Origin: an uncultured Lachnospiraceae bacterium
Lineage (GTDB): Bacteria > Bacillota > Clostridia > Lachnospirales > Lachnospiraceae
Length of the DNA stretch: 64,000 nt
Direction of reading: 5' to 3'
NCBI GenBank assembly: GCA_947564735.1
Contig: CANOEC010000014.1
Span: 30,244-94,243 of the forward strand
The notes beneath the pieces were generated by a model, which was not told the origin of the DNA, did not search any database, and saw nothing but the letters and a program-made list of their open reading frames with translations. Made by a program: the position numbers and the translations under genes. This document shows, piece by piece, positions 1 through 64,000 of this stretch; the first letter of the stretch is position 1, and every line of letters begins with the position of its first letter.

Positions 1-1
1 C

Positions 2-145
2 CGCGACCGGGACACCGACGAATCACTAGACAATTATGTATTGCTGGCATTCTCATACGTTTCTGATAAGTCAGAAAATGGATACAGCCTTGAAATCACG
101 TATAACGGCTACCCTGTCACTTATGAAATTGTACAGTGCAGATAG
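2..145 (+). CDS. C-terminal end of an unidentified protein (partial)
   Basis: Frame 2 is open from the window edge to a TAG at 143-145 and gives 47 residues, starting RDRDTDESLDNYVLLAFSYV and ending in YEIVQC. The composition is protein-like, and codon use resembles the following gene. No family can be assigned from this tail. It lies about 80 bases upstream of the DUF4474 gene on the same strand, so it may belong to the same transcript. Confidence 0.5.
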   Translation, partial: RDRDTDESLDNYVLLAFSYVSDKSENGYSLEITYNGYPVTYEIVQCR

Positions 146-225
146 CCGAACCGGCAAATTTTTCACCCATGCATTTTCCATGCATAAAATAGAGTAAAAC
201 CACATAGGATTATAGGTTACAGATT

Positions 226-1182
226 ATGTACTATGCTCTATTTATCTTATTGATACTCGTTCTTTTCGGCATGATATTCTCCTGTATCCGCAGGAGAAGA
301 ATCATCTGCCGCATCAAATGTATGGACAAATGCCAGAAGTGCTCCAAAATACAGGAACTCGCTATCCCGTTCGGCTATGATTATCACTGCCGCTGCGGCT
401 TCTTTTCTTCTTCGATCGACGCGTGGCAGAAAGCAGCCGGCTACACTTGGCTTTATGACTATCTGGCGCCGCGCTTTCAGATGGTGTTCGATGCACTACC
501 CGTTTATTTTGACTATCGAGGCAGAACTTGGCTGATTGAACTATGGAAAGGTCAGTACGGCATTAATACCGGAGCTGAACTTGGTATCTACCACGCCGAC
601 AGGATTCTTTCCGAATCAGAATGCAAAAGCACCCTTTTTACCGCAGTTGAAGATTCCGAAATGCTTCCCTGCACGATACGTCTTTGCAGTTATAACGAAC
701 AGAATTGTGATCAGATTTCCGAGCGTCACTGGTGGCTCACCATATTTCTACCCGGTCTTTTTTCTGAACCGTCACAGCTGTTTCTGGAGGCATCCATCTG
801 TTTTCCCAACTCACAAATGTGCGACGCATTCTACGATGCATTATGCCGAATCGGCTATACTCCGAAGGATATTTCCATTCATGGACTCTGCCTTACTTTC
901 ATATTTCTTACTCCCAAAAATGTGCATTTCGATTTGCTGACACGCATTCACCGTCGTCTTTCCCAGTGCTCCAACCGTATATTCTGCAAATTATATGTAT
1001 GGGTTACGAGACCTTTTATCTGTACGGAAGACCGCATTCTTTTCTTATACTATTATCTTCCAGCAGCTTTCAGAAAACTCTTCAGAATGCACAGATTCAA
1101 CCGGCGCTGCCATAAGAAACACGGATGCCGTCCGCCTGAATGTTATCATAAATGCAGACCATCCAGAAAGGAACGGGCATGA
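226..1182 (+). CDS. Membrane-anchored DUF4474 domain protein
   Basis: The 318-residue product begins with a hydrophobic segment (about residues 2-20), followed by a basic stretch (RRRR) and a cysteine-rich zinc-ribbon-like patch (CxxxCQKCSK, then HCRC). A soluble domain follows with the segment YFDYRGRTWLIELWKGQYG. This segment is typical of DUF4474 proteins of Clostridia, recognised from memory. The tail is rich in Arg, Cys and His. Function is unknown; the anchor and basic flank suggest the main domain is cytoplasmic. The stop overlaps the start of the downstream phosphoesterase (ATGA), so the two are probably translationally coupled. Family assignment is fairly sure, function is not. Confidence 0.75.
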   Translation: MYYALFILLILVLFGMIFSCIRRRRIICRIKCMDKCQKCSKIQELAIPFGYDYHCRCGFFSSSIDAWQKAAGYTWLYDYLAPRFQMVFDALPVYFDYRGRTWLIELWKGQYGINTGAELGIYHADRILSESECKSTLFTAVEDSEMLPCTIRLCSYNEQNCDQISERHWWLTIFLPGLFSEPSQLFLEASICFPNSQMCDAFYDALCRIGYTPKDISIHGLCLTFIFLTPKNVHFDLLTRIHRRLSQCSNRIFCKLYVWVTRPFICTEDRILFLYYYLPAAFRKLFRMHRFNRRCHKKHGCRPPECYHKCRPSRKERA

Positions 1183-1988
1183 GCACATCATACCGCTTAG
1201 ACCGCGCTTTCTCACAGGCTCCTGTTCTCCCTCTGACACGCCGTACCAAATATGTACTCGTAAGCGACTGTCACAGGGGCGTTGGAACCTCCTCCGACAA
1301 CTTCCTAAAAAATCAACACCTTTACTTTGCCGCATTGGAATATTATTATCGGAACGGCTTTTGCTACATTGAACTGGGAGATGGAGAAGAATTATGGGAA
1401 AACCGGCATCTGCGTAATATCACCGAGATACACAGCGACGTCTATGAAATGCTCGCCTGCTTTGGCGCACACGACAGGCTTCATCTGCTTTACGGCAATC
1501 ACGATATGATACAAAAGAAAAACCCTGCCTATCATGAAGCGCTCATTCTTCGCTCGGAATCATTCCCCGAAACCTCATTGTATCTGACCCACGGTCATCA
1601 GGCAAGCCTGCTCAATTCTACATTCTGGCGCGTAGCGCGCTTTCTGGTACGTTATTTCTGGAATCCTTTAGAAAACCTCGGCATCCTAGACCCCACCAGT
1701 GCGGCAAAGAACTATGAAGTAAAAGAAAAATGTGAAGAAAGCTTACGCCGGTGGGCAGAAGAAAACCGGCACATCCTGATTACCGGTCATACCCATCGCC
1801 CGGTCATGCCCGAAGAAGCCGCATATTATTATAATACCGGAAGCTGTGTTCATCCACGCTGCATCACATGTATTGAAGTGGAACATGGTAAACTGACATT
1901 GGTGAAATGGAGTATGCAGGCAAGGGCTGACAGTGTACTCTATGTGGAAAGAGAAGTAATCGGCGGACCGATTGATGTGCTGTCATAA
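1179..1988 (+). CDS. Calcineurin-like metallophosphoesterase
   Basis: This 269-residue protein has the metallophosphoesterase metal-binding motifs in order: SDCHRG (D-x-H), GDGEE (in place of GD-x-x-D), GNHD, a histidine in THGHQ and GHTHRP. Such enzymes hydrolyse phosphomono- or phosphodiesters using two metal ions; the substrate cannot be read from the sequence. The start at 1179 is preferred over the ATG at 1152 because it has an AGAAAGGA site 6 bases upstream and forms an ATGA overlap with the DUF4474 gene. Coupling suggests the two products act in one process. Confidence 0.85.
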   Translation: MSTSYRLDRAFSQAPVLPLTRRTKYVLVSDCHRGVGTSSDNFLKNQHLYFAALEYYYRNGFCYIELGDGEELWENRHLRNITEIHSDVYEMLACFGAHDRLHLLYGNHDMIQKKNPAYHEALILRSESFPETSLYLTHGHQASLLNSTFWRVARFLVRYFWNPLENLGILDPTSAAKNYEVKEKCEESLRRWAEENRHILITGHTHRPVMPEEAAYYYNTGSCVHPRCITCIEVEHGKLTLVKWSMQARADSVLYVEREVIGGPIDVLS

Positions 1989-2005
1989 GCTTATTCGCGC
2001 ACAAA

Positions 2006-2050
2006 GAGACTGCCGCTTCTGTCGGAACATCCGGCATTGGCAGCAGTCTC
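2006..2050. terminator. Hairpin between convergent genes
   Basis: GAGACTGC (2006-2013) pairs with the GCAGTCTC at the end of 2039-2050, around a loop with further short pairing. It sits between the convergent phosphoesterase and permease genes and may end transcription from either side. There is no clear U-tract, so the call is tentative. Confidence 0.4.
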
Positions 2051-2080
2051 AATAGCATTGGAGTGTATGCCCTTATTTAA

Positions 2081-2968
2081 TTAGCCCTTAACCGCTCCTG
2101 CCGTCATACCTTCGATAAAGTATCTCTGGAAGCAGAGGAATACGATAAATACAGGGATAATACCAAACATAGACCCGGCAATCAATACATCGTAGTTATT
2201 GCCATAAGGTGTAAGCAGGGTATTCAGACCAATGGGAAGTGTAAATTTCTCTGCACTTCTGAATACAAGCATCGGCCACAACACATTATTCCATGCGCCC
2301 ATTGCGCAGAGGATGGACATTGCCGCGAACGCCGGCTTGGTAATCGGGAGCATAATCTTAAAGCAGATACCATACTCCGTTGCGCCATCGATACGTCCCG
2401 CATCCAACAGTTCCTTGGGAAGACCCGTCATATACTGTCTGAAGAAGAATATGGTGGACGCCCCGCATAACCCCGGTAAGACAACGCCTGCCATCGTGTC
2501 GATGAGCTTGAAGCTGATCATTTCCTTATACAACGGAAGAATCAAAATCTCGAAAGGAACCATCATCGTTGCAATTACCAAGAAGAACAGGAAATTCTTC
2601 AATTTATAGTTGTACATGGTCAGACCGTAAGCGACTATGTAACAGATGAACAATGTACCTACGACGGAAATCGCCGTCAGAATCAAGCTGTTCTTATACC
2701 ACATGAAATACTTCTGACCGTCTACGTTATTGCCAAACAAATATTTGTAGTTCGCCAATGTCATGGAACTGAAATCGAAGTCCACGCTTAAGCCCCTACG
2801 AATCAGTTCCGTACCGGGTCTGAAAGATGCTATGAGTCCGGCAACCAGAGGAAACACAATAATAAATGATAATACTGCAAAAAATGCTGTCGCAATGATG
2901 GACAAAACAGTTCTTTTCGTCTTCATGCCCATTGTATCTTTTCCATTTACAGAGGATGTGCTCGCCAT
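2081..2968 (-). CDS. Carbohydrate ABC transporter permease (MalG type)
   Basis: This 295-residue inner-membrane protein has about six hydrophobic segments. The EAA-loop region is visible around LLDAGRIDGATEYGICFKIMLPITKPA, which contacts the ATPase; the C-terminus TAGAVKG is typical of MalG/LacG-type sugar permeases. A GGAGG site lies 9 bases before the ATG. It is one base downstream of its partner permease and belongs to an operon with a binding protein and arabinose-releasing hydrolases. No ATPase gene is nearby, so a shared multitask ATPase elsewhere in the genome is likely, as is usual for such importers in Firmicutes. Confidence 0.9.
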   Translation of the reverse strand: MASTSSVNGKDTMGMKTKRTVLSIIATAFFAVLSFIIVFPLVAGLIASFRPGTELIRRGLSVDFDFSSMTLANYKYLFGNNVDGQKYFMWYKNSLILTAISVVGTLFICYIVAYGLTMYNYKLKNFLFFLVIATMMVPFEILILPLYKEMISFKLIDTMAGVVLPGLCGASTIFFFRQYMTGLPKELLDAGRIDGATEYGICFKIMLPITKPAFAAMSILCAMGAWNNVLWPMLVFRSAEKFTLPIGLNTLLTPYGNNYDVLIAGSMFGIIPVFIVFLCFQRYFIEGMTAGAVKG

Positions 2969-2969
2969 A

Positions 2970-3869
2970 TTAATCTTCCTCCTTCTTAAATGTTCCGTTC
3001 AAAACAAGCTGAACTATATTAATAGCTAATGCAATTACAAGCAGTACTATACCGACCGCGCTGCCGTAGCCTAACTGGTTCTTGGTAATACCACGTTTGT
3101 ACAAATAACCTACGATGGTCAGACCGATATTGTTCGGCGAATCGGGACCTGCCCATAACATGTAAGCTTCCATAAACATTGCCAGACCTGCATATACACT
3201 GATTGTAAGTACATAGATAGTAGTCGGTTTTAATAAAGGGATGGTAACATATCTAAACTTCTGCCAAGCCGTCGCACCATCAATGTCGGCTGACTCATAT
3301 AATGCCGTATCAATCGCTTTCAGACCGGAAATGAAATAAAGCATATTGACACCGGTCCATCTCCAGCATGCAACAATTAAAAGCGCTGCAAGTCCGGTTG
3401 CTTTCATTTTCAGCCACTTAAAGGTTCCAAGTCCCAACGCCGCCGTGATCACGTTCATCTGACCTGTCTGATACTCAGAAAACATCAGTCTGAACAATGT
3501 ACCGGAGATAACTACGGAAGTCAGTGCCGGAACATACAGACACGCTTTCCAGAATCCTTTTGCCTTCACCAGTCTGGAATCCATCAGCACTGCAAAAAGC
3601 ATCGGGAACGGTATCAATAATACCAATGTCAGAATCATGTATTCAAAGCTGTTTAAAATTGCTGTGTGGAAAACGGTGTCCTTTGTTAATTTAACAAAGT
3701 TAGCAAATCCAACCCACTCCGTACCTGCGGGTTTGATATCTTGAAAACTCATTGTGATTGTGCTGCACAGCGGATAAATCCAGAATAATGCAAAACTTAA
3801 AATAAACGGAAGAACAAACACATAGGGTGCTGCCTTCTGTGAATAGAAAAATTTCTTAAATTTACTCAT
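2970..3869 (-). CDS. Carbohydrate ABC transporter permease (MalF type)
   Basis: This 299-residue polytopic permease begins MSKFKKFF, with AAGGAG about 10 bases upstream. An ATG 21 bases further upstream has no good site, so it was rejected. The EAA-type loop reads ESADIDGATAWQKFRYVTIP. The product forms the heterodimeric membrane pore with the MalG-type permease that follows. A strong hairpin separates it from the binding-protein gene upstream. Likely substrates are arabino- or xylo-oligosaccharides, inferred from the linked GH43 and GH51 enzymes. Confidence 0.9.
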   Translation of the reverse strand: MSKFKKFFYSQKAAPYVFVLPFILSFALFWIYPLCSTITMSFQDIKPAGTEWVGFANFVKLTKDTVFHTAILNSFEYMILTLVLLIPFPMLFAVLMDSRLVKAKGFWKACLYVPALTSVVISGTLFRLMFSEYQTGQMNVITAALGLGTFKWLKMKATGLAALLIVACWRWTGVNMLYFISGLKAIDTALYESADIDGATAWQKFRYVTIPLLKPTTIYVLTISVYAGLAMFMEAYMLWAGPDSPNNIGLTIVGYLYKRGITKNQLGYGSAVGIVLLVIALAINIVQLVLNGTFKKEED

Positions 3870-3904
3870 ACGCACACACTCCTTACCCAATACATTTTGA
3901 CAAA

Positions 3905-3930
3905 ATAGGGCAGCTTCAAAGCTGCCCTAT
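3905..3930 (-). terminator. Perfect hairpin between binding-protein and permease genes
   Basis: ATAGGGCAGCTT (3905-3916) and its exact complement (3919-3930) form a 12-bp stem with a 2-base loop, followed on the minus strand by TTTGTC. In binding-protein operons such structures commonly act as partial terminators or 3' mRNA stabilisers, giving more binding protein than permease. The structure is seen directly; its role is inferred. Confidence 0.7.
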
Positions 3931-3945
3931 ACTGTTATACGTTTA

Positions 3946-5427
3946 CTACTGCTCGAGGTCTACTACATCCTGAGCTGCCTGTAAAGCTTCGTCAACAGAA
4001 ACGCCGTTCTCGAGAACGTCATTCAATGTTACGTTACACATCTGTTCGTTGATTGTCGGGCTGATTCTTACAGTGTAAATCGTGCCGATATCATCTTTGA
4101 TGCTATAAAGAACATCGTAAGGATAATTTCTGAAGAACTGATTGTACTGGTTGTTGTCATCATGTGCAAATGCATCATCATTCCAAAGTACTGTGTTACA
4201 TACGTCGAATCCAAGGTTATCCCAGATTAACTGCTCACCTTCTTCGGACATCTTCGCCCAGCAAAGGAATTCAGAAGCAAGATCCTTGTCAACTGCCTGC
4301 TGTGTTACAACAGTACCTGTACCACCGATACCTACAGAACATTTCTGACCTGCTTCAAATACAGGACATTTCGCAATGTACCAGTTGCCTTTTTCTTCCG
4401 GCATATAGTTGGTGAAACGGCTCATGTACCACATAGCCTTCGGGAAGGATACGATATTGTGGTCAAGGATATTCTGGAAGCCAGCCTCTAAGTCAACGTG
4501 TCCGTCAGGAGAAACCTGTGCAAGCCCACTATTAACCCAGTTCTGCTGCATGGTCAGCATCTTCTTTACAGAATCAAGCTGTACGTTTGCTGTACCACCA
4601 AAACCACCTGTCCAGTCTTCGCCATGCTCAGCCATGGAAATCCATAACCAGTCACAGCCTGCCGTATCAACGGATGTCCAGTATTTGCCTTCCGGATTGC
4701 CGATTGCTGCAAGATATTTCTCGCCGAGTGCCTGATAGTCATCCCATGTTACAACTGCGTCAACTTCTTCCTGCGTAATGCCTGCCTCTTCAAGAACAGC
4801 CATGTTGTAGTACATAACAGTTGCGCCTACATGGTAAGGAATACCATAATAATGTCCGTCAGAACCTGAATATACATCCATTCTTGCCTGTACCATTGTG
4901 TCTAAGTAAGGCGCTGCCATATCATCCTGAGGAACAAGCCATGTGTCAAGACCCTCGATTACGTTCGGGAACTGACCAATCTCAACGTCACAGATATCAG
5001 GCGCACCTGTACCTGCTGTCAGAGATGTAAGTAACTTTGTATGCATGTCTGCATAAGGATATGTAGTACAGGTAATCTCGATTGTTCTGTCAGGATTCTG
5101 CTCATTCCATTTCTCAACCATGTTACCGTAATGCTGTCCGTGTAATTCTACGAATGTCCACATCTCCATATGCGTACCGTTGGGATCGCCAAAAGTACTT
5201 GTAGGAATCTCTTCCTCTGCTGCCGCATCGTCTGCCGGAGCCTCTTCCCCTGCATCTGCTGCGCCATCGTCTGCCGCGCCGTCGTCTGCCGGTGCTGCTG
5301 CGCCGTCATCTGTAGTTGCTGCTGCATCGCCGTCTGCTGCCGGAGCATCGCTGCCGCCGCCGCATCCTGCAAGTACTGAAGCAATCATTGTGACACTTAA
5401 CAAAGTCGCCAATACTTTCTTTTTCAT
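3946..5427 (-). CDS. Sugar ABC transporter substrate-binding lipoprotein
   Basis: This 493-residue lipoprotein has a basic start (MKKKVLATLL), a hydrophobic core and the lipobox LAGC, so it is anchored outside the membrane. A long Ala/Asp/Glu linker (about residues 25-75) separates the anchor from a family-1 type solute-binding domain. The start was chosen at 5427 because AGGAGG stands just before it and the signal peptide begins there; the open frame extends 14 codons further. It delivers sugar to the two permeases encoded downstream. The upstream region holds a promoter-like sequence with a nine-G spacer tract. Confidence 0.9.
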   Translation of the reverse strand: MKKKVLATLLSVTMIASVLAGCGGGSDAPAADGDAAATTDDGAAAPADDGAADDGAADAGEEAPADDAAAEEEIPTSTFGDPNGTHMEMWTFVELHGQHYGNMVEKWNEQNPDRTIEITCTTYPYADMHTKLLTSLTAGTGAPDICDVEIGQFPNVIEGLDTWLVPQDDMAAPYLDTMVQARMDVYSGSDGHYYGIPYHVGATVMYYNMAVLEEAGITQEEVDAVVTWDDYQALGEKYLAAIGNPEGKYWTSVDTAGCDWLWISMAEHGEDWTGGFGGTANVQLDSVKKMLTMQQNWVNSGLAQVSPDGHVDLEAGFQNILDHNIVSFPKAMWYMSRFTNYMPEEKGNWYIAKCPVFEAGQKCSVGIGGTGTVVTQQAVDKDLASEFLCWAKMSEEGEQLIWDNLGFDVCNTVLWNDDAFAHDDNNQYNQFFRNYPYDVLYSIKDDIGTIYTVRISPTINEQMCNVTLNDVLENGVSVDEALQAAQDVVDLEQ

Positions 5428-5640
5428 TCCTTTTCCTCCTTTTATAAATGAAAAAATAATGTTCGACATCCGGTCAAAATAGTAAAGTGACGAAAGGACA
5501 ACTTAACAATTAAACTAATTTAGCTAATTATATAAAGCTGTTACTTTGCCAAATAAATGTATGCAATTTTACTCTCGCTACCACCCAGCATTTAAGCAAC
5601 TTGCATATTTTTTCTTGTCTGACCGTTGTCTTATGTCCAT
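5428..5640 (-). other. AT-rich leader of the binding-protein operon
   Basis: This roughly 210-base stretch has no credible gene. It is AT-rich and contains AATTAGCTAAATTAG-like partial symmetry near 5515-5535 and a second TATAAT-like hexamer without a convincing -35. It ends in the AGGAGG site of the binding-protein gene. Regulator binding here is possible but not shown. Confidence 0.45.
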
Positions 5641-5670
5641 ATTGTACAATACCCCCCCCCAATACGTCAA
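5641..5670 (-). promoter_or_regulatory. Putative sigma-A promoter with nine-G tract in the spacer
   Basis: On the minus strand TTGACG (5665-5670) is followed by an 18-base spacer and TACAAT (5641-5646). The spacer contains nine G in a row (C at 5652-5660 on the plus strand). Loss of one G would give the optimal 17-base spacing, so slipped-strand changes could tune promoter strength. Transcription would start near 5634 and read into the binding-protein gene. Confidence 0.6.
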
Positions 5671-5735
5671 TACCTTTTTTGAAACATTTTATATCTTTTT
5701 AGACTGTTTTAGATTTTTCTAAACATTTTAGGTTG

Positions 5736-6011
5736 TCATAAAATATTTATGCTCTTCCATTTGTCATACGGGCATCCGTTTTTACGTATAGCGGCACGCA
5801 GCTCTACATAGCATCCGCACGCCCGGCACATACCATCCGCCAAAAGATCGCATTCTTTGCACAGAGAAAGCCGCTCTTCGTAAAGCGGCTTCTCAACTTT
5901 TATCTCATCATCCAAATTGGCGATATAGGTATGCAGATTCTCGAAATACGCGTCTTTATCCATGTCCCTTGTCAGACATTTGCGGCAGATGCGTTTTGTC
6001 TCTATCTCCAT
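5736..6011 (-). CDS. Small cysteine-rich DUF6171-like protein
   Basis: This 91-residue protein has four cysteine pairs, ICRKCL, LCKECD, MCRACGCY and NGCPYDKW, that look like zinc-ribbon or metal-binding sites. It resembles the DUF6171 family of Clostridia from memory. There is no signal peptide or membrane segment, so it is probably cytoplasmic. It lies between the GH51 gene and the importer genes on the same strand. Its role is unknown, and the neighbours do not define it. Confidence 0.7.
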   Translation of the reverse strand: MEIETKRICRKCLTRDMDKDAYFENLHTYIANLDDEIKVEKPLYEERLSLCKECDLLADGMCRACGCYVELRAAIRKNGCPYDKWKSINIL

Positions 6012-6108
6012 ATCTTACATACACGCCTTTCCTTATCCTCAAGTCAGCACTCCGCCGCAAGCATGGCTGTTTTCCACATTGCCCGCGGGAATAAACTGCT
6101 CCGCCCAA

Positions 6109-7632
6109 TTACTTCGTCTTGATGCGCAGGCTGATGACACTGCACGCCGGCGCCGTTAAGCAGATTGTGCCATCCTTCATCTCATAGGAATCAAATACCT
6201 GCTCTTTTACATTCTCCGGCTCGTCAAAAGTATTGTGCGCGTGCATCTCCTGATGCAGAATAGCCCCATCAATCTGTTCCGGAATACTCTCTGCCAGCGC
6301 AATCTCCACCGGTACATCCTCCGTCACCGACAGATTGCTGAGGGTTACATTGATATATCCCTGCGCATCTACCGATACGGATTCACTCAGAAGCGGCACC
6401 TGATACTCCTCTTCTTCGCCAATCATCTGATTGCCTTCAATATAGCTGTCCACAAGCTCTGCATCCTGATGATTCTTGTACATGCGGAATACATAGTAGG
6501 TCGGTGTGAGAATCATCTTCGCACCTTCGGTCAGAATCACGGCCTGCAGCACATTGACCATCTGTGCGATACATGCCATTTTCACGCGGTCGCAGTGCTT
6601 ATTGAAAATATTCAGTGTCAGACCGGCAACAAGCGCATCGCGCATGGTGTTCTGCTGGTATAAGAAGCCCGGATTGGTTCCCGGTTCCACCGTAAACCAG
6701 CAGCCCCATTCATCGACAATCATGCCAATCTTTTTATCCGGGTCATACTGATCCATGATTGCACCATGACGGTTAATCAGCTCTTCCATATAGGCAGCCT
6801 TTGCCATCGTCTTATACCATGTTTTCTCATCAAATTCAGTAGCGCTTCCCTTCACCTTCCATCCTTCCGGGTGCACATAGTAGTGCAGTGACAGTCCGTC
6901 CATGAATCCACCCGGACCAAACTCAATATCCGGCTGCGGCTGTGCGAAACAGGTCTTCAAAACGCCCTCTGTCCAGAAATAATCTGCCACGTTCGCCCCA
7001 CAACATATCTTCTGAATTGGTGCGGTATGGTCGTAATGTCTGACATAAGTCTGGTATCTTCTGTAAAGATTCGCATAATATTCCGGCGTCATATTGCCGC
7101 CGCATCCCCAGTTCTCATTGCCAACCCCGAAATAGTCAATCTTCCACGGCTTCTCATGTCCGTTTTTCTTTCTTAAATCCGCCATCGGTGAAACACCGTT
7201 AAACGTGATGTATTCCACCCACTCGCTCATCTCCTGCACGGTGCCGCTGCCCACATTGCCATTGACATAGGTTTTACAGCCCAACTGCTCGCACAGTTCA
7301 AAAAATTCATGCGTTCCGAAGCTGTTATCTTCCACCACGCCGCCCCAGTGCGTATTAATCATTTTCTTGCGGTTTTCCTTCGGTCCGATGCCGTCCATCC
7401 AGTGATACTCATCCGCAAAACAACCGCCGGGCCAGCGGAGTACCGGAATCTTCATGTCTTTTAACGCATCAACCACATCTTTTCGCATACCGTTCACATT
7501 AGGAATCTCAGAATCCTCCCCCACATACAGCCCTTCATAAATACATCTCCCAAGATGTTCCGAGAAATGACCGTATATCTCAGCGTTGATGTGTCCCTTC
7601 TTGTTTTTCTCATTAATAAATAATTTCGCCAT
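6109..7632 (-). CDS. abfA: Alpha-L-arabinofuranosidase, GH51
   Basis: This 507-residue enzyme removes terminal arabinofuranose from arabinan or arabinoxylan fragments. It has the usual length for GH51. The acid/base glutamate is in [11 protein letters not shown] (about residue 173) and the nucleophile glutamate in VDEWGCW (about residue 293). The N-terminal [20 protein letters not shown] and the GHFSEHLG motif also fit. No signal peptide is present, so it acts in the cytoplasm on imported oligosaccharides. It follows the GH43 gene and precedes the importer on the same strand. Confidence 0.93.
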
Positions 7633-7723
7633 ACTTTTACTCTGCTACCTTTCTTTTTATATTTGCCGTTTTCTTTTTCTTCCCCTTCGACACATTCCTA
7701 TCCACTGTTTCCTCTATGTATCT

Positions 7724-8674
7724 TTAGAAATGAAAATCAGGTCTGCCATCCTTCCAGCCAAATTTCATCAGCATTGCATGACGATTCGGATTGTAGAGCG
7801 GGTCGCCGACAATCTCCGTCTCTGTCCTCGCATGATAAACCAGAATATCATTGCCCTCTTCGTCCACGGTAAAGCTGTTGTGTCCCGGACCGTATGTTCC
7901 AACGGACGCATCCGACTGAAGCACCGGGTATCTCTCTTTACGCCATGACAAAGGATCCAAAAGATCGGCATCTTCATCCGCCGTCAACATTCCCATACAA
8001 TACGCTACTCCGGTCTCCGAAGCAGAATATGTCATGAAAATCTTACCGTTTCGCTTGAGTACGGCGGGACCCTCATTCACCCAGAATCCTACCCGCTCCC
8101 AGTCATAGTCCGGCGTCGTCAGGAGCACCTGCACTGTCTTCAACTGATACGGCGTCTCCAGTTCACCGATATAGAGATTGGAAACCTGTTTCCCTACGCC
8201 AACCTTCTCTGCCCAGATATAGTACCACCTGCCCTTGTTCTCAAACACGGTGGCATCCAGCGAAAACCCTTCAAAAGAAAATTCATCTTCCGGCGCCCTT
8301 CTCATCTTGCCTTTCTCCACCCATGTACCGGTCATCGGGTCATCATCCTTACACTCAAGTACATAAGGTCTGATTGCCCATACATCATCCTTGTCGCCGC
8401 CCGCATAGTATATGTACCATGCCCCGTCTATATAGTGCAATTCCGGCGCCCAGATATGACAGCTCATAATACCAGATTCATGTTTGTGCCATATCTCGAC
8501 TTCTTCGGCGTCTGCAAGCCCTGCAAGCGTATCAGACTTGCGGAGCACAATTCCGTCATAGGCAGGCACGGAGGCGGTAAAATAATAACTCCCGTCCGAG
8601 TGTCTGTATACATACGGATCTGCTCTCTGCATAATCCATGGCTTGTTGTAAATCAGCTCTTTTCCATTACCCAT
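7724..8674 (-). CDS. GH43 glycosidase, probably exo-arabinofuranosidase
   Basis: This 316-residue five-bladed beta-propeller enzyme has the GH43 catalytic triad: general base Asp in QRADPYVYR, pKa-modulating Asp in FSLDATVFE and general acid Glu in VNEGPAV. The RADPYV and YYFTASVPAYD segments resemble GH43 subfamily 26 exo-alpha-1,5-arabinofuranosidases; the subfamily is inferred. No signal peptide is present, so it is cytoplasmic. The ATG at 8674 is preferred over a GTG three codons upstream because GGGAG then lies about 10 bases away. It is the first gene of the arabinose-polymer operon. Confidence 0.88.
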   Translation of the reverse strand: MGNGKELIYNKPWIMQRADPYVYRHSDGSYYFTASVPAYDGIVLRKSDTLAGLADAEEVEIWHKHESGIMSCHIWAPELHYIDGAWYIYYAGGDKDDVWAIRPYVLECKDDDPMTGTWVEKGKMRRAPEDEFSFEGFSLDATVFENKGRWYYIWAEKVGVGKQVSNLYIGELETPYQLKTVQVLLTTPDYDWERVGFWVNEGPAVLKRNGKIFMTYSASETGVAYCMGMLTADEDADLLDPLSWRKERYPVLQSDASVGTYGPGHNSFTVDEEGNDILVYHARTETEIVGDPLYNPNRHAMLMKFGWKDGRPDFHF

Positions 8675-8848
8675 TTTGTCCACACTCCCATATTTTTTAA
8701 TATTTATAAAATATTTTAATCATAACTAAATTATATTTGATTATCACTGATAAAGCAACCTGTATTTTTCATTTTAAACAAAGTTATCCTATTTTTCATC
8801 TAAAATATAGGCACTTTTACGGTTTTACCGTTTGTATAGCTTTGTCCG

Positions 8849-8877
8849 CTGACAATTTGCCATCCGATACATACTAT
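8849..8877 (+). promoter_or_regulatory. Putative promoter of the C26 amidotransferase gene
   Basis: CTGACA (8849-8854), a 17-base spacer and TACTAT (8872-8877) match sigma-A hexamers moderately well and precede the gene at 8911. The rest of the divergent gap (8675-8848) is AT-rich and should hold the opposing GH43 promoter, but I could not single out a convincing one. Confidence 0.5.
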
Positions 8878-8910
8878 ATAGTAACATCATCCGTCCGGAG
8901 GAACTGATTT

Positions 8911-9552
8911 ATGTCTTCTCCTTTCATCGCAATTGTGGGACGCGCCAAGGACACCGTTAACTATGAAAGGGCGATGCACCGGCTGAATATCCCCTGCTTT
9001 ACCACACTTAGCATTGAACAATCAGAGCACGCCACTCATTTGCTTCTGCCCGGCGGCGGCGATATCACCCCTGCTTTTTTCGGTCAAATCAACTACGGAT
9101 CCCACAACATTGACACAGAACTGGACATCTTGCAAATACAGGCATTTTCCTCATTTATGGTGCAAAAAAAACCCGTACTCGGCATCTGCAAAGGACTTCA
9201 GATTATCAATGTGCAACTGGGCGGTACCATCCGGCAGCACATCGACACTGCTTCCACACACATGTGGAACGGCGCAGACAAACATCACTATGTCTACCAC
9301 AGCGGTACAGACCTCAGCGACTTCTTCTATCAGCTCTACGGCACCAGCACGCGCGTAAACTCCGCTCACCATCAGGCAGTTGACCGATTAGGACGCGGTC
9401 TTCTCCCCGTATGCCGCGCCGGGGACGGCACCATCGAAGGCATCCAGCATACAGTCCTTCCCATTATCGCCGTACAATGGCATCCCGAACGTATCATGGA
9501 TGAGGGCGGTGAACAGCTCCTTGCCTGTTTCACAGATATGAAAGCCATGTAA
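8911..9552 (+). CDS. Gamma-glutamyl-gamma-aminobutyrate hydrolase family (peptidase C26)
   Basis: This 213-residue class I glutamine amidotransferase-like protein has the oxyanion region LLLPGGGDITP, the nucleophile elbow GICKGLQ (Cys about residue 90) and the His-Glu pair in VQWHPER. Family members (PuuD and relatives) hydrolyse gamma-glutamyl amides, for example in putrescine breakdown. No other putrescine gene is nearby, so the substrate is open. CCGGAGG lies about 10 bases before the ATG. It is transcribed alone, divergent from the arabinose operon. Confidence 0.88.
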   Translation: MSSPFIAIVGRAKDTVNYERAMHRLNIPCFTTLSIEQSEHATHLLLPGGGDITPAFFGQINYGSHNIDTELDILQIQAFSSFMVQKKPVLGICKGLQIINVQLGGTIRQHIDTASTHMWNGADKHHYVYHSGTDLSDFFYQLYGTSTRVNSAHHQAVDRLGRGLLPVCRAGDGTIEGIQHTVLPIIAVQWHPERIMDEGGEQLLACFTDMKAM

Positions 9553-9563
9553 ATATAACACTG

Positions 9564-10727
9564 CTATTTCATGAACATCTGCTCCAACTGAACAATGCCC
9601 TGTTCAAACTTCTCCCTCTGCTGCTCATTCCTGCTCCTCATCCGTTCCTTCATATGAAGAGAAATGATTTCAAACAGAGATTTCATAATCCGGATAATTG
9701 CTTTACGTGTCTGTGGGTCAATCTCCTTGAGCGCAGCGCCAATCTTGTGTATACTCTGAAACCAGTTTGCCGTGAAATCAATCAGATTATCCGTCTCCGA
9801 CGCGAGAATCACCTGATACAATGTATCCGAAAATGTGCGCACCTGTTCCTGCGAAAGCGAAAGTATCCATTGGTTCAACGCCTCGTCCATGAACTTTCGT
9901 CCCGCATACAGCTCATTGACTATCTTGAAATGTTCCTCTTTCACCAGCCATGTGTACGGATTATGCTGTGCCAAACCAATCGTCTTACTCTCCACCACGC
10001 GGTATGTGCCATCCGAATATAAAAGCATCCCCACCAACGATGAATGCGGTATTGTCTTATGGATTCTGTCCACAATCTCGTCGTAGTATCCCCTCGCTCT
10101 TACCTCCGGTCGGAATCCCGGTCCGTCATGGTCATAAATTGCGAGAATACGGCTGCGCACCTGCGCGTCACAGTTCATACTTGCGTAAGTTGCCAGATTA
10201 CCGCCTTTGGAATGACCGCCAACATAAAACGGTCCCTCAATGTCTTCCGCCACGCGGTTTAAATAGTCCACACTCATCCGCTGTCCCGGGACCGGTTCGG
10301 AAAAGGCAAGATTCAAGTCCTCTTTCCACCCCACAATCGACTCGTCCGTTCCGCGGTACGCCACGTAACAGACGCCGTTTGGCAGGCGGAACGTCACTGC
10401 CGAAAACTGGGTCTCGTTCTCAAGGTCAATTAGGTTTACATAATTATAAATCTTCATGCCGCCAAACCGCTTGCTTTGGCTCAGTCCCAGAAACAACGCC
10501 GTATTGTCCTCCCGATAACGTTCATCCGCATACAGATGGTCATAATCCTTATGCTCCATCATTTCCTGCAGTCCTGCCATCGGTCTTTCTTCCCCTACTG
10601 ACGGTGCAAAATCATCAAACTTCAAATAAGCAAACTGGCTCAGCGCCAGACTGTCCACCTCGCTAAACGGCATCTCATCCAGTGTGTAGTCACCGTAATT
10701 TTTCAGATAATCTATGATCGTCCCCAT
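9564..10727 (-). CDS. DUF2974 (Mbeg1-like) alpha/beta hydrolase
   Basis: This 387-residue protein has a lipase-like core. VAYRGTDESIVGWKEDL is the oxyanion-loop region seen in class 3 lipases, and GGHSKGGNLA holds the nucleophile Ser in a G-x-S-x-G elbow, followed by DHDGPGF. The N-terminal DYLKNYGDYTLDEMPFSEVD is characteristic of the Mbeg1-like/DUF2974 family. It is probably a cytoplasmic esterase or lipase of unknown substrate. A degenerate tandem repeat separates it from the nucleoid-associated protein gene upstream. Confidence 0.82.
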   Translation of the reverse strand: MGTIIDYLKNYGDYTLDEMPFSEVDSLALSQFAYLKFDDFAPSVGEERPMAGLQEMMEHKDYDHLYADERYREDNTALFLGLSQSKRFGGMKIYNYVNLIDLENETQFSAVTFRLPNGVCYVAYRGTDESIVGWKEDLNLAFSEPVPGQRMSVDYLNRVAEDIEGPFYVGGHSKGGNLATYASMNCDAQVRSRILAIYDHDGPGFRPEVRARGYYDEIVDRIHKTIPHSSLVGMLLYSDGTYRVVESKTIGLAQHNPYTWLVKEEHFKIVNELYAGRKFMDEALNQWILSLSQEQVRTFSDTLYQVILASETDNLIDFTANWFQSIHKIGAALKEIDPQTRKAIIRIMKSLFEIISLHMKERMRSRNEQQREKFEQGIVQLEQMFMK

Positions 10728-10734
10728 ACCGCCA

Positions 10735-10823
10735 CCATATCCTGTTCCCTTATATTCTGTTCTTATATATTCTGTTCTTATATATCCTCTTCTTAATAAT
10801 TCTCTTCTTTGTATATTCTCTTC
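10735..10823 (-). repeat. Degenerate 15-bp tandem repeat, about six copies
   Basis: On the minus strand the stretch reads as units such as GAAGAGAATATACAAA, GAAGAGGATATATAA and GAACAGAATATATAA. There are six copies of 15-16 bases from just after the stop of the nucleoid-associated protein gene to just before the DUF2974 start. Copies differ by a few bases. There are no spacers, so it is not a CRISPR. Units contain AG-rich, Shine-Dalgarno-like sequences. Confidence 0.75.
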
Positions 10824-10825
10824 TT

Positions 10826-11851
10826 TTATATTCTGGCTTCCAGATGCTCGATATTCTTAATCAGCACCGAAATTGTTCCATCCGGATTCGTAATAAATTC
10901 CACGCTTTTCGGATTCTTATACTGTTCCATCGGTATCTTGATTTCGATTCCCGTGTCGGTATACAAATGTTGGTTCTGATATTTTCGTACCGTGTTTTCG
11001 CTCTGCGGCTGTATCTGCTCTTTCACCATATCATACTTTTCCATCTTATCCTGAAAAGCTACTTTTAATTCCGGCTGTTCATCAAATATTTTTTCCGCCA
11101 GCTCTTCCACCACAAAACCGCCCTTCTCTTCGATTTCTTCCTGAATAATGCTTTTGGCGCGCATCTGTTTCTCGAAACGTTCCGTTTCATTATATCCTTC
11201 CTTCTGTATGCTCTCCACCGCCTTACTCACGATGGCAAGCTTGGACTTATGTGACAGATGCGCACTGCATTTTAGGAAGAGAAATGAAAAGTAGTTTGTT
11301 TTTTCCCCATTCACATCGTATTTTTTCTCGATTACCCACAGGGCAAGATCGTCCAGACGGATGACCGCCGCCTCCGTCAGCCGCTGGCTCTCCGAGGGAA
11401 GAATCGACTTATGCCTGATAATCTCATTGCTGTTGCCCTCACCGTCCTCAAGCGCCATCGTCCTGTGGGTATAGAGCGATTTGTAATTCATCTTCAGAAG
11501 CGCCAGATATTCGTCCTCGCCTTCCTTGAAGCGAACCACCATCAAATCCGCCGGCGGAATGTCAATATTGCTGCTCATAATCTCATACAGCATCGCCGCA
11601 ATATCCTTGCTGACCGCTACAAATTCTTCATCCGCATAGGAATTAAGCATCTGATAGACTTCTGATTCCTCCTTATAGAATCTGCATTCCTTCGCATCAT
11701 CCCCGGAGCTTACTTTCGCGATATGCTCCTTTAAAAAATCGGCAATCTCCGAACCATATTCCAGTTCCGTATCCGACAGCACCGGCATACCAATCGTAGA
11801 ATCCAGAATGTGTACGATTACGTGTTTGATTCTGATATCTTCTTTATTCAT
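10826..11851 (-). CDS. Nucleoid-associated protein (NdpA/YejK family)
   Basis: This 341-residue protein has the opening IRIKHVIVHILDSTIGMPVL and the internal FLKCSAHLSHKSKLAIVSKA expected of the 37-kDa nucleoid-associated family. Members are abundant chromosome-associated proteins of uncertain function. No membrane segment or signal peptide is present. It follows a small unknown gene by about 58 bases on the same strand, possibly cotranscribed. The stop codon lies at the edge of a short tandem repeat. Confidence 0.88.
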   Translation of the reverse strand: MNKEDIRIKHVIVHILDSTIGMPVLSDTELEYGSEIADFLKEHIAKVSSGDDAKECRFYKEESEVYQMLNSYADEEFVAVSKDIAAMLYEIMSSNIDIPPADLMVVRFKEGEDEYLALLKMNYKSLYTHRTMALEDGEGNSNEIIRHKSILPSESQRLTEAAVIRLDDLALWVIEKKYDVNGEKTNYFSFLFLKCSAHLSHKSKLAIVSKAVESIQKEGYNETERFEKQMRAKSIIQEEIEEKGGFVVEELAEKIFDEQPELKVAFQDKMEKYDMVKEQIQPQSENTVRKYQNQHLYTDTGIEIKIPMEQYKNPKSVEFITNPDGTISVLIKNIEHLEARI

Positions 11852-11909
11852 CGCATGTTTCTCCTGTTCTTTCCCTTTTGTCTGATTCGGGCATAAGCAA
11901 TCAAACGAT

Positions 11910-12284
11910 TCAGTTATACTTTCCGGGATAGTCAGTTCCCGTCTCGGTCTGCATTAAGTTTACATAATATTCCGTGTTCTGCTCCATTTTAAGCATGGTA
12001 TCAAATGCCATCAGCAACATTTTATCCCCGTTATTCTTCATATCATCTTTGCCTCTGTCCATCTGCGCCTTAAAATGGTCCATCTGCCAGACCATAATGT
12101 CCACCACACTGTATCCTGCCACTTTATATGCACAGAGAAACTGCTGGTGCTCCAGATAATATAAATATTCCCTATATATCCCTTCCGACTGTCCAAGCAT
12201 CTGCCAGAAATTCTGCAGAAACGCTTCATCTTCTCCCGCATAATAGCACAAAGCCTTTGCCCACTCATACGCTCTTTCTTCCAT
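11910..12284 (-). CDS. Hypothetical protein, 124 residues
   Basis: This is an acidic, aromatic-rich and probably all-helical cytoplasmic protein. It has long amphipathic stretches such as VVDIMVWQMDHFKAQMDRGK and several Trp and Tyr residues. I do not recognise a family. It lies directly upstream of the nucleoid-associated protein gene on the same strand, and divergent from the AGCS symporter. The product is too coherent for a chance frame, and no better frame overlaps it. Confidence 0.7.
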   Translation of the reverse strand: MEERAYEWAKALCYYAGEDEAFLQNFWQMLGQSEGIYREYLYYLEHQQFLCAYKVAGYSVVDIMVWQMDHFKAQMDRGKDDMKNNGDKMLLMAFDTMLKMEQNTEYYVNLMQTETGTDYPGKYN

Positions 12285-12394
12285 AATAAAATACGCTCTC
12301 TTTCTCTCCCGATTTCCCTTACTTACAGTTCTTTTTGCCGCCTTCGCACTATATAATATGATATCAGTAATCTTTTCACAGAAAGCGGCATTTC

Positions 12395-13690
12395 ATGACG
12401 ATATTAGAACAACTCAATGACTTTATCTGGGGTATGCCCCTTCTCGTCCTCCTGCTCGGGACGCATATTTATTTTACCATAAAATTGCATTTTCCACAGC
12501 GCAATCTTCTCTATGCGCTGAAACTCTCTTTTGGCAAAGCAGAAAATACGGGCATGAATCTCTCGCCCTTCTCCGCACTTGCCACCACCCTTGCCGCCAC
12601 CCTTGGCACCGGTAATATCATAGGCGTTTCCACCGCCGTAGCGCTGGGCGGACCGGGGGCTGTCTTCTGGTGCTGGATTACCGGTATCCTCGGCATGGCT
12701 ACCGCCTACAGCGAATGTTACTTAAGTGTATTGTACCGCAGCCGGAGCAAAGATGGTACCTACAAAGGCGGTCCAATGTATGTTCTGAAAAATGGTTTAC
12801 ATAATAATTTCCTCGGTGGAATGTACGCATTCTGCACATTGATTGCTGCTTTCGGCGTAGGCTGCACCACACAGGCAAATTCCGTCTCTCAGGCAGCCGC
12901 GGAATCTTTCCGCCTGTCGCCCCATCTTGTCGGAATCACACTTGCATTCTTAACCGGACTGGTAATTCTGGGCGGCATGAAAAGCATCGCTAACCTGTGC
13001 GAACGCACGGTTCCCGCCATCAGCTTTGTCTATCTGTTCGGCTGCGGGCTGCTGTTAATTCTCTATCGAAGCGTTTTACCTGACGCCTGCCTGCTCATCA
13101 TAAAAGAGGCGTTCTCCTTCACCTCCATAGCCGGAGGCATTACCGGCGCCGCCTTACAACGTGCCGTGCGCTACGGCATCGCCAGAGGGCTGTTTACCAA
13201 TGAAGCCGGCATCGGCACCTCCGCCATTGCCGCCGCTGCCTCCCATGTCAACGAACCGCGCATTCAAGCGTATGTATCCATGACCGCCGTATTCTGGGAT
13301 ACCGTGGTGATGTGCCTGATTACCGGACTGGTCGTCGTCTCCAACATGCTCTATGATCCCGCCTCCGTCACCGGTGTAAAGGAGACCGGTCTGACTGCCG
13401 CCGCGTTCAACCACCTGCCCTATGTTGGCGACGCTTTTCTGACAATCTCGCTTGCCGCCTTTGCCGTCACAACCTTGATCGGCTGGTCCTATTTTGGAGA
13501 AAAAGCAACGGAATACCTTGTAGGAACAAAAGGTATTCCGCTCTATAAACTTGCTTATATCCTGATGATTTACCTCGGCGCTATCATACCCATGCATCTT
13601 GTCTGGGAAAGCACCGACCTCATCAACGCGCTCATGGTATTCCCTAATGTGCTTGCGCTGTACTGCCTAAGAGACAAAATCAAATCGTAG
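12395..13690 (+). CDS. Alanine or glycine:cation symporter (AGCS family)
   Basis: This 431-residue membrane protein has about 10-11 hydrophobic segments. The family signature GPGAVFWCWITGILGMATAY is visible, with LAATLGTGNIIGVSTAVALG before it and GLFTNEAGIGTSAIAAAA later. Members import alanine or glycine with Na+ or H+. The length is slightly shorter than many relatives (about 450-480). It stands alone between oppositely oriented genes. Confidence 0.92.
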   Translation: MTILEQLNDFIWGMPLLVLLLGTHIYFTIKLHFPQRNLLYALKLSFGKAENTGMNLSPFSALATTLAATLGTGNIIGVSTAVALGGPGAVFWCWITGILGMATAYSECYLSVLYRSRSKDGTYKGGPMYVLKNGLHNNFLGGMYAFCTLIAAFGVGCTTQANSVSQAAAESFRLSPHLVGITLAFLTGLVILGGMKSIANLCERTVPAISFVYLFGCGLLLILYRSVLPDACLLIIKEAFSFTSIAGGITGAALQRAVRYGIARGLFTNEAGIGTSAIAAAASHVNEPRIQAYVSMTAVFWDTVVMCLITGLVVVSNMLYDPASVTGVKETGLTAAAFNHLPYVGDAFLTISLAAFAVTTLIGWSYFGEKATEYLVGTKGIPLYKLAYILMIYLGAIIPMHLVWESTDLINALMVFPNVLALYCLRDKIKS

Positions 13691-13719
13691 GCTTAAGTCT
13701 GCATCTGAATCTGCGTCCG

Positions 13720-14997
13720 TTATATTTTAAAGTTCGAGGCAATCTCCTGCAAAGAACGGCTGCTCCTCTCCAGAATTGCCATCTTGCGCAGGATTTCTTC
13801 CGAGCCGACATTGGTATTCTGCATTGCCTCCGCCACATGACGGACTTCCTCCACGATCACACCGTTCAACTCTGTCACGGTATGCAGTGAAGCCAGCATT
13901 TCCTCCACCGATGCGCCCATCTGCTCCGACGAAAAGCCCAAGTCAGTTGCAATGTTCGCAAAAAATACGGCATCCTTCTGATACTGTTCAGCGGTGTCCA
14001 CCATCGCATGATAATCTTTCACGACATGATCCCGCATAAAGGTCAGAAGCTTCGTTGCGCTGTCTTTCAATTCCATAACGGAACCCACTACTTCATCGAT
14101 TACTTTCTGAATCTTATCCACCGTACTCTGGGAATTTTCCGCAAGATTTCTGACTTCATCCGCAACGACCGCAAAGCCTTTGCCTGCTTCTCCTGCCCTC
14201 GCCGCTTCAATTGCCGCATTCAATGCAATCAGATTCGTCTGGCTGGCAATACCGCCAATCTCCTGCGACAAACTCTTGATAATTTCTATCTTCTCTACAC
14301 CCTTTAAAGAGTGCTCCAGCTCATCTTCCGCACTGTGATAAATAACGCTTGCCTGTTTCTTGGACTCCACTGTGTTCTGATACAATTCTTCTGCACGGGT
14401 ATGAATCTCCTTGGAAGCCCCAGTCGACTCAGACGACTTACTGGATACGTCATCCACCTCTGCACCAATTTCGGTGCTCGCCTCACTGATGCTTTGTGTC
14501 ACATCCGCCGCTTCTCTGACCTTGTCAATCAGCCCCTCCATTATCTGATCCATCGCGTCAATATTATTGTTCAGCTCCGCCATCTCGGCATAGGTTTCCG
14601 ATACCGTTTCCGCTATATTTGATGCCTCTTCGTTTGTACCGTTGATTGTTTCTTTAATCTGCTTCTTAATGCTTCTCGTTGCATGCGTAACTTCTTCAAT
14701 TTCATCCTTGAATCCTGCCGCCACCTTGGACTTGCCGCCGGCTGCATCCTGCCCGCTGAAATTACCGGTTGCAAACTGCTTCAATTCCGCAAGCGGCACG
14801 AAAGCTTTTCTAAATATGGCTCCTACAACCAAATCAATCAACACTGTTCCAATCACACTGACAAGCAGCGACATACCGACTGCGCTTCCCACACCTGCAT
14901 TTCCGACAACAACAGCACTCACCACCGAACCTGCCAGCAAGGTGAAAAAAGCTGCCATCGAAACGGTAATCATAAGTTTACCTCTAATTGTTTTCAT
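13720..14997 (-). CDS. Methyl-accepting chemotaxis protein without an extracellular sensor
   Basis: This 425-residue protein starts with two close hydrophobic segments (about residues 8-30 and 35-58), with only a few residues between them. A linker and a long coiled-coil signalling domain follow. The kinase-contact hairpin is clear: [19 protein letters not shown] and [14 protein letters not shown]. It should dock CheA/CheW, but it lacks an outside ligand domain, so it may sense membrane or cytoplasmic signals or act within an array. The start at 14997 has GGGGAGG just upstream; the ATG 21 bases earlier has none. Confidence 0.9.
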
Positions 14998-15044
14998 CCG
15001 TAACCTCCCCAACCTCATAAATGTAGAGCAAGAATATTAGATAT

Positions 15045-15074
15045 AGTATACCACAAACTATTCGACCTCGTCCA
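15045..15074 (-). promoter_or_regulatory. Possible promoter of the chemotaxis receptor gene
   Basis: On the minus strand TGGACG (15069-15074), 18 bases and TATACT (15045-15050) precede the receptor gene by about 48 bases. The -10 is good and the -35 is weak. Confidence 0.4.
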
Positions 15075-15161
15075 GTAGCAGTGCAGACTATCTCAAATAC
15101 GGGTAACGATTCAGCCTTTCTTGTCAGTCAGTGAAACCATTTCACAGCCTTCTTCGGATAA

Positions 15162-16514
15162 CTACATCCTGTCAGACGTTTCCTTCTCTCTTCCCCGATA
15201 ATACAGATAGAATCCGACGCATATTATCGCCGACAGCAGTGAACCGAGCGGCGCCGCCCAGCCCATCGGATAAAGTGAATCCGGAAAACATTTACTCGCA
15301 AGCCACGCTCCGGGAATACGGACAAGAAGGATTGCGGTAATATTATGTATAAATGAGATCATCGACTTCTGATCCCCGCAAAAATATCCGCTGAAACAAA
15401 AGTGAACTGCTGCGAAGACACAGTCAAAGGCATAGGCTCGCATATACTCGCATCCTGCTGCCAGTACCGCCGCATCCCTCGTAAAGATACCGACAAGCGT
15501 ATGCGGCAGAAACTGGTTATATAACGCGCACATCATCCCCCAGCCGACGGTAATGACAAGACCATAATACAATGACCGTCTTGCCCGCTGCGCCTTGTTG
15601 GCGCCCATATTCTGCGCCGTAACGGTAGAAATCGCCGACAGAAATGCCGAAGGGACAAGAAACATAAACCCGATTAATTTCTCTACAATCCCTACCGCCG
15701 CCGAAGTGATCAGTCCGCGGCTGTTGGCAATTACGGTAATCACGATGAATGCAATCTGAATCAGACCGTCCTGCATGGCAATCGGTGCGCCCACCCTTAA
15801 TATCTGTAAAATAACTTCCCGTTTTGCACGGATATCCCGTCTGGCAATGCGTATCCCCATATTTCGTCTGCACATCATAAACAGAGAAACGGCTACACTC
15901 ACCGCCTGTCCACATACGGTTCCGAGCGCAGCTCCTGCCGCTCCCATACCGCACAGACCAATAAACACAAAATCCAGCGCGATATTGACCACGCAGGCGA
16001 TTCCCACAAAATACATGGGGCGTCTGGAATCTCCCGCGCCCCGAAAAATACTGCTTATCACATTGTATGCCGTAATGAACGGAACTCCCGCAAAGCATAT
16101 GATAAGATAAATTTTTGTCTCTGATACCGCTTCCACCGGAGTTAACATAACTTTAGCAATCGCTGACGTACTGACAAGCAGAGCTCCTGTCATTACCGCC
16201 GCAAAGATTGCAAAGAAGACAATGGATGTTCCCACCGTCTCCGATACCGCTTTGTCGTCACCGGCGCCCACACTCCGCCCGATGCGCACGGTAGTCCCCA
16301 TGGCGAATCCTACAATAATTACAGTCAGCATATGCATAACCTGACTGCCGATGGATACTGCCGTGGTTGTCTCCGAACCGTTGTACAAGCCTACCACAAA
16401 TAAGTCCGCCATACCATAAAAGGTCTGCATAAAGCAGGATAACAGATATGGCATAGCAAACAACAGCAGGTTCTTTCCCACACTCCCTTGTGTCAAATCA
16501 TTCTTTTCATTCAT
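15162..16514 (-). CDS. MATE family efflux transporter
   Basis: This 450-residue membrane protein has about 12 hydrophobic segments in two homologous halves, as in the MATE branch of the MOP superfamily. The N-terminal LLLFAMPYLLSCFMQTFYGM and the ADLFVVGLYNG segment are typical. Members export drugs or metabolites using Na+ or H+. The substrate cannot be inferred; neighbouring genes are unrelated. Confidence 0.92.
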   Translation of the reverse strand: MNEKNDLTQGSVGKNLLLFAMPYLLSCFMQTFYGMADLFVVGLYNGSETTTAVSIGSQVMHMLTVIIVGFAMGTTVRIGRSVGAGDDKAVSETVGTSIVFFAIFAAVMTGALLVSTSAIAKVMLTPVEAVSETKIYLIICFAGVPFITAYNVISSIFRGAGDSRRPMYFVGIACVVNIALDFVFIGLCGMGAAGAALGTVCGQAVSVAVSLFMMCRRNMGIRIARRDIRAKREVILQILRVGAPIAMQDGLIQIAFIVITVIANSRGLITSAAVGIVEKLIGFMFLVPSAFLSAISTVTAQNMGANKAQRARRSLYYGLVITVGWGMMCALYNQFLPHTLVGIFTRDAAVLAAGCEYMRAYAFDCVFAAVHFCFSGYFCGDQKSMISFIHNITAILLVRIPGAWLASKCFPDSLYPMGWAAPLGSLLSAIICVGFYLYYRGREKETSDRM

Positions 16515-16596
16515 CTGTCTGTCATCCCTTTATTACCATATTCAAATCAATAACTATCTTCTCTCAACAGGCTCTCCCGTTCTTCTTTTAACTGTC

Positions 16597-16680
16597 CTAC
16601 TTGCCGAAATACCCTGCCACTTCCTTCAGATGCTCGATAATCGGAAGGTGCTGCAATATTATTACACCGAAATTATACAT
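16597..16680 (-). CDS. Possible 27-residue small protein
   Basis: An ATG at 16680 with GGAAGG about 10 bases upstream opens a frame of 27 codons ending in TAG: MYNFGVIILQHL, then PIIEHLKEVAGYFGK. The sequence is protein-like and amphipathic. It could be a real micropeptide, or the surviving end of a larger degraded gene. It lies just upstream of the MATE gene on the same strand. The surrounding 16515-16823 gap holds nothing else I can support. Confidence 0.3.
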   Translation of the reverse strand: MYNFGVIILQHLPIIEHLKEVAGYFGK

Positions 16681-16823
16681 GATAAGATAACCTTCCGCAA
16701 CACAAACCTCTCAATGCCCTAAGACTGCTCTAAAACACTCTAAAATACTCCGAACGGCTTCAAAATTAATATGCTTATTTTCACTCTTACATATGCACGC
16801 CGACTAAACAAGTAAAACGCCGT
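16681..16823. other. Intergenic gap, no gene seen
   Basis: This gap between the ZIP transporter gene and the possible micro-ORF contains short AT-rich runs (for example TCTAAAACACTCTAAAATAC) but no credible frame or strong hairpin. Confidence 0.4.
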
Positions 16824-17600
16824 CTACCCAAGCGCAACATCCAGTATCATCATGATTACAAAGCCCAAGGCTACACCAATTGTCCCGATATTCGTGTGTT
16901 CACCTGTCTGTGACTCCGGAATCAGTTCCTCCACCACCACATAAATCATTGCCCCTGCCGCAAAGGCTAACAGGTATGGAAGCGCCGGCACAATCCGGCT
17001 GGCAAGCAGTATGGTGGCTGTTGCCGCAATCGGCTCCACAATCCCGGATAAAGAGCCGTATACAAAAGAACGAATCCTCGACATTCCCTCTGTGCGAAGC
17101 GGCATCGAAATAATCGCTCCCTCCGGGAAATTCTGGATTGCAATTCCCACTGCCAGCGCAAACGCACCCGCCATTGTAATTCCGGCATTTCCCAGTAACG
17201 CACCCGCAAAGGTAACGCCCACAGACATTCCTTCCGGAATATTATGCAGCGTCACCGCAAGGACAAGCATAGTTGTTTTTTTTAAATTCGCCTCAATCCC
17301 CTCCGGGTGTGTACTTTCCAGATGCAGATGCGGAATGATGCTGTCCAGCACAAGCAAAAACAGCATTCCGCCTAAAAATCCCACAGTGGCAGGCATCCAC
17401 CCAGCCTTGCCCTGTTCCGCCGCCATATCGATTGCCGGAAGCAAAAGCGACCAGACGGAAGCTGCTATCATCACGCCGGACGCAAAGCCCAGAAGCATCT
17501 TCTCCAGTTTCCTATTCATTTCCCTCCTCAGGCAGAATACCATTGCGGATCCCAACGTTGTCCCTGCAAACGGAATTAATAACCCAAGCGCCAACTGCAT
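16824..17600 (-). CDS. ZIP family divalent metal transporter (GufA-like)
   Basis: This 258-residue membrane protein has about eight hydrophobic segments. The paired metal-site motifs HNIPEGMSVGV and QNFPEGAIISMPL are the hallmark of ZIP proteins; the second has Gln-Asn in place of the common His-Asn. The central loop contains HLHLESTHPEG, a His-rich segment. It probably imports Zn2+, Mn2+ or Fe2+. The gene appears monocistronic. Confidence 0.9.
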   Translation of the reverse strand: MQLALGLLIPFAGTTLGSAMVFCLRREMNRKLEKMLLGFASGVMIAASVWSLLLPAIDMAAEQGKAGWMPATVGFLGGMLFLLVLDSIIPHLHLESTHPEGIEANLKKTTMLVLAVTLHNIPEGMSVGVTFAGALLGNAGITMAGAFALAVGIAIQNFPEGAIISMPLRTEGMSRIRSFVYGSLSGIVEPIAATATILLASRIVPALPYLLAFAAGAMIYVVVEELIPESQTGEHTNIGTIGVALGFVIMMILDVALG

Positions 17601-17816
17601 ATTATCACCCTATCCTTACTTAAGTCTCACGCAGATATTTTATCCTATGCGCAATCTCATGTCACGCTACATACCGGATAGTAATCTTGGTTCAAAACCA
17701 AAACAGAAATACTTCCAGATAAAGTATACCACACCAAATCCTGTTCCATACCAGACGATGTGCAGATATGGCTTTCACAACGCCTGTGATAATTCTACGG
17801 TCCATGCCGGACGAAC
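17601..17816. other. Intergenic gap upstream of the ZIP gene
   Basis: No convincing gene is present. A TATACT hexamer about 17730 on the minus strand could be a -10 for the ZIP gene, but no matching -35 stands out. A 30-codon minus frame (MEQDLVWYTLSG...) was judged chance. Confidence 0.35.
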
Positions 17817-17856
17817 AAAAACAGCAGAGGTATCACTCCTCCGCTGTCTTGTTTTT
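17817..17856 (-). terminator. Terminator of the GH3 gene
   Basis: ACAGCAGAGG (17821-17830) pairs with CCTCCGCTGT (17838-17847) with one mismatch. T-rich sequence follows on both strands, so it can act in either direction. It lies downstream of the GH3 stop. Confidence 0.75.
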
Positions 17857-17915
17857 ATTGTCCTACGGTTTTCTCCCTGTTACAGAATAATGCCCTGCTG
17901 CTATGGGCAGACTTC

Positions 17916-20036
17916 CTACAGACAGATATCCATCTCCACCGGCTCCATTCCCGTCAATTCTCTGCTTCTTGCATCCGGCTGCATTGTGCCGGCATACAGC
18001 TTGAAATGTTCTCCGTCCGCAATACGCTCACCGTTATCGTTCACAACCGTGAAAGCTCTGTCCGAAACCGTCAGTTCCACCTCAACGCTCTGCCCGGCTT
18101 TGACATGGATTCTCTGAAAAGCACATAATGCCGGATTCTTCACTGCATGGGCGGAGTCCGTATTCTTGACATAAATCTGTATCACGTCATCGGTATCGCA
18201 GGTACCGCTATTTGCCGCCACAACCCTGACCTTCACTTCAGGCAGTCCGAACGGCTCCTTCTTATCCGATACCTCTGCCACCACAGCCTCTGTGACTGCT
18301 ACCCGTCCGTATGTCAGACCGAAACCGAAGGGATACTGCGCCTCCCCTTCCATATAACGATAGGTTCTTCCTTTCATTGCATAATCCGTAAATTCCGGAA
18401 GCTGCTCAAGACCGTTGTAGAAAGTAACTGGAAGTTTTCCGGAAGGGGAAACCTCGCCGAACAGAACCTCTGCAATACTCTTTCCGCCTCTGGCGCCGGG
18501 ATACCACAACTGCACGATGGCATTAAAATGCTCCGCCGCATAACTTAAATCAATGGCGCTTCCCGCCATCAGACAGCAGATTACCGGCTTACCGACTAAG
18601 GCAACAGCCTCCATCAAATCCCTCTGCACCTTTGGAAGCAGTAAATCCACTTTATCCCCGGAAGCATAACTGTTGCCGGTATCTCCTTCTTCGCCCTCCA
18701 GCGTCTCGTCCAGACCAAGGCACAGCACGACAATATCGCTGTTTTTTGCCACAATCCTTGCTTCCGCCAGTCTGTCGCCTTCAAATGCAAGATTTTCCGT
18801 CTTCTCTTCAAACAGCGCGCAGCCTTCCGAGAAGAGTACCCGCGCCCTTCCCTCTGCATATCTCTGGATGCCCTCGGATACGGTTATGTACTCAGATGAA
18901 GTACCATGGTAATTCCCCATCAACGCCCTCCTGCTGTTGGCGTTAGGTCCAATCACACCAATCGTCTTCACCCGACTGATATCAATCGGCAAAATACCGT
19001 CATTTTTTAACAGCACAAGACTTTCCTTCGTAATCTTATCTGCTAATGCCATATGCTCTTTACATTCCACCACGTCATAGGGGATCGAATCATACTGCGT
19101 CTTATCGAACAATCCCAGCATGTAACGGGTCGTATACAGACGAACCGCAGCCTCCGTGATTGCCTCTTCCGTCACCAGTCCCTGCTCGTATGCCGCCAAA
19201 AGATGCAGATAGGTATTGCCGCAGTTTAAATCACATCCGGCATTTAACGCCATCGCCGCCGATTCCGCCGGGGTTGACGTCACCATATGATGCGAATGAA
19301 AGTCCGCGATCGCCCAGCAGTCGGATACGTAGTGCCCCTCAAAGCCCCATCTGCCGCGCAAAATATCCTGCATCAAAGTCTTGCTTCCGCAGCACGGCTC
19401 GCCGTTCGTCCTGTTGTATGCACCCATAACCGCCTCCACATGCGCTTCCGTCACCAGCGCCTCAAATGCCGGAAGATACGTTTCTTCCATATCTTTCGCT
19501 GAAGCCTCCGCATTAAACTCATGGCGCACCGCCTCCGGTCCAGAATGCACCGCAAAGTGCTTGGCACATGCCGCCGCCTTCATGACTTCACCGTCTCCCT
19601 GCAGCCCCTTGACATACGCCACACCGAGTCTCGATGTCAGATAAGGATCTTCGCCGTAGGTTTCATGCCCGCGCCCCCACCTGGGATCACGGAAAATATT
19701 GACATTGGGCGACCAGAAGGTAAGTCCCTTGTAAATATCCCTGTCGTTCTCTGCCGAATACGCATTGTACTTCGCCCTGCCTTCTGTGGAAATACAATCG
19801 GCAATCTGTTCTAACAATTCATCATCAAATGCCGCCGCCATACCGACCGCCTGCGGGAATACGGTCGCAATGCCTGCTCTTGCCACTCCGTGCAGACTCT
19901 CTCCCCACCAGTTATATGCCGGGATTCCAAGCCGCTCTATCGCCGGCGCATCATATTTGAGCTGTCCGGCACGCTCCTCCACTGTCATCTGGCTCACAAG
20001 CTCTTTTGCCCTGCGCCTTGCCTCTTCTCTCTTCAT
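17916..20036 (-). CDS. GH3 glycosidase, beta-xylosidase or beta-glucosidase type
   Basis: This 706-residue enzyme has the full GH3 layout: an N-terminal barrel with KAAACAKHFAVHSGPE, the nucleophile Asp in GHYVSDCWAI (about residue 240), a middle alpha/beta sandwich (VIGPNANSRRALMGNYHG) and a C-terminal fibronectin-III-like domain. SDCWA and NAGCDLNCG resemble the xylosidase/arabinosidase branch more than classic beta-glucosidases; this is inferred. No signal peptide is seen, so it acts on imported oligosaccharides. It is divergent from an AraC regulator that likely controls it. Confidence 0.9.
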   Translation of the reverse strand: MKREEARRRAKELVSQMTVEERAGQLKYDAPAIERLGIPAYNWWGESLHGVARAGIATVFPQAVGMAAAFDDELLEQIADCISTEGRAKYNAYSAENDRDIYKGLTFWSPNVNIFRDPRWGRGHETYGEDPYLTSRLGVAYVKGLQGDGEVMKAAACAKHFAVHSGPEAVRHEFNAEASAKDMEETYLPAFEALVTEAHVEAVMGAYNRTNGEPCCGSKTLMQDILRGRWGFEGHYVSDCWAIADFHSHHMVTSTPAESAAMALNAGCDLNCGNTYLHLLAAYEQGLVTEEAITEAAVRLYTTRYMLGLFDKTQYDSIPYDVVECKEHMALADKITKESLVLLKNDGILPIDISRVKTIGVIGPNANSRRALMGNYHGTSSEYITVSEGIQRYAEGRARVLFSEGCALFEEKTENLAFEGDRLAEARIVAKNSDIVVLCLGLDETLEGEEGDTGNSYASGDKVDLLLPKVQRDLMEAVALVGKPVICCLMAGSAIDLSYAAEHFNAIVQLWYPGARGGKSIAEVLFGEVSPSGKLPVTFYNGLEQLPEFTDYAMKGRTYRYMEGEAQYPFGFGLTYGRVAVTEAVVAEVSDKKEPFGLPEVKVRVVAANSGTCDTDDVIQIYVKNTDSAHAVKNPALCAFQRIHVKAGQSVEVELTVSDRAFTVVNDNGERIADGEHFKLYAGTMQPDARSRELTGMEPVEMDICL

Positions 20037-20351
20037 ACAGTCATTTTATCCTTTCTTAACCTTTTTCTGTGTCCGGAAAATACTGCCTCCGCTGCGGTGG
20101 ACATTTTCCTTTTATCATAACATCTTAGCATATCTTCCGCTTCTTGTAAGCATCTTCTTTTCATTTTCTTCTTTTGGACTGCCTTTTATCTAATCTCTGT
20201 TTTTACATCTAAACCGTAAAAATTATACAATATGGAAATCATGCTAGAAGATTGCACCTTTTTTCTCTATGAGCTATAATATTGTTGGTATATTTCAGAA
20301 ACATTTTGTCATCATATAACAAATTACGCACATATAACAGGAGTACACAAT
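20037..20351. other. Divergent control region between GH3 and the AraC regulator
   Basis: This 315-base gap holds no gene. It is AT-rich and contains several TATAAT-like hexamers on the plus strand (GCTATAATAT near 20275, CATATAAC near 20315) without a well-spaced -35. A TTTGT/ACAAA partial symmetry lies near 20307-20325. It should contain both promoters and the AraC-type operator. Confidence 0.45.
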
Positions 20352-21284
20352 ATGGAAGCAGATAAGATTTTCACCCCGCCTCACTATGAACAGCCCGTCC
20401 CAAGCTTTTTAGAACGGTCTTTAAACGGCACGCAGGAATATGTAAATTATATTCCCGAATCGCATCTTCGCATCTGGTATAACAACCAGATTGAAGGCTA
20501 TGCAAATCACTATCACAATGCCTTGGAAATCATTGTCTGCACTGAGAATCAATATATCATCATCACGAACAACCAGACCTACACATTGAATGCGGGGGAT
20601 ATTTTGATCATTCCGCCCTATATGTTGCACGAACTCCACAGCCGTCCCACCGGCGCACGTTTTATTTATCTCATAGATATTGATATGCTTCGCTGTTTTT
20701 CTGATTTTAAAACAATCGACCCCATCCTGATGGATCCTTATCTTTGCACGGCATCTTCGCATCTCAAAATCTATCAGCATATTCATGATTCGCTGATGCA
20801 GATGGCTGAAACCTATTTTTCCCATAAAATTTTCTGGGAAACCGCCATCTATTCCACTTTACTGGACATTTTCATGACCATCGGGGTCGATTATTATACA
20901 AAAAGTGCAAATGAAGACGACAATCCGGCAGACGACAAACCGACAGAAAACTATGTTCTGTTCACCAACCTGCTCCATTTCATTGACGCCCACTATACAG
21001 ATGACCTGTCGCTGGAGCAGGTTGCCGATTATATCGGTTTTTCCAAATATCATTTTACCCGTCTGTTTAAGCAGCACACCAACACGACTTTTCATAATTA
21101 CTTATGTCACAAACGCATTCAGGCGGCGCAGTCCATGCTTACAGCGGATATGGACCTGCCGGTCACGGATATCGCCTTCCGCATCGGCTTCAACAATCTG
21201 ACAACATTCAGCCGGTGCTTTAATAAATACACCGGCTGTTCCCCCACAGAATATCGTAATAAGCTGCGGCAGGAGGAGTTGTAA
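20352..21284 (+). CDS. AraC family transcription regulator
   Basis: This 310-residue protein has an N-terminal cupin sugar-sensing domain (HYHNALEIIVCTE, then LNAGDILIIPPYMLHEL) and a C-terminal double helix-turn-helix (DDLSLEQVADYIGFSKYHFT, then VTDIAFRIGFNNLTTFSRCF). GGAG lies 9 bases upstream of the ATG. It ends two bases from the convergent permease gene. By position it likely activates the GH3 gene and the adjacent sugar importer in response to an oligosaccharide. Confidence 0.93.
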   Translation: MEADKIFTPPHYEQPVPSFLERSLNGTQEYVNYIPESHLRIWYNNQIEGYANHYHNALEIIVCTENQYIIITNNQTYTLNAGDILIIPPYMLHELHSRPTGARFIYLIDIDMLRCFSDFKTIDPILMDPYLCTASSHLKIYQHIHDSLMQMAETYFSHKIFWETAIYSTLLDIFMTIGVDYYTKSANEDDNPADDKPTENYVLFTNLLHFIDAHYTDDLSLEQVADYIGFSKYHFTRLFKQHTNTTFHNYLCHKRIQAAQSMLTADMDLPVTDIAFRIGFNNLTTFSRCFNKYTGCSPTEYRNKLRQEEL

Positions 21285-21285
21285 C

Positions 21286-22128
21286 CTATCCTTTGACACC
21301 GCCGAGCGCTACGCCTGCTATGATGTACTTGGACAAAAGGAAATATACAATAAAGAGCGGTAATACCGTCAATGTCAGTCCCATGTAAATTGAGCCATAC
21401 TCGGTCTTATAGATATCGCCCTTTAGCAGACTTACCATAATCGGCATCGTATATTTCTTCTGGTCTGTCAAAAGTACTAACGGCGTGAACAAATTGTTCC
21501 AGCTTGCCACAAAACTGAAGATTGCCTGTGTTGCAATCGCCGGTTTCATAATCGGGAGCACAATTCTGTTAAAAATCATAAACTCTTTGGCACCGTCAAT
21601 TCTTGCCGACTGTACAATTTCCATAGAAAGTGTCGGCTGTAAATACTGTCTCATGAAGAACACCATCGTTGGTGATGCGATTGCCGGCAGAATCAGCATT
21701 GACAAACGATTCGTCATATGTATCTTATATACCATCTGATAGAAACCAATCATTGTTACCTGCGCCGGAATCATCATGACTACCATAATAAAACTGAAAA
21801 ACACATTTCGCAGCCGCCAGTTATACGCAACCTGCGCATATGCCGTCAACGAAGAAAAATACAACGCCAATCCGGTCGCACCCACAGAAATAATAATGGA
21901 ATTCATAAAACCAACTGCCGGATTAAAGCTCTTGCCAAGCAGTATCTTGATATTGTTCATCATATAGCTTGAGGGAATCAATGAGATTGCGTGCTGCTGT
22001 ATCTCGGTCGTCGATCTTGTGGCGTTCACAATCATAATCCAGAAAGGCAGGATGCTCAAAGCCGCCAAGAAAATACATACTACATAAATAACAACTTTCA
22101 TGATTCTGTTCTCTTTATTCTTTAACAT
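21286..22128 (-). CDS. Carbohydrate ABC transporter permease (MalG type)
   Basis: This 280-residue protein has about six membrane segments, the EAA-like loop QSARIDGAKEFMIFNRIVLP and the typical end GVALGGVKG. Its ATG overlaps the stop of the partner permease (TAATG), with GGAG 8 bases upstream. It forms the pore of the second sugar importer. The specific sugar is not readable; linked GH3 and AraC genes suggest a beta-linked oligosaccharide. Confidence 0.9.
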   Translation of the reverse strand: MLKNKENRIMKVVIYVVCIFLAALSILPFWIMIVNATRSTTEIQQHAISLIPSSYMMNNIKILLGKSFNPAVGFMNSIIISVGATGLALYFSSLTAYAQVAYNWRLRNVFFSFIMVVMMIPAQVTMIGFYQMVYKIHMTNRLSMLILPAIASPTMVFFMRQYLQPTLSMEIVQSARIDGAKEFMIFNRIVLPIMKPAIATQAIFSFVASWNNLFTPLVLLTDQKKYTMPIMVSLLKGDIYKTEYGSIYMGLTLTVLPLFIVYFLLSKYIIAGVALGGVKG

Positions 22129-23117
22129 TATGCATTCTCCTTTCCGGCTTTCTGGCGCATTCTATACTCCTTCTGCTGCCGCTTAATCTGTTTCTTAAGC
22201 TCTGCCTCATCCTTATCCCTCATGACGAAGAACATTATTGCGGAAAGAATGGCGATAATCACAAACATTACCATACTGGCCGCTGCTGCCCTGTTATACA
22301 TGTAGCTTCCGCTGAATGCCTGCTTGTAAATAAACAAACTGGTCGTCAGCGTAGCGTCGTCCGGTTTGCCGTCCTGGAACAGTCTTGGAATATCAAACAT
22401 ATTCAAGCCGCCAATCAAACTCGTAACAAGCGTAAACAGCATAATCGTCTTCACGTTAGGAAGCGTAATGTAGAAAAATGTCTGCACCCGGTTTGCACCG
22501 TCCACTTCCGCCGATTCAAAAATCTCCGTGCTGATGCCCAGAATACCGGAAATCAATGTAATCATGGTAGAACCATACCACATCCATGTCTGGATAAAAA
22601 TGACTACGCCTCTTGCCACTGCTTTGCTTCTCAATAATTCTATAGGTTTATCCGTAAACCCGAATCTGACCAAAAGGTCGTTGACAGGTCCCATCGGATA
22701 ACCGAAAAATCCGCTGAACAAAATCGCAATTGTTGCTGCCGTAATGATGTTCGGCATGTAAAGTAATACCTTGAATACACCTTGTCCTTTGACCTTGCTT
22801 CTCCTGTCCGTAAACCATGCCGCCAGCAAAAGCGCAAGGAGCATCTGCGGAATAAAATTCGCAACCCATATTCCAACCGTATTTTTAAACGCCTGCTGGA
22901 ACGACGGGCTTGACAATACAGTCTTAAAATTTCTGAACAAGTCGTCTGTAAGGAAATGAATATCCGTCATCCCCAGACCCTTTAAATCAGTAAAGCCGAT
23001 GACTGCCGTATATACAGTCGGATAAAGTGAAAACAGTAAAAATGCAACTACAAACGGAATGCTGAAAATATAACCGTATTTTGCATATCTGTCATACCCC
23101 GGTTTTTTACTTTTCAT
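22128..23117 (-). CDS. Carbohydrate ABC transporter permease (MalF type)
   Basis: This 329-residue permease has about six membrane segments and the EAA-like loop ESAEVDGANRVQTFFYITLP. A charged C-terminal tail (KKQIKRQQKEYRMRQK) lies in the cytoplasm. The ATG at 23117 is preferred over a GTG three codons earlier because GGGAAGG is then correctly spaced. It pairs with the MalG-type permease downstream. Confidence 0.9.
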   Translation of the reverse strand: MKSKKPGYDRYAKYGYIFSIPFVVAFLLFSLYPTVYTAVIGFTDLKGLGMTDIHFLTDDLFRNFKTVLSSPSFQQAFKNTVGIWVANFIPQMLLALLLAAWFTDRRSKVKGQGVFKVLLYMPNIITAATIAILFSGFFGYPMGPVNDLLVRFGFTDKPIELLRSKAVARGVVIFIQTWMWYGSTMITLISGILGISTEIFESAEVDGANRVQTFFYITLPNVKTIMLFTLVTSLIGGLNMFDIPRLFQDGKPDDATLTTSLFIYKQAFSGSYMYNRAAAASMVMFVIIAILSAIMFFVMRDKDEAELKKQIKRQQKEYRMRQKAGKENA

Positions 23118-23158
23118 ATAATCCACCTTCCCAAGAAAATTATCCCGTATAGGAGAAT

Positions 23159-23185
23159 AGGGCGGACGTTTAAGCGTTCCGCCCT
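23159..23185 (-). terminator. Hairpin between second binding-protein gene and its permeases
   Basis: AGGGCGGACG (23159-23168) pairs with CGTTCCGCCCT (23175-23185) with one bulged base. It occupies the same place as the hairpin in the first importer operon and probably sets the excess of binding protein. There is no long U-tract on the minus strand. Confidence 0.6.
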
Positions 23186-23232
23186 GATTCCCTATGCAAT
23201 ATCACTTATGTTATTTTAAGAGAGTAAATTAA

Positions 23233-24654
23233 TTACTCAACAATAACATCCAAATTATCAGCTACCTGCTGCTTAAAGTCTGCAATCGCATCTTCACGGG
23301 ACTTATTGCCTGCCGTGTACTCACGAACCTGATCTCTCCAGTACTGGTTGATTGTCTCGTCGTACTGTGTAAGGTTTGTACCTTTTGCAAACTGGTTCGC
23401 CGGAACAAATGCTTCAAACATGTTCTGTCCGCCGAGGAACTCTACGGAACCGTCAGACATTGACATTACCGTGCCGCTTGCTACAGCATCCTTTGTACCG
23501 CCTTCGCCGTTCAATGTACCATTCGCCCACTTATACTGAAGCCCTTCCTCTGTGCAGTCTAATGTAATCCAGTTAATGATTTCGCCGATTGCGTCTGCCT
23601 TCTGTGTATCTTTGTTTGCAAGAATCCATGTACCGCCCCAGAAGAAACCGATCGGAGGCTCACATACTGCCCAGTCACCATATGTTCCCTCTCCGACAGC
23701 TTCGCCGCCGCAGTTAGGAGCCATTGTGTAGTTGATCAGCCATGCCGGACCAAAGAAACCAAAAATCTCCTTTTCTCCTTCACCCTTCATGTCTGCAAAC
23801 CATGCATCCTGCCAGTCCTGTGTATCGTTGTGATAGCCATTGTCTTTTAACTTCTTGGATAAATCAAGGAACTCTTCACGCTTCGGGTCGATGTTCAACT
23901 TACCGTCAACAATCCATCCCGTGTCAGAACTGTTTTCCACTGCATGCCAAATATCGCCGTCACCGGAAACAATACCGTAATTCTTCGCCTTCAACTCTTC
24001 TGCCGCTGTAAAGAACTGATCCCAGCCGGGTCCAATCTTCTTAGCGATTTCAGCCGGGTCATCTGTTCCCCAGACATCCTTCGCGATAGAGCGACGATAG
24101 ATGAACGCGCCGCCTGTTGCCTGATAACCCAAAGCAACCAGTTTACCGTCAGGATTTGTTCCGATATCAACTGTATACTGCGCAATGTCTGCTGCCTTTA
24201 AGGATGCGTCTACGTCGATTCCCATATCTTCGTAAGGCATTGCGTACTGGCTTGCATCACCCTGCGTATACTTTAATACGAAAGCTGCCTCTGCACAGTA
24301 AATATCCGGAGCGTCTGCGCCGCCCGCAGCCAGTGCCTGATCCAGAGCAGGCTGATATGCGCCGTCCGTGGTAGCAATGATTGTTGTGTTAATGTCATAT
24401 CCGAAATTCGGATGTGCTTCTACAAACTTGTCAATCATGCCCGGTACTTCGTCTGTGAAAGCCCAAAGATTGATGGTATTGGAACCACCGCCTGAAGATG
24501 TGCTCGCGCTGTCATCTGCCGCACCGGCATCACCAGATTCCGCCGTGCCTGCATTCGTGTCATTGGTCGCTGCATTTCCGCCGTCATTTCCACAGCCAGC
24601 TAAGAGACCGGACACCATACATGCACATAACATACATGCTACTAACTTTTTCAT
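23233..24654 (-). CDS. Sugar ABC transporter substrate-binding lipoprotein
   Basis: This 473-residue lipoprotein has the signal MKKLVACMLCACMVSG and lipobox LLAGC, an Asn/Ala/Asp/Ser-rich linker (about residues 24-58) and a family-1 solute-binding domain. AGGAGG lies 5 bases before the ATG. It serves the two permeases encoded downstream. The long upstream region has a LacI/CcpA-like operator and an inverted repeat in the leader, so catabolite control is likely. Confidence 0.9.
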   Translation of the reverse strand: MKKLVACMLCACMVSGLLAGCGNDGGNAATNDTNAGTAESGDAGAADDSASTSSGGGSNTINLWAFTDEVPGMIDKFVEAHPNFGYDINTTIIATTDGAYQPALDQALAAGGADAPDIYCAEAAFVLKYTQGDASQYAMPYEDMGIDVDASLKAADIAQYTVDIGTNPDGKLVALGYQATGGAFIYRRSIAKDVWGTDDPAEIAKKIGPGWDQFFTAAEELKAKNYGIVSGDGDIWHAVENSSDTGWIVDGKLNIDPKREEFLDLSKKLKDNGYHNDTQDWQDAWFADMKGEGEKEIFGFFGPAWLINYTMAPNCGGEAVGEGTYGDWAVCEPPIGFFWGGTWILANKDTQKADAIGEIINWITLDCTEEGLQYKWANGTLNGEGGTKDAVASGTVMSMSDGSVEFLGGQNMFEAFVPANQFAKGTNLTQYDETINQYWRDQVREYTAGNKSREDAIADFKQQVADNLDVIVE

Positions 24655-24696
24655 GTTCTTCCTCCTTCTTACTTCTACAATAAGTTTTTTTGCACC

Positions 24697-24716
24697 CGTT
24701 ATCTCATGTGATAACG
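24697..24716 (-). promoter_or_regulatory. Inverted repeat in the leader of the second binding-protein gene
   Basis: CGTTATC (24697-24703) and GATAACG (24710-24716) are perfect complements around a six-base centre, about 45 bases upstream of the start codon. It may be an operator or a small mRNA hairpin. Confidence 0.5.
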
Positions 24717-24788
24717 TAATTTAATTGTAGCATTTATGTTTTTTTATACTTTACACTTTTTGCGCTTGATTTAACAAATATTGCTTAT

Positions 24789-24802
24789 CGAAAACGTTTA
24801 AC
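24789..24802. promoter_or_regulatory. cre-like / LacI-family operator
   Basis: CGAAAACGTTTAAC contains the central palindrome AAACGTTT and resembles catabolite-responsive elements and LacI-family operators (consensus-like TGAAAACGTTTTCA). It lies about 135 bases upstream of the binding-protein start, at or before the likely promoter. Confidence 0.5.
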
Positions 24803-24832
24803 CCGATTATTGTTTGTGAAGTTGCACAAGAA

Positions 24833-24877
24833 AAAAACACCTTTGTGCAGGAGAAACCCGCCATTCAAGGTGTTTTT
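24833..24877 (-). terminator. Terminator of the RNA methyltransferase gene
   Basis: AAAAACACCTT (24833-24843) and AAGGTGTTTTT (24867-24877) form an 11-bp stem with a long loop. A T-run follows on the minus strand, downstream of the RlmD-like gene. It could also work in the other direction. Confidence 0.75.
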
Positions 24878-24942
24878 GCCGAAAAAGTCCGATATTTATT
24901 ATGCAATTTATTTCATTTTATCCAAAAGTATTTTAGTTAATT

Positions 24943-26157
24943 CTATACTATTTTCCGCATCTTCTTTTTTAAAATACATACCATTTCAATATCATCCGTA
25001 AACGGAAACATATCAACAGGCGTCATCTCCTGCACATGGTATGTCCTCCGGGTAAGATACTCCAAATCCCTCGCCAGCGTCTCCAGATTGCAGGATATGT
25101 AGACAATCCTCTCCGGCTGCAAACAAAGTAAGGCATCCATAAATTCCTCTGTGCTGCCGCTTCTGGGCGGGTCCATGAAGACCACGTCTATTTTTTCTCC
25201 TGCCTCGGCAAGCTGCCCCATAAACCGTCCTGCGTCATTCTGGTAAATATCCACGTTTTTGACGCCGTTACGCTTCGCATTGACGACAGCGTCTTTTACC
25301 GCCGTCTGGTTTAGCTCCACGCCAATTACCCTTTTCACACGATCCGACACCGCAATTCCTATAGTCCCAATGCCGCAATAGGCATCAATCACCGTCTCTC
25401 TCCCCGAAAGCGACGCGTACGCCATCGCCTGATTGTACAGTTTTTCGGTCTGCACCGCATTGACCTGATAAAATGATTGCGGTGAGATGCGGAATGTCCT
25501 GCCACACAGCCGGTCTTCGATATATCCCTTGCCGTAAAGCACCTGCTGCTTGTCACCGAGTACCATGCTTGTCCGTTTGTTGTTGACATTCAGGACTATT
25601 GTTGTGATCTCAGGATGTAGTTTACATAACTCATTTACGAAATTCTTTTTGGACGGAAGAACTGGCGACCCTAACACGAGCACAACCATAATCTGACCGG
25701 TGACATGTCCTGTCCTGACAAGCACATGACGGAGCAGTCCATAGCCACTGTCCTCATCATATGCCTTTATCTTAAAAGCTTTCGCCAGTTTACGGACCGA
25801 CAAGATAATCTCATCCGCTTTGGCATCTTCTAACAGACAAGAATCCACCGGCACCACATGATGGGTTCCTTCCTCATAGATTCCGGAAACGATCCCCTTT
25901 CCTTTATAAAAAGCAAAAGCGGCGTGCACCTTGTTGCGGTAATGCTCCGGATTTTCCATACCAATAATCCGATTCACCCTGCCATACTTTTTCAAAAGCC
26001 GTTCGGCAGTCTTCTGTTTTTTCTTTAATTGGTCGGCGTAAGGCATTTCTATATACCGGCATCCGCCACACTTTTTTGATACGGGGCAATTCATCATATC
26101 TGCAGTTCTCCCACTCTTTCCATGTTCTCCTGTGTTCTTATATGAAATATCCTTCAT
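24943..26157 (-). CDS. 23S rRNA (uracil-C5)-methyltransferase, RlmD-like
   Basis: This 404-residue protein is a TrmA/RlmD family enzyme that methylates C5 of a uridine in RNA using SAM. It has the Fe-S cysteines (CPVSKKCGGCRY), a SAM site (VIDAYCGIGTIGI), the conserved FMDPPRSGS and the catalytic-loop Cys in IVYISCNLETLARDL. The usual N-terminal TRAM domain is absent. The exact start is uncertain: the first ATG has GAGG only 3 bases upstream, and an ATG at residue 21 is also possible. Confidence 0.9.
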   Translation of the reverse strand: MKDISYKNTGEHGKSGRTADMMNCPVSKKCGGCRYIEMPYADQLKKKQKTAERLLKKYGRVNRIIGMENPEHYRNKVHAAFAFYKGKGIVSGIYEEGTHHVVPVDSCLLEDAKADEIILSVRKLAKAFKIKAYDEDSGYGLLRHVLVRTGHVTGQIMVVLVLGSPVLPSKKNFVNELCKLHPEITTIVLNVNNKRTSMVLGDKQQVLYGKGYIEDRLCGRTFRISPQSFYQVNAVQTEKLYNQAMAYASLSGRETVIDAYCGIGTIGIAVSDRVKRVIGVELNQTAVKDAVVNAKRNGVKNVDIYQNDAGRFMGQLAEAGEKIDVVFMDPPRSGSTEEFMDALLCLQPERIVYISCNLETLARDLEYLTRRTYHVQEMTPVDMFPFTDDIEMVCILKKKMRKIV

Positions 26158-26267
26158 ATTCCTCTATACGACCTATCATCTTATACCAATCTGAAAAAGT
26201 CAATACATAAAAAAACTGCCGCTCATCCGATACATCACCAAATCAGCCGCAGTCCCGTTTTCCCTTC

Positions 26268-26537
26268 TTATGAAATCTTCTCACAGTCAATCCCTTCCAG
26301 CAGACCGCTTGCAAGTCCGCTGTCCGCCTCGTTAATGCAAATCGTAAACTCACTCCTCGCTTTGCCGGCGCTGCCCAAAAATCGCTGCCACAACTTCTTC
26401 TCCTGCCACTCCACAAAGAAAGAAATGCGGTTTGTGACAAGCCGTTTTTCCAGCTTATCCTTGCTCTCGATACCGTAAACCTTGCATAAGGGAATCTCGT
26501 GATTAAAAAACATTGCGTTAAAGTTGATTGCTTCCAC
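26268..26537 (-). CDS. Hypothetical protein, 89 residues, GTG start
   Basis: This frame starts with GTG at 26537 and has GGAGGT 6 bases upstream. A longer overlapping frame that starts inside that site was rejected. The product (MEAINFNAMFFNHEIPLCKV...) is a soluble mixed alpha/beta protein with no family I recognise. A good promoter lies about 70 bases upstream, supporting expression. Confidence 0.65.
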   Translation of the reverse strand: MEAINFNAMFFNHEIPLCKVYGIESKDKLEKRLVTNRISFFVEWQEKKLWQRFLGSAGKARSEFTICINEADSGLASGLLEGIDCEKIS

Positions 26538-26614
26538 AATACCACCTCCATAAAACTAAATCGTGGTCTTTCTCTTCTCTGCTATATTTTGGCTTTATGT
26601 TAACTTGCACGTTC

Positions 26615-26644
26615 ATTATACCCTACATAATGTGGAAAAATCAA
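26615..26644 (-). promoter_or_regulatory. Putative promoter of the 89-residue gene
   Basis: On the minus strand TTGATT (26639-26644), an 18-base spacer and a perfect TATAAT (26615-26620) precede the GTG-started gene. Confidence 0.65.
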
Positions 26645-26740
26645 CCTATTCTGACATTTTCTACAATTTGACTAAATATTTATGTAAATCTTGTGTACAT
26701 TTCCTTGTGACAGATGAAATATTCGCATGTCAGCCGAATT

Positions 26741-27049
26741 TTAATATGCAATTTCCGTCCATGGGCGCTTCAGTCTGTCCAGCCAGTAGTCTTTGCGGCT
26801 CTCATACTGCTCGTTGAGCCAGTCCGCCGCCTGTCCGACGCCATCCGCCGTCAGCGGCACATCAATCGACTCCCTTAAATGTTCCGGCGTGCGCAGCATA
26901 TTAAGCGGCTCCGGCCATATCGTCACCCGAATGACGTCCTCCTCACCCTTTCGTACCTTCTTAAGCATATAGCGCATACCTTCCATGCTGCCGGAGTATT
27001 CTTCTTTCTTAATATAATTAAGCGGATGAAATGTCTCTTTGTCTATCAT
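26741..27049 (-). CDS. Conserved hypothetical protein, 102 residues
   Basis: The product begins MIDKETFHPLNYIKKEEYSG and contains RVTIWPEPLNMLRTPEH and DWLNEQYESRKDYW. I recall similar small proteins in other Lachnospiraceae but no function. GGAG lies 6 bases before the ATG. There is no signal peptide or membrane segment. It lies downstream of the tRNA-Pro gene and its terminator. Confidence 0.7.
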   Translation of the reverse strand: MIDKETFHPLNYIKKEEYSGSMEGMRYMLKKVRKGEEDVIRVTIWPEPLNMLRTPEHLRESIDVPLTADGVGQAADWLNEQYESRKDYWLDRLKRPWTEIAY

Positions 27050-27109
27050 GGTAAACTCCTTTACAGATACATATGATATCTAATACATCCCTCTATATAA
27101 ACTATATAT

Positions 27110-27161
27110 AAATAAGAAAAGCCTTGAACCACTACTTTATACATAGCGTTCACAGGCTTTT
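27110..27161 (-). terminator. Rho-independent terminator after tRNA-Pro
   Basis: AAAAGCCTTGAAC (27117-27129) pairs with GTTCACAGGCTTTT (27148-27161) with one bulge. On the minus strand a TTTTCTTATTT tract follows. It ends the tRNA transcript. Confidence 0.8.
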
Positions 27162-27168
27162 CCTCATA

Positions 27169-27241
27169 TCGGAATGACAAGACTTGAACTTGCGACCTCT
27201 ACTTCCCTAAAGTAGCGCTCTACCACCTGAGCCACATCCCG
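27169..27241 (-). tRNA. tRNA-Pro with anticodon AGG
   Basis: The 73-base minus-strand sequence folds into a full cloverleaf. The acceptor stem is CGGGATG/CATTCCG, the D stem GCTC/GAGC, the anticodon stem CTACT/AGTAG with loop TTAGGGA, and the T stem GCAAG/CTTGT with loop TTCAAGT. The discriminator base is A. The anticodon is AGG, so position 34 is A, which is unusual outside tRNA-Arg in bacteria. CCA is not encoded (TATG follows), so CCA must be added enzymatically. Confidence 0.9.
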
Positions 27242-27285
27242 AAAGCAGTTATCATTATAACCAATTATCGGGAAAATTGCAAGCA

Positions 27286-28650
27286 CTATTTCTTCCGATC
27301 CATAAATTCTTCAAAATCCCTCTGCGAAATGGGTTTGGAGAAATAATATCCCTGTTGAATCTGACAGCCCACTTCCTTCAGATAATCGCTCTGCTCAATC
27401 GTTTCAACGCCCTCGCACAGTGAAGTGATGCTAAGGCGTTTCGCCATATCCACTACACAGGAAATAATAATCTTATCACTTTCCTGCAAATCCATATCCT
27501 TTAAAAATACCTTGTCTAACTTAATGATATCGATCGGTAGCCTGCTTAACAGATTCAAGGATGAATAGCCGGAACCGAAATCATCCATAGAAACCCTCGT
27601 TCCTAACTTATGTAAACCTTTCACCAGTTCAAGCGCGCGCTCCGTATTGTCAAGATAGATACTCTCCGTCAACTCAAATTCAATCATGCCGGCTGGTATC
27701 TGAAACTCTTCAAACAGCTCCTGTATGTATTTCAGAATATTCATCTTATTCAGATGCACGCGGGATACATTCAGGGAAATCGGAACCATGTTCTTACCGG
27801 CGGTCATCCGCTCTGCCACAAACTTAAAGACCTCTCTGTAAACGTAATAGTCTACATCCACCACCTGCCCGCTCCGTTCGATCAGCGGTATGAACTGGTC
27901 CGGGTAGATAAAAGAGCCATCCGGCTTCTGCCAGCGTACAAGCGCCTCCGCACCAATCAGCCTGAGCGTATCCGTCTCTATCTTTGGCTGATAATATACT
28001 TGAAATTCATGATTCGCGATTGCCTTCGGAACCCGGGAGGTAATCTCCACCTCCCGTTTGATTCCCTCCATCATACTGCTGTCAAACAGGATGCAGCAGT
28101 CCTCATCCATCTCCTTCGCAACTTTTCTTGCCAGATTCGCGTTAGACACCACAGTCTCGGCATCCAGACTCCTGCTGTTCTTATCAATGATAGTGATGCC
28201 GGTACAAAATTGCAGTCTGCTGTTTAAATACTTTTCTCGGAATTTCGCTTCTCTTTCCAAATTAACAGAATGAATATAATCCCTAAAAGCCTCGTTGGTC
28301 AAATCCTCACGCAGGAAATTCGCCGTCACAAAATTATCCGAATACACTCTGGAACAGCATATGAGGCGTACACTGTTCTTCATGATTTCCGCCACAAAAT
28401 CTTTGAGCAGCACATCTCCCACCTGATACCCATATGTGTCATTGATGTATTTGAAATATTTGATATCCGTATATACAATCGCAATACGCCTGTCACCGAT
28501 TTCCCCGATACCTTTCTCCAGCTTTTCAAGGAAAACTTCATATTTATCCAGTCCGGTCAAAGAATCCCGCATCAACAACTGTTCTGCCGACAATGTTTCC
28601 TGCCCGTCTGTCTGTTCTATCAATGAATCTTTTATCCCTGTCGTTTCCAA
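27286..28650 (-). CDS. EAL phosphodiesterase with a degenerate GGDEF domain
   Basis: This 454-residue cytoplasmic protein has a diguanylate-cyclase-like domain in which the GGDEF loop reads VYSDNFV, so synthesis is unlikely. An intact-looking EAL domain follows: GAEALVRW, SLNVSRVHL, FELTESIYL, MDDFGSGYSSL, IIKLDKVFL and LCEGVET. These supply the metal and c-di-GMP ligands, so it should degrade c-di-GMP to pGpG. The start is taken as TTG at 28650, with AGGAG about 7 bases upstream. The longer frame from 28737 overlaps the pepD end and has no such site. Confidence 0.88.
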   Translation of the reverse strand: METTGIKDSLIEQTDGQETLSAEQLLMRDSLTGLDKYEVFLEKLEKGIGEIGDRRIAIVYTDIKYFKYINDTYGYQVGDVLLKDFVAEIMKNSVRLICCSRVYSDNFVTANFLREDLTNEAFRDYIHSVNLEREAKFREKYLNSRLQFCTGITIIDKNSRSLDAETVVSNANLARKVAKEMDEDCCILFDSSMMEGIKREVEITSRVPKAIANHEFQVYYQPKIETDTLRLIGAEALVRWQKPDGSFIYPDQFIPLIERSGQVVDVDYYVYREVFKFVAERMTAGKNMVPISLNVSRVHLNKMNILKYIQELFEEFQIPAGMIEFELTESIYLDNTERALELVKGLHKLGTRVSMDDFGSGYSSLNLLSRLPIDIIKLDKVFLKDMDLQESDKIIISCVVDMAKRLSITSLCEGVETIEQSDYLKEVGCQIQQGYYFSKPISQRDFEEFMDRKK

Positions 28651-28700
28651 AACTCTTCTCCTATCCGCTTCCCTCTGCCGCCGTCCAAAACCCGGCGCCT

Positions 28701-30152
28701 CTAGCGATACGAAAGAACCGCAAGCAGATACTTCCACATTCTCTGTACAGAAGCAATGTCAATACTTTCTTCCGCCGTATGCACATGTGACATATCCGGT
28801 CCAATCGACACACAGTCCAGACCTTCTATCTTTGCCGCAAGGATTCCGCACTCCACCCCTGCATGGATTGCCTCCAAAACCGGCTTCTTTCCGTACATCT
28901 TCTCATAGACCGCCACTATAATATCCCTAAGCGGGGATTCTGCACGATACGCCCAGCCGGTATAGGAATTTCTGACTTTTGCCGCTGCGCCCGCGTCTTT
29001 TGCAATCTCCTGCATCTGCACGCACAACTGTTCCCTCTCTGCATCAACGGAACTTCTGACGGCATAGGATAACATCAGCTTATCCTGTTCCATCGTAACA
29101 ACTCCCAGATTCAGCGAAGTCTGCACCAGTCCTTCCAGCTCTTTGCTCATGGCGACGATGCCGTTCGGAAGCCTGCACAGACAATCAAGCGCCTGCACGG
29201 TAGATACCGCATCATAGCAGTCATCCTGCCAAGCCGCCTCGCTGCATGCTGCCGCAAAATCCGGGTCTTTGTCTCCAAGTTCCTGACAAATAGCTCTTTC
29301 ATACTCTTTTACAAGGTCAACAACCCGCTCTTTCTTATTTATGTCAATCGCTATGACTGCCTCCGCCTCCCGCGGAATCGCATTATCCGCCAGACCGCCT
29401 TTCATGGAAGCCATGTGTACATCAAACTGCTCCGACAAGCCCTTCAGAATGCGTCCCAGCAGACAGTTTGCATTGCCTCTGCCCTTGTCAATCTCAATGC
29501 CGGAATGTCCGCCCTGCAGACCTTTGACTGTAAGCTTCACAAACTGCAACGTACCCGCCTCTGCCTTTTCGCGGTTTAAAGGAAGCTCCACGTCTACTCT
29601 GGCGCCTCCTGCACAGCTTGTAATGATAATGCCTTCTTCCTCCTGATCCAGATTGATGAGCCGCCTGCCGCGCAGCATGGACAAATCAATGCCCTTCGCC
29701 CCTTCCATTCCGGTCTCCTCGTCCACCGTCAGGACAACTTCCAGACGCGGATGACTGATATCGTCCGCATCCAGCAGCGCAAGCACATAGGCGATTGCAA
29801 TGCCATCATCACCTCCAAGGCTTGTTCCTTTGGCATGAATCCGGTTATCCTCCACATACAACTGCAAAGGATCCTTCGTCATATCAATATCGCACTCCGG
29901 CGTCTTCACGGCAACCATATCCATATGTCCCTGCAGGATATAAGGTTCTTCCTTCTCATACCCCTCTGATGCTTCTTTGATGATAATAATATTGTACAAA
30001 TCATCCTGTATGCAAGTAAGCCCTCTGTCTGTAGCAAACTTTTTCAAATAATCGCTGATTTGTCTGACATTGCCGGAACCGTGGGGAATCCGGGTAATTT
30101 CCTCAAAATAATAAAATACATTCTGTGGTTCTAATCCATCCAAAACTCTCAT
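28701..30152 (-). CDS. pepD: Aminoacyl-histidine dipeptidase (M20 family)
   Basis: This 483-residue cytoplasmic zinc peptidase hydrolyses Xaa-His and related dipeptides. It has LQGHMDMVAVKT, LGGDDGIAIAY and VDEETGMEGAKG, which hold the two-zinc ligands and the catalytic Glu, and HAGVECGIL near the end. Length matches PepD. GGAG lies about 7 bases upstream of the ATG. It precedes the EAL gene on the same strand with a 50-base gap. Confidence 0.93.
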   Translation of the reverse strand: MRVLDGLEPQNVFYYFEEITRIPHGSGNVRQISDYLKKFATDRGLTCIQDDLYNIIIIKEASEGYEKEEPYILQGHMDMVAVKTPECDIDMTKDPLQLYVEDNRIHAKGTSLGGDDGIAIAYVLALLDADDISHPRLEVVLTVDEETGMEGAKGIDLSMLRGRRLINLDQEEEGIIITSCAGGARVDVELPLNREKAEAGTLQFVKLTVKGLQGGHSGIEIDKGRGNANCLLGRILKGLSEQFDVHMASMKGGLADNAIPREAEAVIAIDINKKERVVDLVKEYERAICQELGDKDPDFAAACSEAAWQDDCYDAVSTVQALDCLCRLPNGIVAMSKELEGLVQTSLNLGVVTMEQDKLMLSYAVRSSVDAEREQLCVQMQEIAKDAGAAAKVRNSYTGWAYRAESPLRDIIVAVYEKMYGKKPVLEAIHAGVECGILAAKIEGLDCVSIGPDMSHVHTAEESIDIASVQRMWKYLLAVLSYR

Positions 30153-30274
30153 GACTACTCTCCATTCCGAAGCGTTTCAACGACTCCTGTCAGTTGTATT
30201 ATGTCAACCTACGTACATGCGCCGCAGGCGTCTTTATATGTATTGTACCATAATTTTCATATTTTACACTACCC

Positions 30275-30305
30275 AAAAAAAAGATAGCGGAAACCACTAT
30301 CTTTT
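30275..30305 (-). terminator. Terminator overlapping the end of the SEDS gene
   Basis: AAAAGATAG(T)GG and CC(G)CTATCTTTT form a stem with a three-base loop and end in a run of T on the minus strand. The last codons and TAG stop of the SEDS gene lie inside the 5' arm. Confidence 0.85.
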
Positions 30306-31649
30306 CTCTAGCTTAATATTCACCTTTAATCTCCATCCCCGCTGTTCTGACGGCTCCTGCGTTACAATCCTCTCGTTTCTGTAGATACTGAGCAGCAGTC
30401 CGATAATCGCCGCATAAGTGATTGCCGTACACGCTCCCTGTGACAGAAACGGAAACTGCATACTGCTTATCAGATAATACCCGCTGTTCATCAGAATCCC
30501 CTCCGTACAGTTTGCGAAAAGCACCACGAAACACGCCGCTGCTATCATAAAGCCGAGCTGGTTTCTCTGGCGTCTGACAATCTGAAACGCCCGTATGATA
30601 ACTGCCGTAAACGCCAAGACGACAAGAATCCCCGCTAGAATTCCATATTCACATATGACTTGAAAAAGCACAAAGGGTTCTGTCGGAAACGGCATCTCCC
30701 CGCCAATTAAGGTTCCATCCATAAAAGCATCTGACGCCCCGATGAATTTTACCGTCTTAAGCGTATTGCGTATCCACATATAAGTATAGCCGGCGCCCTC
30801 GGCATATTTCTCCGGTTGCAGCCATCCAAGCAGTCTTTGTGTCTTAAATCCATTCTCCCATCCGGGTCTGTAAACCCCAAACACAAATACCGCCGCCGTA
30901 AACAGCGCAAACACCCCTGCAAAGAACAGAAACAGCGTCCTTTTGCCAGCACCAAACCACCCTTTCCACACCGCAATCACAAAAAGCACCGTACACATCA
31001 GACAGATGTGTATCATCATATGTATGGAAATAGCCCCTGCGAGCAGTGTGGTAACAATCATCATCGCAATCGCTGCCGCAACTGCAGCGTATCCTCTTCT
31101 CCGCAGCCGGTATAAGATTCCCGCATAAACCGGAACATACAGATAGAGCAGCATAAAAGAAATCGACACAGTCCCCTTGCGCGCCGCCACTGCCGTGCTG
31201 CAATAGACTATAATTGTCAAAAACACATAGATTCCGTAAGCATAACGCCCAATAAAAGTATAATCCAGAAAATACATACCCGCCATTACCCCGAAGGATA
31301 ACAAAAGGATAATCCGCTGTCTCGTCAGATATTCCGGGTGCTGCGCCATCCCCTCCGCATTTACCGCGCAGAGCAGAAAATATCCTAAAATGCTAAATAC
31401 AAATGCCATGCCAATCATCTTATAATCTATCTGCGGGCGGTGAATCCTGTCCAGTTCCACTCCGACCGCCACCGGATCGCCCATCTCCTGCACCGCTTTT
31501 CTGACCGCCTCCTCATGGGCTTCCCCTGCCTCCTCATAGGCTGCGGTCTGATCTGCGATATGGTCTGCCAGCTCCCGTTCAATACCGGCACGCGCCCTTA
31601 TACATCGAATCTGTTCGGTAACATTCTTAATAAACTGTTCCTCCGTCAT
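30297..31649 (-). CDS. Divergent SEDS (FtsW/RodA/SpoVE) protein with N-terminal helical domain
   Basis: This 450-residue protein starts with about 75 residues of soluble helices (ADHIADQTAAYEEAGEAHEE, then EMGDPVAVGVELDRIHRP), similar to the HAAS/DUF1700-type prefix found next to PadR regulators. About ten membrane segments follow. The C-terminal QFPFLSQGACTAITYAAIIG corresponds to the SEDS end motif. In the loop where RodA/FtsW have the catalytic Asp (TDFIF), this protein reads PTEPFVLF, so glycan polymerase activity is doubtful. The start at 31649 has GGGAGG and forms an ATGA overlap with padR. Confidence 0.75.
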   Translation of the reverse strand: MTEEQFIKNVTEQIRCIRARAGIERELADHIADQTAAYEEAGEAHEEAVRKAVQEMGDPVAVGVELDRIHRPQIDYKMIGMAFVFSILGYFLLCAVNAEGMAQHPEYLTRQRIILLLSFGVMAGMYFLDYTFIGRYAYGIYVFLTIIVYCSTAVAARKGTVSISFMLLYLYVPVYAGILYRLRRRGYAAVAAAIAMMIVTTLLAGAISIHMMIHICLMCTVLFVIAVWKGWFGAGKRTLFLFFAGVFALFTAAVFVFGVYRPGWENGFKTQRLLGWLQPEKYAEGAGYTYMWIRNTLKTVKFIGASDAFMDGTLIGGEMPFPTEPFVLFQVICEYGILAGILVVLAFTAVIIRAFQIVRRQRNQLGFMIAAACFVVLFANCTEGILMNSGYYLISSMQFPFLSQGACTAITYAAIIGLLLSIYRNERIVTQEPSEQRGWRLKVNIKLEKR

Positions 31650-31978
31650 AATACCGCCTCCCATAGTACGTTAAGCACTGCAGCCTGATACTCCTGCCAC
31701 TCTTCTTTTCTGGACTGTAAATACTTTCTTCCCGCCTTCGTAATGCTGTAATATCTGCGCTGCTTCCCGTTCACCTCACTCTCATAGGAAATCAGATAAT
31801 TCTTCGCCTCCAGAGAATGGAGCAGCGGATAAAGTGTTCCCGCTTTTAACATAAAGACATTGTTTGACTTCTTCTGCAGCGTCTCAATCATCTCATATCC
31901 GTACATATCTTTGTCTTCCAGTAAACGGAGTAAAAGCATGGACGTGCTTCCCGAAATCAATGCTTTATCTATCGCCAT
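31646..31978 (-). CDS. PadR family transcription regulator
   Basis: This 110-residue winged-helix repressor has the family core LLRLLEDKDMYGYEMIETLQ, LKAGTLYPLLHSLEAKNYL and RRYYSITKAGRKYLQ. AAAGGAGG lies 7 bases upstream. It is the first gene of an operon with the SEDS protein. A consensus promoter inside a long inverted repeat lies about 160 bases upstream, so autorepression is very likely. PadR proteins typically respond to small hydrophobic or membrane-stress ligands. Confidence 0.92.
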   Translation of the reverse strand: MAIDKALISGSTSMLLLRLLEDKDMYGYEMIETLQKKSNNVFMLKAGTLYPLLHSLEAKNYLISYESEVNGKQRRYYSITKAGRKYLQSRKEEWQEYQAAVLNVLWEAVL

Positions 31979-32111
31979 AGTACAGCCTCCTTTCTATCCT
32001 GACTGTGTGTATGAATCCGTGTCGCCACCAGTTATCCTTATATTTCACGATGTATGCGACTGCATGGATATTGCCGTTGGATATGTAGATGGGTGATGTA
32101 CCTCTGCCATT

Positions 32112-32170
32112 ATATATAGATTATCTACATATTCTGTTCTTATTATATGTAGATAATCTATATATGTCAA
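32112..32170 (-). promoter_or_regulatory. Consensus promoter embedded in a 21-bp inverted repeat (padR operator)
   Basis: On the minus strand TTGACA (32165-32170), a 17-base spacer and TATAAT (32142-32147) match the sigma-A consensus exactly. Positions 32112-32132 and 32145-32165 are perfect inverted repeats of 21 bp with 12 bases between them. Each arm holds the near-palindrome TAGATTATCTA and an ATGT/ACAT element typical of PadR operators. Repressor binding would block the promoter. Confidence 0.85.
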
Positions 32171-32307
32171 GTAAAAATCACCGGCGCACCTTTTTATACA
32201 AGTACACCTTTTGACGTCCGAATCCTATAAACACAAGAAAATCCGCTTCGCAGATTATCTTGGGAAGACCCTTCAGTTCTTCCACTTTTGTCGAAATATC
32301 TACAGCA

Positions 32308-32340
32308 TAAAAAAGAGACACGGCGTTCTGCCATGTCCCT
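32308..32340 (-). terminator. Terminator of the infC-rpmI-rplT operon
   Basis: AGAGACACGGC (32314-32324) pairs with GCCATGTCCCT (32330-32340), including G-U pairs. On the minus strand TTTTTTA follows, just after rplT. Confidence 0.88.
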
Positions 32341-32377
32341 TTACTTTTCTATATCCAATTCAAATGCACTTTCGTCC

Positions 32378-32734
32378 TTACTGCAGATTTGCTTTTGCAA
32401 GCTCCGCTAAGGTTGTAAACCCTGCCGCATCATTGACTGCCATCTCAGCTAACATCTTTCTGTTGATATCAACGCCAGCATTCTTAAGCCCATACATAAA
32501 TCTGCTGTAGGACAAGCCGTTCATCCTTGCTGCCGCATTGATACGTGCAATCCATAACTGTCTGAACTGACGCTTTCTCTGTTTTCTTCCTTCATAGGAA
32601 GATGTCAAAGCTCTCATTACGGACTGCTTAGCCACCCTGTATTGTTTTGATCTTGCGCCTCTGTAACCTTTCGCAAGCTTTAATACTCTATTATGTTTCT
32701 TCTTAGCGTTTACACCGCCTTTAATTCTTGCCAT
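32378..32734 (-). CDS. rplT: 50S ribosomal protein L20
   Basis: This 118-residue basic protein has the L20 signature ([40 protein letters not shown]). L20 is needed early in 50S assembly and in Firmicutes represses its own operon through the leader. AAGGAGG precedes the ATG. It is the last gene of infC-rpmI-rplT and is separated from rpmI by a 145-base structured spacer. Confidence 0.98.
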
Positions 32735-32816
32735 GTCTTTTTCCTCCTTATGACCTAAAACTTTGGCTCATGCTGCCTTTACCCATCGCAAAGAATACCT
32801 GTCATCGACCCTCTCC

Positions 32817-32878
32817 GGTATGAGACTTGGATTTTCTTAAAAAACGCCCTGCGACGCCTTGAAAAATCTTCCCATACC
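32817..32878 (-). promoter_or_regulatory. Long hairpin in the rpmI-rplT spacer
   Basis: On the minus strand GGTATGGGA (32870-32878) pairs with TCTCATACC (32817-32825), including one G-U pair. Inside it GATTTT pairs with AAAATC around a GC-rich apex (AAGGCGTCGCAGGGCG). The remaining spacer leads to the rplT ribosome site. The fold may bind L20 or modulate rplT translation; this is inferred. Confidence 0.5.
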
Positions 32879-32879
32879 T

Positions 32880-33077
32880 TTACAGATAAGGTAAAATCTT
32901 CTTCATATTCTTAACATTCGTTGCGTCTGTCATAGCAGGCTTTCTAAGATTTCTCTTCTTCTTAGTCGTTTTCTTGGCTAAGATATGGCGTTTATAAGCT
33001 TTATTTCTTTTCAACTTACCCGTTCCAGTCACTTTAAAACGTTTTGCAGCTGATCTGCTTGTCTTCATTTTTGGCAT
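32880..33077 (-). CDS. rpmI: 50S ribosomal protein L35
   Basis: This 65-residue very basic protein has the L35 pattern [20 protein letters not shown] and [17 protein letters not shown]. It follows infC by 73 bases and belongs to the same operon. An AGGAGG-like site precedes the ATG. Confidence 0.97.
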
Positions 33078-33150
33078 TTCAAAATTCCTCCTATATTAAT
33101 AAATTTTGTGAGATATCAATCCAAGATATCAGTTTATTTCAACTGAAAAA

Positions 33151-33657
33151 CTAACGCTTCTCAGCCAAAAACATCGTCATGCTTCTGCCCTCCACCTTCG
33201 GCGCCTTATCAACAACTGCAATGTCTGCAAGCGCCTCTGCGATATCGTCCAGAATATGTTTGCTGTTATTCATATGCGCCATCTCACGGCCGCGGAAACG
33301 AAGTGTAATCTTCACTCTGTCACCTTTGCCGATAAACTTTCGGGCAGCATTGATTTTCGTATTCAAATCGTTGGTATCAATATTGGGAGACAGACGAATC
33401 TCCTTGATTTCAACCGTCTTCTGCTTCTTCTTAGCTTCCTTCTCTTTTCTGGTCTGCTCATACTTGAACTTTCCATAATCCACAATCTTACATACCGGCG
33501 GTTTCGCAGTCGGAGCAATTTTGACCAAATCTACGCCGGCTTCCTCCGCCAGCCTCATAGCCTCCCTAGAGCTCATGATTCCTAACTGTTCGCCGTTCTC
33601 GCCAATCACGCGCACTTCTTTGTCTCTAATCTGTTCGTTAATGAATAAATCGCTAAT
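33151..33657 (-). CDS. infC: Translation initiation factor IF-3, AUU start
   Basis: This 168-residue factor keeps 30S subunits free and checks the start codon. The N-domain begins (I)SDLFINEQIRDKEVR, and the linker and C-domain include KIVDYGKFKYEQTRKEKEAK and GRSMTMFLAEKR. The only well-placed site, GGGAGGGAAG, stands 4 bases before ATT at 33657. This is the classic infC AUU start used for IF-3 autoregulation. The open frame reaches 33804, but that extension lies in the attenuator leader and was rejected. Confidence 0.96.
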   Translation of the reverse strand: MSDLFINEQIRDKEVRVIGENGEQLGIMSSREAMRLAEEAGVDLVKIAPTAKPPVCKIVDYGKFKYEQTRKEKEAKKKQKTVEIKEIRLSPNIDTNDLNTKINAARKFIGKGDRVKITLRFRGREMAHMNNSKHILDDIAEALADIAVVDKAPKVEGRSMTMFLAEKR

Positions 33658-33850
33658 GGTTCTTCCCTCCCATAGAAAAAAATAAAAGTGGACAGCATAT
33701 CTATCCACTTTCTTCATCATACTTTCTCTCCAACACTCTCCCCTTATAGTAGAGTTCTGTCGGAAATTCCGAATTTTGAACGCTTGCGAACCCGATTGTT
33801 GCAAGGTGAGAGTGGATACTCTGCTTGATTGTCATGTGCTCTCGCACGGA
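33658..33850 (-). promoter_or_regulatory. infC leader with terminator and antiterminator (L20-type attenuator)
   Basis: The leader RNA holds a terminator: AAAGTGGATAG (33701-33711) pairs with CTGTCCACTTT (33685-33695), then TATTTTTT follows. Upstream, TATCCACT (33811-33818 in plus coordinates) is exactly complementary to the terminator 5' arm (33702-33709), so it can act as an antiterminator. It also sits in a local AGAGT/ACTCT hairpin. This matches the L20 leader logic known from Bacillus. Confidence 0.8.
33676..33711 (-). terminator. Attenuator terminator upstream of infC
   Basis: An 11-bp stem with one G-U pair and a five-base loop is followed by TATTTTTT on the minus strand. It ends just before the infC ribosome binding site. 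Confidence 0.85.
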
Positions 33851-33854
33851 TAAT

Positions 33855-33883
33855 AATGTAACACAGTATTTATGCCGTGTCAA
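33855..33883 (-). promoter_or_regulatory. Promoter of infC-rpmI-rplT
   Basis: On the minus strand TTGACA (33878-33883), a 17-base spacer and TACATT (33855-33860) give a start near 33848. The -35 overlaps the TGA stop codon (33880-33882) of the GH2 gene upstream. Confidence 0.75.
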
Positions 33884-35757
33884 CTGGTTTTGTGAAAAAT
33901 CCGATACAATTTCTCATTCAGTTCCCGTACCGTATCCAAATCCAGCTTATCGACTTCCCTGTCGTAAGTCATAACGCCGTTTATCTCCGTCTCAACATCG
34001 CTGACCTGTGTATAAATGGCTGCGGAAAGACCTTTTGGCACATTAGGAAAAACTTCTTCCTCGATTAACCTCCGGTATCCTTCAGTCAACGCCTCACCGG
34101 AAGAATAATGCTTATAACCAAATTTCTTGTTACTGAACATGTGTCCGGCAACCGGATAGGCATACCCGCCGTACTCCGTCAATGCCACCACCCGGTCCTG
34201 CGGTGACACAGTAAGCCCCCGCTTGTAATTGTGGATGCTGTACATGTCGCCGCCCTTCTGGTCAAACCAGCCGCAAGCCTGATTGATCAGCCGGCTTTTA
34301 TCAAGTCCGCGCAGCTTCTTTGTCACCCAGCCGGCATCAAACTGCCCCCAGCCTTCCTTAAATGGAATCCACGCCGCAATGCAAGGATGGTTATATAAAT
34401 GCTTCACCATTCCGGTCAGATCGCGACAGTACTGTCTCCTGCCCTCGCGGTCCGCACGCTTGAACCTTCGGTAATTGCTGTCGGACATTTCTCTGGCAAT
34501 GCTGTCGGAAAAATTCGCGATTCCCGCAACAAACGCCATATTATAAGCACCGCCTCCATTGGGCATATCCTGCCACACCATCATGCCAAGTCTGTCGCAG
34601 TGATAATAGAATCTTGGCAGTTCCACCTTAACATGCTTGCGGATTGTATTGTAGCCCATTTCCTTCTGCTTCCTGATATCATAGACCAGCGCATCGTCAC
34701 TGGGCGGCGTCAGCAGGCTTTCCGGCCAGTAGCCCTGATCTAAGAGTCCGTTGAAGAAATACGGCTGATTGTTCAGAAAAAAACGCAACACACCATTTTC
34801 ATCCCTGCCGGTTGAAACCTTCCGCATTCCGAAATAAGAAGTGACTTCATCTTTGCCATAGGAAATTTTCACATCATAGAGAAAAGGATGTTCCGGCGAC
34901 CACGGCAAAAAATTGTCCAGCATAAGCAGGCAGTCCTTGTCCGGCTCTGCCTGCGCCTGCGCTATCATTTTATCATTCTCCATGACAGCTATCTGTATCA
35001 CCTGCTCCGATGTATATGCATCCTTGGTCACACACTGGTCTTTTTCTTTACTGCCTGCCACCCCGGCTCCCTTTTCTAAGGGCTCATCCTGTTCTTTTGC
35101 CGTAACCGTCCTGCCTTCTACAGTCTTCACCCGTATCTTCACCGCGCCATCATCATAGAGCGGCGTGACTTTTATCCAATCAATATATGCTTCCTCCATA
35201 CTCTCCATCCACACAGTCTGCCAGATTCCGCTCTGGGGCGTATAAAAAAGCGAGCTTAAAATTCCCTTTCTCGAAAGTTTCTGCTTTCCTCTCGCATGAG
35301 GACTGTGCTCCGTCATATCCATAACATGAACCGTCAGTACATTTTCCCGTTCCAATACCCCGGTCACATCAAAGGAAAAAGGCAGATACCCTCCCTTGTG
35401 TGCTCCCAGCAGCGTACCATTTAAAAACACCTCACATTCCTGATCGACGGCGCCGAAATGTAACAGTACACGGCTCTTTACAAACCCTTCCGGCAGCCTA
35501 AATATTTTCCGGTAATGCAGATACATTCCCGGATTCAATATCTCCTCCACGCCCGACAAAGCTGTCTCCGGCGAAAACGGAACAAGTATTTTCTGTCGAT
35601 ATTCATGCGGTTCTGCTTCTGCAGAACAATTGATACAGCAGTCCCATTCGCCATTCAGATTAAAATAGCTGTCCCTCACCAGATTCGGTCTTGGATATTC
35701 CTGCCATACCTGTTTACGATTCAATTCTCTTCCCCACCTGCTGAACAATTGTGTCAT
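33880..35757 (-). CDS. GH2 family glycosidase with altered acid/base neighbour
   Basis: This 625-residue enzyme has the GH2 plan: jelly-roll sugar-binding domain (LNGEWDCCINC, GTLLGAHKGGYLPFSFDVT), immunoglobulin-like domain and TIM barrel. The nucleophile Glu is in ALTEYGGYAYP. The acid/base Glu is in IPFKEGWGQFD; relatives usually have Asn before it (FNEGWGQ), here Lys. It could be a beta-galactosidase, beta-glucuronidase or related enzyme. No signal peptide is present. The start at 35757 has GGAG 6 bases upstream, better than the ATG at 35769. The stop overlaps the infC promoter. The divergent MFS transporter may supply its substrate. Confidence 0.88.
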   Translation of the reverse strand: MTQLFSRWGRELNRKQVWQEYPRPNLVRDSYFNLNGEWDCCINCSAEAEPHEYRQKILVPFSPETALSGVEEILNPGMYLHYRKIFRLPEGFVKSRVLLHFGAVDQECEVFLNGTLLGAHKGGYLPFSFDVTGVLERENVLTVHVMDMTEHSPHARGKQKLSRKGILSSLFYTPQSGIWQTVWMESMEEAYIDWIKVTPLYDDGAVKIRVKTVEGRTVTAKEQDEPLEKGAGVAGSKEKDQCVTKDAYTSEQVIQIAVMENDKMIAQAQAEPDKDCLLMLDNFLPWSPEHPFLYDVKISYGKDEVTSYFGMRKVSTGRDENGVLRFFLNNQPYFFNGLLDQGYWPESLLTPPSDDALVYDIRKQKEMGYNTIRKHVKVELPRFYYHCDRLGMMVWQDMPNGGGAYNMAFVAGIANFSDSIAREMSDSNYRRFKRADREGRRQYCRDLTGMVKHLYNHPCIAAWIPFKEGWGQFDAGWVTKKLRGLDKSRLINQACGWFDQKGGDMYSIHNYKRGLTVSPQDRVVALTEYGGYAYPVAGHMFSNKKFGYKHYSSGEALTEGYRRLIEEEVFPNVPKGLSAAIYTQVSDVETEINGVMTYDREVDKLDLDTVRELNEKLYRIFHKTS

Positions 35758-35910
35758 AATCCGCTCCATTTCTAATGACGAGTTTGTGTTTACACCACTT
35801 TATTGCATATAACAACTTACGAATCATTATAGCAGATTCCGGCTTTGATTCCTAGTATTTACGAAAAATCGCAAATGAAACTATATCTTTTCCAAGATTC
35901 CTATGGTACA
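35758..35910. other. Upstream region of the GH2 gene
   Basis: AT-rich sequence between the GH2 start and the 92-bp repeat array. It should contain the GH2 promoter; I could not fix the hexamers with confidence. No gene is seen. Confidence 0.35.
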
Positions 35911-36132
35911 ATAGACGCAAGCTCAGCAGCTTGCGTCACAAGAATTGCAGAGCAATTCTTGCTGAAGTACTGTAAGATTACAGCATCTGTGCCTATGACA
36001 CAATAGACGCAAGCTCAGCAGCTTGCGTCACAAGAATTGCAGAGCAATTCTTGCTGAAGTACTGTAAGATTACAGCATCTGTGCCTATGACACAATAGAC
36101 GCAAGCTCAGCAGCTTGCGTCACAAGAATTGC
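35911..36132 (+). repeat. 92-bp tandem repeat, 2.4 copies, each with three hairpins
   Basis: Copies begin at 35911, 36003 and 36095, an exact 92-base period; the third is cut off at 36132. Each full unit has three stems: GACGCAAGCT/AGCTTGCGTC, CAAGAATTGC/GCAATTCTTG and CTGTAA/TTACAG nested in GCTG/CAGC. The first two copies look identical by eye. The array lies in the 5' region of the MFS gene (start 36186). There are no unique spacers, so it is not a CRISPR. Confidence 0.92.
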
Positions 36133-36185
36133 GAGGCATATACTCTTACACAGCACATATTATCATAACTTATGGGGGACAAACT

Positions 36186-37466
36186 ATGAAGCTTAACTAC
36201 AAGCAAACTATTTTAATCGGCTTGGCATTTCTGTCTATCTCGGCTTTCTGGCAGATGTACGACAATATTATTCCGCTAATCCTAAAAAATTCTTTTCATC
36301 TGGGCGAAACGGTTACCGGCGTCATTATGGCAGCCGACAATGTCTTAGCGCTATTCCTGCTTCCGTTCTTCGGTTCACTTTCCGACAAAACGGACACAAA
36401 AATCGGCAGACGAATGCCATTTATTATTATAGGAACGCTTCTTGCAGATATTTTCCTTCTGATTCTGCCGGCTGCAGACCGCAGCCAGAATCTGCCGCTG
36501 TTCATTATCGTATTGTTTCTGGTGTTGCTTGCCATGGGGTTTTACCGTTCTCCTTCGGTGGCACTGATGCCCGATTTGACGCCGAAACCGTTACGAAGCA
36601 AGGGCAATGCGGTTATCAATCTGATGGGCGCTATCGGTGGCGTCTACTCACTGATTATGATTCGTTTCTTAGTGGGAAGCGGTACGACGCCAAATTATTT
36701 TCCTCTATTTCTATCCATTGCACTGCTGATGCTTGTATGTATTGCCATTCTTTTTATAACCATCAAGGAGAAAAAAATTGCGGCAAAGATGGAACCCGAA
36801 ACCTCATCTGAACCTGAAGCGGACGCTTCCAGTCCCTCTTCCGGCTCCGCACTCGCGCCGGATGTAAAAAGAAGCCTCGTATTCATGCTGCTTTCCATCG
36901 CGCTGTGGTTTATCGCCTACAATGCAGTCACCACCGCCTTCTCCCGCTACGCGACACATGTCTGGGGTATGGAAAACGGCGGTTATGCAAACTGTCTGAT
37001 GGTAGCGACGGTTGCCGCAATCATCAGCTATATTCCAATCGGCGCACTTTCCAGCCATATCGGACGAAAGAAAACTATCCTGATTGGCGTAGTCATGTTA
37101 GCTTTCTGTTATCTGTGCGCTTCTTTTTACAACAGCTATCATGTATCAATGAATATCTTTTTCGGTATCATCGGTTTTGCATGGGCGGCAATCAACGTCA
37201 ACTCCTTCCCGATGGTCGTAGAGATTGCGTCCGCAGGAGACGTTGGTAAATATACCGGTTACTACTACACGTTTTCCATGGCGGCGCAGGTATTTACCCC
37301 CATCCTCTCGGGATATCTGTTAGAGCATGTCTCTTACCGGACGCTCTTCCCGTATTCCGTGTTCTTCTCCGTTCTTGCTTTCTTTACAATGCTCATGGTA
37401 AAGCACGGTGATTCCAAGCCGCAGAAGAAGGGCAGTATGTTGGAGAATTTCGACGTGGATGACTAA
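36186..37466 (+). CDS. MFS transporter, SLC45/GPH-like sugar transporter
   Basis: This 426-residue protein has 12 hydrophobic segments. The loop between segments 2 and 3 reads GSLSDKTDTKIGRRMPFIII, the pattern of SLC45/GPH-type sugar:cation symporters, and a matching ALSSHIGRKKTIL lies in the second half. A low-complexity Glu/Ser/Pro linker separates the halves. The start at 36186 follows GGGGG by 7 bases; the open frame extends upstream into the repeat. The divergent GH2 gene suggests import of a glycoside. Confidence 0.85.
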   Translation: MKLNYKQTILIGLAFLSISAFWQMYDNIIPLILKNSFHLGETVTGVIMAADNVLALFLLPFFGSLSDKTDTKIGRRMPFIIIGTLLADIFLLILPAADRSQNLPLFIIVLFLVLLAMGFYRSPSVALMPDLTPKPLRSKGNAVINLMGAIGGVYSLIMIRFLVGSGTTPNYFPLFLSIALLMLVCIAILFITIKEKKIAAKMEPETSSEPEADASSPSSGSALAPDVKRSLVFMLLSIALWFIAYNAVTTAFSRYATHVWGMENGGYANCLMVATVAAIISYIPIGALSSHIGRKKTILIGVVMLAFCYLCASFYNSYHVSMNIFFGIIGFAWAAINVNSFPMVVEIASAGDVGKYTGYYYTFSMAAQVFTPILSGYLLEHVSYRTLFPYSVFFSVLAFFTMLMVKHGDSKPQKKGSMLENFDVDD

Positions 37467-37538
37467 ATGAGGGATAGAACACGGAACAGAATAATGCGGC
37501 ATCAATAGAAACCGATCCAAAATATATTCCGGCATATT

Positions 37539-37574
37539 GAAAGGGAGATGATAATCTGACATCATCTCCCTTTC
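37539..37574. terminator. Perfect 14-bp hairpin between convergent genes
   Basis: GAAAGGGAGATGAT (37539-37552) and its exact complement (37561-37574) surround an 8-base loop. It lies between the convergent MFS and secreted-protein genes and probably terminates both. U-tracts are short. Confidence 0.7.
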
Positions 37575-37617
37575 TGCCACTCTCACACCCACACCTGCTG
37601 GCTGTTATTTCTATAAG

Positions 37618-38220
37618 CTATTTCTTGATAAAGCAATAGATTCCGACAGAATCCATTTTAACTGTAACCGTATTGTTGGAAATGCCAAGTACCTCTACTT
37701 CCTGCCACTCACCCTTTACAGACTTGTAAACAGAAACGGAATCTCCTTCCTGAATACCTGCTACATAAAAACCAACTTCTGCATCATTGAAGTTTACACC
37801 GGGCGCCGCAATATCAATGACATTCAACACCGTTCCGCCTACAGCCTGTGCCTGTGAAAGCGCATAAGCAGTTGTACCGGACTGAACCGGGTTCAATGTA
37901 AATGTTGCATTGCTGGCTGCTCCGTTCACAACGCAGCTTCCGCCCTGTGCGATGGGCGCTGCCTCCGGAAGACCGGGTGTCTCAATGACTGCATTGGAAA
38001 CATACTCTGCTACCGTCTTGCCATAAGCAGCTGCATCTGCCTCCACTTTGGGAACTGCAGGAGCCTGCGGCGCAACATATACCGGTGCAGGTGCAGGTGT
38101 TGCAACTACCGCATCTTCAATTTCCGGTACTACCACATAAGAGCTCGGACTTCCCGCCGCACTTACTGTCATGGAAGCTGCCAATGCCAGTGTACATGTT
38201 AATGCTACAAATTTCTTCAT
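37618..38220 (-). CDS. Secreted protein of unknown function
   Basis: This 200-residue protein has a clear signal peptide (MKKFVALTCTLALAASMTVS, cleavage near SAAG). A Pro/Ala/Val-rich spacer follows (about residues 40-60). The C-terminal part is beta-rich (GVNFNDAEVGFYVAGIQEGD, then SVGIYCFIKK). No lipobox or sortase signal is seen, so it is probably released or wall-associated by charge. GGAGG-like sequence precedes the ATG. It lies downstream of the sortase-like lipoprotein and LCP genes on the same strand and may be part of their system. Confidence 0.75.
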   Translation of the reverse strand: MKKFVALTCTLALAASMTVSAAGSPSSYVVVPEIEDAVVATPAPAPVYVAPQAPAVPKVEADAAAYGKTVAEYVSNAVIETPGLPEAAPIAQGGSCVVNGAASNATFTLNPVQSGTTAYALSQAQAVGGTVLNVIDIAAPGVNFNDAEVGFYVAGIQEGDSVSVYKSVKGEWQEVEVLGISNNTVTVKMDSVGIYCFIKK

Positions 38221-38273
38221 TTTCTTTCCTCCTTATTTTTTAGCAAACGTGGGTTTATATTAACACTAATGTG

Positions 38274-38990
38274 CTAATATTCATATACTGTTCTCTGTAT
38301 CTGTCCAGCCGCATCTTTGACTAAGATTGCCGTCACCACATACTGGCTGTCCTCATCTCCGGGAACATCCGTCACAAACGTAAGCAGGAAGTGATAAGGA
38401 GTAATCTCCTCCCATCCTTCCCTGTACTGTCCGTTTTCATGCGCCGCTTTCTGCATATCCTGTATATACTGTTCACAGCCTCGATAATCAACCAGATTAT
38501 AATCACGGAGAATACTGTGCTTTTCCTCTGTGTGGCAAGCAATCACTTCATAAGTCAGCACATTTCCCGGCAGATAAAGGTATACCTGCCCGTTTTTCTC
38601 AAAAAAGCTTTCGTTCTGGAACTTTGCAAGCCCGGACAGCATTGCCTCTTCCCCTGTGCTCTTCCCATGAACAATCGTGTTAAAATCACACATATTCATA
38701 AGATTTGCCATCTCCGTATAAAGACTGCCGCTTTCGCTTTCCTGCTTTTCCCAATCATGATTCTCATAGAATGTATCACTTTCTGCACTCTGGAGCACCG
38801 GAAAATCAACAGCCGCCCCCGGCACATAAACCCATGCAAAAACTTCGGGGTTTGTTTCCGTTAACACCTCAAAATCAATCCGTCCTCTCGTCGCCGTCTG
38901 TTCTTTAGCCGTCTTTGTCACGCCGCATCCACTGACTGCGACCGCCACCATCATCATGACTGCAAACACTTTCAGCCTGCTCTTTTTCAC
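38274..38990 (-). CDS. Sortase-B-like lipoprotein lacking catalytic residues
   Basis: This 238-residue protein has a lipoprotein signal (KVFAVMMMVAVAVSGC) and a class B sortase fold pattern: NPEVFAWVYVPGAAVDFPVL, then FNTIVHGKS where sortases have IYGHN, and LLTFVTDV where they have LTLSTC. The active His, Cys and Arg positions read Lys (about 110), Asp (about 208) and Gln (about 216). It should therefore bind rather than join peptides. The start is GTG at 38990, with GAGGAG upstream; the ATG at 39008 would overlap the LCP gene. Confidence 0.82.
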   Translation of the reverse strand: MKKSRLKVFAVMMMVAVAVSGCGVTKTAKEQTATRGRIDFEVLTETNPEVFAWVYVPGAAVDFPVLQSAESDTFYENHDWEKQESESGSLYTEMANLMNMCDFNTIVHGKSTGEEAMLSGLAKFQNESFFEKNGQVYLYLPGNVLTYEVIACHTEEKHSILRDYNLVDYRGCEQYIQDMQKAAHENGQYREGWEEITPYHFLLTFVTDVPGDEDSQYVVTAILVKDAAGQIQRTVYEY

Positions 38991-38994
38991 CGCT

Positions 38995-39981
38995 TCACTC
39001 CTCTTCATAAAATATATCCAGAATCATTTCCGTTAATTTTTCCTCATCCACATAGAACTCCTCATATTCCTCTCCCATTTTCGTTTCACCCGGCAGGGAA
39101 TAGAATTGTATATTTTCCATATCATAGTCTTTCACCATCATTAGCAGCATCAGAATCCGATCCGTAGCAAGGTTCGTATACACATGCTCACCGCACTCTT
39201 TATATAAATGATAGGGAAACAGCCAGTCCTCCCGCATCTTACCTTTGGACGCTTCGAGAAACCCCTGCAAAAACTGTATGTCTCTTTGCAGCCGCCTGTC
39301 CGCCGATGCATATGATGTACAATCTCTGTATTTAACATACCAGAAAGCCTGATTATCCGTCAGTCGCAGTTCCTTCCCCTGCACAAACTCAGAATCCGCT
39401 TCCGGAAGGTTTTCCAACACCGTCACACAAACGCCGCCCACCGCATGGTTCATCTGCTCAACGACCCTCATATCGACAGCCACATGCCCGTGAACCGGGA
39501 TTCCCATCATCAGACGCTGTACCGCCTCCATCTGCAAAACACTGCCTTGTTCCTTGTCCTGTCCAAAACCATGCTGCAACGCAAGCTGTGCCTGCTCGCG
39601 CACAAGATAAACACCGTCTTCATTATAAAAATCAATGTCCACCATACTGTTTCTGTTCAGACTGATGATACGGATAAGATTCTCCTGCGGATTCAACACA
39701 CATAAAAAATTGGCATCCGCTTCCCCCTCCAGCATTTTCCCGTCCGGCGTATCCGTGTACGTGCCAATTGTCTCTCTGTCCTTATCCCATGTATAAACTC
39801 CCATCACAAGAAATGTAAGAAGTTCCTCATTATATTGGTATGTCTTATCCTTGTATGTGATTGTTTTTTCAAAATCATCTCCCGCTTTTGATATGTATAG
39901 TCTCTTTTTTTCTATTACGAAGATACTGGTTAAGCTAAGAAATAATAATATTAAACCAACTAAAACTTTCCGTTTTTTCAT
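38995..39981 (-). CDS. LytR-CpsA-Psr (LCP) family protein
   Basis: This 328-residue membrane-anchored extracellular protein has one N-terminal hydrophobic segment and the LCP core: GEADANFLCVLNPQENLIR, SLNRNSMVDI (usually RDT), WYVKYRDCT and ADRRLQRDIQFL. LCP enzymes transfer glycopolymers from lipid carriers to the wall, and some hydrolyse pyrophosphate. Asn replaces the Asp of the RDT motif, so activity may differ. It is the first gene of a unit with the sortase-like lipoprotein. A palindrome lies inside its promoter. Confidence 0.82.
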   Translation of the reverse strand: MKKRKVLVGLILLFLSLTSIFVIEKKRLYISKAGDDFEKTITYKDKTYQYNEELLTFLVMGVYTWDKDRETIGTYTDTPDGKMLEGEADANFLCVLNPQENLIRIISLNRNSMVDIDFYNEDGVYLVREQAQLALQHGFGQDKEQGSVLQMEAVQRLMMGIPVHGHVAVDMRVVEQMNHAVGGVCVTVLENLPEADSEFVQGKELRLTDNQAFWYVKYRDCTSYASADRRLQRDIQFLQGFLEASKGKMREDWLFPYHLYKECGEHVYTNLATDRILMLLMMVKDYDMENIQFYSLPGETKMGEEYEEFYVDEEKLTEMILDIFYEEE

Positions 39982-40017
39982 GTTTTATTTCTCCATTTCC
40001 CCATTCCCAGCATACTT

Positions 40018-40046
40018 ATTTTAGAGTTTATAACTCTATTTGTCAA
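40018..40046 (-). promoter_or_regulatory. Promoter of the LCP gene with palindromic operator in the spacer
   Basis: On the minus strand TTGACA (40041-40046), a 17-base spacer and TAAAAT (40018-40023) form a good sigma-A promoter. TAGAGTT (40022-40028) and AACTCTA (40032-40038) make a perfect palindrome inside the spacer. The divergent XRE regulator at 40092 is the obvious candidate to bind it. Confidence 0.75.
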
Positions 40047-40091
40047 TAGTCCACGCATTTTTATTTATACTAATTGTAAGAGGAATAATAT

Positions 40092-40316
40092 ATGAAATAC
40101 AATGAGCGCATACGTGAAATCAGAGAGGAACATTCTTTGACCCAGCAAAAGATTGCCAATCTACTAAACATCGGTCAGCGTACCTACGCCGATTATGAGA
40201 GCGGCAAAACACGGATTCCTGTTGACAGCCTGCTGATTCTTGCCAGATTCTACAATGTTTCCCTAGACTATATTACAGGCGCAAGCAATGTCAAAACAAA
40301 ATATCCACAAAAATAG
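40092..40316 (+). CDS. XRE family helix-turn-helix regulator
   Basis: This 74-residue protein is one Cro/CI-type domain: IREIREEHSLTQQKIANLLN, then IGQRTYADYESGKTRIPVDS, then LARFYNVSLDYITGAS. AGAGGA lies 9 bases before the ATG. It has no sensor domain. It is divergent from the LCP gene, whose promoter holds a palindrome, so it likely represses that promoter and perhaps its own. Confidence 0.92.
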   Translation: MKYNERIREIREEHSLTQQKIANLLNIGQRTYADYESGKTRIPVDSLLILARFYNVSLDYITGASNVKTKYPQK

Positions 40317-40358
40317 GCGGCAGCATCTACACTTCTTAAATGCTACCGCCTATTTTTT
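40313..40358. terminator. Bidirectional terminator between the XRE and lipoprotein genes
   Basis: ATAGGCGGCAGCAT (40313-40326) pairs with ATGCTACCGCCTAT (40340-40353) with one mismatch. T-runs follow on both strands. It serves the convergent XRE and lipoprotein genes. Confidence 0.88.
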
Positions 40359-40417
40359 ATGTTTCTTTATCTTTTCTTCTCTATCGATACCACTCAAAAC
40401 GCTATTTATGCAACCAT

Positions 40418-41200
40418 CTACTGCACCCGTATCGTCGCTGCACTTGCCTCATATTCTTCCATGTAATCATAGTCACTGGTCTGCGAATAGGTAATCGCAT
40501 AAGTTTTATCCGCATTAATAATATAGGCAAGCTGTGTGATGTTAATACTTTCCACCTGATAATGACATTTAATGCGGAATGCCGGATAACCGCTGACCTT
40601 GATGCTCTCAAAGCTGTCTATGCCAACTTCCACTCCGTCCCCGTACACCTGCCGCAGACTTTCCTGCGTCTGTTCCCTAAAGGCATCCTCATCCAGCAGC
40701 TGTAATGCCATATCCTGCTCCATGACCGCATAAGAAATCGTGGATGCATCAAGGGGATAACGTTCCTTTATGTACATGCCGGATACCTCTTCCGACTCTG
40801 CAAACCCTTCCGGCAAATCAAATGTACAGCCTCTGGTGGCATGCTTAGGCTCTACCACCGACGTATCCAGATGATTTTCCTTAAGCAGCTGCGCCGTCAG
40901 CTCCCTTCGCGTCTCCTCATCTATCTCCATCTGGGCTCTGCCCGCATTCGTCTCATCCGGCGCCACCGCCACATCTTGAAGTGAAATCTGTCCGTTCTCG
41001 TCTGTGCTCTCTACATCCGTTGAAGCTCCATCCGCTGCCGTACTCTGCCCGCCCGCTGTCGGTTCCGCGCTGCTTTGCATTTCTGCACTCGCCTGTACCG
41101 CATCCTTCTGCCCACATCCGCCTGCCGCAAAAAGCAGGTATCCCGACAAAGCTAACGCTGTCAGCCAACTGAAACTGATAGTTCTCATTTTTCTTTTCAA
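40418..41200 (-). CDS. Lipoprotein of unknown function
   Basis: This 260-residue lipoprotein has a basic start, a hydrophobic core and the lipobox-like AAGGC (about residue 29). A Ser/Thr/Glu/Asp-rich linker (about residues 35-90) follows, then a domain from TFDLPEGFAESEEVSGMYIK to the end. The pattern LPEGF...YI...D...YAV resembles PsbP-like or similar extracellular modules, but I cannot assign it. The start is taken as TTG at 41200, with GAGAGG about 8 bases upstream; an ATG four codons later is possible. Confidence 0.75.
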   Translation of the reverse strand: MKRKMRTISFSWLTALALSGYLLFAAGGCGQKDAVQASAEMQSSAEPTAGGQSTAADGASTDVESTDENGQISLQDVAVAPDETNAGRAQMEIDEETRRELTAQLLKENHLDTSVVEPKHATRGCTFDLPEGFAESEEVSGMYIKERYPLDASTISYAVMEQDMALQLLDEDAFREQTQESLRQVYGDGVEVGIDSFESIKVSGYPAFRIKCHYQVESINITQLAYIINADKTYAITYSQTSDYDYMEEYEASAATIRVQ

Positions 41201-41334
41201 TCTATGTACCTCTCTTACTAATCTCCATTCCGGAGCATTTGCGCGGTATGGAATACTACTTTACCAACGCAAAACACGAATCCCCGACCGCAGACATGAC
41301 ATGCTCGTGTCATGCCCCAATCTCAGAAAGTGCA

Positions 41335-41357
41335 CGGAAGAACCTGCGGTTCTTCCG
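41335..41357 (-). terminator. Hairpin downstream of the DUF1540 gene
   Basis: CGGAAGAACC (41335-41344) and GGTTCTTCCG (41348-41357) form a perfect 10-bp stem with a three-base loop. A second small hairpin (CATGACA/TGTCATG, 41295-41314) lies beyond it. There is no long U-tract. Confidence 0.6.
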
Positions 41358-41410
41358 CTCTTTGTAGAAATTTCTTATTACATAAAAATCGTCGCTCTCT
41401 GTGTCCCATT

Positions 41411-41728
41411 TTACTGTGCTTCTTGAAACGTAGCGCACTCCGTCCCATAACAATTACATGCGCCACCACCCTTGATATCCACATGCTCCGCATGGCACTT
41501 ATAATTACTATTATACATACATTTAACCGCTTCGCAATCAATACTGATTGTCCTGCAGGGATGCTCCAGCGAACTGGTATAAGAGCCTTCTTTTCTCTGT
41601 GCAAAGCTCTCGCAGCAGGTATCGTTACAGCAATCCGCATGGGTACCGCCTACCATGATATCACCTTTGCAGCAGCATTTATCCTTGTTGTAAGAACAGT
41701 TGTCAACTCCACATTTTAATTCAGCCAT
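41411..41728 (-). CDS. Cysteine-rich protein with two DUF1540 modules
   Basis: This 105-residue protein has two copies of a Cys-rich module. The first includes CGVDNCSYNKDKCCCKGDIM, and the second CEAVKCMYNSNYKCHAEHV and CNCYGTECATF. About 16 cysteines in all suggest metal binding. DUF1540 proteins are common in Clostridia, and some are linked to sporulation, but their function is unknown. The ATG at 41728 is chosen because GGAGG lies 5 bases upstream. Confidence 0.88.
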   Translation of the reverse strand: MAELKCGVDNCSYNKDKCCCKGDIMVGGTHADCCNDTCCESFAQRKEGSYTSSLEHPCRTISIDCEAVKCMYNSNYKCHAEHVDIKGGGACNCYGTECATFQEAQ

Positions 41729-41785
41729 CATAACCTCCATTCTCGTCCGGTTCGCAAATTTGCCGGACGACTCTCTGATATAAGG

Positions 41786-43468
41786 TTATTCTTGCCGATT
41801 TGCTGATATTTTATACAAATTGAACCAGTATCTTTCCAGAAGATAGCTGCCGATTTCTTCAATCCGCATTCCTTCTGCTGACCATTCTTTTATGATATCG
41901 TCTCTGCTGTTAAAACTGCCGACGAACCAGACGTTTCTGCCAGCTTCACACCATTCTTTCACCACCTGCGCTTCCTCCACCACACCGTAAGGTCTGATGA
42001 TATCCTGTATCAAAGTCTCCGGCGTACCACACCAGAGATAACTTTCTGTGCTGCAATCAAGATAATAAGAAGTGACCGCCTGCACTTGATCAAAATTATA
42101 AACAACAATATCCTCCGGTGCAATGGAAGATAATGCCTCACTTGTCTTACGCATAAGCAGCATCTTGTATTCTTCCTCACCCATAAAAGCACGGTAGTCG
42201 CGAAGCCCGATGACGCTGACACCGAGTACGACAACAACAATGGCAGTCCGCAGAACTTTTTCTTTTAAGTTATGGCATGAAACACACACATCGTTCCACA
42301 TATCATGCAGTCCCACCGCAAAGGCGAGCCAGAAACAACCTAACGCCGGAATCATATAACGGTACACAAAAATTGGACGGACAGTCACAGATGCCGCAAA
42401 CCCAAACAATACAAGTCCTGCAAGAACGCCAATTCCTGCTACGATGAAACCAAAACGGTCTCTATGGACCGGCTCCGGATGATGACAAGCCATCTCTATA
42501 CTTTTCCAATCATTATCCGCGCATTTCTCTAAATTTATCTCTTTTTCTTCATTTTGTCTGCCATTGTGGTAGAGTTTTATTTGTTTTCTTAATTCATATC
42601 CAAACACTGCCGCATACATGATACATAATATCACCGCCAAAATAGTACTCAATGTTCCATTCGTGAACGCCGGCTTCATCACAAACTTCACACAGCCTCC
42701 TAAGGAACGCCAAGTCAGCGGAAGAATCCAGTAATTCTCATTCACTGCCGTAATCTGCTGAAACAGTGTATAGAGCCACGGCGCATAACAGACAATCGAA
42801 ACCGCCACCCATAATACCCACTCTTTGATTCTATCTCTGTCCCTCATGATAAATACAATAAGCACATACAAATAAACCACGATTACCGCAACACATGCAA
42901 AATACTGCGTATATGCCGCCGCAAGTCCGTAACATGCCAATGCAGCTCCATGAACCTGCACTGCCGTCTGCCCGCCCTCTGCTGTAATCATTCCGTAAGC
43001 ATGCAGAAATGCCGCCGTCACAAACCAAAGTGCATAGCCATACATCCGCACTTCCACCGTATAAGCGCTAAGCTGCGGCATGGCAACCGTGCAAAATAAA
43101 AACAACCCGCCCGTAAACATGCCGAATCTCTTACGGATAAAGGTCACACTGTACACAGTCAACGCCAAATACGGCAATACCGAAACCATCTTGGCAATCA
43201 TGACCGGGTTTGTCTGTGTCGATATTAGTTTACATAAGTCTACAAAAAATTTGACAATGCAATAGTACAGCGGCGGGTGCACATCCCGCGCCGTAAACGC
43301 AACTAAATCACCGTAGGAATGCTCTATCATTCCCACGGTGAACAATTCATCATACCAGATATCACTGCTGAAGCATAACGTCAGACTTTTGCCCAGCATC
43401 ATCACGCTTACTCCGAGCAGGAGATATCCCAAGATATCCCCGCCCGCCATTTTCTGTTTTTGGTTCAT
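41786..43468 (-). CDS. GT-C fold membrane glycosyltransferase-like protein (GT39/ArnT type)
   Basis: This 560-residue protein has about 11-12 membrane segments. The first outside loop contains DIWYDELFTVG and TARDVHPPLYYCIVKFF. The D-E and H-P-P-L-Y pattern is typical of PMT/ArnT-like transferases that use polyprenyl-phosphate sugars. A soluble C-terminal domain follows (EDIVVYNFDQVQAVTSYYLD). Its ATG overlaps the thrS stop (ATGA), so it is coupled to thrS. The substrate is unknown. The frame extends 25 codons upstream into thrS, which was rejected. Confidence 0.8.
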   Translation of the reverse strand: MNQKQKMAGGDILGYLLLGVSVMMLGKSLTLCFSSDIWYDELFTVGMIEHSYGDLVAFTARDVHPPLYYCIVKFFVDLCKLISTQTNPVMIAKMVSVLPYLALTVYSVTFIRKRFGMFTGGLFLFCTVAMPQLSAYTVEVRMYGYALWFVTAAFLHAYGMITAEGGQTAVQVHGAALACYGLAAAYTQYFACVAVIVVYLYVLIVFIMRDRDRIKEWVLWVAVSIVCYAPWLYTLFQQITAVNENYWILPLTWRSLGGCVKFVMKPAFTNGTLSTILAVILCIMYAAVFGYELRKQIKLYHNGRQNEEKEINLEKCADNDWKSIEMACHHPEPVHRDRFGFIVAGIGVLAGLVLFGFAASVTVRPIFVYRYMIPALGCFWLAFAVGLHDMWNDVCVSCHNLKEKVLRTAIVVVVLGVSVIGLRDYRAFMGEEEYKMLLMRKTSEALSSIAPEDIVVYNFDQVQAVTSYYLDCSTESYLWCGTPETLIQDIIRPYGVVEEAQVVKEWCEAGRNVWFVGSFNSRDDIIKEWSAEGMRIEEIGSYLLERYWFNLYKISANRQE

Positions 43469-45447
43469 TCTTTCTGCGCCTGCTTCTTTGCGTCTTCCTG
43501 TACCACTTCCTGACGAATCTCCTTCGTCCTGATTTCCTTGCAAATCTGGTCAATAAACTCCTGCAGCGGTTTCACGCCTTCGTCACCCGCATAGCGGCTT
43601 CTGACAGATACCGTCTTATCCTCCGCCTCCTGCGCGCCGACCACTAACATGTATGGCACTTTGGCAAGCCTTGCCTCACGAATCTTGAAGCCAATCTTCT
43701 CGGAACGATTGTCTACCGTCACATCAATCTCATTTCGTGCCAGCTCTTTTCTGACCTCCTCGGCATATTCCTCATACTTCTCGGAAATCGGAAGCACACG
43801 AACCTGTTCGGGACACAGCCATGTGGGGAACTTGCCCGCATATTTCTCAATAAGCCATGCCAGCGTTCTCTCATAACATCCAAGAGAGGTTCTATGAATG
43901 ATACATGGACGCACTCTGTCGCCGTTCTGGTCGATGAAATACATGTCAAACTGTTCCGCCAAAAGAGCATCCCACTGGATGGTAATCATCGTATCTTCTT
44001 TGCCGTATACGTTCTTGGCATTGATATCCACCTTCGGACCATAGAATGCCGCTTCTCCCACATCCTCCACGAAAGGAAGCTCCAGTTCTTCCAAAATATT
44101 GCGGATATGCGCCTCCGTCTCATTCCATACCTCAGGTTCACCAATATATTTCTCCGGATTCTCCGGATCCCATTTGGACAAATGCCATGTAATATCATCA
44201 AGCAGTCCTAAGGTTGACATAACATATTTTGCCAGTGCAATACACCCTTTAAACTCTTCTACCATCTGATCCGGTCTGACAATCAGGTGTCCTTCTGAAA
44301 TCGTAAACTGACGCACGCGGGTCAGACCGTGCATCTCCCCCGAATCCTCATTTCTAAAAAGCGTAGATGTCTCGCCGTAACGAATCGGCAGATCGCGGTA
44401 GGAATGCTGGGTATTCTTGTAGCAGTAATACTGGAACGGGCAGGTCATGGGACGCAGTGCAAACACTTCCTTATCCTTCTCCTCGTCACCCAGCACGAAC
44501 ATGCCGTCTTTATAGTGATCCCAGTGCCCGGACATTTTATACAAGTCACTCTTCGCCATGAGCGGCGTCTTCGTTCTCACATAGCCCCACTCTTTGTCCT
44601 CCAAGTCCTCAATCCAGCGCTGTAACTTCATAACCATCTTCGTGCCCTTCGGCAGCAGAAGCGGTAATCCTTGTCCGATGACGTCTACAGTGGTAAACAA
44701 TTCCATCTCGCGCCCTAATTTATTATGGTCGCGGCGCTTGATATCTTCCAAATGCTCCAGATACGCTTCCAGCTCCTCCTTCTTCGGGAACGCCGTACCA
44801 TAAATACGCTGCAACTGCGCTTTGTTGGAATCGCCCCTCCAATATGCCATGGAGGAGGAAGTCAGCTTATATGCTTTAATGTTCTTCGTACTCATCAGAT
44901 GCGGTCCGGCACACAAATCCACGAATCCGCCCTGATCGTAGAAGGAAATCTCTGCATCTTCCGGCAGGTCGCGAATCAGCTCCACCTTATAAGGCTCACC
45001 CTTTTCTTCCATGAATTTGATTGCCTCGGCTCTCGGCAGGGTAAACCGTTCAAGCTTGTGCCCTTCCTTGATGATTTTCTTCATCTCCGCTTCCAGCCTG
45101 TCCAAGTCCTCTCTGGAAAAAGGCTCCGCATCAAAATCATAATAGAATCCGTCCTCAATCGCCGGACCAATCGTCACCTTTGCATTCGGGAAAAGTCTCT
45201 TCACCGCTTCCGCCAAAACATGTGACGCGGTATGTCTGATGACCTTTAGCCCTTCCGCATCATTTGCGGTCAAAATATTTAAGTTACAGTCCTTGTCAAT
45301 GACCATCCGCAAATCCTCAACCTTGCCATCCACTTCTCCGGCGCATGCCGCGCGTGCAAGCCCTTCAGAAATATCCATGGCAATGTCGTATATGCTCATT
45401 GCCTGCGCATACTCTTTCACGGAACCGTCTTTTAATGTAATTTTCAT
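43465..45447 (-). CDS. thrS: Threonyl-tRNA synthetase
   Basis: This 660-residue class II synthetase has the TGS domain (MKITLKDGSVKEYAQAMSIY), the editing domain with HTASHVLAEAVKRLFP and YDQGGFVDLCAGPH, the catalytic core (RYGETSTLFRNEDSGEMHGL, HRTSLGCYERTLAWLIE) and an anticodon-binding domain. The ATG at 45447 has GGAGG 5 bases upstream; the one at 45462 does not. A T-box and a small membrane-protein gene precede it on the same strand, and expression should rise when tRNA-Thr is uncharged. Confidence 0.97.
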   Translation of the reverse strand: MKITLKDGSVKEYAQAMSIYDIAMDISEGLARAACAGEVDGKVEDLRMVIDKDCNLNILTANDAEGLKVIRHTASHVLAEAVKRLFPNAKVTIGPAIEDGFYYDFDAEPFSREDLDRLEAEMKKIIKEGHKLERFTLPRAEAIKFMEEKGEPYKVELIRDLPEDAEISFYDQGGFVDLCAGPHLMSTKNIKAYKLTSSSMAYWRGDSNKAQLQRIYGTAFPKKEELEAYLEHLEDIKRRDHNKLGREMELFTTVDVIGQGLPLLLPKGTKMVMKLQRWIEDLEDKEWGYVRTKTPLMAKSDLYKMSGHWDHYKDGMFVLGDEEKDKEVFALRPMTCPFQYYCYKNTQHSYRDLPIRYGETSTLFRNEDSGEMHGLTRVRQFTISEGHLIVRPDQMVEEFKGCIALAKYVMSTLGLLDDITWHLSKWDPENPEKYIGEPEVWNETEAHIRNILEELELPFVEDVGEAAFYGPKVDINAKNVYGKEDTMITIQWDALLAEQFDMYFIDQNGDRVRPCIIHRTSLGCYERTLAWLIEKYAGKFPTWLCPEQVRVLPISEKYEEYAEEVRKELARNEIDVTVDNRSEKIGFKIREARLAKVPYMLVVGAQEAEDKTVSVRSRYAGDEGVKPLQEFIDQICKEIRTKEIRQEVVQEDAKKQAQKE

Positions 45448-45560
45448 GTCTGCTGCCTCCATTCTATCATTTTTCTAGGTCCTCATATCGATTAACATTT
45501 GTTCTTTTCAATTCTCATTTTAATTGACCTTTGATTTTCTCAGTCCTTATATCAGCTTTT

Positions 45561-45827
45561 TCATACATTATGGCTGTCATTGTTGCCATTTTCATTACCA
45601 TTATGGCATCCGTTACCAGAATTATTACTTCCATTATTGCTGCAAACCGAAATTCCGACGCCTTGCGTCAACGGTGCCGTCAAAAGACCAATACAAATTC
45701 CCGCCAGCAGACAGATCGCGCCAAGCAGGAAGAAATCCAATCCTTTGAGCGTAAAGTCGCCTTTCATAAGCTCTGTGGTCTTCTCTTTTACCTGTGCTGC
45801 TCTTTCTTTCAATTCTGTTGTTTTCAT
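45561..45827 (-). CDS. Small membrane protein with Asn/Gly-rich tail, between T-box and thrS
   Basis: This 88-residue protein begins MKTTELKERAAQVKEKTTEL, a charged helix. One membrane segment follows (LDFFLLGAICLLAGICIGLL), then an Asn/Gly/His-rich tail (NNGSNNSGNGCHNGNENG). GGAGG lies 6 bases before the ATG at 45827. It lies between the T-box terminator and thrS, so it should be induced by threonine starvation. I do not recognise a function. The His- and Asn-rich tail might bind metal. Confidence 0.75.
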   Translation of the reverse strand: MKTTELKERAAQVKEKTTELMKGDFTLKGLDFFLLGAICLLAGICIGLLTAPLTQGVGISVCSNNGSNNSGNGCHNGNENGNNDSHNV

Positions 45828-45898
45828 AGAGTTCCTCCTTTTTCTTTCCAACTCATTTACTGTGCTTCCGCTCTTTTGTAAAATTTCCTATTATGATA

Positions 45899-46140
45899 CA
45901 AAAAATCCCCTGCATGACCATTACGGTAATGCAGAGGACGTATTGTTTACGCGGTTCCACCTCGCTTGTTCTGTGCGCACATGACGGCTTACCAGAACCT
46001 CTCATTCGACTGTAACGTAAGTCAACGGACCGGATTGGGGTCACTCAGAGTTAGTTTTCAGATGGTTCCGGCAAAAGCGCTTCCAGCACATGGCGCTTCT
46101 CTCTGTTGCGTTCCGCATCCTACTCTTCTCATCAACGTGT
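45899..46140 (-). ncRNA. T-box leader, threonine specific
   Basis: The leader has, in order, an AGAGTAG motif, an AGAGAG bulge, a GAAAACTAACTCTGAG segment whose ACT probably is the Thr specifier codon, and the T-box proper AGGTGGAACCGCG (about 45949-45961). A terminator follows: TCCTCTGCAT pairing with ATGCAGGGGA (45906-45938) and a T6 run. Uncharged tRNA-Thr would stabilise the antiterminator. The specifier assignment is inferred from position. Confidence 0.92.
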
Positions 46141-46174
46141 TCATCATATGAAATACTATGCTTTTGTTTCTACT

Positions 46175-46203
46175 ATTCTATTCCATGCTAATTGAAATGT
46201 AAA
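46175..46203 (-). promoter_or_regulatory. Promoter of the T-box/thrS operon
   Basis: On the minus strand TTTACA (46198-46203), a 17-base spacer and TAGAAT (46175-46180) place the start near 46168, just ahead of stem I of the T-box. Confidence 0.75.
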
Positions 46204-46270
46204 GCACTTTTTATTCCGCCAGAAACTCACCCACCAAAAACCTTTCAAAAAATCCTGCAGCGATTGCCGG

Positions 46271-46738
46271 TCATAGTTTACATAACAACTCCTCTTCAAT
46301 AATCCTTGCAGCGCAGGCAATGATTTTTGCGCACGGTCTTGTCTCATAAAATTCCGGCGTCCGTATAGAAGGCTTCGCACTCTCCTCCACACTTTCCAGT
46401 CCGAGCAGCTCCTTACAGATAATCGTGCCGTACTCTTCCTTGAAGCGTGCGCTCATCTTTCTGACCAGCGCATAAATATGCTCCTTCGCCGCCTCGTCCT
46501 GCGGGTCACCGTTGCCCTCTTTCAATCCTGCCAGCATCGCCATGGATGACACCGCACCGCATACCTCACGCATCCTGCCGACGCCTGCGCCCATTGCGCT
46601 GGACATCTTAAGCGCCGTCATACGATCCATGCCAAAACAATCCGCATACGTTGCAAAAACAGCCTGCGCACAGTTATATCCTTCTTTAAATGTCTCCACT
46701 GCCTGTCCCGTGCGGGACTCAAATTGTTCCTGTTCCAT
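46271..46738 (-). CDS. C_GCAxxG_C_C family protein
   Basis: This 155-residue protein has the family cysteines in GYNCAQAVFATYADCFG, REVCGAVSSMAM, IICKELLG and PCAKIIACAARI. The family is thought to be redox- or metal-related, but its function is not established. No signal peptide is present. It lies just upstream of the thrS promoter on the same strand. Confidence 0.88.
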   Translation of the reverse strand: MEQEQFESRTGQAVETFKEGYNCAQAVFATYADCFGMDRMTALKMSSAMGAGVGRMREVCGAVSSMAMLAGLKEGNGDPQDEAAKEHIYALVRKMSARFKEEYGTIICKELLGLESVEESAKPSIRTPEFYETRPCAKIIACAARIIEEELLCKL

Positions 46739-46817
46739 ACTTTATTTCCCGCATACCACATAGACCGCCGGCATTTCCATTTCCAGCAATGCGGCGTCCT
46801 GTATGCATTCCTATCCT

Positions 46818-47324
46818 CTATGCATTCTTACCGCAGCACTTCTTATACTTTTTGCCGCTTCCGCACGGACACGGGTCATTCGGATACACCTTCGGCGCCT
46901 TGTGGATTGTGGTGGACTCCTTCTGTTCCTTGTACAGAGCCTTCTTCTTCTCTTCATCGAAGATATCGTTCCACTCTTCCAACCCGTAGAGCCAGTCCGC
47001 TCCTGCCGCTACCATATTTTTATAGAGCAGCTCTTTCTCAAAACCAAGATTTACCTCAGTATCTTCTTCCATCTCCTCTATCGGATTCGCCTGTTTCAGA
47101 CTGTCGTTGATACCGTCCAAGAAACCGACCATCGTCATGATATCAACACTATATTTCTCCGCTAACTCCTTAACGGTTCCCTTCACAGTCTCATCGGGCG
47201 TTTTAAGCAGCTGTGCATAAATTTCCTTTTCTTTTAAGAAATACGCAGACCAGAGTCTCTGCAAATCACCCTTGTTCGCTGTCTCGGAATATGCCATATC
47301 CCGCCATTGTTTCAATAATGCCAT
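46818..47324 (-). CDS. SEC-C metal-binding motif protein
   Basis: This 168-residue protein has a helical N-terminal domain ([20 protein letters not shown]) and ends with the zinc-binding SEC-C motif [17 protein letters not shown]. The motif is shared with the SecA C-terminus and often mediates ribosome or SecB contacts. AAAGGTGG precedes the ATG. Its role is unknown. Confidence 0.88.
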
Positions 47325-47515
47325 CGTACTATACCACCTTTTATCCTAATAATATCAGACAACGCATGCACTGTACCCGTGCCATGCCTGTCCTATATCC
47401 GCACTGCAAAATCAGACTGCGGACATTTGATATCTAAGTATATAACATTTTCATAAAAAAGTAAAATTATATTTCCTTGCTTTTATCCTGCTTTTGTCGT
47501 CTTCCTGTCATCTTC

Positions 47516-48202
47516 TCAATTTAAGTCCTCAATTTCTATGCTCTTTGCTTTCTCTTTCCGTCTTTCTTTTCCAAAAGTATTGTTCCCTCTATCTTCGTTT
47601 TTCCTGCCGCCTTTTTCACTGTTACTTCTTTCACTCTTCCCTGCCTGCTGTTTCCCACTGTCTGTTTCCTCGTTTTTGCCGCTTCTTACCGCAGAAAAAA
47701 TACCAACGCCAAAAATGCCCGCCACAAGCACAATGATGACCGTTCCCCAGATTTTGGAGCGTCTTGCGTCCGCACGATATTTTTCCACCGTCTCTACGAC
47801 GAATTTTGTCTCCTCCGCTCCTGCAGCCATTTCAGCATCCAGCCCCTCTACATCAACCTCCACCTCAGCAAGTCCGTCTTGCTCCACATACCCCTCATTC
47901 CCCTGATAGATGACACGATACCAGCCGCCTTCTGCGGCTCCAACGGTAAAAACTAAATCATCCACCTGAAAAGTCATCAAAGTTTCCGCTGTTTTATCCG
48001 GCTCCGCCTTCATTTCAATGCGCTCCTTCGCTTTCATAACAGTACCCTGCTGCACTGTCTCTGCCGGCGCTGCATTTACACAAAGCGTAACCTGTCCCAT
48101 CCCCGCCAGTCCACAGAGTATGACTGCCATCGCAGCATACCCCCTAAGCTGCATTTTCATCTTTCCTTTATCATCTGCATTTTTCATTCCTCGTCTCAAC
48201 AT
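47516..48202 (-). CDS. Bacterial SH3-domain membrane protein
   Basis: This 228-residue protein has an N-terminal hydrophobic segment (about residues 22-44), an SH3b-like domain (about 55-112; RIEMKAEPDKTAETLMTF, then GWYRVIYQGNEGYVEQDGL), a second membrane segment (WGTVIIVLVAGIFGVGIF) and a highly charged Lys/Glu/Ser tail. If the first segment is cleaved, the SH3 domain is outside and the tail in the cytoplasm. Its ATG overlaps the end of the Wzy-like gene, with GGAG 9 bases upstream. It may sense wall glycan or polysaccharide. Confidence 0.78.
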   Translation of the reverse strand: MLRRGMKNADDKGKMKMQLRGYAAMAVILCGLAGMGQVTLCVNAAPAETVQQGTVMKAKERIEMKAEPDKTAETLMTFQVDDLVFTVGAAEGGWYRVIYQGNEGYVEQDGLAEVEVDVEGLDAEMAAGAEETKFVVETVEKYRADARRSKIWGTVIIVLVAGIFGVGIFSAVRSGKNEETDSGKQQAGKSERSNSEKGGRKNEDRGNNTFGKERRKEKAKSIEIEDLN

Positions 48203-49572
48203 TTTCTTGTGCTCCTTCCTTTTAATGCTTCTCCCCGAATCTTAATACCTGTCATTTTAACCTTTTCTTCCTTTTGAAACGCCGCAGACAAAAGCATCAC
48301 AAAATAAATTGTCAGCGTATTTGCTGACGGGTTCCAAAACAACAGCTGTATCATAAAAACAATTGATATTAAAACCAAAATACCCGTCACAGGTTTATCC
48401 AGTCCGTAATTTCTCCGCAGCCTTCCAATCAGAAAAATAAAAAATATTACGATAAAAATACCCACCGTTGCTCCCGCTTCACGAAAGCAAAGATAAAATC
48501 CGCTCTCCCCCTGCTTTACCGCCTCGACAAGCGGAAGGGCGAATCCTTTCCATGCTTTCCCAAACATGTTATCGCCAAGCGAAGACCACCTGTCTGCACT
48601 AATAATTGTTCCCGCAAAAATGATGCCAAGCGCCATAAGCGCTCCCTTATAGACACGCCGCATTTTCCGCATAACGAGCCGTTCCAAGTCAACCCCTTCT
48701 GGAATTTTATCCCAATAATGGAAAAAAAGAAGCCCGCCGGCAACCAGCAGTAAATCCAGATATACACTATGCTCCAGCGAATAAGAAAGTTCTGTCAGAA
48801 TCATCCGGGTATAACCTGTCAACAGACTCATATTACTCAGCATAAAGCCAAACAGAAAAAACATCTGCGCATTTCGCTTGACCATATGTGCTGTGGTCCT
48901 AAGTAAAACCGGCATTGCAATAAAATACGCCGTCATCAGCCACAGACTGATGCTATTCTGATTGACTAACAATGCCAGAAAGCCCACCCCAGTTACCGCC
49001 AGATAGAAGCAGGAACGCAGACGCTCCTTACAGAAACAATACCGATAGACACCGACCATACAAATCAAGAGAAAACAAGATGCCGCCGCCCCATTGTCCC
49101 CCATGACCCCGTATCCTTCCACCTGTATTCCGGTAAAATGCGGAAACAAAAAAACAGCGCAAACAAACAGTCCTCCATATAAGAGCACATCAAAATAAGT
49201 CTCTCTAAACTGCCTTCCCGATGACCCGCAAAGGTAAAGCATAACAAAAGCAAGCATTTCCGCGTTTCCCGAAAAGTCAATCGCCCCCTTATCCGGATCT
49301 TGGAACAACTTCAGAACAATTGACGCCACTTCATAGAAAATAACGAACACAACCATCAAGTCTGACCAATATCGTATCGGTCTAAATACCCCTCCTTCCT
49401 TTGGACACAGAAAAATATTTGCCGCCATCCATCCAAACGCCGCCAAAAAAAGCAGCAAGCTATAAACCGGAAAACCAGCTAATTTGATATCCTTTGTCAG
49501 AAGCATTGATATCGCAAGAAGAAATAAAATAAGTTTATCCGAAAGCCATATGGCATTGACTTTATCCGACAT
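48196..49572 (-). CDS. Polytopic membrane protein, O-antigen ligase/polymerase (Wzy)-like
   Basis: This 458-residue protein has about 12 membrane segments and a larger central outside loop (FPHFTGIQVEGYGVMGDNGAA), the layout of O-antigen polymerases and ligases. Sequence motifs in this family are weak, so the assignment rests on topology and context. It follows gmhA in the polysaccharide locus and may polymerise repeat units exported by the flippase. Confidence 0.65.
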   Translation of the reverse strand: MSDKVNAIWLSDKLILFLLAISMLLTKDIKLAGFPVYSLLLFLAAFGWMAANIFLCPKEGGVFRPIRYWSDLMVVFVIFYEVASIVLKLFQDPDKGAIDFSGNAEMLAFVMLYLCGSSGRQFRETYFDVLLYGGLFVCAVFLFPHFTGIQVEGYGVMGDNGAAASCFLLICMVGVYRYCFCKERLRSCFYLAVTGVGFLALLVNQNSISLWLMTAYFIAMPVLLRTTAHMVKRNAQMFFLFGFMLSNMSLLTGYTRMILTELSYSLEHSVYLDLLLVAGGLLFFHYWDKIPEGVDLERLVMRKMRRVYKGALMALGIIFAGTIISADRWSSLGDNMFGKAWKGFALPLVEAVKQGESGFYLCFREAGATVGIFIVIFFIFLIGRLRRNYGLDKPVTGILVLISIVFMIQLLFWNPSANTLTIYFVMLLSAAFQKEEKVKMTGIKIRGEALKGRSTRKC

Positions 49573-49646
49573 GTCGTTGTTCCTTTCTTATGATTCTATT
49601 TGACGATTTCATTTGACCACAGCAAATCCTGCAATTCTATCTCATT

Positions 49647-50294
49647 TCAAGCCTTCTCTTCTTCCCCAAACAGCTCCTCCTCCACCATCAGGCACAGACA
49701 ATGATAGATTGGCAGATGGAGTTCCTGTACCTTGTACGTTTCCTGTTCCTCTACAGCAATCGCAACATCCGCCATATGCGCCAGTCTGCCTCCACCCTTT
49801 CCTGTAAGGGCAATCACTTTCAGCCCCTGCGCTTTTGCCACAATTGCTGCATATAGGATATTTTCCGAATTTCCCGATGTAGAGATTCCAAGAAAAACAT
49901 CATTCTCTTCTCCATATCCCAGAATCTGCTGTGCAAAACAAAGTTTTCCATCCACGTCATTCAAAAAAGCCGTATTCAGACTGTTATGGTTACTCAGTGC
50001 AATTGCAGGCAGCGCCTGCTGCAGTTTATCGGACAGTTCCCTTCCCATATGATGGTCGATGCCCTCTAGTTTCGTTTTCAAGACTTCATCCAGTTCTCTG
50101 GGCAGGACAAACCCCTTCATCAGTTCGCCCACAATATGTTCCGCGTCTGCCGCACTCCCGCCGTTTCCGGCAATCAACAGCTTTCCATGTTGCCTAAAGC
50201 ACGCTGTTAAAATTACAAAAGCTTCATCTATAGATTCTCTTCCGGATTCTAAAACCGGATATCTTTGTATTAACTCATCAATATAGTTTTTCAT
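49647..50294 (-). CDS. gmhA: Sedoheptulose-7-phosphate isomerase (SIS domain)
   Basis: This 215-residue cytoplasmic enzyme converts sedoheptulose 7-phosphate to D-glycero-D-manno-heptose 7-phosphate. It has the SIS core LLIAGNGGSAADAEHIVGEL, FLGISTSGNSENILYA and VIALTGKGGGRLAHMADVAI, and the active-site region YKVQELHLPIYHCLCLMVEE. It is the first committed step of the nucleotide-heptose pathway; hddA and the hddC-gmhB fusion lie upstream on the same strand. Confidence 0.92.
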   Translation of the reverse strand: MKNYIDELIQRYPVLESGRESIDEAFVILTACFRQHGKLLIAGNGGSAADAEHIVGELMKGFVLPRELDEVLKTKLEGIDHHMGRELSDKLQQALPAIALSNHNSLNTAFLNDVDGKLCFAQQILGYGEENDVFLGISTSGNSENILYAAIVAKAQGLKVIALTGKGGGRLAHMADVAIAVEEQETYKVQELHLPIYHCLCLMVEEELFGEEEKA

Positions 50295-50391
50295 CGTTAT
50301 GATTCCATCCCGATATTTACTTCATCTCATTGCCGCTTTGGCTGGTTTCTTCTTTAATTATATAAAAAGGCAAGTACCGAATATTGGGCAG

Positions 50392-51663
50392 TCATGAATC
50401 ATGATCGAGTATCTTTTTGACACATTCCAAAAGACTGTGTGCAGTCAAAACACCCTCCACTTTCTCCGGACCAAGATACGCAACGTTACAACCTGCATTT
50501 CTGCCCGCTTCTACATCACTGACCGAATCACCGACCATCCATGAATTTTGTAAATCAATATGATACTTCTTAGCAGCCTGCAAGAATAACCCCGGCTTTG
50601 GTTTTCTGCAGTCGCAGACTTTTTTATAAGCAGTCCGTTCACCGGCATAGCCTCTGTCCGGATGATGCGGACAACAGAAAATATCATCTATATAGGCTCC
50701 CTCACTCCCTAACAATGTCTCCATCTTATTATGAATTTCTACCAGTTCCTCCCATGATACCTCCCCTCTGGCAATGACCGGCTGATTAGTGATTACAATC
50801 ACAAGGTATCCGCTCTTGTTAATCAGCCTGACCGCCTCTGATACGCCGTCCAATAATACAAAATCATCTATATCCTTCAAAAATCCTACATATTTGTTGA
50901 TGGTTCCATCCCTGTCCAGAAAAATAGCTTTCTGCTTCACCGATAAATTTCTTTTTGCCGCCAGCCCGGATTTGACATCCTGTTCCACCGCATAATATCT
51001 GTCCGGCGTTCCCATGTCTTTGACATACTCCGGAGAATCGTAAATCGATAGCTGCCGCCTCTCAATCAACGGCTTTAGGATATCACGGTCCAAATCCCTC
51101 TTTTCTGGCATCTTAAATTGCTCCAAAAGCGCAGGCGAAAGTATATGCAGACCGGCATTCACCCTGTTTTTATACCATTTTCGTTCATCTTCTTTTGTCA
51201 GCCATTTTGTGACGATTCCCTCCCTGTCAGCAACTATAATACCGCTATCATATGGATGGCTGTTAGGATGGGTGAATATCGTCGCCAGTGCATGGTTCTT
51301 CCGGTGCGCCGCAAAAAACAGCGAAAAATCCACATCAAAAAGAATGTCCCCGTTAAGCAGAAGAAAATCCTCTGCAATGATTTCCTTCAAATAATAAAGC
51401 GCACCTGCCGTTCCAAGCGGCGTATCCTCTTTGATATAGGTTATATGTACACCATACTGCCCACCATCTCCAAAATAGTCTTCTATTACATGTCCCAGAT
51501 AACCAATCACCAGAATAATATCTGTAAAATGATACTTTTTCAGACGCTCTATCTGATACGCAAGGATTGGTTTGCCGTCTATTTTTATCATTGGTTTGGG
51601 AACTTCTGCGTTTATGGATGCAATTCTTGTTCCTCTTCCTCCAGCCATGATTACTGTTTTCAT
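50392..51663 (-). CDS. Fused heptose-1-phosphate nucleotidyltransferase and heptose-bisphosphate phosphatase
   Basis: This 423-residue protein has two enzymes in one chain. Residues 1 to about 235 are a nucleotidyltransferase (VIMAGGRGTRI, EVPKPMIKIDGKPIL, LLNGDILFD), matching HddC. Residues about 245-423 are a HAD phosphatase of the GmhB type (IFLDRDGTINKYVGF, VITNQPVIARGE, the zinc loop CCPHHPDRGYAGERTAYKKV ending in CDCRKPKPG, then MVGDSVSDVEAG). The fusion removes the C1 or C7 phosphate and activates the heptose. It ends about 97 bases before gmhA. Confidence 0.88.
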   Translation of the reverse strand: MKTVIMAGGRGTRIASINAEVPKPMIKIDGKPILAYQIERLKKYHFTDIILVIGYLGHVIEDYFGDGGQYGVHITYIKEDTPLGTAGALYYLKEIIAEDFLLLNGDILFDVDFSLFFAAHRKNHALATIFTHPNSHPYDSGIIVADREGIVTKWLTKEDERKWYKNRVNAGLHILSPALLEQFKMPEKRDLDRDILKPLIERRQLSIYDSPEYVKDMGTPDRYYAVEQDVKSGLAAKRNLSVKQKAIFLDRDGTINKYVGFLKDIDDFVLLDGVSEAVRLINKSGYLVIVITNQPVIARGEVSWEELVEIHNKMETLLGSEGAYIDDIFCCPHHPDRGYAGERTAYKKVCDCRKPKPGLFLQAAKKYHIDLQNSWMVGDSVSDVEAGRNAGCNVAYLGPEKVEGVLTAHSLLECVKKILDHDS

Positions 51664-51736
51664 TCTTTACTCATACCTTTCTTTTCATCGACAGCTTGCA
51701 TAGAGAAAGCGTCTTTTGGCACCAGAACTCTATTAC

Positions 51737-52649
51737 ATAAAAAGCTCCCGGCGTAAGACAATCACATATCTTACACCGAGAGCTTTCCTTCTTCCCACTC
51801 TGTCTTTTTCAACGCTTTTCCCAATAGCAAAGCTTACCAGTACAGCTTCATGTCGCGCTCTACCTCTGTATCTGCCAAATCAAACTTCTCTTTCAGCTTT
51901 GCAGCTGTCTCCTCAAATGTCATCCCGAACTCACGGCAGAGGGAAACCATCGCTTCTATCCCTTTCGCCAGACCCTGTATCATTCCTTCTGCCTTTCCCT
52001 CTGCCTTTCCCTCTTTTTTCCCTTCCACTTTTCCCTGCTCTATCCCTTTATCCCAAGCTTCTCCAAGCCAGTCTCTCATGGTACACGCTCCTTTCTCTGT
52101 TCCCTGTGATTCTTCTGCTTCTTTATCCTTCCGGAATCCCTTTTCCAGTTCCCGGTATCGGTTATCCCCAAGCAGTACGACCAGCAGCTCCCGTAATGCC
52201 CACGGATGCTCTATCCTCCGGTTAAAACACTCTTCATCCGGATTATCTGATAGAAATTCCAGTACAATGCGCATGTCGCCCGTAAACTTCTGTACCGTTT
52301 CTTTCGGAAGGTGCCGCATCTCGAATACATGAAGCTTTTCATTATCAATATACTTCCAGAGTCCTTTTGTTCTCCTCCCATCCCTTTCCTCCTCTGTCCC
52401 ATGACAAAGACCGAAATGGAACGCAGGCTCTGCCACTGTTCTTTTAAAAAGTTGAATCTGTGGCGAAATGCCTGAAAAAAAATACACCTTGAACGCAGAC
52501 CTGCAAAGTGTGAACCGATTCTTCTTTCTGATGGTCTTACCTTATCACAAAAAGAATGGATGTGCAAGTGCTTTGGATAATATTTTTTTGGTTTTTCAAT
52601 ATTTTTTGAACGGTGTAAGATATATAATTGTCAAGGTGCGTTTAGTATT
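51737..52649 (-). mobile_element. Rpn-type element copy A, internally deleted
   Basis: This 913-base segment matches 53687-54990 nearly base for base, apart from one deletion of about 421 bases and short differences. It begins with a terminator-like hairpin (AAAGCTC...GAGCTTT) and ends at TAGTATT near 52649. It lies between hddA and the hddC-gmhB fusion. Such elements carry Rpn (PD-(D/E)XK) genes and are common in Lachnospiraceae. Confidence 0.8.
51834..52381 (-). pseudogene. Broken Rpn family nuclease/transposase gene
   Basis: The 3' half encodes the same C-terminal region as the intact copy (KYIDNEKLHVFEMRHLPKET to ERDMKLYW). The original start (MGGEQKD at 52381) is out of frame with it because of a deletion of about 421 bases. 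The break lies in a TCCTT that occurs at both ends of the deleted segment in the intact copy, suggesting deletion between short repeats. A 217-residue open frame through the region uses the wrong upstream frame. The KxEG repeat is two units longer than in the intact copy. Confidence 0.85.
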
Positions 52650-52661
52650 TTTTGATAATAT

Positions 52662-53660
52662 CTATGTATGATACTCTTCCGGCGCATAGTAGAGCACTCT
52701 CGTCCCACCGTTTTCAAAGGAAAACGGAATATGCAATAATCCGCTCATTGCCATCTTTACCGCCTCCTGTTGCTCTGGTCTGACATAAAAAAGCAAGAAT
52801 CCACCTCCACCCGCTCCGAGCAGCTTTCCACCTAGTGCGCCTGCTTTCATTCCTTTTTCATAAAGACCGTCTATCATATCTGTCGAAACTTTTTTCCCCG
52901 TCTGTTTCTTCAGTTTCCAAGAGATATCTAACAATCTGCCAAACTCATCCAAATCCGTATACTTATCTGTCAGAACCCCCTCTGCCGCACTTACGAGTTG
53001 ATACATCTCATCCAGATATTTCTTTTTTCCGTCTATATCGTTAACATGGTTCGCAGACTGTATCTTTGCGGAAAACCGGGTAAAGCCGGTAAAAAACATA
53101 AGCAGACTGTCATTTAGCCGCCGCTTCCTCTCCGGTGCAATGATGACCGGATGCACTTCATATCCATCTGCACGAAAGTCAATCCTGTTCAGCCCGCCAA
53201 AAGACGCCGCAATCTGATCCTGCCATCCCCCTGCCTCGTCGCATAGCGTTCGTTCCAGATAGATTGCTTCATCGGCAAGTTTCCCCTTATCTGCGTATTT
53301 GCCTTTTAAAGCATAAAAAGCATTTAACATCCCCACCGCAAACGAACTGCTTGTCCCAAGCCCGGAGCGCGCCGGAAGATCCGCCTCATAGGTCAGTCGG
53401 ATTTCCTGCATGTCCAACATCTGCATGGCATTTTTAATCAAGGGATGTTGTATCTTTTCCTCCGAACATACCCGCTCAATTCTTGAATAAGAAAGTTCTG
53501 TTTTATAATCAAAAAACCGTGGCAGGTGCCGCACATTGACATAGCAGTATTTATCAAAAGTCGTTGATATGACTGCACCATTATTCTCTTTAAAATAATT
53601 TTCCATGTCTGTTCCGCCGCCAAAAAAGGACATCCGGAAAGGTGTCTGAGTGATAATCAT
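52662..53660 (-). CDS. hddA: D-glycero-alpha-D-manno-heptose 7-phosphate kinase (GHMP family)
   Basis: This 332-residue kinase has the GHMP motifs: RMSFFGGGTDM at the start, the ATP loop LPARSGLGTSSSFAVGML and the C-terminal LGAGGGGFLLFYV. HddA phosphorylates heptose 7-phosphate at C1 for the GDP-heptose route. Together with gmhA and the hddC-gmhB fusion it completes the pathway. The gene is bracketed by two Rpn-element copies in direct orientation. Its short AT-rich upstream gap has AAGGA about 11 bases before the ATG. Confidence 0.88.
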   Translation of the reverse strand: MIITQTPFRMSFFGGGTDMENYFKENNGAVISTTFDKYCYVNVRHLPRFFDYKTELSYSRIERVCSEEKIQHPLIKNAMQMLDMQEIRLTYEADLPARSGLGTSSSFAVGMLNAFYALKGKYADKGKLADEAIYLERTLCDEAGGWQDQIAASFGGLNRIDFRADGYEVHPVIIAPERKRRLNDSLLMFFTGFTRFSAKIQSANHVNDIDGKKKYLDEMYQLVSAAEGVLTDKYTDLDEFGRLLDISWKLKKQTGKKVSTDMIDGLYEKGMKAGALGGKLLGAGGGGFLLFYVRPEQQEAVKMAMSGLLHIPFSFENGGTRVLYYAPEEYHT

Positions 53661-53686
53661 AATTTTTATTTCCTTATTTTTCTATA

Positions 53687-54990
53687 TAAAAAAGCTCCCG
53701 GCATAAGACAATCACATATCTTACACCGCGAGCTTTCCTTCTTCCCGCTCTATTTTTTCAGTACTCTCATCAACAGCCAAGCTTACCAGTACAGCTTCAT
53801 GTCACGCTCTACCTCTGCATCTGCTAAATCAAACTTCTCTTTCAGCTTTGCAGCTGTCTCCTCAAATGTCATCCCGAACTCACGGCAGAGAGAAACCATC
53901 GCTTCTATCCCTTTCGCCAGTCCCTGTACAATGCCTTCTGCCTTTCCTTCCACTTTTCCCTGCTCTATCCCTTTATCCCAAGCTTCTCCAAGCCAGTCTC
54001 TCATGGTACACGCTCCTTTCTCTGTTCCCTGTGATTCTTCTGCTTCTTTATCCTTCCGGAATCCCTTTTCCAGTTCCCGGTATCGGTTATCCCCAAGCAG
54101 TACGACCAGCAGCTCCCGTAATGCCCACGGATGCTCTATCCTCCGGTTAAAACACTCTTCATCCGGATTATCTGATAGAAATTCCAGTACAATGCGCATG
54201 TCGCCCGTAAACTTCTGTACCGTTTCTTTCGGGAGATGCCGCATCTCAAATACGTGGAGTTTTTCATTATCAATATACTTCCAGAGTCCTTCCGACAGGT
54301 TTTTCCTTTGAAAGAAACTCCGGATGCTGCGTTTCCCACTCCATCGCTTTTCTCCCCAGTACAGCACCAGCTCCACAACCGGGCAGACCTCTTCCGACTG
54401 CCTGTTGTACTGGCTCCTGTAATAACCGCCTGTATAACCACACTTTCTGAGAATCATGCGGTCATCCGGCGCCGTCTGGTTTGCCAGCAGGAACAGTACG
54501 CTTGCCCTGCCGTCAGTGATTTCATATTTCGCAAGGTCCTCTGTCTGGCGTCTCAATTTCCCGTCCAAGTCCATGTAACGGGTTTCCACTGTCGCCGGGC
54601 GTAAATTTGCCGGCTTCACGACGGCATCCCCCTGATAGACCAGCGCATTGATAATGTCCGCAAACACATCCGGGTAGTCTTCTAATTCTTTCTCCGGAAT
54701 GTCATAATCCTTTTGTTCTCCTCCCATCCCTTTCCTCCTCTGTCCCATGACAAAGACCGGAATGGAACGCAGGCTCTGCCACTGTTCTTTTAAAAAGCTG
54801 AATCTGTGGCGAAATGCCTGAAAATACACCTTGAACGCAGACCTGCAAAGTGTGAACCGATTCTTCTTTCTGATGGTCTTACCTTATCACAAAAAGAATG
54901 GATGTGCAAGTGCTTTGGATAATATTTTCTGGTTTTTCAATATTTTTTGCACGGTGTAAGATATATAATTGTCAAGGTGCGTGTAGTATT
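53687..54990 (-). mobile_element. Rpn-type element copy B, intact
   Basis: This 1304-base segment contains the full Rpn gene with a terminator-like hairpin at its 3' end (53690-53734) and an AT-rich 5' region ending at TAGTATT near 54990. It shares both ends and orientation with copy A. I see no target-site duplication or terminal inverted repeat. Confidence 0.8.
53783..54727 (-). CDS. Rpn family recombination-promoting nuclease/putative transposase
   Basis: This 314-residue protein has an N-terminal PD-(D/E)XK-like region (DYPDVFADIINALVYQGDAV, then ETRYMDLDGKLRRQTEDLAK; Asp and the E-x-R/D-x-A-K pattern fit the family). The C-terminal tail has the typical repeat GKVEGKAEG and FDLADAEVERDMKLYW. 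Rpn nucleases cut DNA and promote RecA-independent recombination in E. coli; here the activity is inferred. The start at 54727 has GGAGG 6 bases upstream; the longer frame to 54829 was rejected. Confidence 0.83.
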   Translation of the reverse strand: MGGEQKDYDIPEKELEDYPDVFADIINALVYQGDAVVKPANLRPATVETRYMDLDGKLRRQTEDLAKYEITDGRASVLFLLANQTAPDDRMILRKCGYTGGYYRSQYNRQSEEVCPVVELVLYWGEKRWSGKRSIRSFFQRKNLSEGLWKYIDNEKLHVFEMRHLPKETVQKFTGDMRIVLEFLSDNPDEECFNRRIEHPWALRELLVVLLGDNRYRELEKGFRKDKEAEESQGTEKGACTMRDWLGEAWDKGIEQGKVEGKAEGIVQGLAKGIEAMVSLCREFGMTFEETAAKLKEKFDLADAEVERDMKLYW

Positions 54991-55159
54991 GTTCCAGTCT
55001 CATCACTGAAGATAATCATACAGAAAGGTCGTTGACTAAAATGCTATTTCATTACTTATCAATTTGCAGATTTTGGTAAAAAATAATATGTAATATTATA
55101 TTTCCTAAAATTTTACTAACATAAAAATCTTTTCTCCTAAACTACCACATAAAATACAT
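54991..55159. other. AT-rich gap between flippase and Rpn element
   Basis: No gene is seen. The stretch is AT-rich (runs such as AAAAAATAATATGTAATATTATATTTCC) and marks the point where base composition changes toward the low-GC polysaccharide cluster. Confidence 0.45.
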
Positions 55160-56695
55160 TTACATGCCATATTTTTTCTCCACTTCCTTTTTTATTCTAC
55201 CCACAATATTTCTAAACCTTTCTTTTCTCCAATGAATCAATAACATCAACACATTCGATATAATAAAGCAAAAAATCATCAACAATATAACGTCCCTATA
55301 TGTCGTACACTTAACACACTTACTTACAAAATAGGTGATTGCAGAAACCCCTGCCGCCTCTATCATATAAATTAGAATATCTTTATAATAATTCAGTTTG
55401 TTATCTTTAAAATAACATTTAAATGTTACATTTACGACCCAAGGAAAAGATACAATAACATCACTAATAATCGTTGCCACAAATACGCCATTAATCCCCC
55501 ATGTTCCAATTAATACAATGTTGAGAATGATATCAAGCAAGGTGCATATATATGGACGATATCTATCCTGCCACCACAATCCCTTCGCATCCTTATATAA
55601 CGACAAAGAATCTTTCATTTTCCAGAGATAAAAATATACGACCAGTAAGACCATTGTATTTTCCTTAAATAGCAAATCTTCTCCAACCCACACTTTCATA
55701 AAGGGCTGAAACAGACTTAATAAACAGGCGGTACAAACTGTAATAATCCAATTATAGGAAAAAGTAATATGAACAAAATCTTCATAATTTTCCTGTCTCG
55801 TTTTCGTAATGATTTTGTTCCCAATACCTGCCATCAAAGAAGTCCAAATGACATCTAGCAGGCTAATCATTCCCTGAATGATATAAAAATAATTATTATA
55901 AATTGCACTGACCGTTAATCCCAAGAAAAAGGATATTGTTATCGTATCAGCCGAAACAATGCTCACACTGTATAACTTCTGTCCAACCAATGCTTTTGCT
56001 TTTTTTATTATTTCATTACGACAATGTACTGGCTCTTTCCCTATAAAATACTGCGGAAACTTTTTTTGTGCCTTGAGCGTAATCCAAATATTTCCCAAAA
56101 TTGTCATGAGCGGCAGTACTGCAACGAAAAAGTAATAATTTCTACAAAAAATGATTATGATAATTTGTAACCCATATTTAAATATGTTAATCACCATATT
56201 TACTTTTGTTATCGCATCGTTTCTTTGGTATGCCGAAAACAGTAATCCTCTATACGCTAATACACTATAGCTTACAGATGTATTCAACAGATATAAGAAA
56301 TATATGATATAAATATTTATCTCCGTCGGATACTCCGCATCCTTGATCAAATATGGAATAAAGGGAAAAAGAAACATTCCTATAATCAAAATCACGATAC
56401 CAATTACCGATAAAAATCTCTTATACATCCCTAAAATGTTAGAAACCGTATTCTTATCATTTCTGGCAATTGGTTCATACATACTCTGCACAATAGCAGT
56501 TCCAAATCCCAATTCTGTTAAAGACAGAAATTGTAAAATCGAAGAAAACAGCCCGTTTAAACCAATATACTGCTCTCCCAATATCTTAATAATTGCAGTT
56601 CTTACGATAAATTGCAGAATAAAAACAAGAAACTTATTTGCAAATCCAAAAACTATATTTAAAGTAAAATTCTTCTTTACTTTATACTCATACAT
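55160..56695 (-). CDS. Polysaccharide flippase (Wzx/MOP superfamily)
   Basis: This 511-residue membrane protein has about 14 hydrophobic segments and begins [21 protein letters not shown]. The segments [20 protein letters not shown] and [19 protein letters not shown] are typical of polysaccharide-biosynthesis flippases. It should move lipid-linked repeat units across the membrane for the Wzy-like protein. Its start overlaps the end of the decayed GT gene; GTG at 56704 is an alternative. GC content is low. Confidence 0.9.
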
Positions 56696-57553
56696 TTTTA
56701 TCACTTTCCATTTCAGCTAACATATTATTCACCGCTTTCTTCCATGAAAATAGTTCTAATTGCTGCAAACTTTTTTGAATCTGCCGCAATCTATAATTTT
56801 CATTATAAAAATATTTTTCATAAGCTTGTATATGCTGTTCATCACTATCCCATTCAATCAAAATACCTGCATCCCCAACTACTTCTGGAATTGATGAATT
56901 ATTACTTGCAACAACCGGACAGCCACATTTCATCACCTCTAGTAATTGCACACCAAATCCCTCATATTGGGACGTATAGACAAAAAAAGAGCACCACTAT
57001 AAAGATAAGGTAAATCCTCCTCTGCCACATACCCTACTCTACAAACTATGTTTGAGAAGCCATCTATTTTAGAAACAGAATCATTAAATTCTTTTATAAA
57101 ATTGTCCCAGTGACCACCACCCCAAAACCAATACCAAATCCTCAATCTGATTTCTTTTTATAAATTCAATAAATGTCTTTACTATTCGTATTAATTTTTT
57201 TCTAGGTTCTATTGTACATAAGCTAAAAACATATTTCTTATCAAGAGGAATATGATACTTTTGCTTTATAAACAATATTTTTGCTTTGTCATTGCACGGT
57301 ACAAACTGCTCTGAACATGCATGATACCCCACTCTAATTCTCTGAGACATTAGTCCTTTCTTATAAGTCAAAAAATCCCTTTTGGTATTCTGTGAATTTG
57401 CCCAAAAAGTTCTTCATCATTCATAGTTTCCACCAAACGCTTTATCCAATATTTACGTAGCCCATTCACTTCCGGGTAATATTCCGGATACATAAACGGT
57501 ATTGCATCATGAAGCACTATACCGCTTTTTATTCTGCTATTTTTCACTTGATA
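56688..57553 (-). pseudogene. Decayed GT4 glycosyltransferase
   Basis: Three frames together match the C-terminal two-thirds of the intact GT4 at 59535-60806: LHDAIPFMYPEYYPEV, then YVFSLCTIEPRKKLIRI, then [14 protein letters not shown], then [20 protein letters not shown]. Frame breaks fall in short homopolymers: a T run near 57405, a G run near 57115 and a T run near 56985. The first 140 or so residues are missing. It was probably a duplicate of the neighbour. Sequencing error could explain single breaks but not the missing N-terminus. Confidence 0.85.
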
Positions 57554-57559
57554 TTCTCC

Positions 57560-59551
57560 CTAATCTTTCACTGTAATCTTATATACATTAGCTCTTTCTT
57601 TCATTTTTTCTATTGAACGTGGGTAACTCCCTTTTGTCCTCTCTAAATTTTCTCCAGCTATTTCAAATTCACTGATCAACGAAACCTGTAATCGTTCGTC
57701 GCTGAACGCATTTTCATCACCAATAAAATAAAGGAAATCTTCTCCTTCTTCTAAGTAAGACACAAGTTCACTCTCGCTATACTTTTCAGACAAATGATGA
57801 AGCCTATCCAAATAATAAACATTCTTATCAAATATAAACCGCAATGTTGTTGCCAATCGTGTATTTGATGTATAATATACTTTATCTTCCTCCAGCATAT
57901 CCGCCAATACCTGATATTGCCTGTCTATACCATCATAAATCCTTGTTGAAATAAATGATTCATCTTGGCTGATTAAATACCCTGCTACCATCATTACTAT
58001 TAAAGCATTTGCTATTTTCCCAAATTGTGAGCTATAAAAATTCATCATATTCACAAAGCATATCATAACAAAAGGAATACCTAATAATACCCATCGTCTT
58101 GACGCCCACATATGATCTTCTGAAATAGAAGGGTGTATCAGGTAAAGAATAAAAATTCCTCCTGCGCTAAAAAGAAACAACATACATCGGTTAACCTCAT
58201 CCCTATTTCTGTTTATAATCGCTTTTATGCCTATAGGTACGCATAACAAAACAATGACCGATGTATACCATGTAAATTCTTTTGCCGCACGCACGTCAAA
58301 AATATCTCCACCAATCTCCGGTCTAATAACCAACAAAAAAAATATCACAAACAAATAAATCAGAATAAATATATTTTGTATTCTTTTGTTCAGCAGAAAA
58401 TTTCTAAAAGAATGATTCCTAAATAAAAAATTCACAGTTCCAATCATACTCAGCATTATAACTTGTACCAGCATCATAAATACCAAATTCTGACGCTGAT
58501 CATATAAATAGGAGTAATTGTGTGACAGACCATATAAAATGGTCAATACGGAGCCCAAAATATAGGTTCCTGTCAATGTAAACATATAATACTTTTTCTC
58601 TTTTTCAAAAATACATATCCAGAACGTAGTCACTAAAATTCCTAATCCAAAAACAAAACTGTCAATCCGAGTCAATGTCGCAAGTCCAATCATTATTCCA
58701 GAAAGAACAGCATATCCTCTTTTTTCTTCATCCCATCCCTTAGCAAATAAATAAAAGCAGCAAAAAAACAGGCACTGCGCCAATATTTCACTAAAAGCCG
58801 CTCTTGTATTCCATAGAAAGGCTGGTGAAAGAAGTATACAATAACATGACAGCAGTGCATGATATCGATTACCCAAATAGTCTCTGATAAAACAATAAAT
58901 CCAACATAATGCTAAAATTCCAATAAATCCATTCATTCTGATCAACAGTGGAATTTCCCCCAGTACATAGCCTATTGCTAATGCAACCGGAAACAATGGC
59001 ATAAATTGAAATTCATATGCACCGTAACTTTCAGCCGTTCCATATTTATATTTTGAATATAGTCCCGGATATCCCAATTCAAACCAGCTTGAAATCTCTT
59101 CATAATTTTCATTTACAAACTGATCCTCCTCGTATTCAAACATTCCAGTTTTTGCAATATGTATTCCCTGCGTAAAATAAAGCCCATCATCTCTTCCGCC
59201 ATACATATTCATTGATGGAAATCCCAATAAAAGCTGCATAGCAATAAATAATAATATTATCACAAGCGGATGCACTCTGACTTTTATTAACCATCGCAAA
59301 CTTACTCTGTTTGTTAGAAATAGAAAAATGCCTATGATACAATCTATACATAATAACGATATTACCATGGAAAGAAGTTCAAATATTCCTATAAGGGAAA
59401 ATACAAAACCAATAAATACTAAAATGAAAAAAGCCCCTGTTATACCTGCAAGCAATTTTCTGTTTCCCCGTTTATCCTCCCATAAAATGGACAGTTCTAA
59501 AATCAAAATACACCCCAAAATTATCAAAGCTATTTTAGCAATTGCATCCAC
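57560..59551 (-). CDS. Large membrane protein, GT-C-like glycosyltransferase
   Basis: This 663-residue protein has about 13 membrane segments. The first large outside loop contains MYGGRDDGLYFTQGIHIAKT and a later WFELGYPGLYSKYKYG, reminiscent of the acidic metal site of GT-C enzymes. A soluble C-terminal domain follows (about residues 545-663). It may transfer a sugar from a lipid carrier outside the membrane. The start is GTG at 59551 with GGAGAAG upstream, and it overlaps the GT4 gene end by 17 bases. Confidence 0.7.
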   Translation of the reverse strand: MDAIAKIALIILGCILILELSILWEDKRGNRKLLAGITGAFFILVFIGFVFSLIGIFELLSMVISLLCIDCIIGIFLFLTNRVSLRWLIKVRVHPLVIILLFIAMQLLLGFPSMNMYGGRDDGLYFTQGIHIAKTGMFEYEEDQFVNENYEEISSWFELGYPGLYSKYKYGTAESYGAYEFQFMPLFPVALAIGYVLGEIPLLIRMNGFIGILALCWIYCFIRDYLGNRYHALLSCYCILLSPAFLWNTRAAFSEILAQCLFFCCFYLFAKGWDEEKRGYAVLSGIMIGLATLTRIDSFVFGLGILVTTFWICIFEKEKKYYMFTLTGTYILGSVLTILYGLSHNYSYLYDQRQNLVFMMLVQVIMLSMIGTVNFLFRNHSFRNFLLNKRIQNIFILIYLFVIFFLLVIRPEIGGDIFDVRAAKEFTWYTSVIVLLCVPIGIKAIINRNRDEVNRCMLFLFSAGGIFILYLIHPSISEDHMWASRRWVLLGIPFVMICFVNMMNFYSSQFGKIANALIVMMVAGYLISQDESFISTRIYDGIDRQYQVLADMLEEDKVYYTSNTRLATTLRFIFDKNVYYLDRLHHLSEKYSESELVSYLEEGEDFLYFIGDENAFSDERLQVSLISEFEIAGENLERTKGSYPRSIEKMKERANVYKITVKD

Positions 59552-60806
59552 TTGCTTCTTCTCCTATTACTTCTTTCATTCTATTTATGATGATTTTTCC
59601 CGCATTTTTCCATGAAAATTTTTCAGCCTGCTTTAATGCTTTTATACTCATTTCATGCCTAAATTCATCCTCATAATAATATTTTTCATATGCCCGTATA
59701 TGTTCTACATCACTATCCCATGGAATTAAGATTCCAGCGTCTCCAACCACCTCCGGCAATGATGAATTATTGCTGACGATAACCGGACACCCACAGCTCA
59801 TCGCTTCCAATGGTGGAAGCCCAAATCCTTCATACTGCGATGTATATACGAACCATTGCGCTTTGCTGTATAAATACGGTAAATCCATGTCCTCAACATA
59901 TCCTATTTGAATCACATACTTTTCCCATTTTTCATTAGAATTTCTTGCCTGCATAAACTGTTCTGCAAAGGAATTCCATTCAGCTCCTCCCAAAACATAG
60001 AGCATATCTTTTATTCTATTTTTCTCTACAAATTCCAAAAAGGTTTCAACTGCTCTAATTAAATTCTTTCTAGGCTCTATACTGCAAAGACTGAAGATGT
60101 ACTTCTTGTCTGTCGGTATATGGTACTTCTTCAATACTTTTGTCTGTTGCTCATCATGATGCCTGAATTTCTCATCACATGCCAGCGGCACTACTGTAAT
60201 CTGCTTATCCGAAACTTTTTTCGCTAATTTCAGAAAATCATTTTTTGTACACAATGAATTGGCAAAGTAGTAGTCTTCTCCATTCATATTATTTATTAAA
60301 TTTCTAGTCCTGTAGTTGTACCAATGTACTTGTGGATAATATTCCGGAAATTTATATAAAATCGTATCATGTAAAAAAATAAACTTTTTCATCCCTTTTT
60401 CTTTTTTAATCACAAAGGGATACATCTTATCGGGGGAGAAAAAAATATCATAATCCTTCAACTGTTTTCTTGCTCTTGGAGAAAAAAATATATACAAATA
60501 ACTTATAAATGTTATAATCCGTTTCAATGCCTTAATCCAGAAAAGATTCTCTTGGGGCAACAAACGACATAATTTTGATAAAAAACGTATAAAAGCCAAA
60601 TTTTCAAAAAGAATCTTACATTTATAATCTGCAAATTCATTATTCAAAACTACTCTGGTATTCGGCATTTTTCCTACATCCGTATAGACTATAAGTTTAA
60701 TTCCTTCCTGCTGAGCCAATTCTTTAAGTATGTTCCATGCAACAACAAAAACTCCTGTTCTAACACCGCCATCTCCAAATATGCTGCCATCAAAAATTAT
60801 TTTCAT
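59535..60806 (-). CDS. GT4 family glycosyltransferase
   Basis: This 423-residue GT-B enzyme has the second-domain motifs [19 protein letters not shown] (donor-binding start) and [20 protein letters not shown] (E-x7-E). It adds one sugar to the lipid-linked repeat unit inside the cell. It is the intact relative of the pseudogene at 56688. The 18-base gap to the upstream GT4 suggests one operon. Confidence 0.92.
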
Positions 60807-60824
60807 AATTTTTCCGCCTCGTCT

Positions 60825-61913
60825 TTACATATACACTTCCTTAATCAATTCTGCCCACTGACTCGCAGATCTGTTCCAAGAATGCTCCTCTAATATTTCC
60901 GAAATATTACCATATAGTTTTTTCTCCAATATTTCGTTCAAATCCACAGCCTCTCCAACCGGATTAATATAGTGAATTGTATCTCCATAAATTTCCCTCA
61001 TTACAGGAATATCAGATGCTATCACCTGCGTTCCCAAAGACAATGCTTCCAGTGGTGGAAGTCCAAACCCTTCTTCCAGTGAAGGAAATAATAAGGCCTT
61101 ACAATTTTCCATAAGATACTTCATAAATCTTTCTGAAACATGTTCAAGAAAAATCGTATTAGGAAGTTCACAGCTGATAACGTCCAAAAAGGCATAGGGT
61201 ACCTTTCCCGCTATCACAAAGGTTTCCTCCGGCATCTTCTTAGCTTCATTAATAACCCACTTTATATTTTTATGCGGATATAAATTTCCCAGAGAGAAAA
61301 AATAATTTCCTTTCCTTATTCTTTCATCGTCAGACTCATTAGCGGAATGTATTTCTTTCATATGTTCCCATCCACTTCCGAAAACTTTAATTCGATCTCG
61401 CTCTATATGAAATTGGTTCGCAATACATTCTTTGGAAAATTCGGAAACTGTAATAATAAATTTAGCCGTCTTTTTTTTCATATAAGCTTCCAAATTAGAA
61501 ACATTTCTTCCTATCATGCGCCTTAAAATGAGTTTTCCACCTTTCTTTTGTAACGTTTCCAATTCATATTTATCCCTACGTGCCCAAATAGTATCATGCA
61601 GCATCGATAACGAATTCTTTACATATTCAACATGATTCGTAAAATTAATACACCCTGCTTTATTTTTATTCACATATCTTGCAAAGCTTGTATTTCCCCA
61701 TAAGATACCGACTGTTTTCTCATCTCTTTTTCCCACTCTGGTCACTCTGATATTTTTTAATTCTGGTACATTTACAGCATCACGGGGAACTACTAATTCT
61801 ATCTCACCTTCCGTAAAATAGTTATCCAATCGTTTTACGATTTCTGTTGCATATCGTGGAATACCGTTTATATGTTTCTGCGTAAAATAACCATTTATCA
61901 TTACTTTTTTCAT
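60825..61913 (-). CDS. GT4 family glycosyltransferase
   Basis: This 362-residue enzyme opens MKKVMINGYFTQKHINGIPR and has FSLGNLYPHKNIKWVINEA and [20 protein letters not shown] (E-x7-E). HINGIPRYATEI at the N-terminus is the acceptor-domain glycine region. It is part of the repeat-unit assembly line. The upstream ribosome site is weak. Confidence 0.92.
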   Translation of the reverse strand: MKKVMINGYFTQKHINGIPRYATEIVKRLDNYFTEGEIELVVPRDAVNVPELKNIRVTRVGKRDEKTVGILWGNTSFARYVNKNKAGCINFTNHVEYVKNSLSMLHDTIWARRDKYELETLQKKGGKLILRRMIGRNVSNLEAYMKKKTAKFIITVSEFSKECIANQFHIERDRIKVFGSGWEHMKEIHSANESDDERIRKGNYFFSLGNLYPHKNIKWVINEAKKMPEETFVIAGKVPYAFLDVISCELPNTIFLEHVSERFMKYLMENCKALLFPSLEEGFGLPPLEALSLGTQVIASDIPVMREIYGDTIHYINPVGEAVDLNEILEKKLYGNISEILEEHSWNRSASQWAELIKEVYM

Positions 61914-61972
61914 TTCAACTATTTATTCCTCACTATCTGAACTCCATTGATATAAAATCCTTATTATCAATT

Positions 61973-63052
61973 CTAAAACATACTCTTTACGGCATCTTCA
62001 TACTGCTTTACAACATTACGCCAATCAAATTTTTCCTTTGTAAAGAAGATGACTCTCTCACGCAATTTTTCTTTATTCTTTTGATTCAATACCAACTCTA
62101 TTTTTTCCAGAAAAGCCTCCGCATTCCGACTCTCCACAAGGTATCCATTTTTCCCTTCTATAACCGCTGTAGAGATTCCGTCTACATCGGCTGCAATAAC
62201 CATATTACCCGCAAGACTTGCCTCTATTGCCACCAGACCAAACCCTTCCATATCATTTTCAACTCTTATATTAGGCATAACAAAAACATCCGCATTCAGA
62301 TAACACATATTTAACTCGTCATCAGAGACATCTGTTATCATCCGCACCTTTTTTTCTAAATGCTTTTCATGAATGGTCTGCTTAACCAGTTCATAGTCCG
62401 GTCCATTTCCGACTATCAAATATAACGCACTCTCCGGCAGACAAGGAACGACATTTCTCACAAACCAGTTTACCCCTTTACGTTTCACCAGCCTGCCCGC
62501 TGTCAAAATAATATCTTTATCCTCACTGTATCCATACTTTGTTAAAAATAGAGCCTTATCCCGCTTTAACCCTTTATATCGTTCTTTATCCACACCAGAG
62601 GGCACTGTTATTGCTTTATAGATTCCTCTATTCGTCAGCAACTGTTTTGTAGCATCACTATTGCATACGTATATATCAAAACTGTTCTTTGCAAATTTCC
62701 GAATATACCATTGATAAATACTGTTGGCATAAGTAATATCCAAGCCATGCACCGCCACCAGCCTTTTCGTTTGAGGGGAAAATTTTTTACACACATTTCC
62801 TGCCAGACACATTAGCAAATCACCAACAAAAATAGCGTCATATTTTCTGGCATTACATATTATGTAAAAAATTACATAAGGGAAAAACCACAATAAATGA
62901 ACCTGCGATTTACCAAGCACAAGCATGGTTACATCAAAATCCTCTTGATTTATTCTGGGAAAAATTGCCGAGCAAAATGTTGACATTCCCCCTAGACTCG
63001 GATAATACCGTCTGGATATACAAAGCAGCTTTATCTTTTGATTCGTCTTCAT
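61973..63052 (-). CDS. GT4 family glycosyltransferase
   Basis: This 359-residue enzyme opens with LLCISRRYYPSLGGMSTFCS and has ILTAGRLVKRKGVNWFVRN and DMEGFGLVAIEASLAGNMVI (E-x7-E). GGAG lies 7 bases before the ATG, which directly follows the TAG of the radical SAM gene, so the two are translationally linked. It likely starts or extends the repeat unit. Confidence 0.92.
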   Translation of the reverse strand: MKTNQKIKLLCISRRYYPSLGGMSTFCSAIFPRINQEDFDVTMLVLGKSQVHLLWFFPYVIFYIICNARKYDAIFVGDLLMCLAGNVCKKFSPQTKRLVAVHGLDITYANSIYQWYIRKFAKNSFDIYVCNSDATKQLLTNRGIYKAITVPSGVDKERYKGLKRDKALFLTKYGYSEDKDIILTAGRLVKRKGVNWFVRNVVPCLPESALYLIVGNGPDYELVKQTIHEKHLEKKVRMITDVSDDELNMCYLNADVFVMPNIRVENDMEGFGLVAIEASLAGNMVIAADVDGISTAVIEGKNGYLVESRNAEAFLEKIELVLNQKNKEKLRERVIFFTKEKFDWRNVVKQYEDAVKSMF

Positions 63053-64000
63053 CTATTTTCTCCTGCCACCCTTTACTTCCTTCGCCAATCTCACCCGCAG
63101 CCCCGTATCCACAAAATCACAATGCTCACAGAATTTATTTCCCTGCCTGCCATTCCTCAACTTCTGCCGCAGACTTTCATATTTCTTCCCTGTCCAGATT
63201 TCCTGCACTGTTTCATCCTTAACATTGCCCAAATTTGTCACTTCCCTCACATCACAGCAGCATATGCCTGCCTTTCCGTCCGGATAGATTACCATATCCG
63301 TATAAGGAAAAAGACACGGTTCCTTAATCACAGATGTTGGCTCCTTTTTATTCGGGGAAGAACCGGCTCTGTTTGTCAGAACCTCCCCGATATACCTTAT
63401 CTTAATCTGCACATCCATCTTCTCATGCAGGGACGGATTCTCTTTTAAATAGTCATAAAGCTTAGCAATATTGGGATGCAGCTTTCTGTTATCGCAATAA
63501 TTGTTAATGATAAATAAATCTGTATACGGCGCAATCTGTTTGAACTTCTCAATATCAAGCAAAAGTCCGTTTGTAAAAACCTTGATTTTTGCCTTGGGAA
63601 GCTTCTTGCGTATATATTTATGGAATGCAATCATTCTGGTATCCATAAACGGCTCATTATTCACAAACAAAGATATGTAACCTGCATAATCCCAATCTGC
63701 TATCTGGGAAATCACTTTTTTAAAAAGTTCTTCGTCCATTCTGCAAAAAGGCCGGCTCTCGTCATTACGGTTTGCCGCGCAAAAAGAACATGTACTGTTG
63801 CATCTGTTAATCGTCTCTATCAATATATTTAACGGCTGCGGCTTTTCCCGGCTGTCACAAAAATAGTCAATATATTCCTGTGATGCCTTTCTTCTTTTTA
63901 TATATTGTAGTTTCAAATAAGCGTCACTGGATAGAAACGGAAGGTATTTTCTTGCCATCCACCCAAGCCTGCCCGCATAAGTCGATATTGATACACTCAT
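63053..64000 (-). CDS. Radical SAM/SPASM domain protein (start at window edge)
   Basis: The 315 visible residues contain the radical SAM cluster motif NRCNSTCSFCAANR (CxxxCxxC, about residues 67-74) and a C-terminal SPASM region with CLFPYTDMVIYPDGKAGICC and CEHCDFV for further Fe-S clusters. Such enzymes modify peptides or sugars by radical chemistry; some occur in surface-polysaccharide loci. An ATG sits exactly at the window end, so the gene may begin there or outside, or at Met15. It is the most upstream gene seen in the locus. Confidence 0.85.
   Translation of the reverse strand: MSVSISTYAGRLGWMARKYLPFLSSDAYLKLQYIKRRKASQEYIDYFCDSREKPQPLNILIETINRCNSTCSFCAANRNDESRPFCRMDEELFKKVISQIADWDYAGYISLFVNNEPFMDTRMIAFHKYIRKKLPKAKIKVFTNGLLLDIEKFKQIAPYTDLFIINNYCDNRKLHPNIAKLYDYLKENPSLHEKMDVQIKIRYIGEVLTNRAGSSPNKKEPTSVIKEPCLFPYTDMVIYPDGKAGICCCDVREVTNLGNVKDETVQEIWTGKKYESLRQKLRNGRQGNKFCEHCDFVDTGLRVRLAKEVKGGRRK

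Follow-up and report, generated by a model that had tools for sequence, protein, structure and literature searches.

Promoters with a run of G between the -35 and -10 hexamers occur far above controls in a Lachnospiraceae genus, where they are strand-specific, and they mostly drive genes for secreted proteins, lipoproteins and surface proteins. The window, i.e. the whole 64-kb stretch of DNA that was analysed, harbors one such promoter upstream of a sugar-type importer operon; the wider promoter class is a more important result than the importer locus alone. We consider it reasonably probable that a slippage-prone G run in the spacer of a sigma-A type promoter tunes importer transcription in sub-populations of cells, and that this promoter is one of a Lachnospiraceae class of such promoters.

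The importer promoter and its operon

Read directly from the sequence, the minus strand from 5670 to 5641 is TTGACG-TATT-GGGGGGGGG-TATTG-TACAAT. In brief, the -35 hexamer TTGACG (5665..5670, minus strand), kept as TTGACG or TTGACA in orthologues, is followed by an 18 bp spacer (5664-5647) and by the -10 hexamer TACAAT (5641..5646, minus strand), where TATTGTACAATATG is conserved in the main clade. The spacer begins with TATT (5664-5661), continues with a tract of nine G on the non-template strand (5652..5660, minus strand; runs also occur in orthologues) and ends with TATTG (5651-5647) next to the -10. This confirms the layout given in an earlier reading of the DNA, made without database searches (the sequence-only reading): TTGACG and TACAAT 18 bases apart on the minus strand, with nine G in the spacer. 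From the position of the -10, transcription is predicted to start at approximately 5634.

The tract at 5660-5652 is the only run of at least seven G on either strand of the 64-kb window. All three G7 matches in the window lie within it; shuffled sequences give a mean of 7.00. Promoter-like consensus sites numbered 40 in 12 kb, vs 23.0 expected, and the tract promoter is among three with 10/12 matches, so as a bare consensus match it does not stand out. Two observations lift it above chance: orthologues keep both hexamers at the same place, and in related genomes the arrangement far exceeds its controls. Judged by this conservation, the site is a genuine conserved promoter with the tract inside its spacer. 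As part of the explanation favored above, and with the same degree of confidence, we take it to be a vegetative (sigma-A type) promoter. No Rfam element at gathering score was found in 5300-6100, and no inverted repeat pairs of at least 12 bases were found around the promoter (5350-6050). The importer leader contains TGCAAGTTGCTTAA at 5605-5592 on the minus strand, with a GCAA-G-TTGC inverted repeat that is partly conserved in the main clade and is a candidate operator.

All genes discussed here are on the minus strand. The first gene after the promoter (3946..5427) encodes a lipoprotein sugar-type solute-binding protein (PF01547, 2.4e-21; sugar-binding PDB relatives). Its ATG at 5427, located 213 bases past the -10, opens a protein starting MKKK; a longer ORF starts at 5469. 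The Shine-Dalgarno sequence AGGAGG is located at 5435..5440 and reads AAGGAGG in most aligned relatives. Two ABC permeases are encoded at 2970..3890 and 2081..2968 (both PF00528). Just upstream of the promoter is a DUF6171 gene (5736..6011, PF19668). Its neighbors upstream encode an alpha-L-arabinofuranosidase (6109..7632; PF06964, 1.2e-54), which we take to be a GH51 enzyme, and a GH43 glycosidase (7724..8683, PF04616). The sequence-only reading named the operon an arabinose-oligosaccharide importer. The Pfam matches bear out a sugar-type solute-binding protein with two permeases, but arabino-oligosaccharide as the imported substrate is a guess from the neighboring genes, because the closest PDB structures are of general sugar binders, with the arabino-oligosaccharide binder 6rjy eighth among nine matches.

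Orthologous promoters

A search of the 78 genomes of the genus for proteins at least 75% identical to the solute-binding protein gave 24 relatives in addition to the window's own copy. The upstream alignment comprises 23 rows including the window; L016 and L027 (too little upstream sequence) and L034 and L035 (at most 38% identity) were left out. The main clade conserves both hexamers and a stretch after the -10, and eight mid-spacer bases vary freely. Tract-free orthologues from the same genus have a spacer of exactly 17 in 18 of 18 cases.

Runs of at least seven G are present in five of the 23 aligned rows. The window (G000) has G9 and a spacer of 18, and its closest relative (G055) has G9 and a spacer of 17. 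In G071, G9 directly follows the -35 and the spacer is 17. G066 has G7 and a spacer of 15; its sisters G065, G070 and G074 have 17. The fifth row, G058 (L011), has G7 in poor sequence with apparent errors beside the tract; as its -35 cannot be read so close to the contig end, it does not enter the spacing comparison. The spacer differs from 17 in two of the four readable tract promoters vs none of the 18 tract-free promoters (Fisher p 0.026, which is indicative since the rows are related). Among the aligned orthologues, departure from a 17-bp spacer is confined to tract-bearing rows.

The spacers of the window and G055 differ (18 vs 17) because TATT in the one corresponds to TTT in the other beside the tract. 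Both tracts are G9, and no change in tract length at the importer promoter was seen between these two nearest clean relatives. On the protein tree the label "tract" requires at least three changes, possibly one gain and two losses. The importer promoter was examined at 79 of 80 loci, L099 being omitted as it comes without upstream sequence. Beyond G055, G058, G071 and G066, no further tracts were found among these 79 loci, 16 of which are without a promoter by the pattern used. Kineothrix alysoides (L154) keeps the -35/17/-10 arrangement.

Comparison of the tract across relatives, as proposed in the sequence-only reading, gave a divided answer: the tract is not invariant (G9, G9, G7 and G7, and none in 18 orthologues), but the nearest relative has the same G9. 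The claim of a phase-variable sugar importer stands in part. The promoter is real, the tract is in its spacer and the spacing deviates in tract-bearing orthologues only; against this, the window and G055 both have G9. Phase variation at the importer promoter itself is putative.

G-tract promoters in the genus, family and phylum

The genus was searched with the pattern TTGAC-N1-10-G7-N2-10-TANNAT, and the same pattern backwards or with C for G served as controls. We found 77 raw matches (70 distinct sites in 31 of the 78 genomes) vs three backwards. The C-run control, which covers the genus alone, gave four matches vs the 77 raw matches for G. A similar pattern with G8 was used for the family and the phylum. 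The family yielded 82 raw matches in 51 of 397 genomes vs one backwards. Without three own-genus genomes, which account for 13 matches, there are 69 raw matches in 48 genomes; 346 of the 397 family genomes have no match. In the phylum, 29 raw matches in 24 of 398 genomes were found vs five backwards, and outside the family 27 raw matches in 23 of 393 genomes vs five backwards.

Counted by genomes, prevalence is 40% in the genus, 13% in the family and 6% in the phylum, and it is in the phylum that matches exceed the backwards control the least. The genus is thus where the class is richest, and elsewhere it is scattered. It is neither exclusive nor universal, given the excess outside the family and the family genomes without a match. 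The sequence-only reading took promoter-spacer phase variation to be unusual for a glycan importer of a gut Firmicute; the tract promoter itself is no isolated case, being one of many such promoters in genus and family. In another family of the phylum (f24), genomes G632, G657, G819 and G858 carry a TTGACAA-G8-T...TACAAT arrangement that recurs at three sites, along with a near variant; this may be a separate case.

The genus search and a further 66 sites from the family search make up the 136 sites analysed below. Eleven of these have a possible start codon (of an ORF of at least 80 codons) within 15 bases of the run, and a few may therefore be of the ribosome-binding kind. The shorter motif G9TANNAT (161 matches vs four backwards in 78 genomes) was rejected as a promoter count, being a mixture of site kinds. 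Among 18 fetched G9TANNAT sites without a TTGAC -35, three are flagellin ribosome-binding sites, five have a -35 of at least 4/6 matches at 14-22 bp and eight were flagged export-like. Three G9TANNAT matches in G070 are coding repeats. The 18 extra sites enter no statistic except the comparison of run lengths between site pairs.

Genes downstream of the tract promoters

Export-like proteins were called with a home-made hydropathy rule (positive charge and a hydrophobic stretch near the start), not a trained predictor. A first downstream ORF was found for 129 of the 136 tract sites and for 45 of 47 tract-free control promoters. By this rule, 88 of the 129 ORFs are export-like (51/66 for the genus sites and 37/63 for the family sites) vs eight of 45 for the tract-free promoters (p 3.6e-9). 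With each protein family counted once, the numbers are 41/71 vs 8/39 (p 2.5e-4).

A Pfam scan of the 129 ORFs, each cut to no more than its first 300 residues, identified SBP_bac_1 in eight, DUF4854 in seven, BspA-type leucine-rich repeats in six and ABC-transporter ATPases in four. Since SBP_bac_1 recurs, sugar-type importers are regular members of the class, not an oddity of the window. At locus L349 (G045:C13), three tandem genes for secreted proteins each have their own TTGCG...G10/G11-TATAAT promoter, with runs of G11, G10 and G11.

Run length and spacer geometry

Across the 136 sites, runs of 7, 8, 9, 10, 11 and 13 G occur 3, 29, 57, 33, 13 and 1 times, respectively, with a peak at 9-10; the search pattern for the genus admits no run below 7, and that for the family none below 8. 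By reasoning, random runs should fall steeply with length, unlike this peak. The run abuts the -10 in 81 of the 136 sites, and the spacers of these abutting runs have a mode of 19 (33/81). It should be noted that the search patterns cap spacer length, and longer spacers may therefore be missed.

The controls are 47 promoters of the form TTGACA-TATAAT without a tract, taken from ten of these genomes in a search that allowed spacers of 17-19: 27 from a locus list (L319 was dropped as too near a contig start) and 20 from four genomes. A spacer of 17 is found in 38 of the 47 controls vs 8 of 57 sites with an abutting run when both are restricted to spacers of 17-19. At the importer promoter, 8 G would give a spacer of 17 bp, 9 G one of 18 and 10 G one of 19. 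The sequence-only reading took the 17 bp reached by losing one G as optimal, but 17 as the optimum is doubtful with a G run in the spacer, given the mode of 19 for abutting runs. A G run tends towards A-form and takes up less length per base pair. Such a geometry could raise the optimal spacing, and the mode of 19 points that way. Because this mode is not the classical optimum, the effect of tract length could go in either direction.

The geometry also bears on another explanation, namely that the G run belongs to the fixed structure of the promoter. Here, the non-template G next to the -10 and an A-like geometry would set promoter strength or the response to a regulator, and selection would hold the length near 9-10, with no switch. 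Both the abutting runs and the shift of the mode from 17 to 19 speak for it. So does the bias for G over C in the genus, which slippage alone does not need. This non-template preference suggests a second role for the run, perhaps as a favorable base next to the -10. Against a fixed part stand the 18 orthologous promoters without any run, the bias towards surface genes, which is typical of phase-variable sets, and the flagellin genes described below, which have runs of G7 to G10 at the ribosome-binding position instead. The evidence from run lengths is split, as set out in the next section. On balance we regard a fixed promoter part as fairly unlikely.

Variation in tract length

The strongest evidence that run length changes comes from outside the importer locus. 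Two loci from genomes classed as different species, L377 (G001) and L378 (G005), align over 3,010 bp with no mismatches and one gap. The gap is the run itself, G10 vs G11. The run precedes a CpsB/CapC capsule-synthesis gene (PF19567, 5e-93), in a promoter without a clear -35 (TTGTCC at 21/22 bp). This is the only near-identical pair from different genomes that the comparison revealed (at least 97% identity over at least 300 bp), and the indel may stem from misassembly of a homopolymer.

Fifteen pairs of sites have similar flanks; run length differs in seven of these pairs, two of which are only weakly similar, and is equal in eight. Differing runs in related promoters are G13/G11, G11/G9, G9/G11, G8/G7 and G11/G10, and seven homologous lipoprotein promoters all have G9. 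The equal pairs and the seven G9 promoters fit a fixed promoter part; the seven differing pairs and the otherwise identical G001/G005 pair do not. MutS is present in the genome of the window, so slippage should be damped and would have to work against mismatch repair.

Mutational drift would let G runs grow by slippage in spacers free of sequence demands, where they are tolerated without function. The freely varying middle eight spacer bases of the importer promoter agree with this, but drift predicts neither the strand bias nor the surface-gene bias nor the repeated appearance of a tract in one promoter across separate clades, and we find it improbable. A sequencing or assembly artefact in the tracts or their surroundings is very unlikely: G058 has its apparent errors close to a contig end and a few contigs have their first bases in or beside a tract, but the runs occur with consistent flanks in many assemblies, including contigs of 3.8 and 3.2 Mb (G180:C1 and G456:C1).

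The contigs of L388 (G005:C56:1), G067:C93:1 and L380 (G005:C25:11) begin inside a G run or within some ten bases of one, which would fit breaks of the assembly at such runs. We considered whether an enrichment of contig ends close to tracts could indicate mixed lengths, and dropped the idea, as several tract-free promoters are also near contig starts.

G runs at ribosome-binding positions

Five loci (L391, L392, L393, L394 and L396) have the layout ATTTCGTC-Gn-TAAA-ATG, where n is 10, 7, 10, 10 and 10, respectively. The G run occupies the expected Shine-Dalgarno place of flagellin genes; Flagellin_N was confirmed for L391, L392 and L396. L397 has the ATTTCGTC layout with 8 G plus a C, at a contig end where the gene is not readable. 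These runs are therefore not tied to promoter geometry, and they are possible translational switches. In the window's own genome, at L039 (G000:C1:196918-196926), an ORF of 291 aa encoding a methyltransferase domain (PF13578) has G9 two bases upstream of its ATG, a layout like the ribosome-binding layout of the flagellin genes.

Proposed mechanism

We suggest that replication slippage adds or removes single Gs in the run. Each G gained or lost would shift the -35 relative to the -10 by one base pair, altering both distance and helical phase. Such a change in spacing would tune, rather than simply switch, transcription of the solute-binding protein and the permeases in sub-populations. We infer that slippage at the importer locus occurs at a useful rate, that it affects expression and that a mixed population is selected for. 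Phase variation by tract length is probably the correct type of interpretation; for the importer locus it is putative.

Members of the class are probably genetic dimmer switches. More tentatively, in a proposal that may well prove wrong, we speculate that many Lachnospiraceae carry such analogue switches in the form of non-template G-run promoters (-35, approximately nine bases, G9-11, -10), whose best spacing is moved to approximately 19 bp by the smaller length per base pair of the G run. Along with the G runs at the flagellin ribosome-binding position, they would make clonal cells differ in their surface proteins and sugar importers.

Comparison with known phase-variable systems

Homopolymer promoter switches are textbook cases from pathogens. 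In 1995, van der Ende reportedly described a homopolymer in the -35/-10 spacer of porA, the length of which sets promoter spacing and expression. More recent papers relate that a short promoter run locks porA of Neisseria meningitidis in a high expression state (PMC11633189), and that expression of the nutrient-uptake gene fetA of Neisseria gonorrhoeae changes with the length of a poly-C tract between the -10 and -35 (PMC5320596).

The importer promoter resembles porA in having a homopolymer between the -35 and -10; with G9 in a predicted conserved promoter, the run falls in the range of approximately eight or more bases of the porA/fetA type. Spacers likewise vary while the hexamers stay (18, 17, 17 and 15), yet the 18/17 change lies outside the tract. 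As for surface or nutrient-uptake genes, the importer locus has a lipoprotein solute-binding protein, and the class has its 88 of 129 export-like ORFs. Like fetA, the importer has a nutrient-uptake gene downstream of the spacer tract. The fetA tract consists of C, however, and C runs are rare in the genus studied here. Further, porA encodes an outer-membrane porin of a Gram-negative pathogen, whereas we find a nutrient-importer operon in a Gram-positive gut commensal. Another difference is that such promoters are numerous in one family, and that in most of them the run abuts the -10 and the spacer is close to 19. The class is best read as a porA/fetA-like set of predicted spacer-length promoters, scattered in Lachnospiraceae and richest in its own genus.

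Gut bacteria are also described as having invertible promoters, including those of Bacteroides glycan-utilisation genes, which give phase variation of nutrient acquisition (2025 review, PMC11868660). These rely on DNA inversion by recombinases, whereas the importer site has a homopolymer and, in 5350-6050, no inverted pair of at least 12 bases. Neither Firmicutes nor Lachnospir appears in the main text of that review. A search of the open-access literature, with subscription journals and most preprints outside its scope, found no paper on homopolymer promoter switches in Lachnospiraceae. Within this literature, the G-run promoter class in Lachnospiraceae is apparently undescribed.

In the literature searched, phase variation reported for gut commensals is mostly DNA inversion. 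Lachnospiraceae are a dominant family of the mammalian gut. If our reading is true, clonal populations of major gut commensals would be mixed for surface proteins, flagellin and sugar uptake, and this could explain strain behavior that gene content does not.
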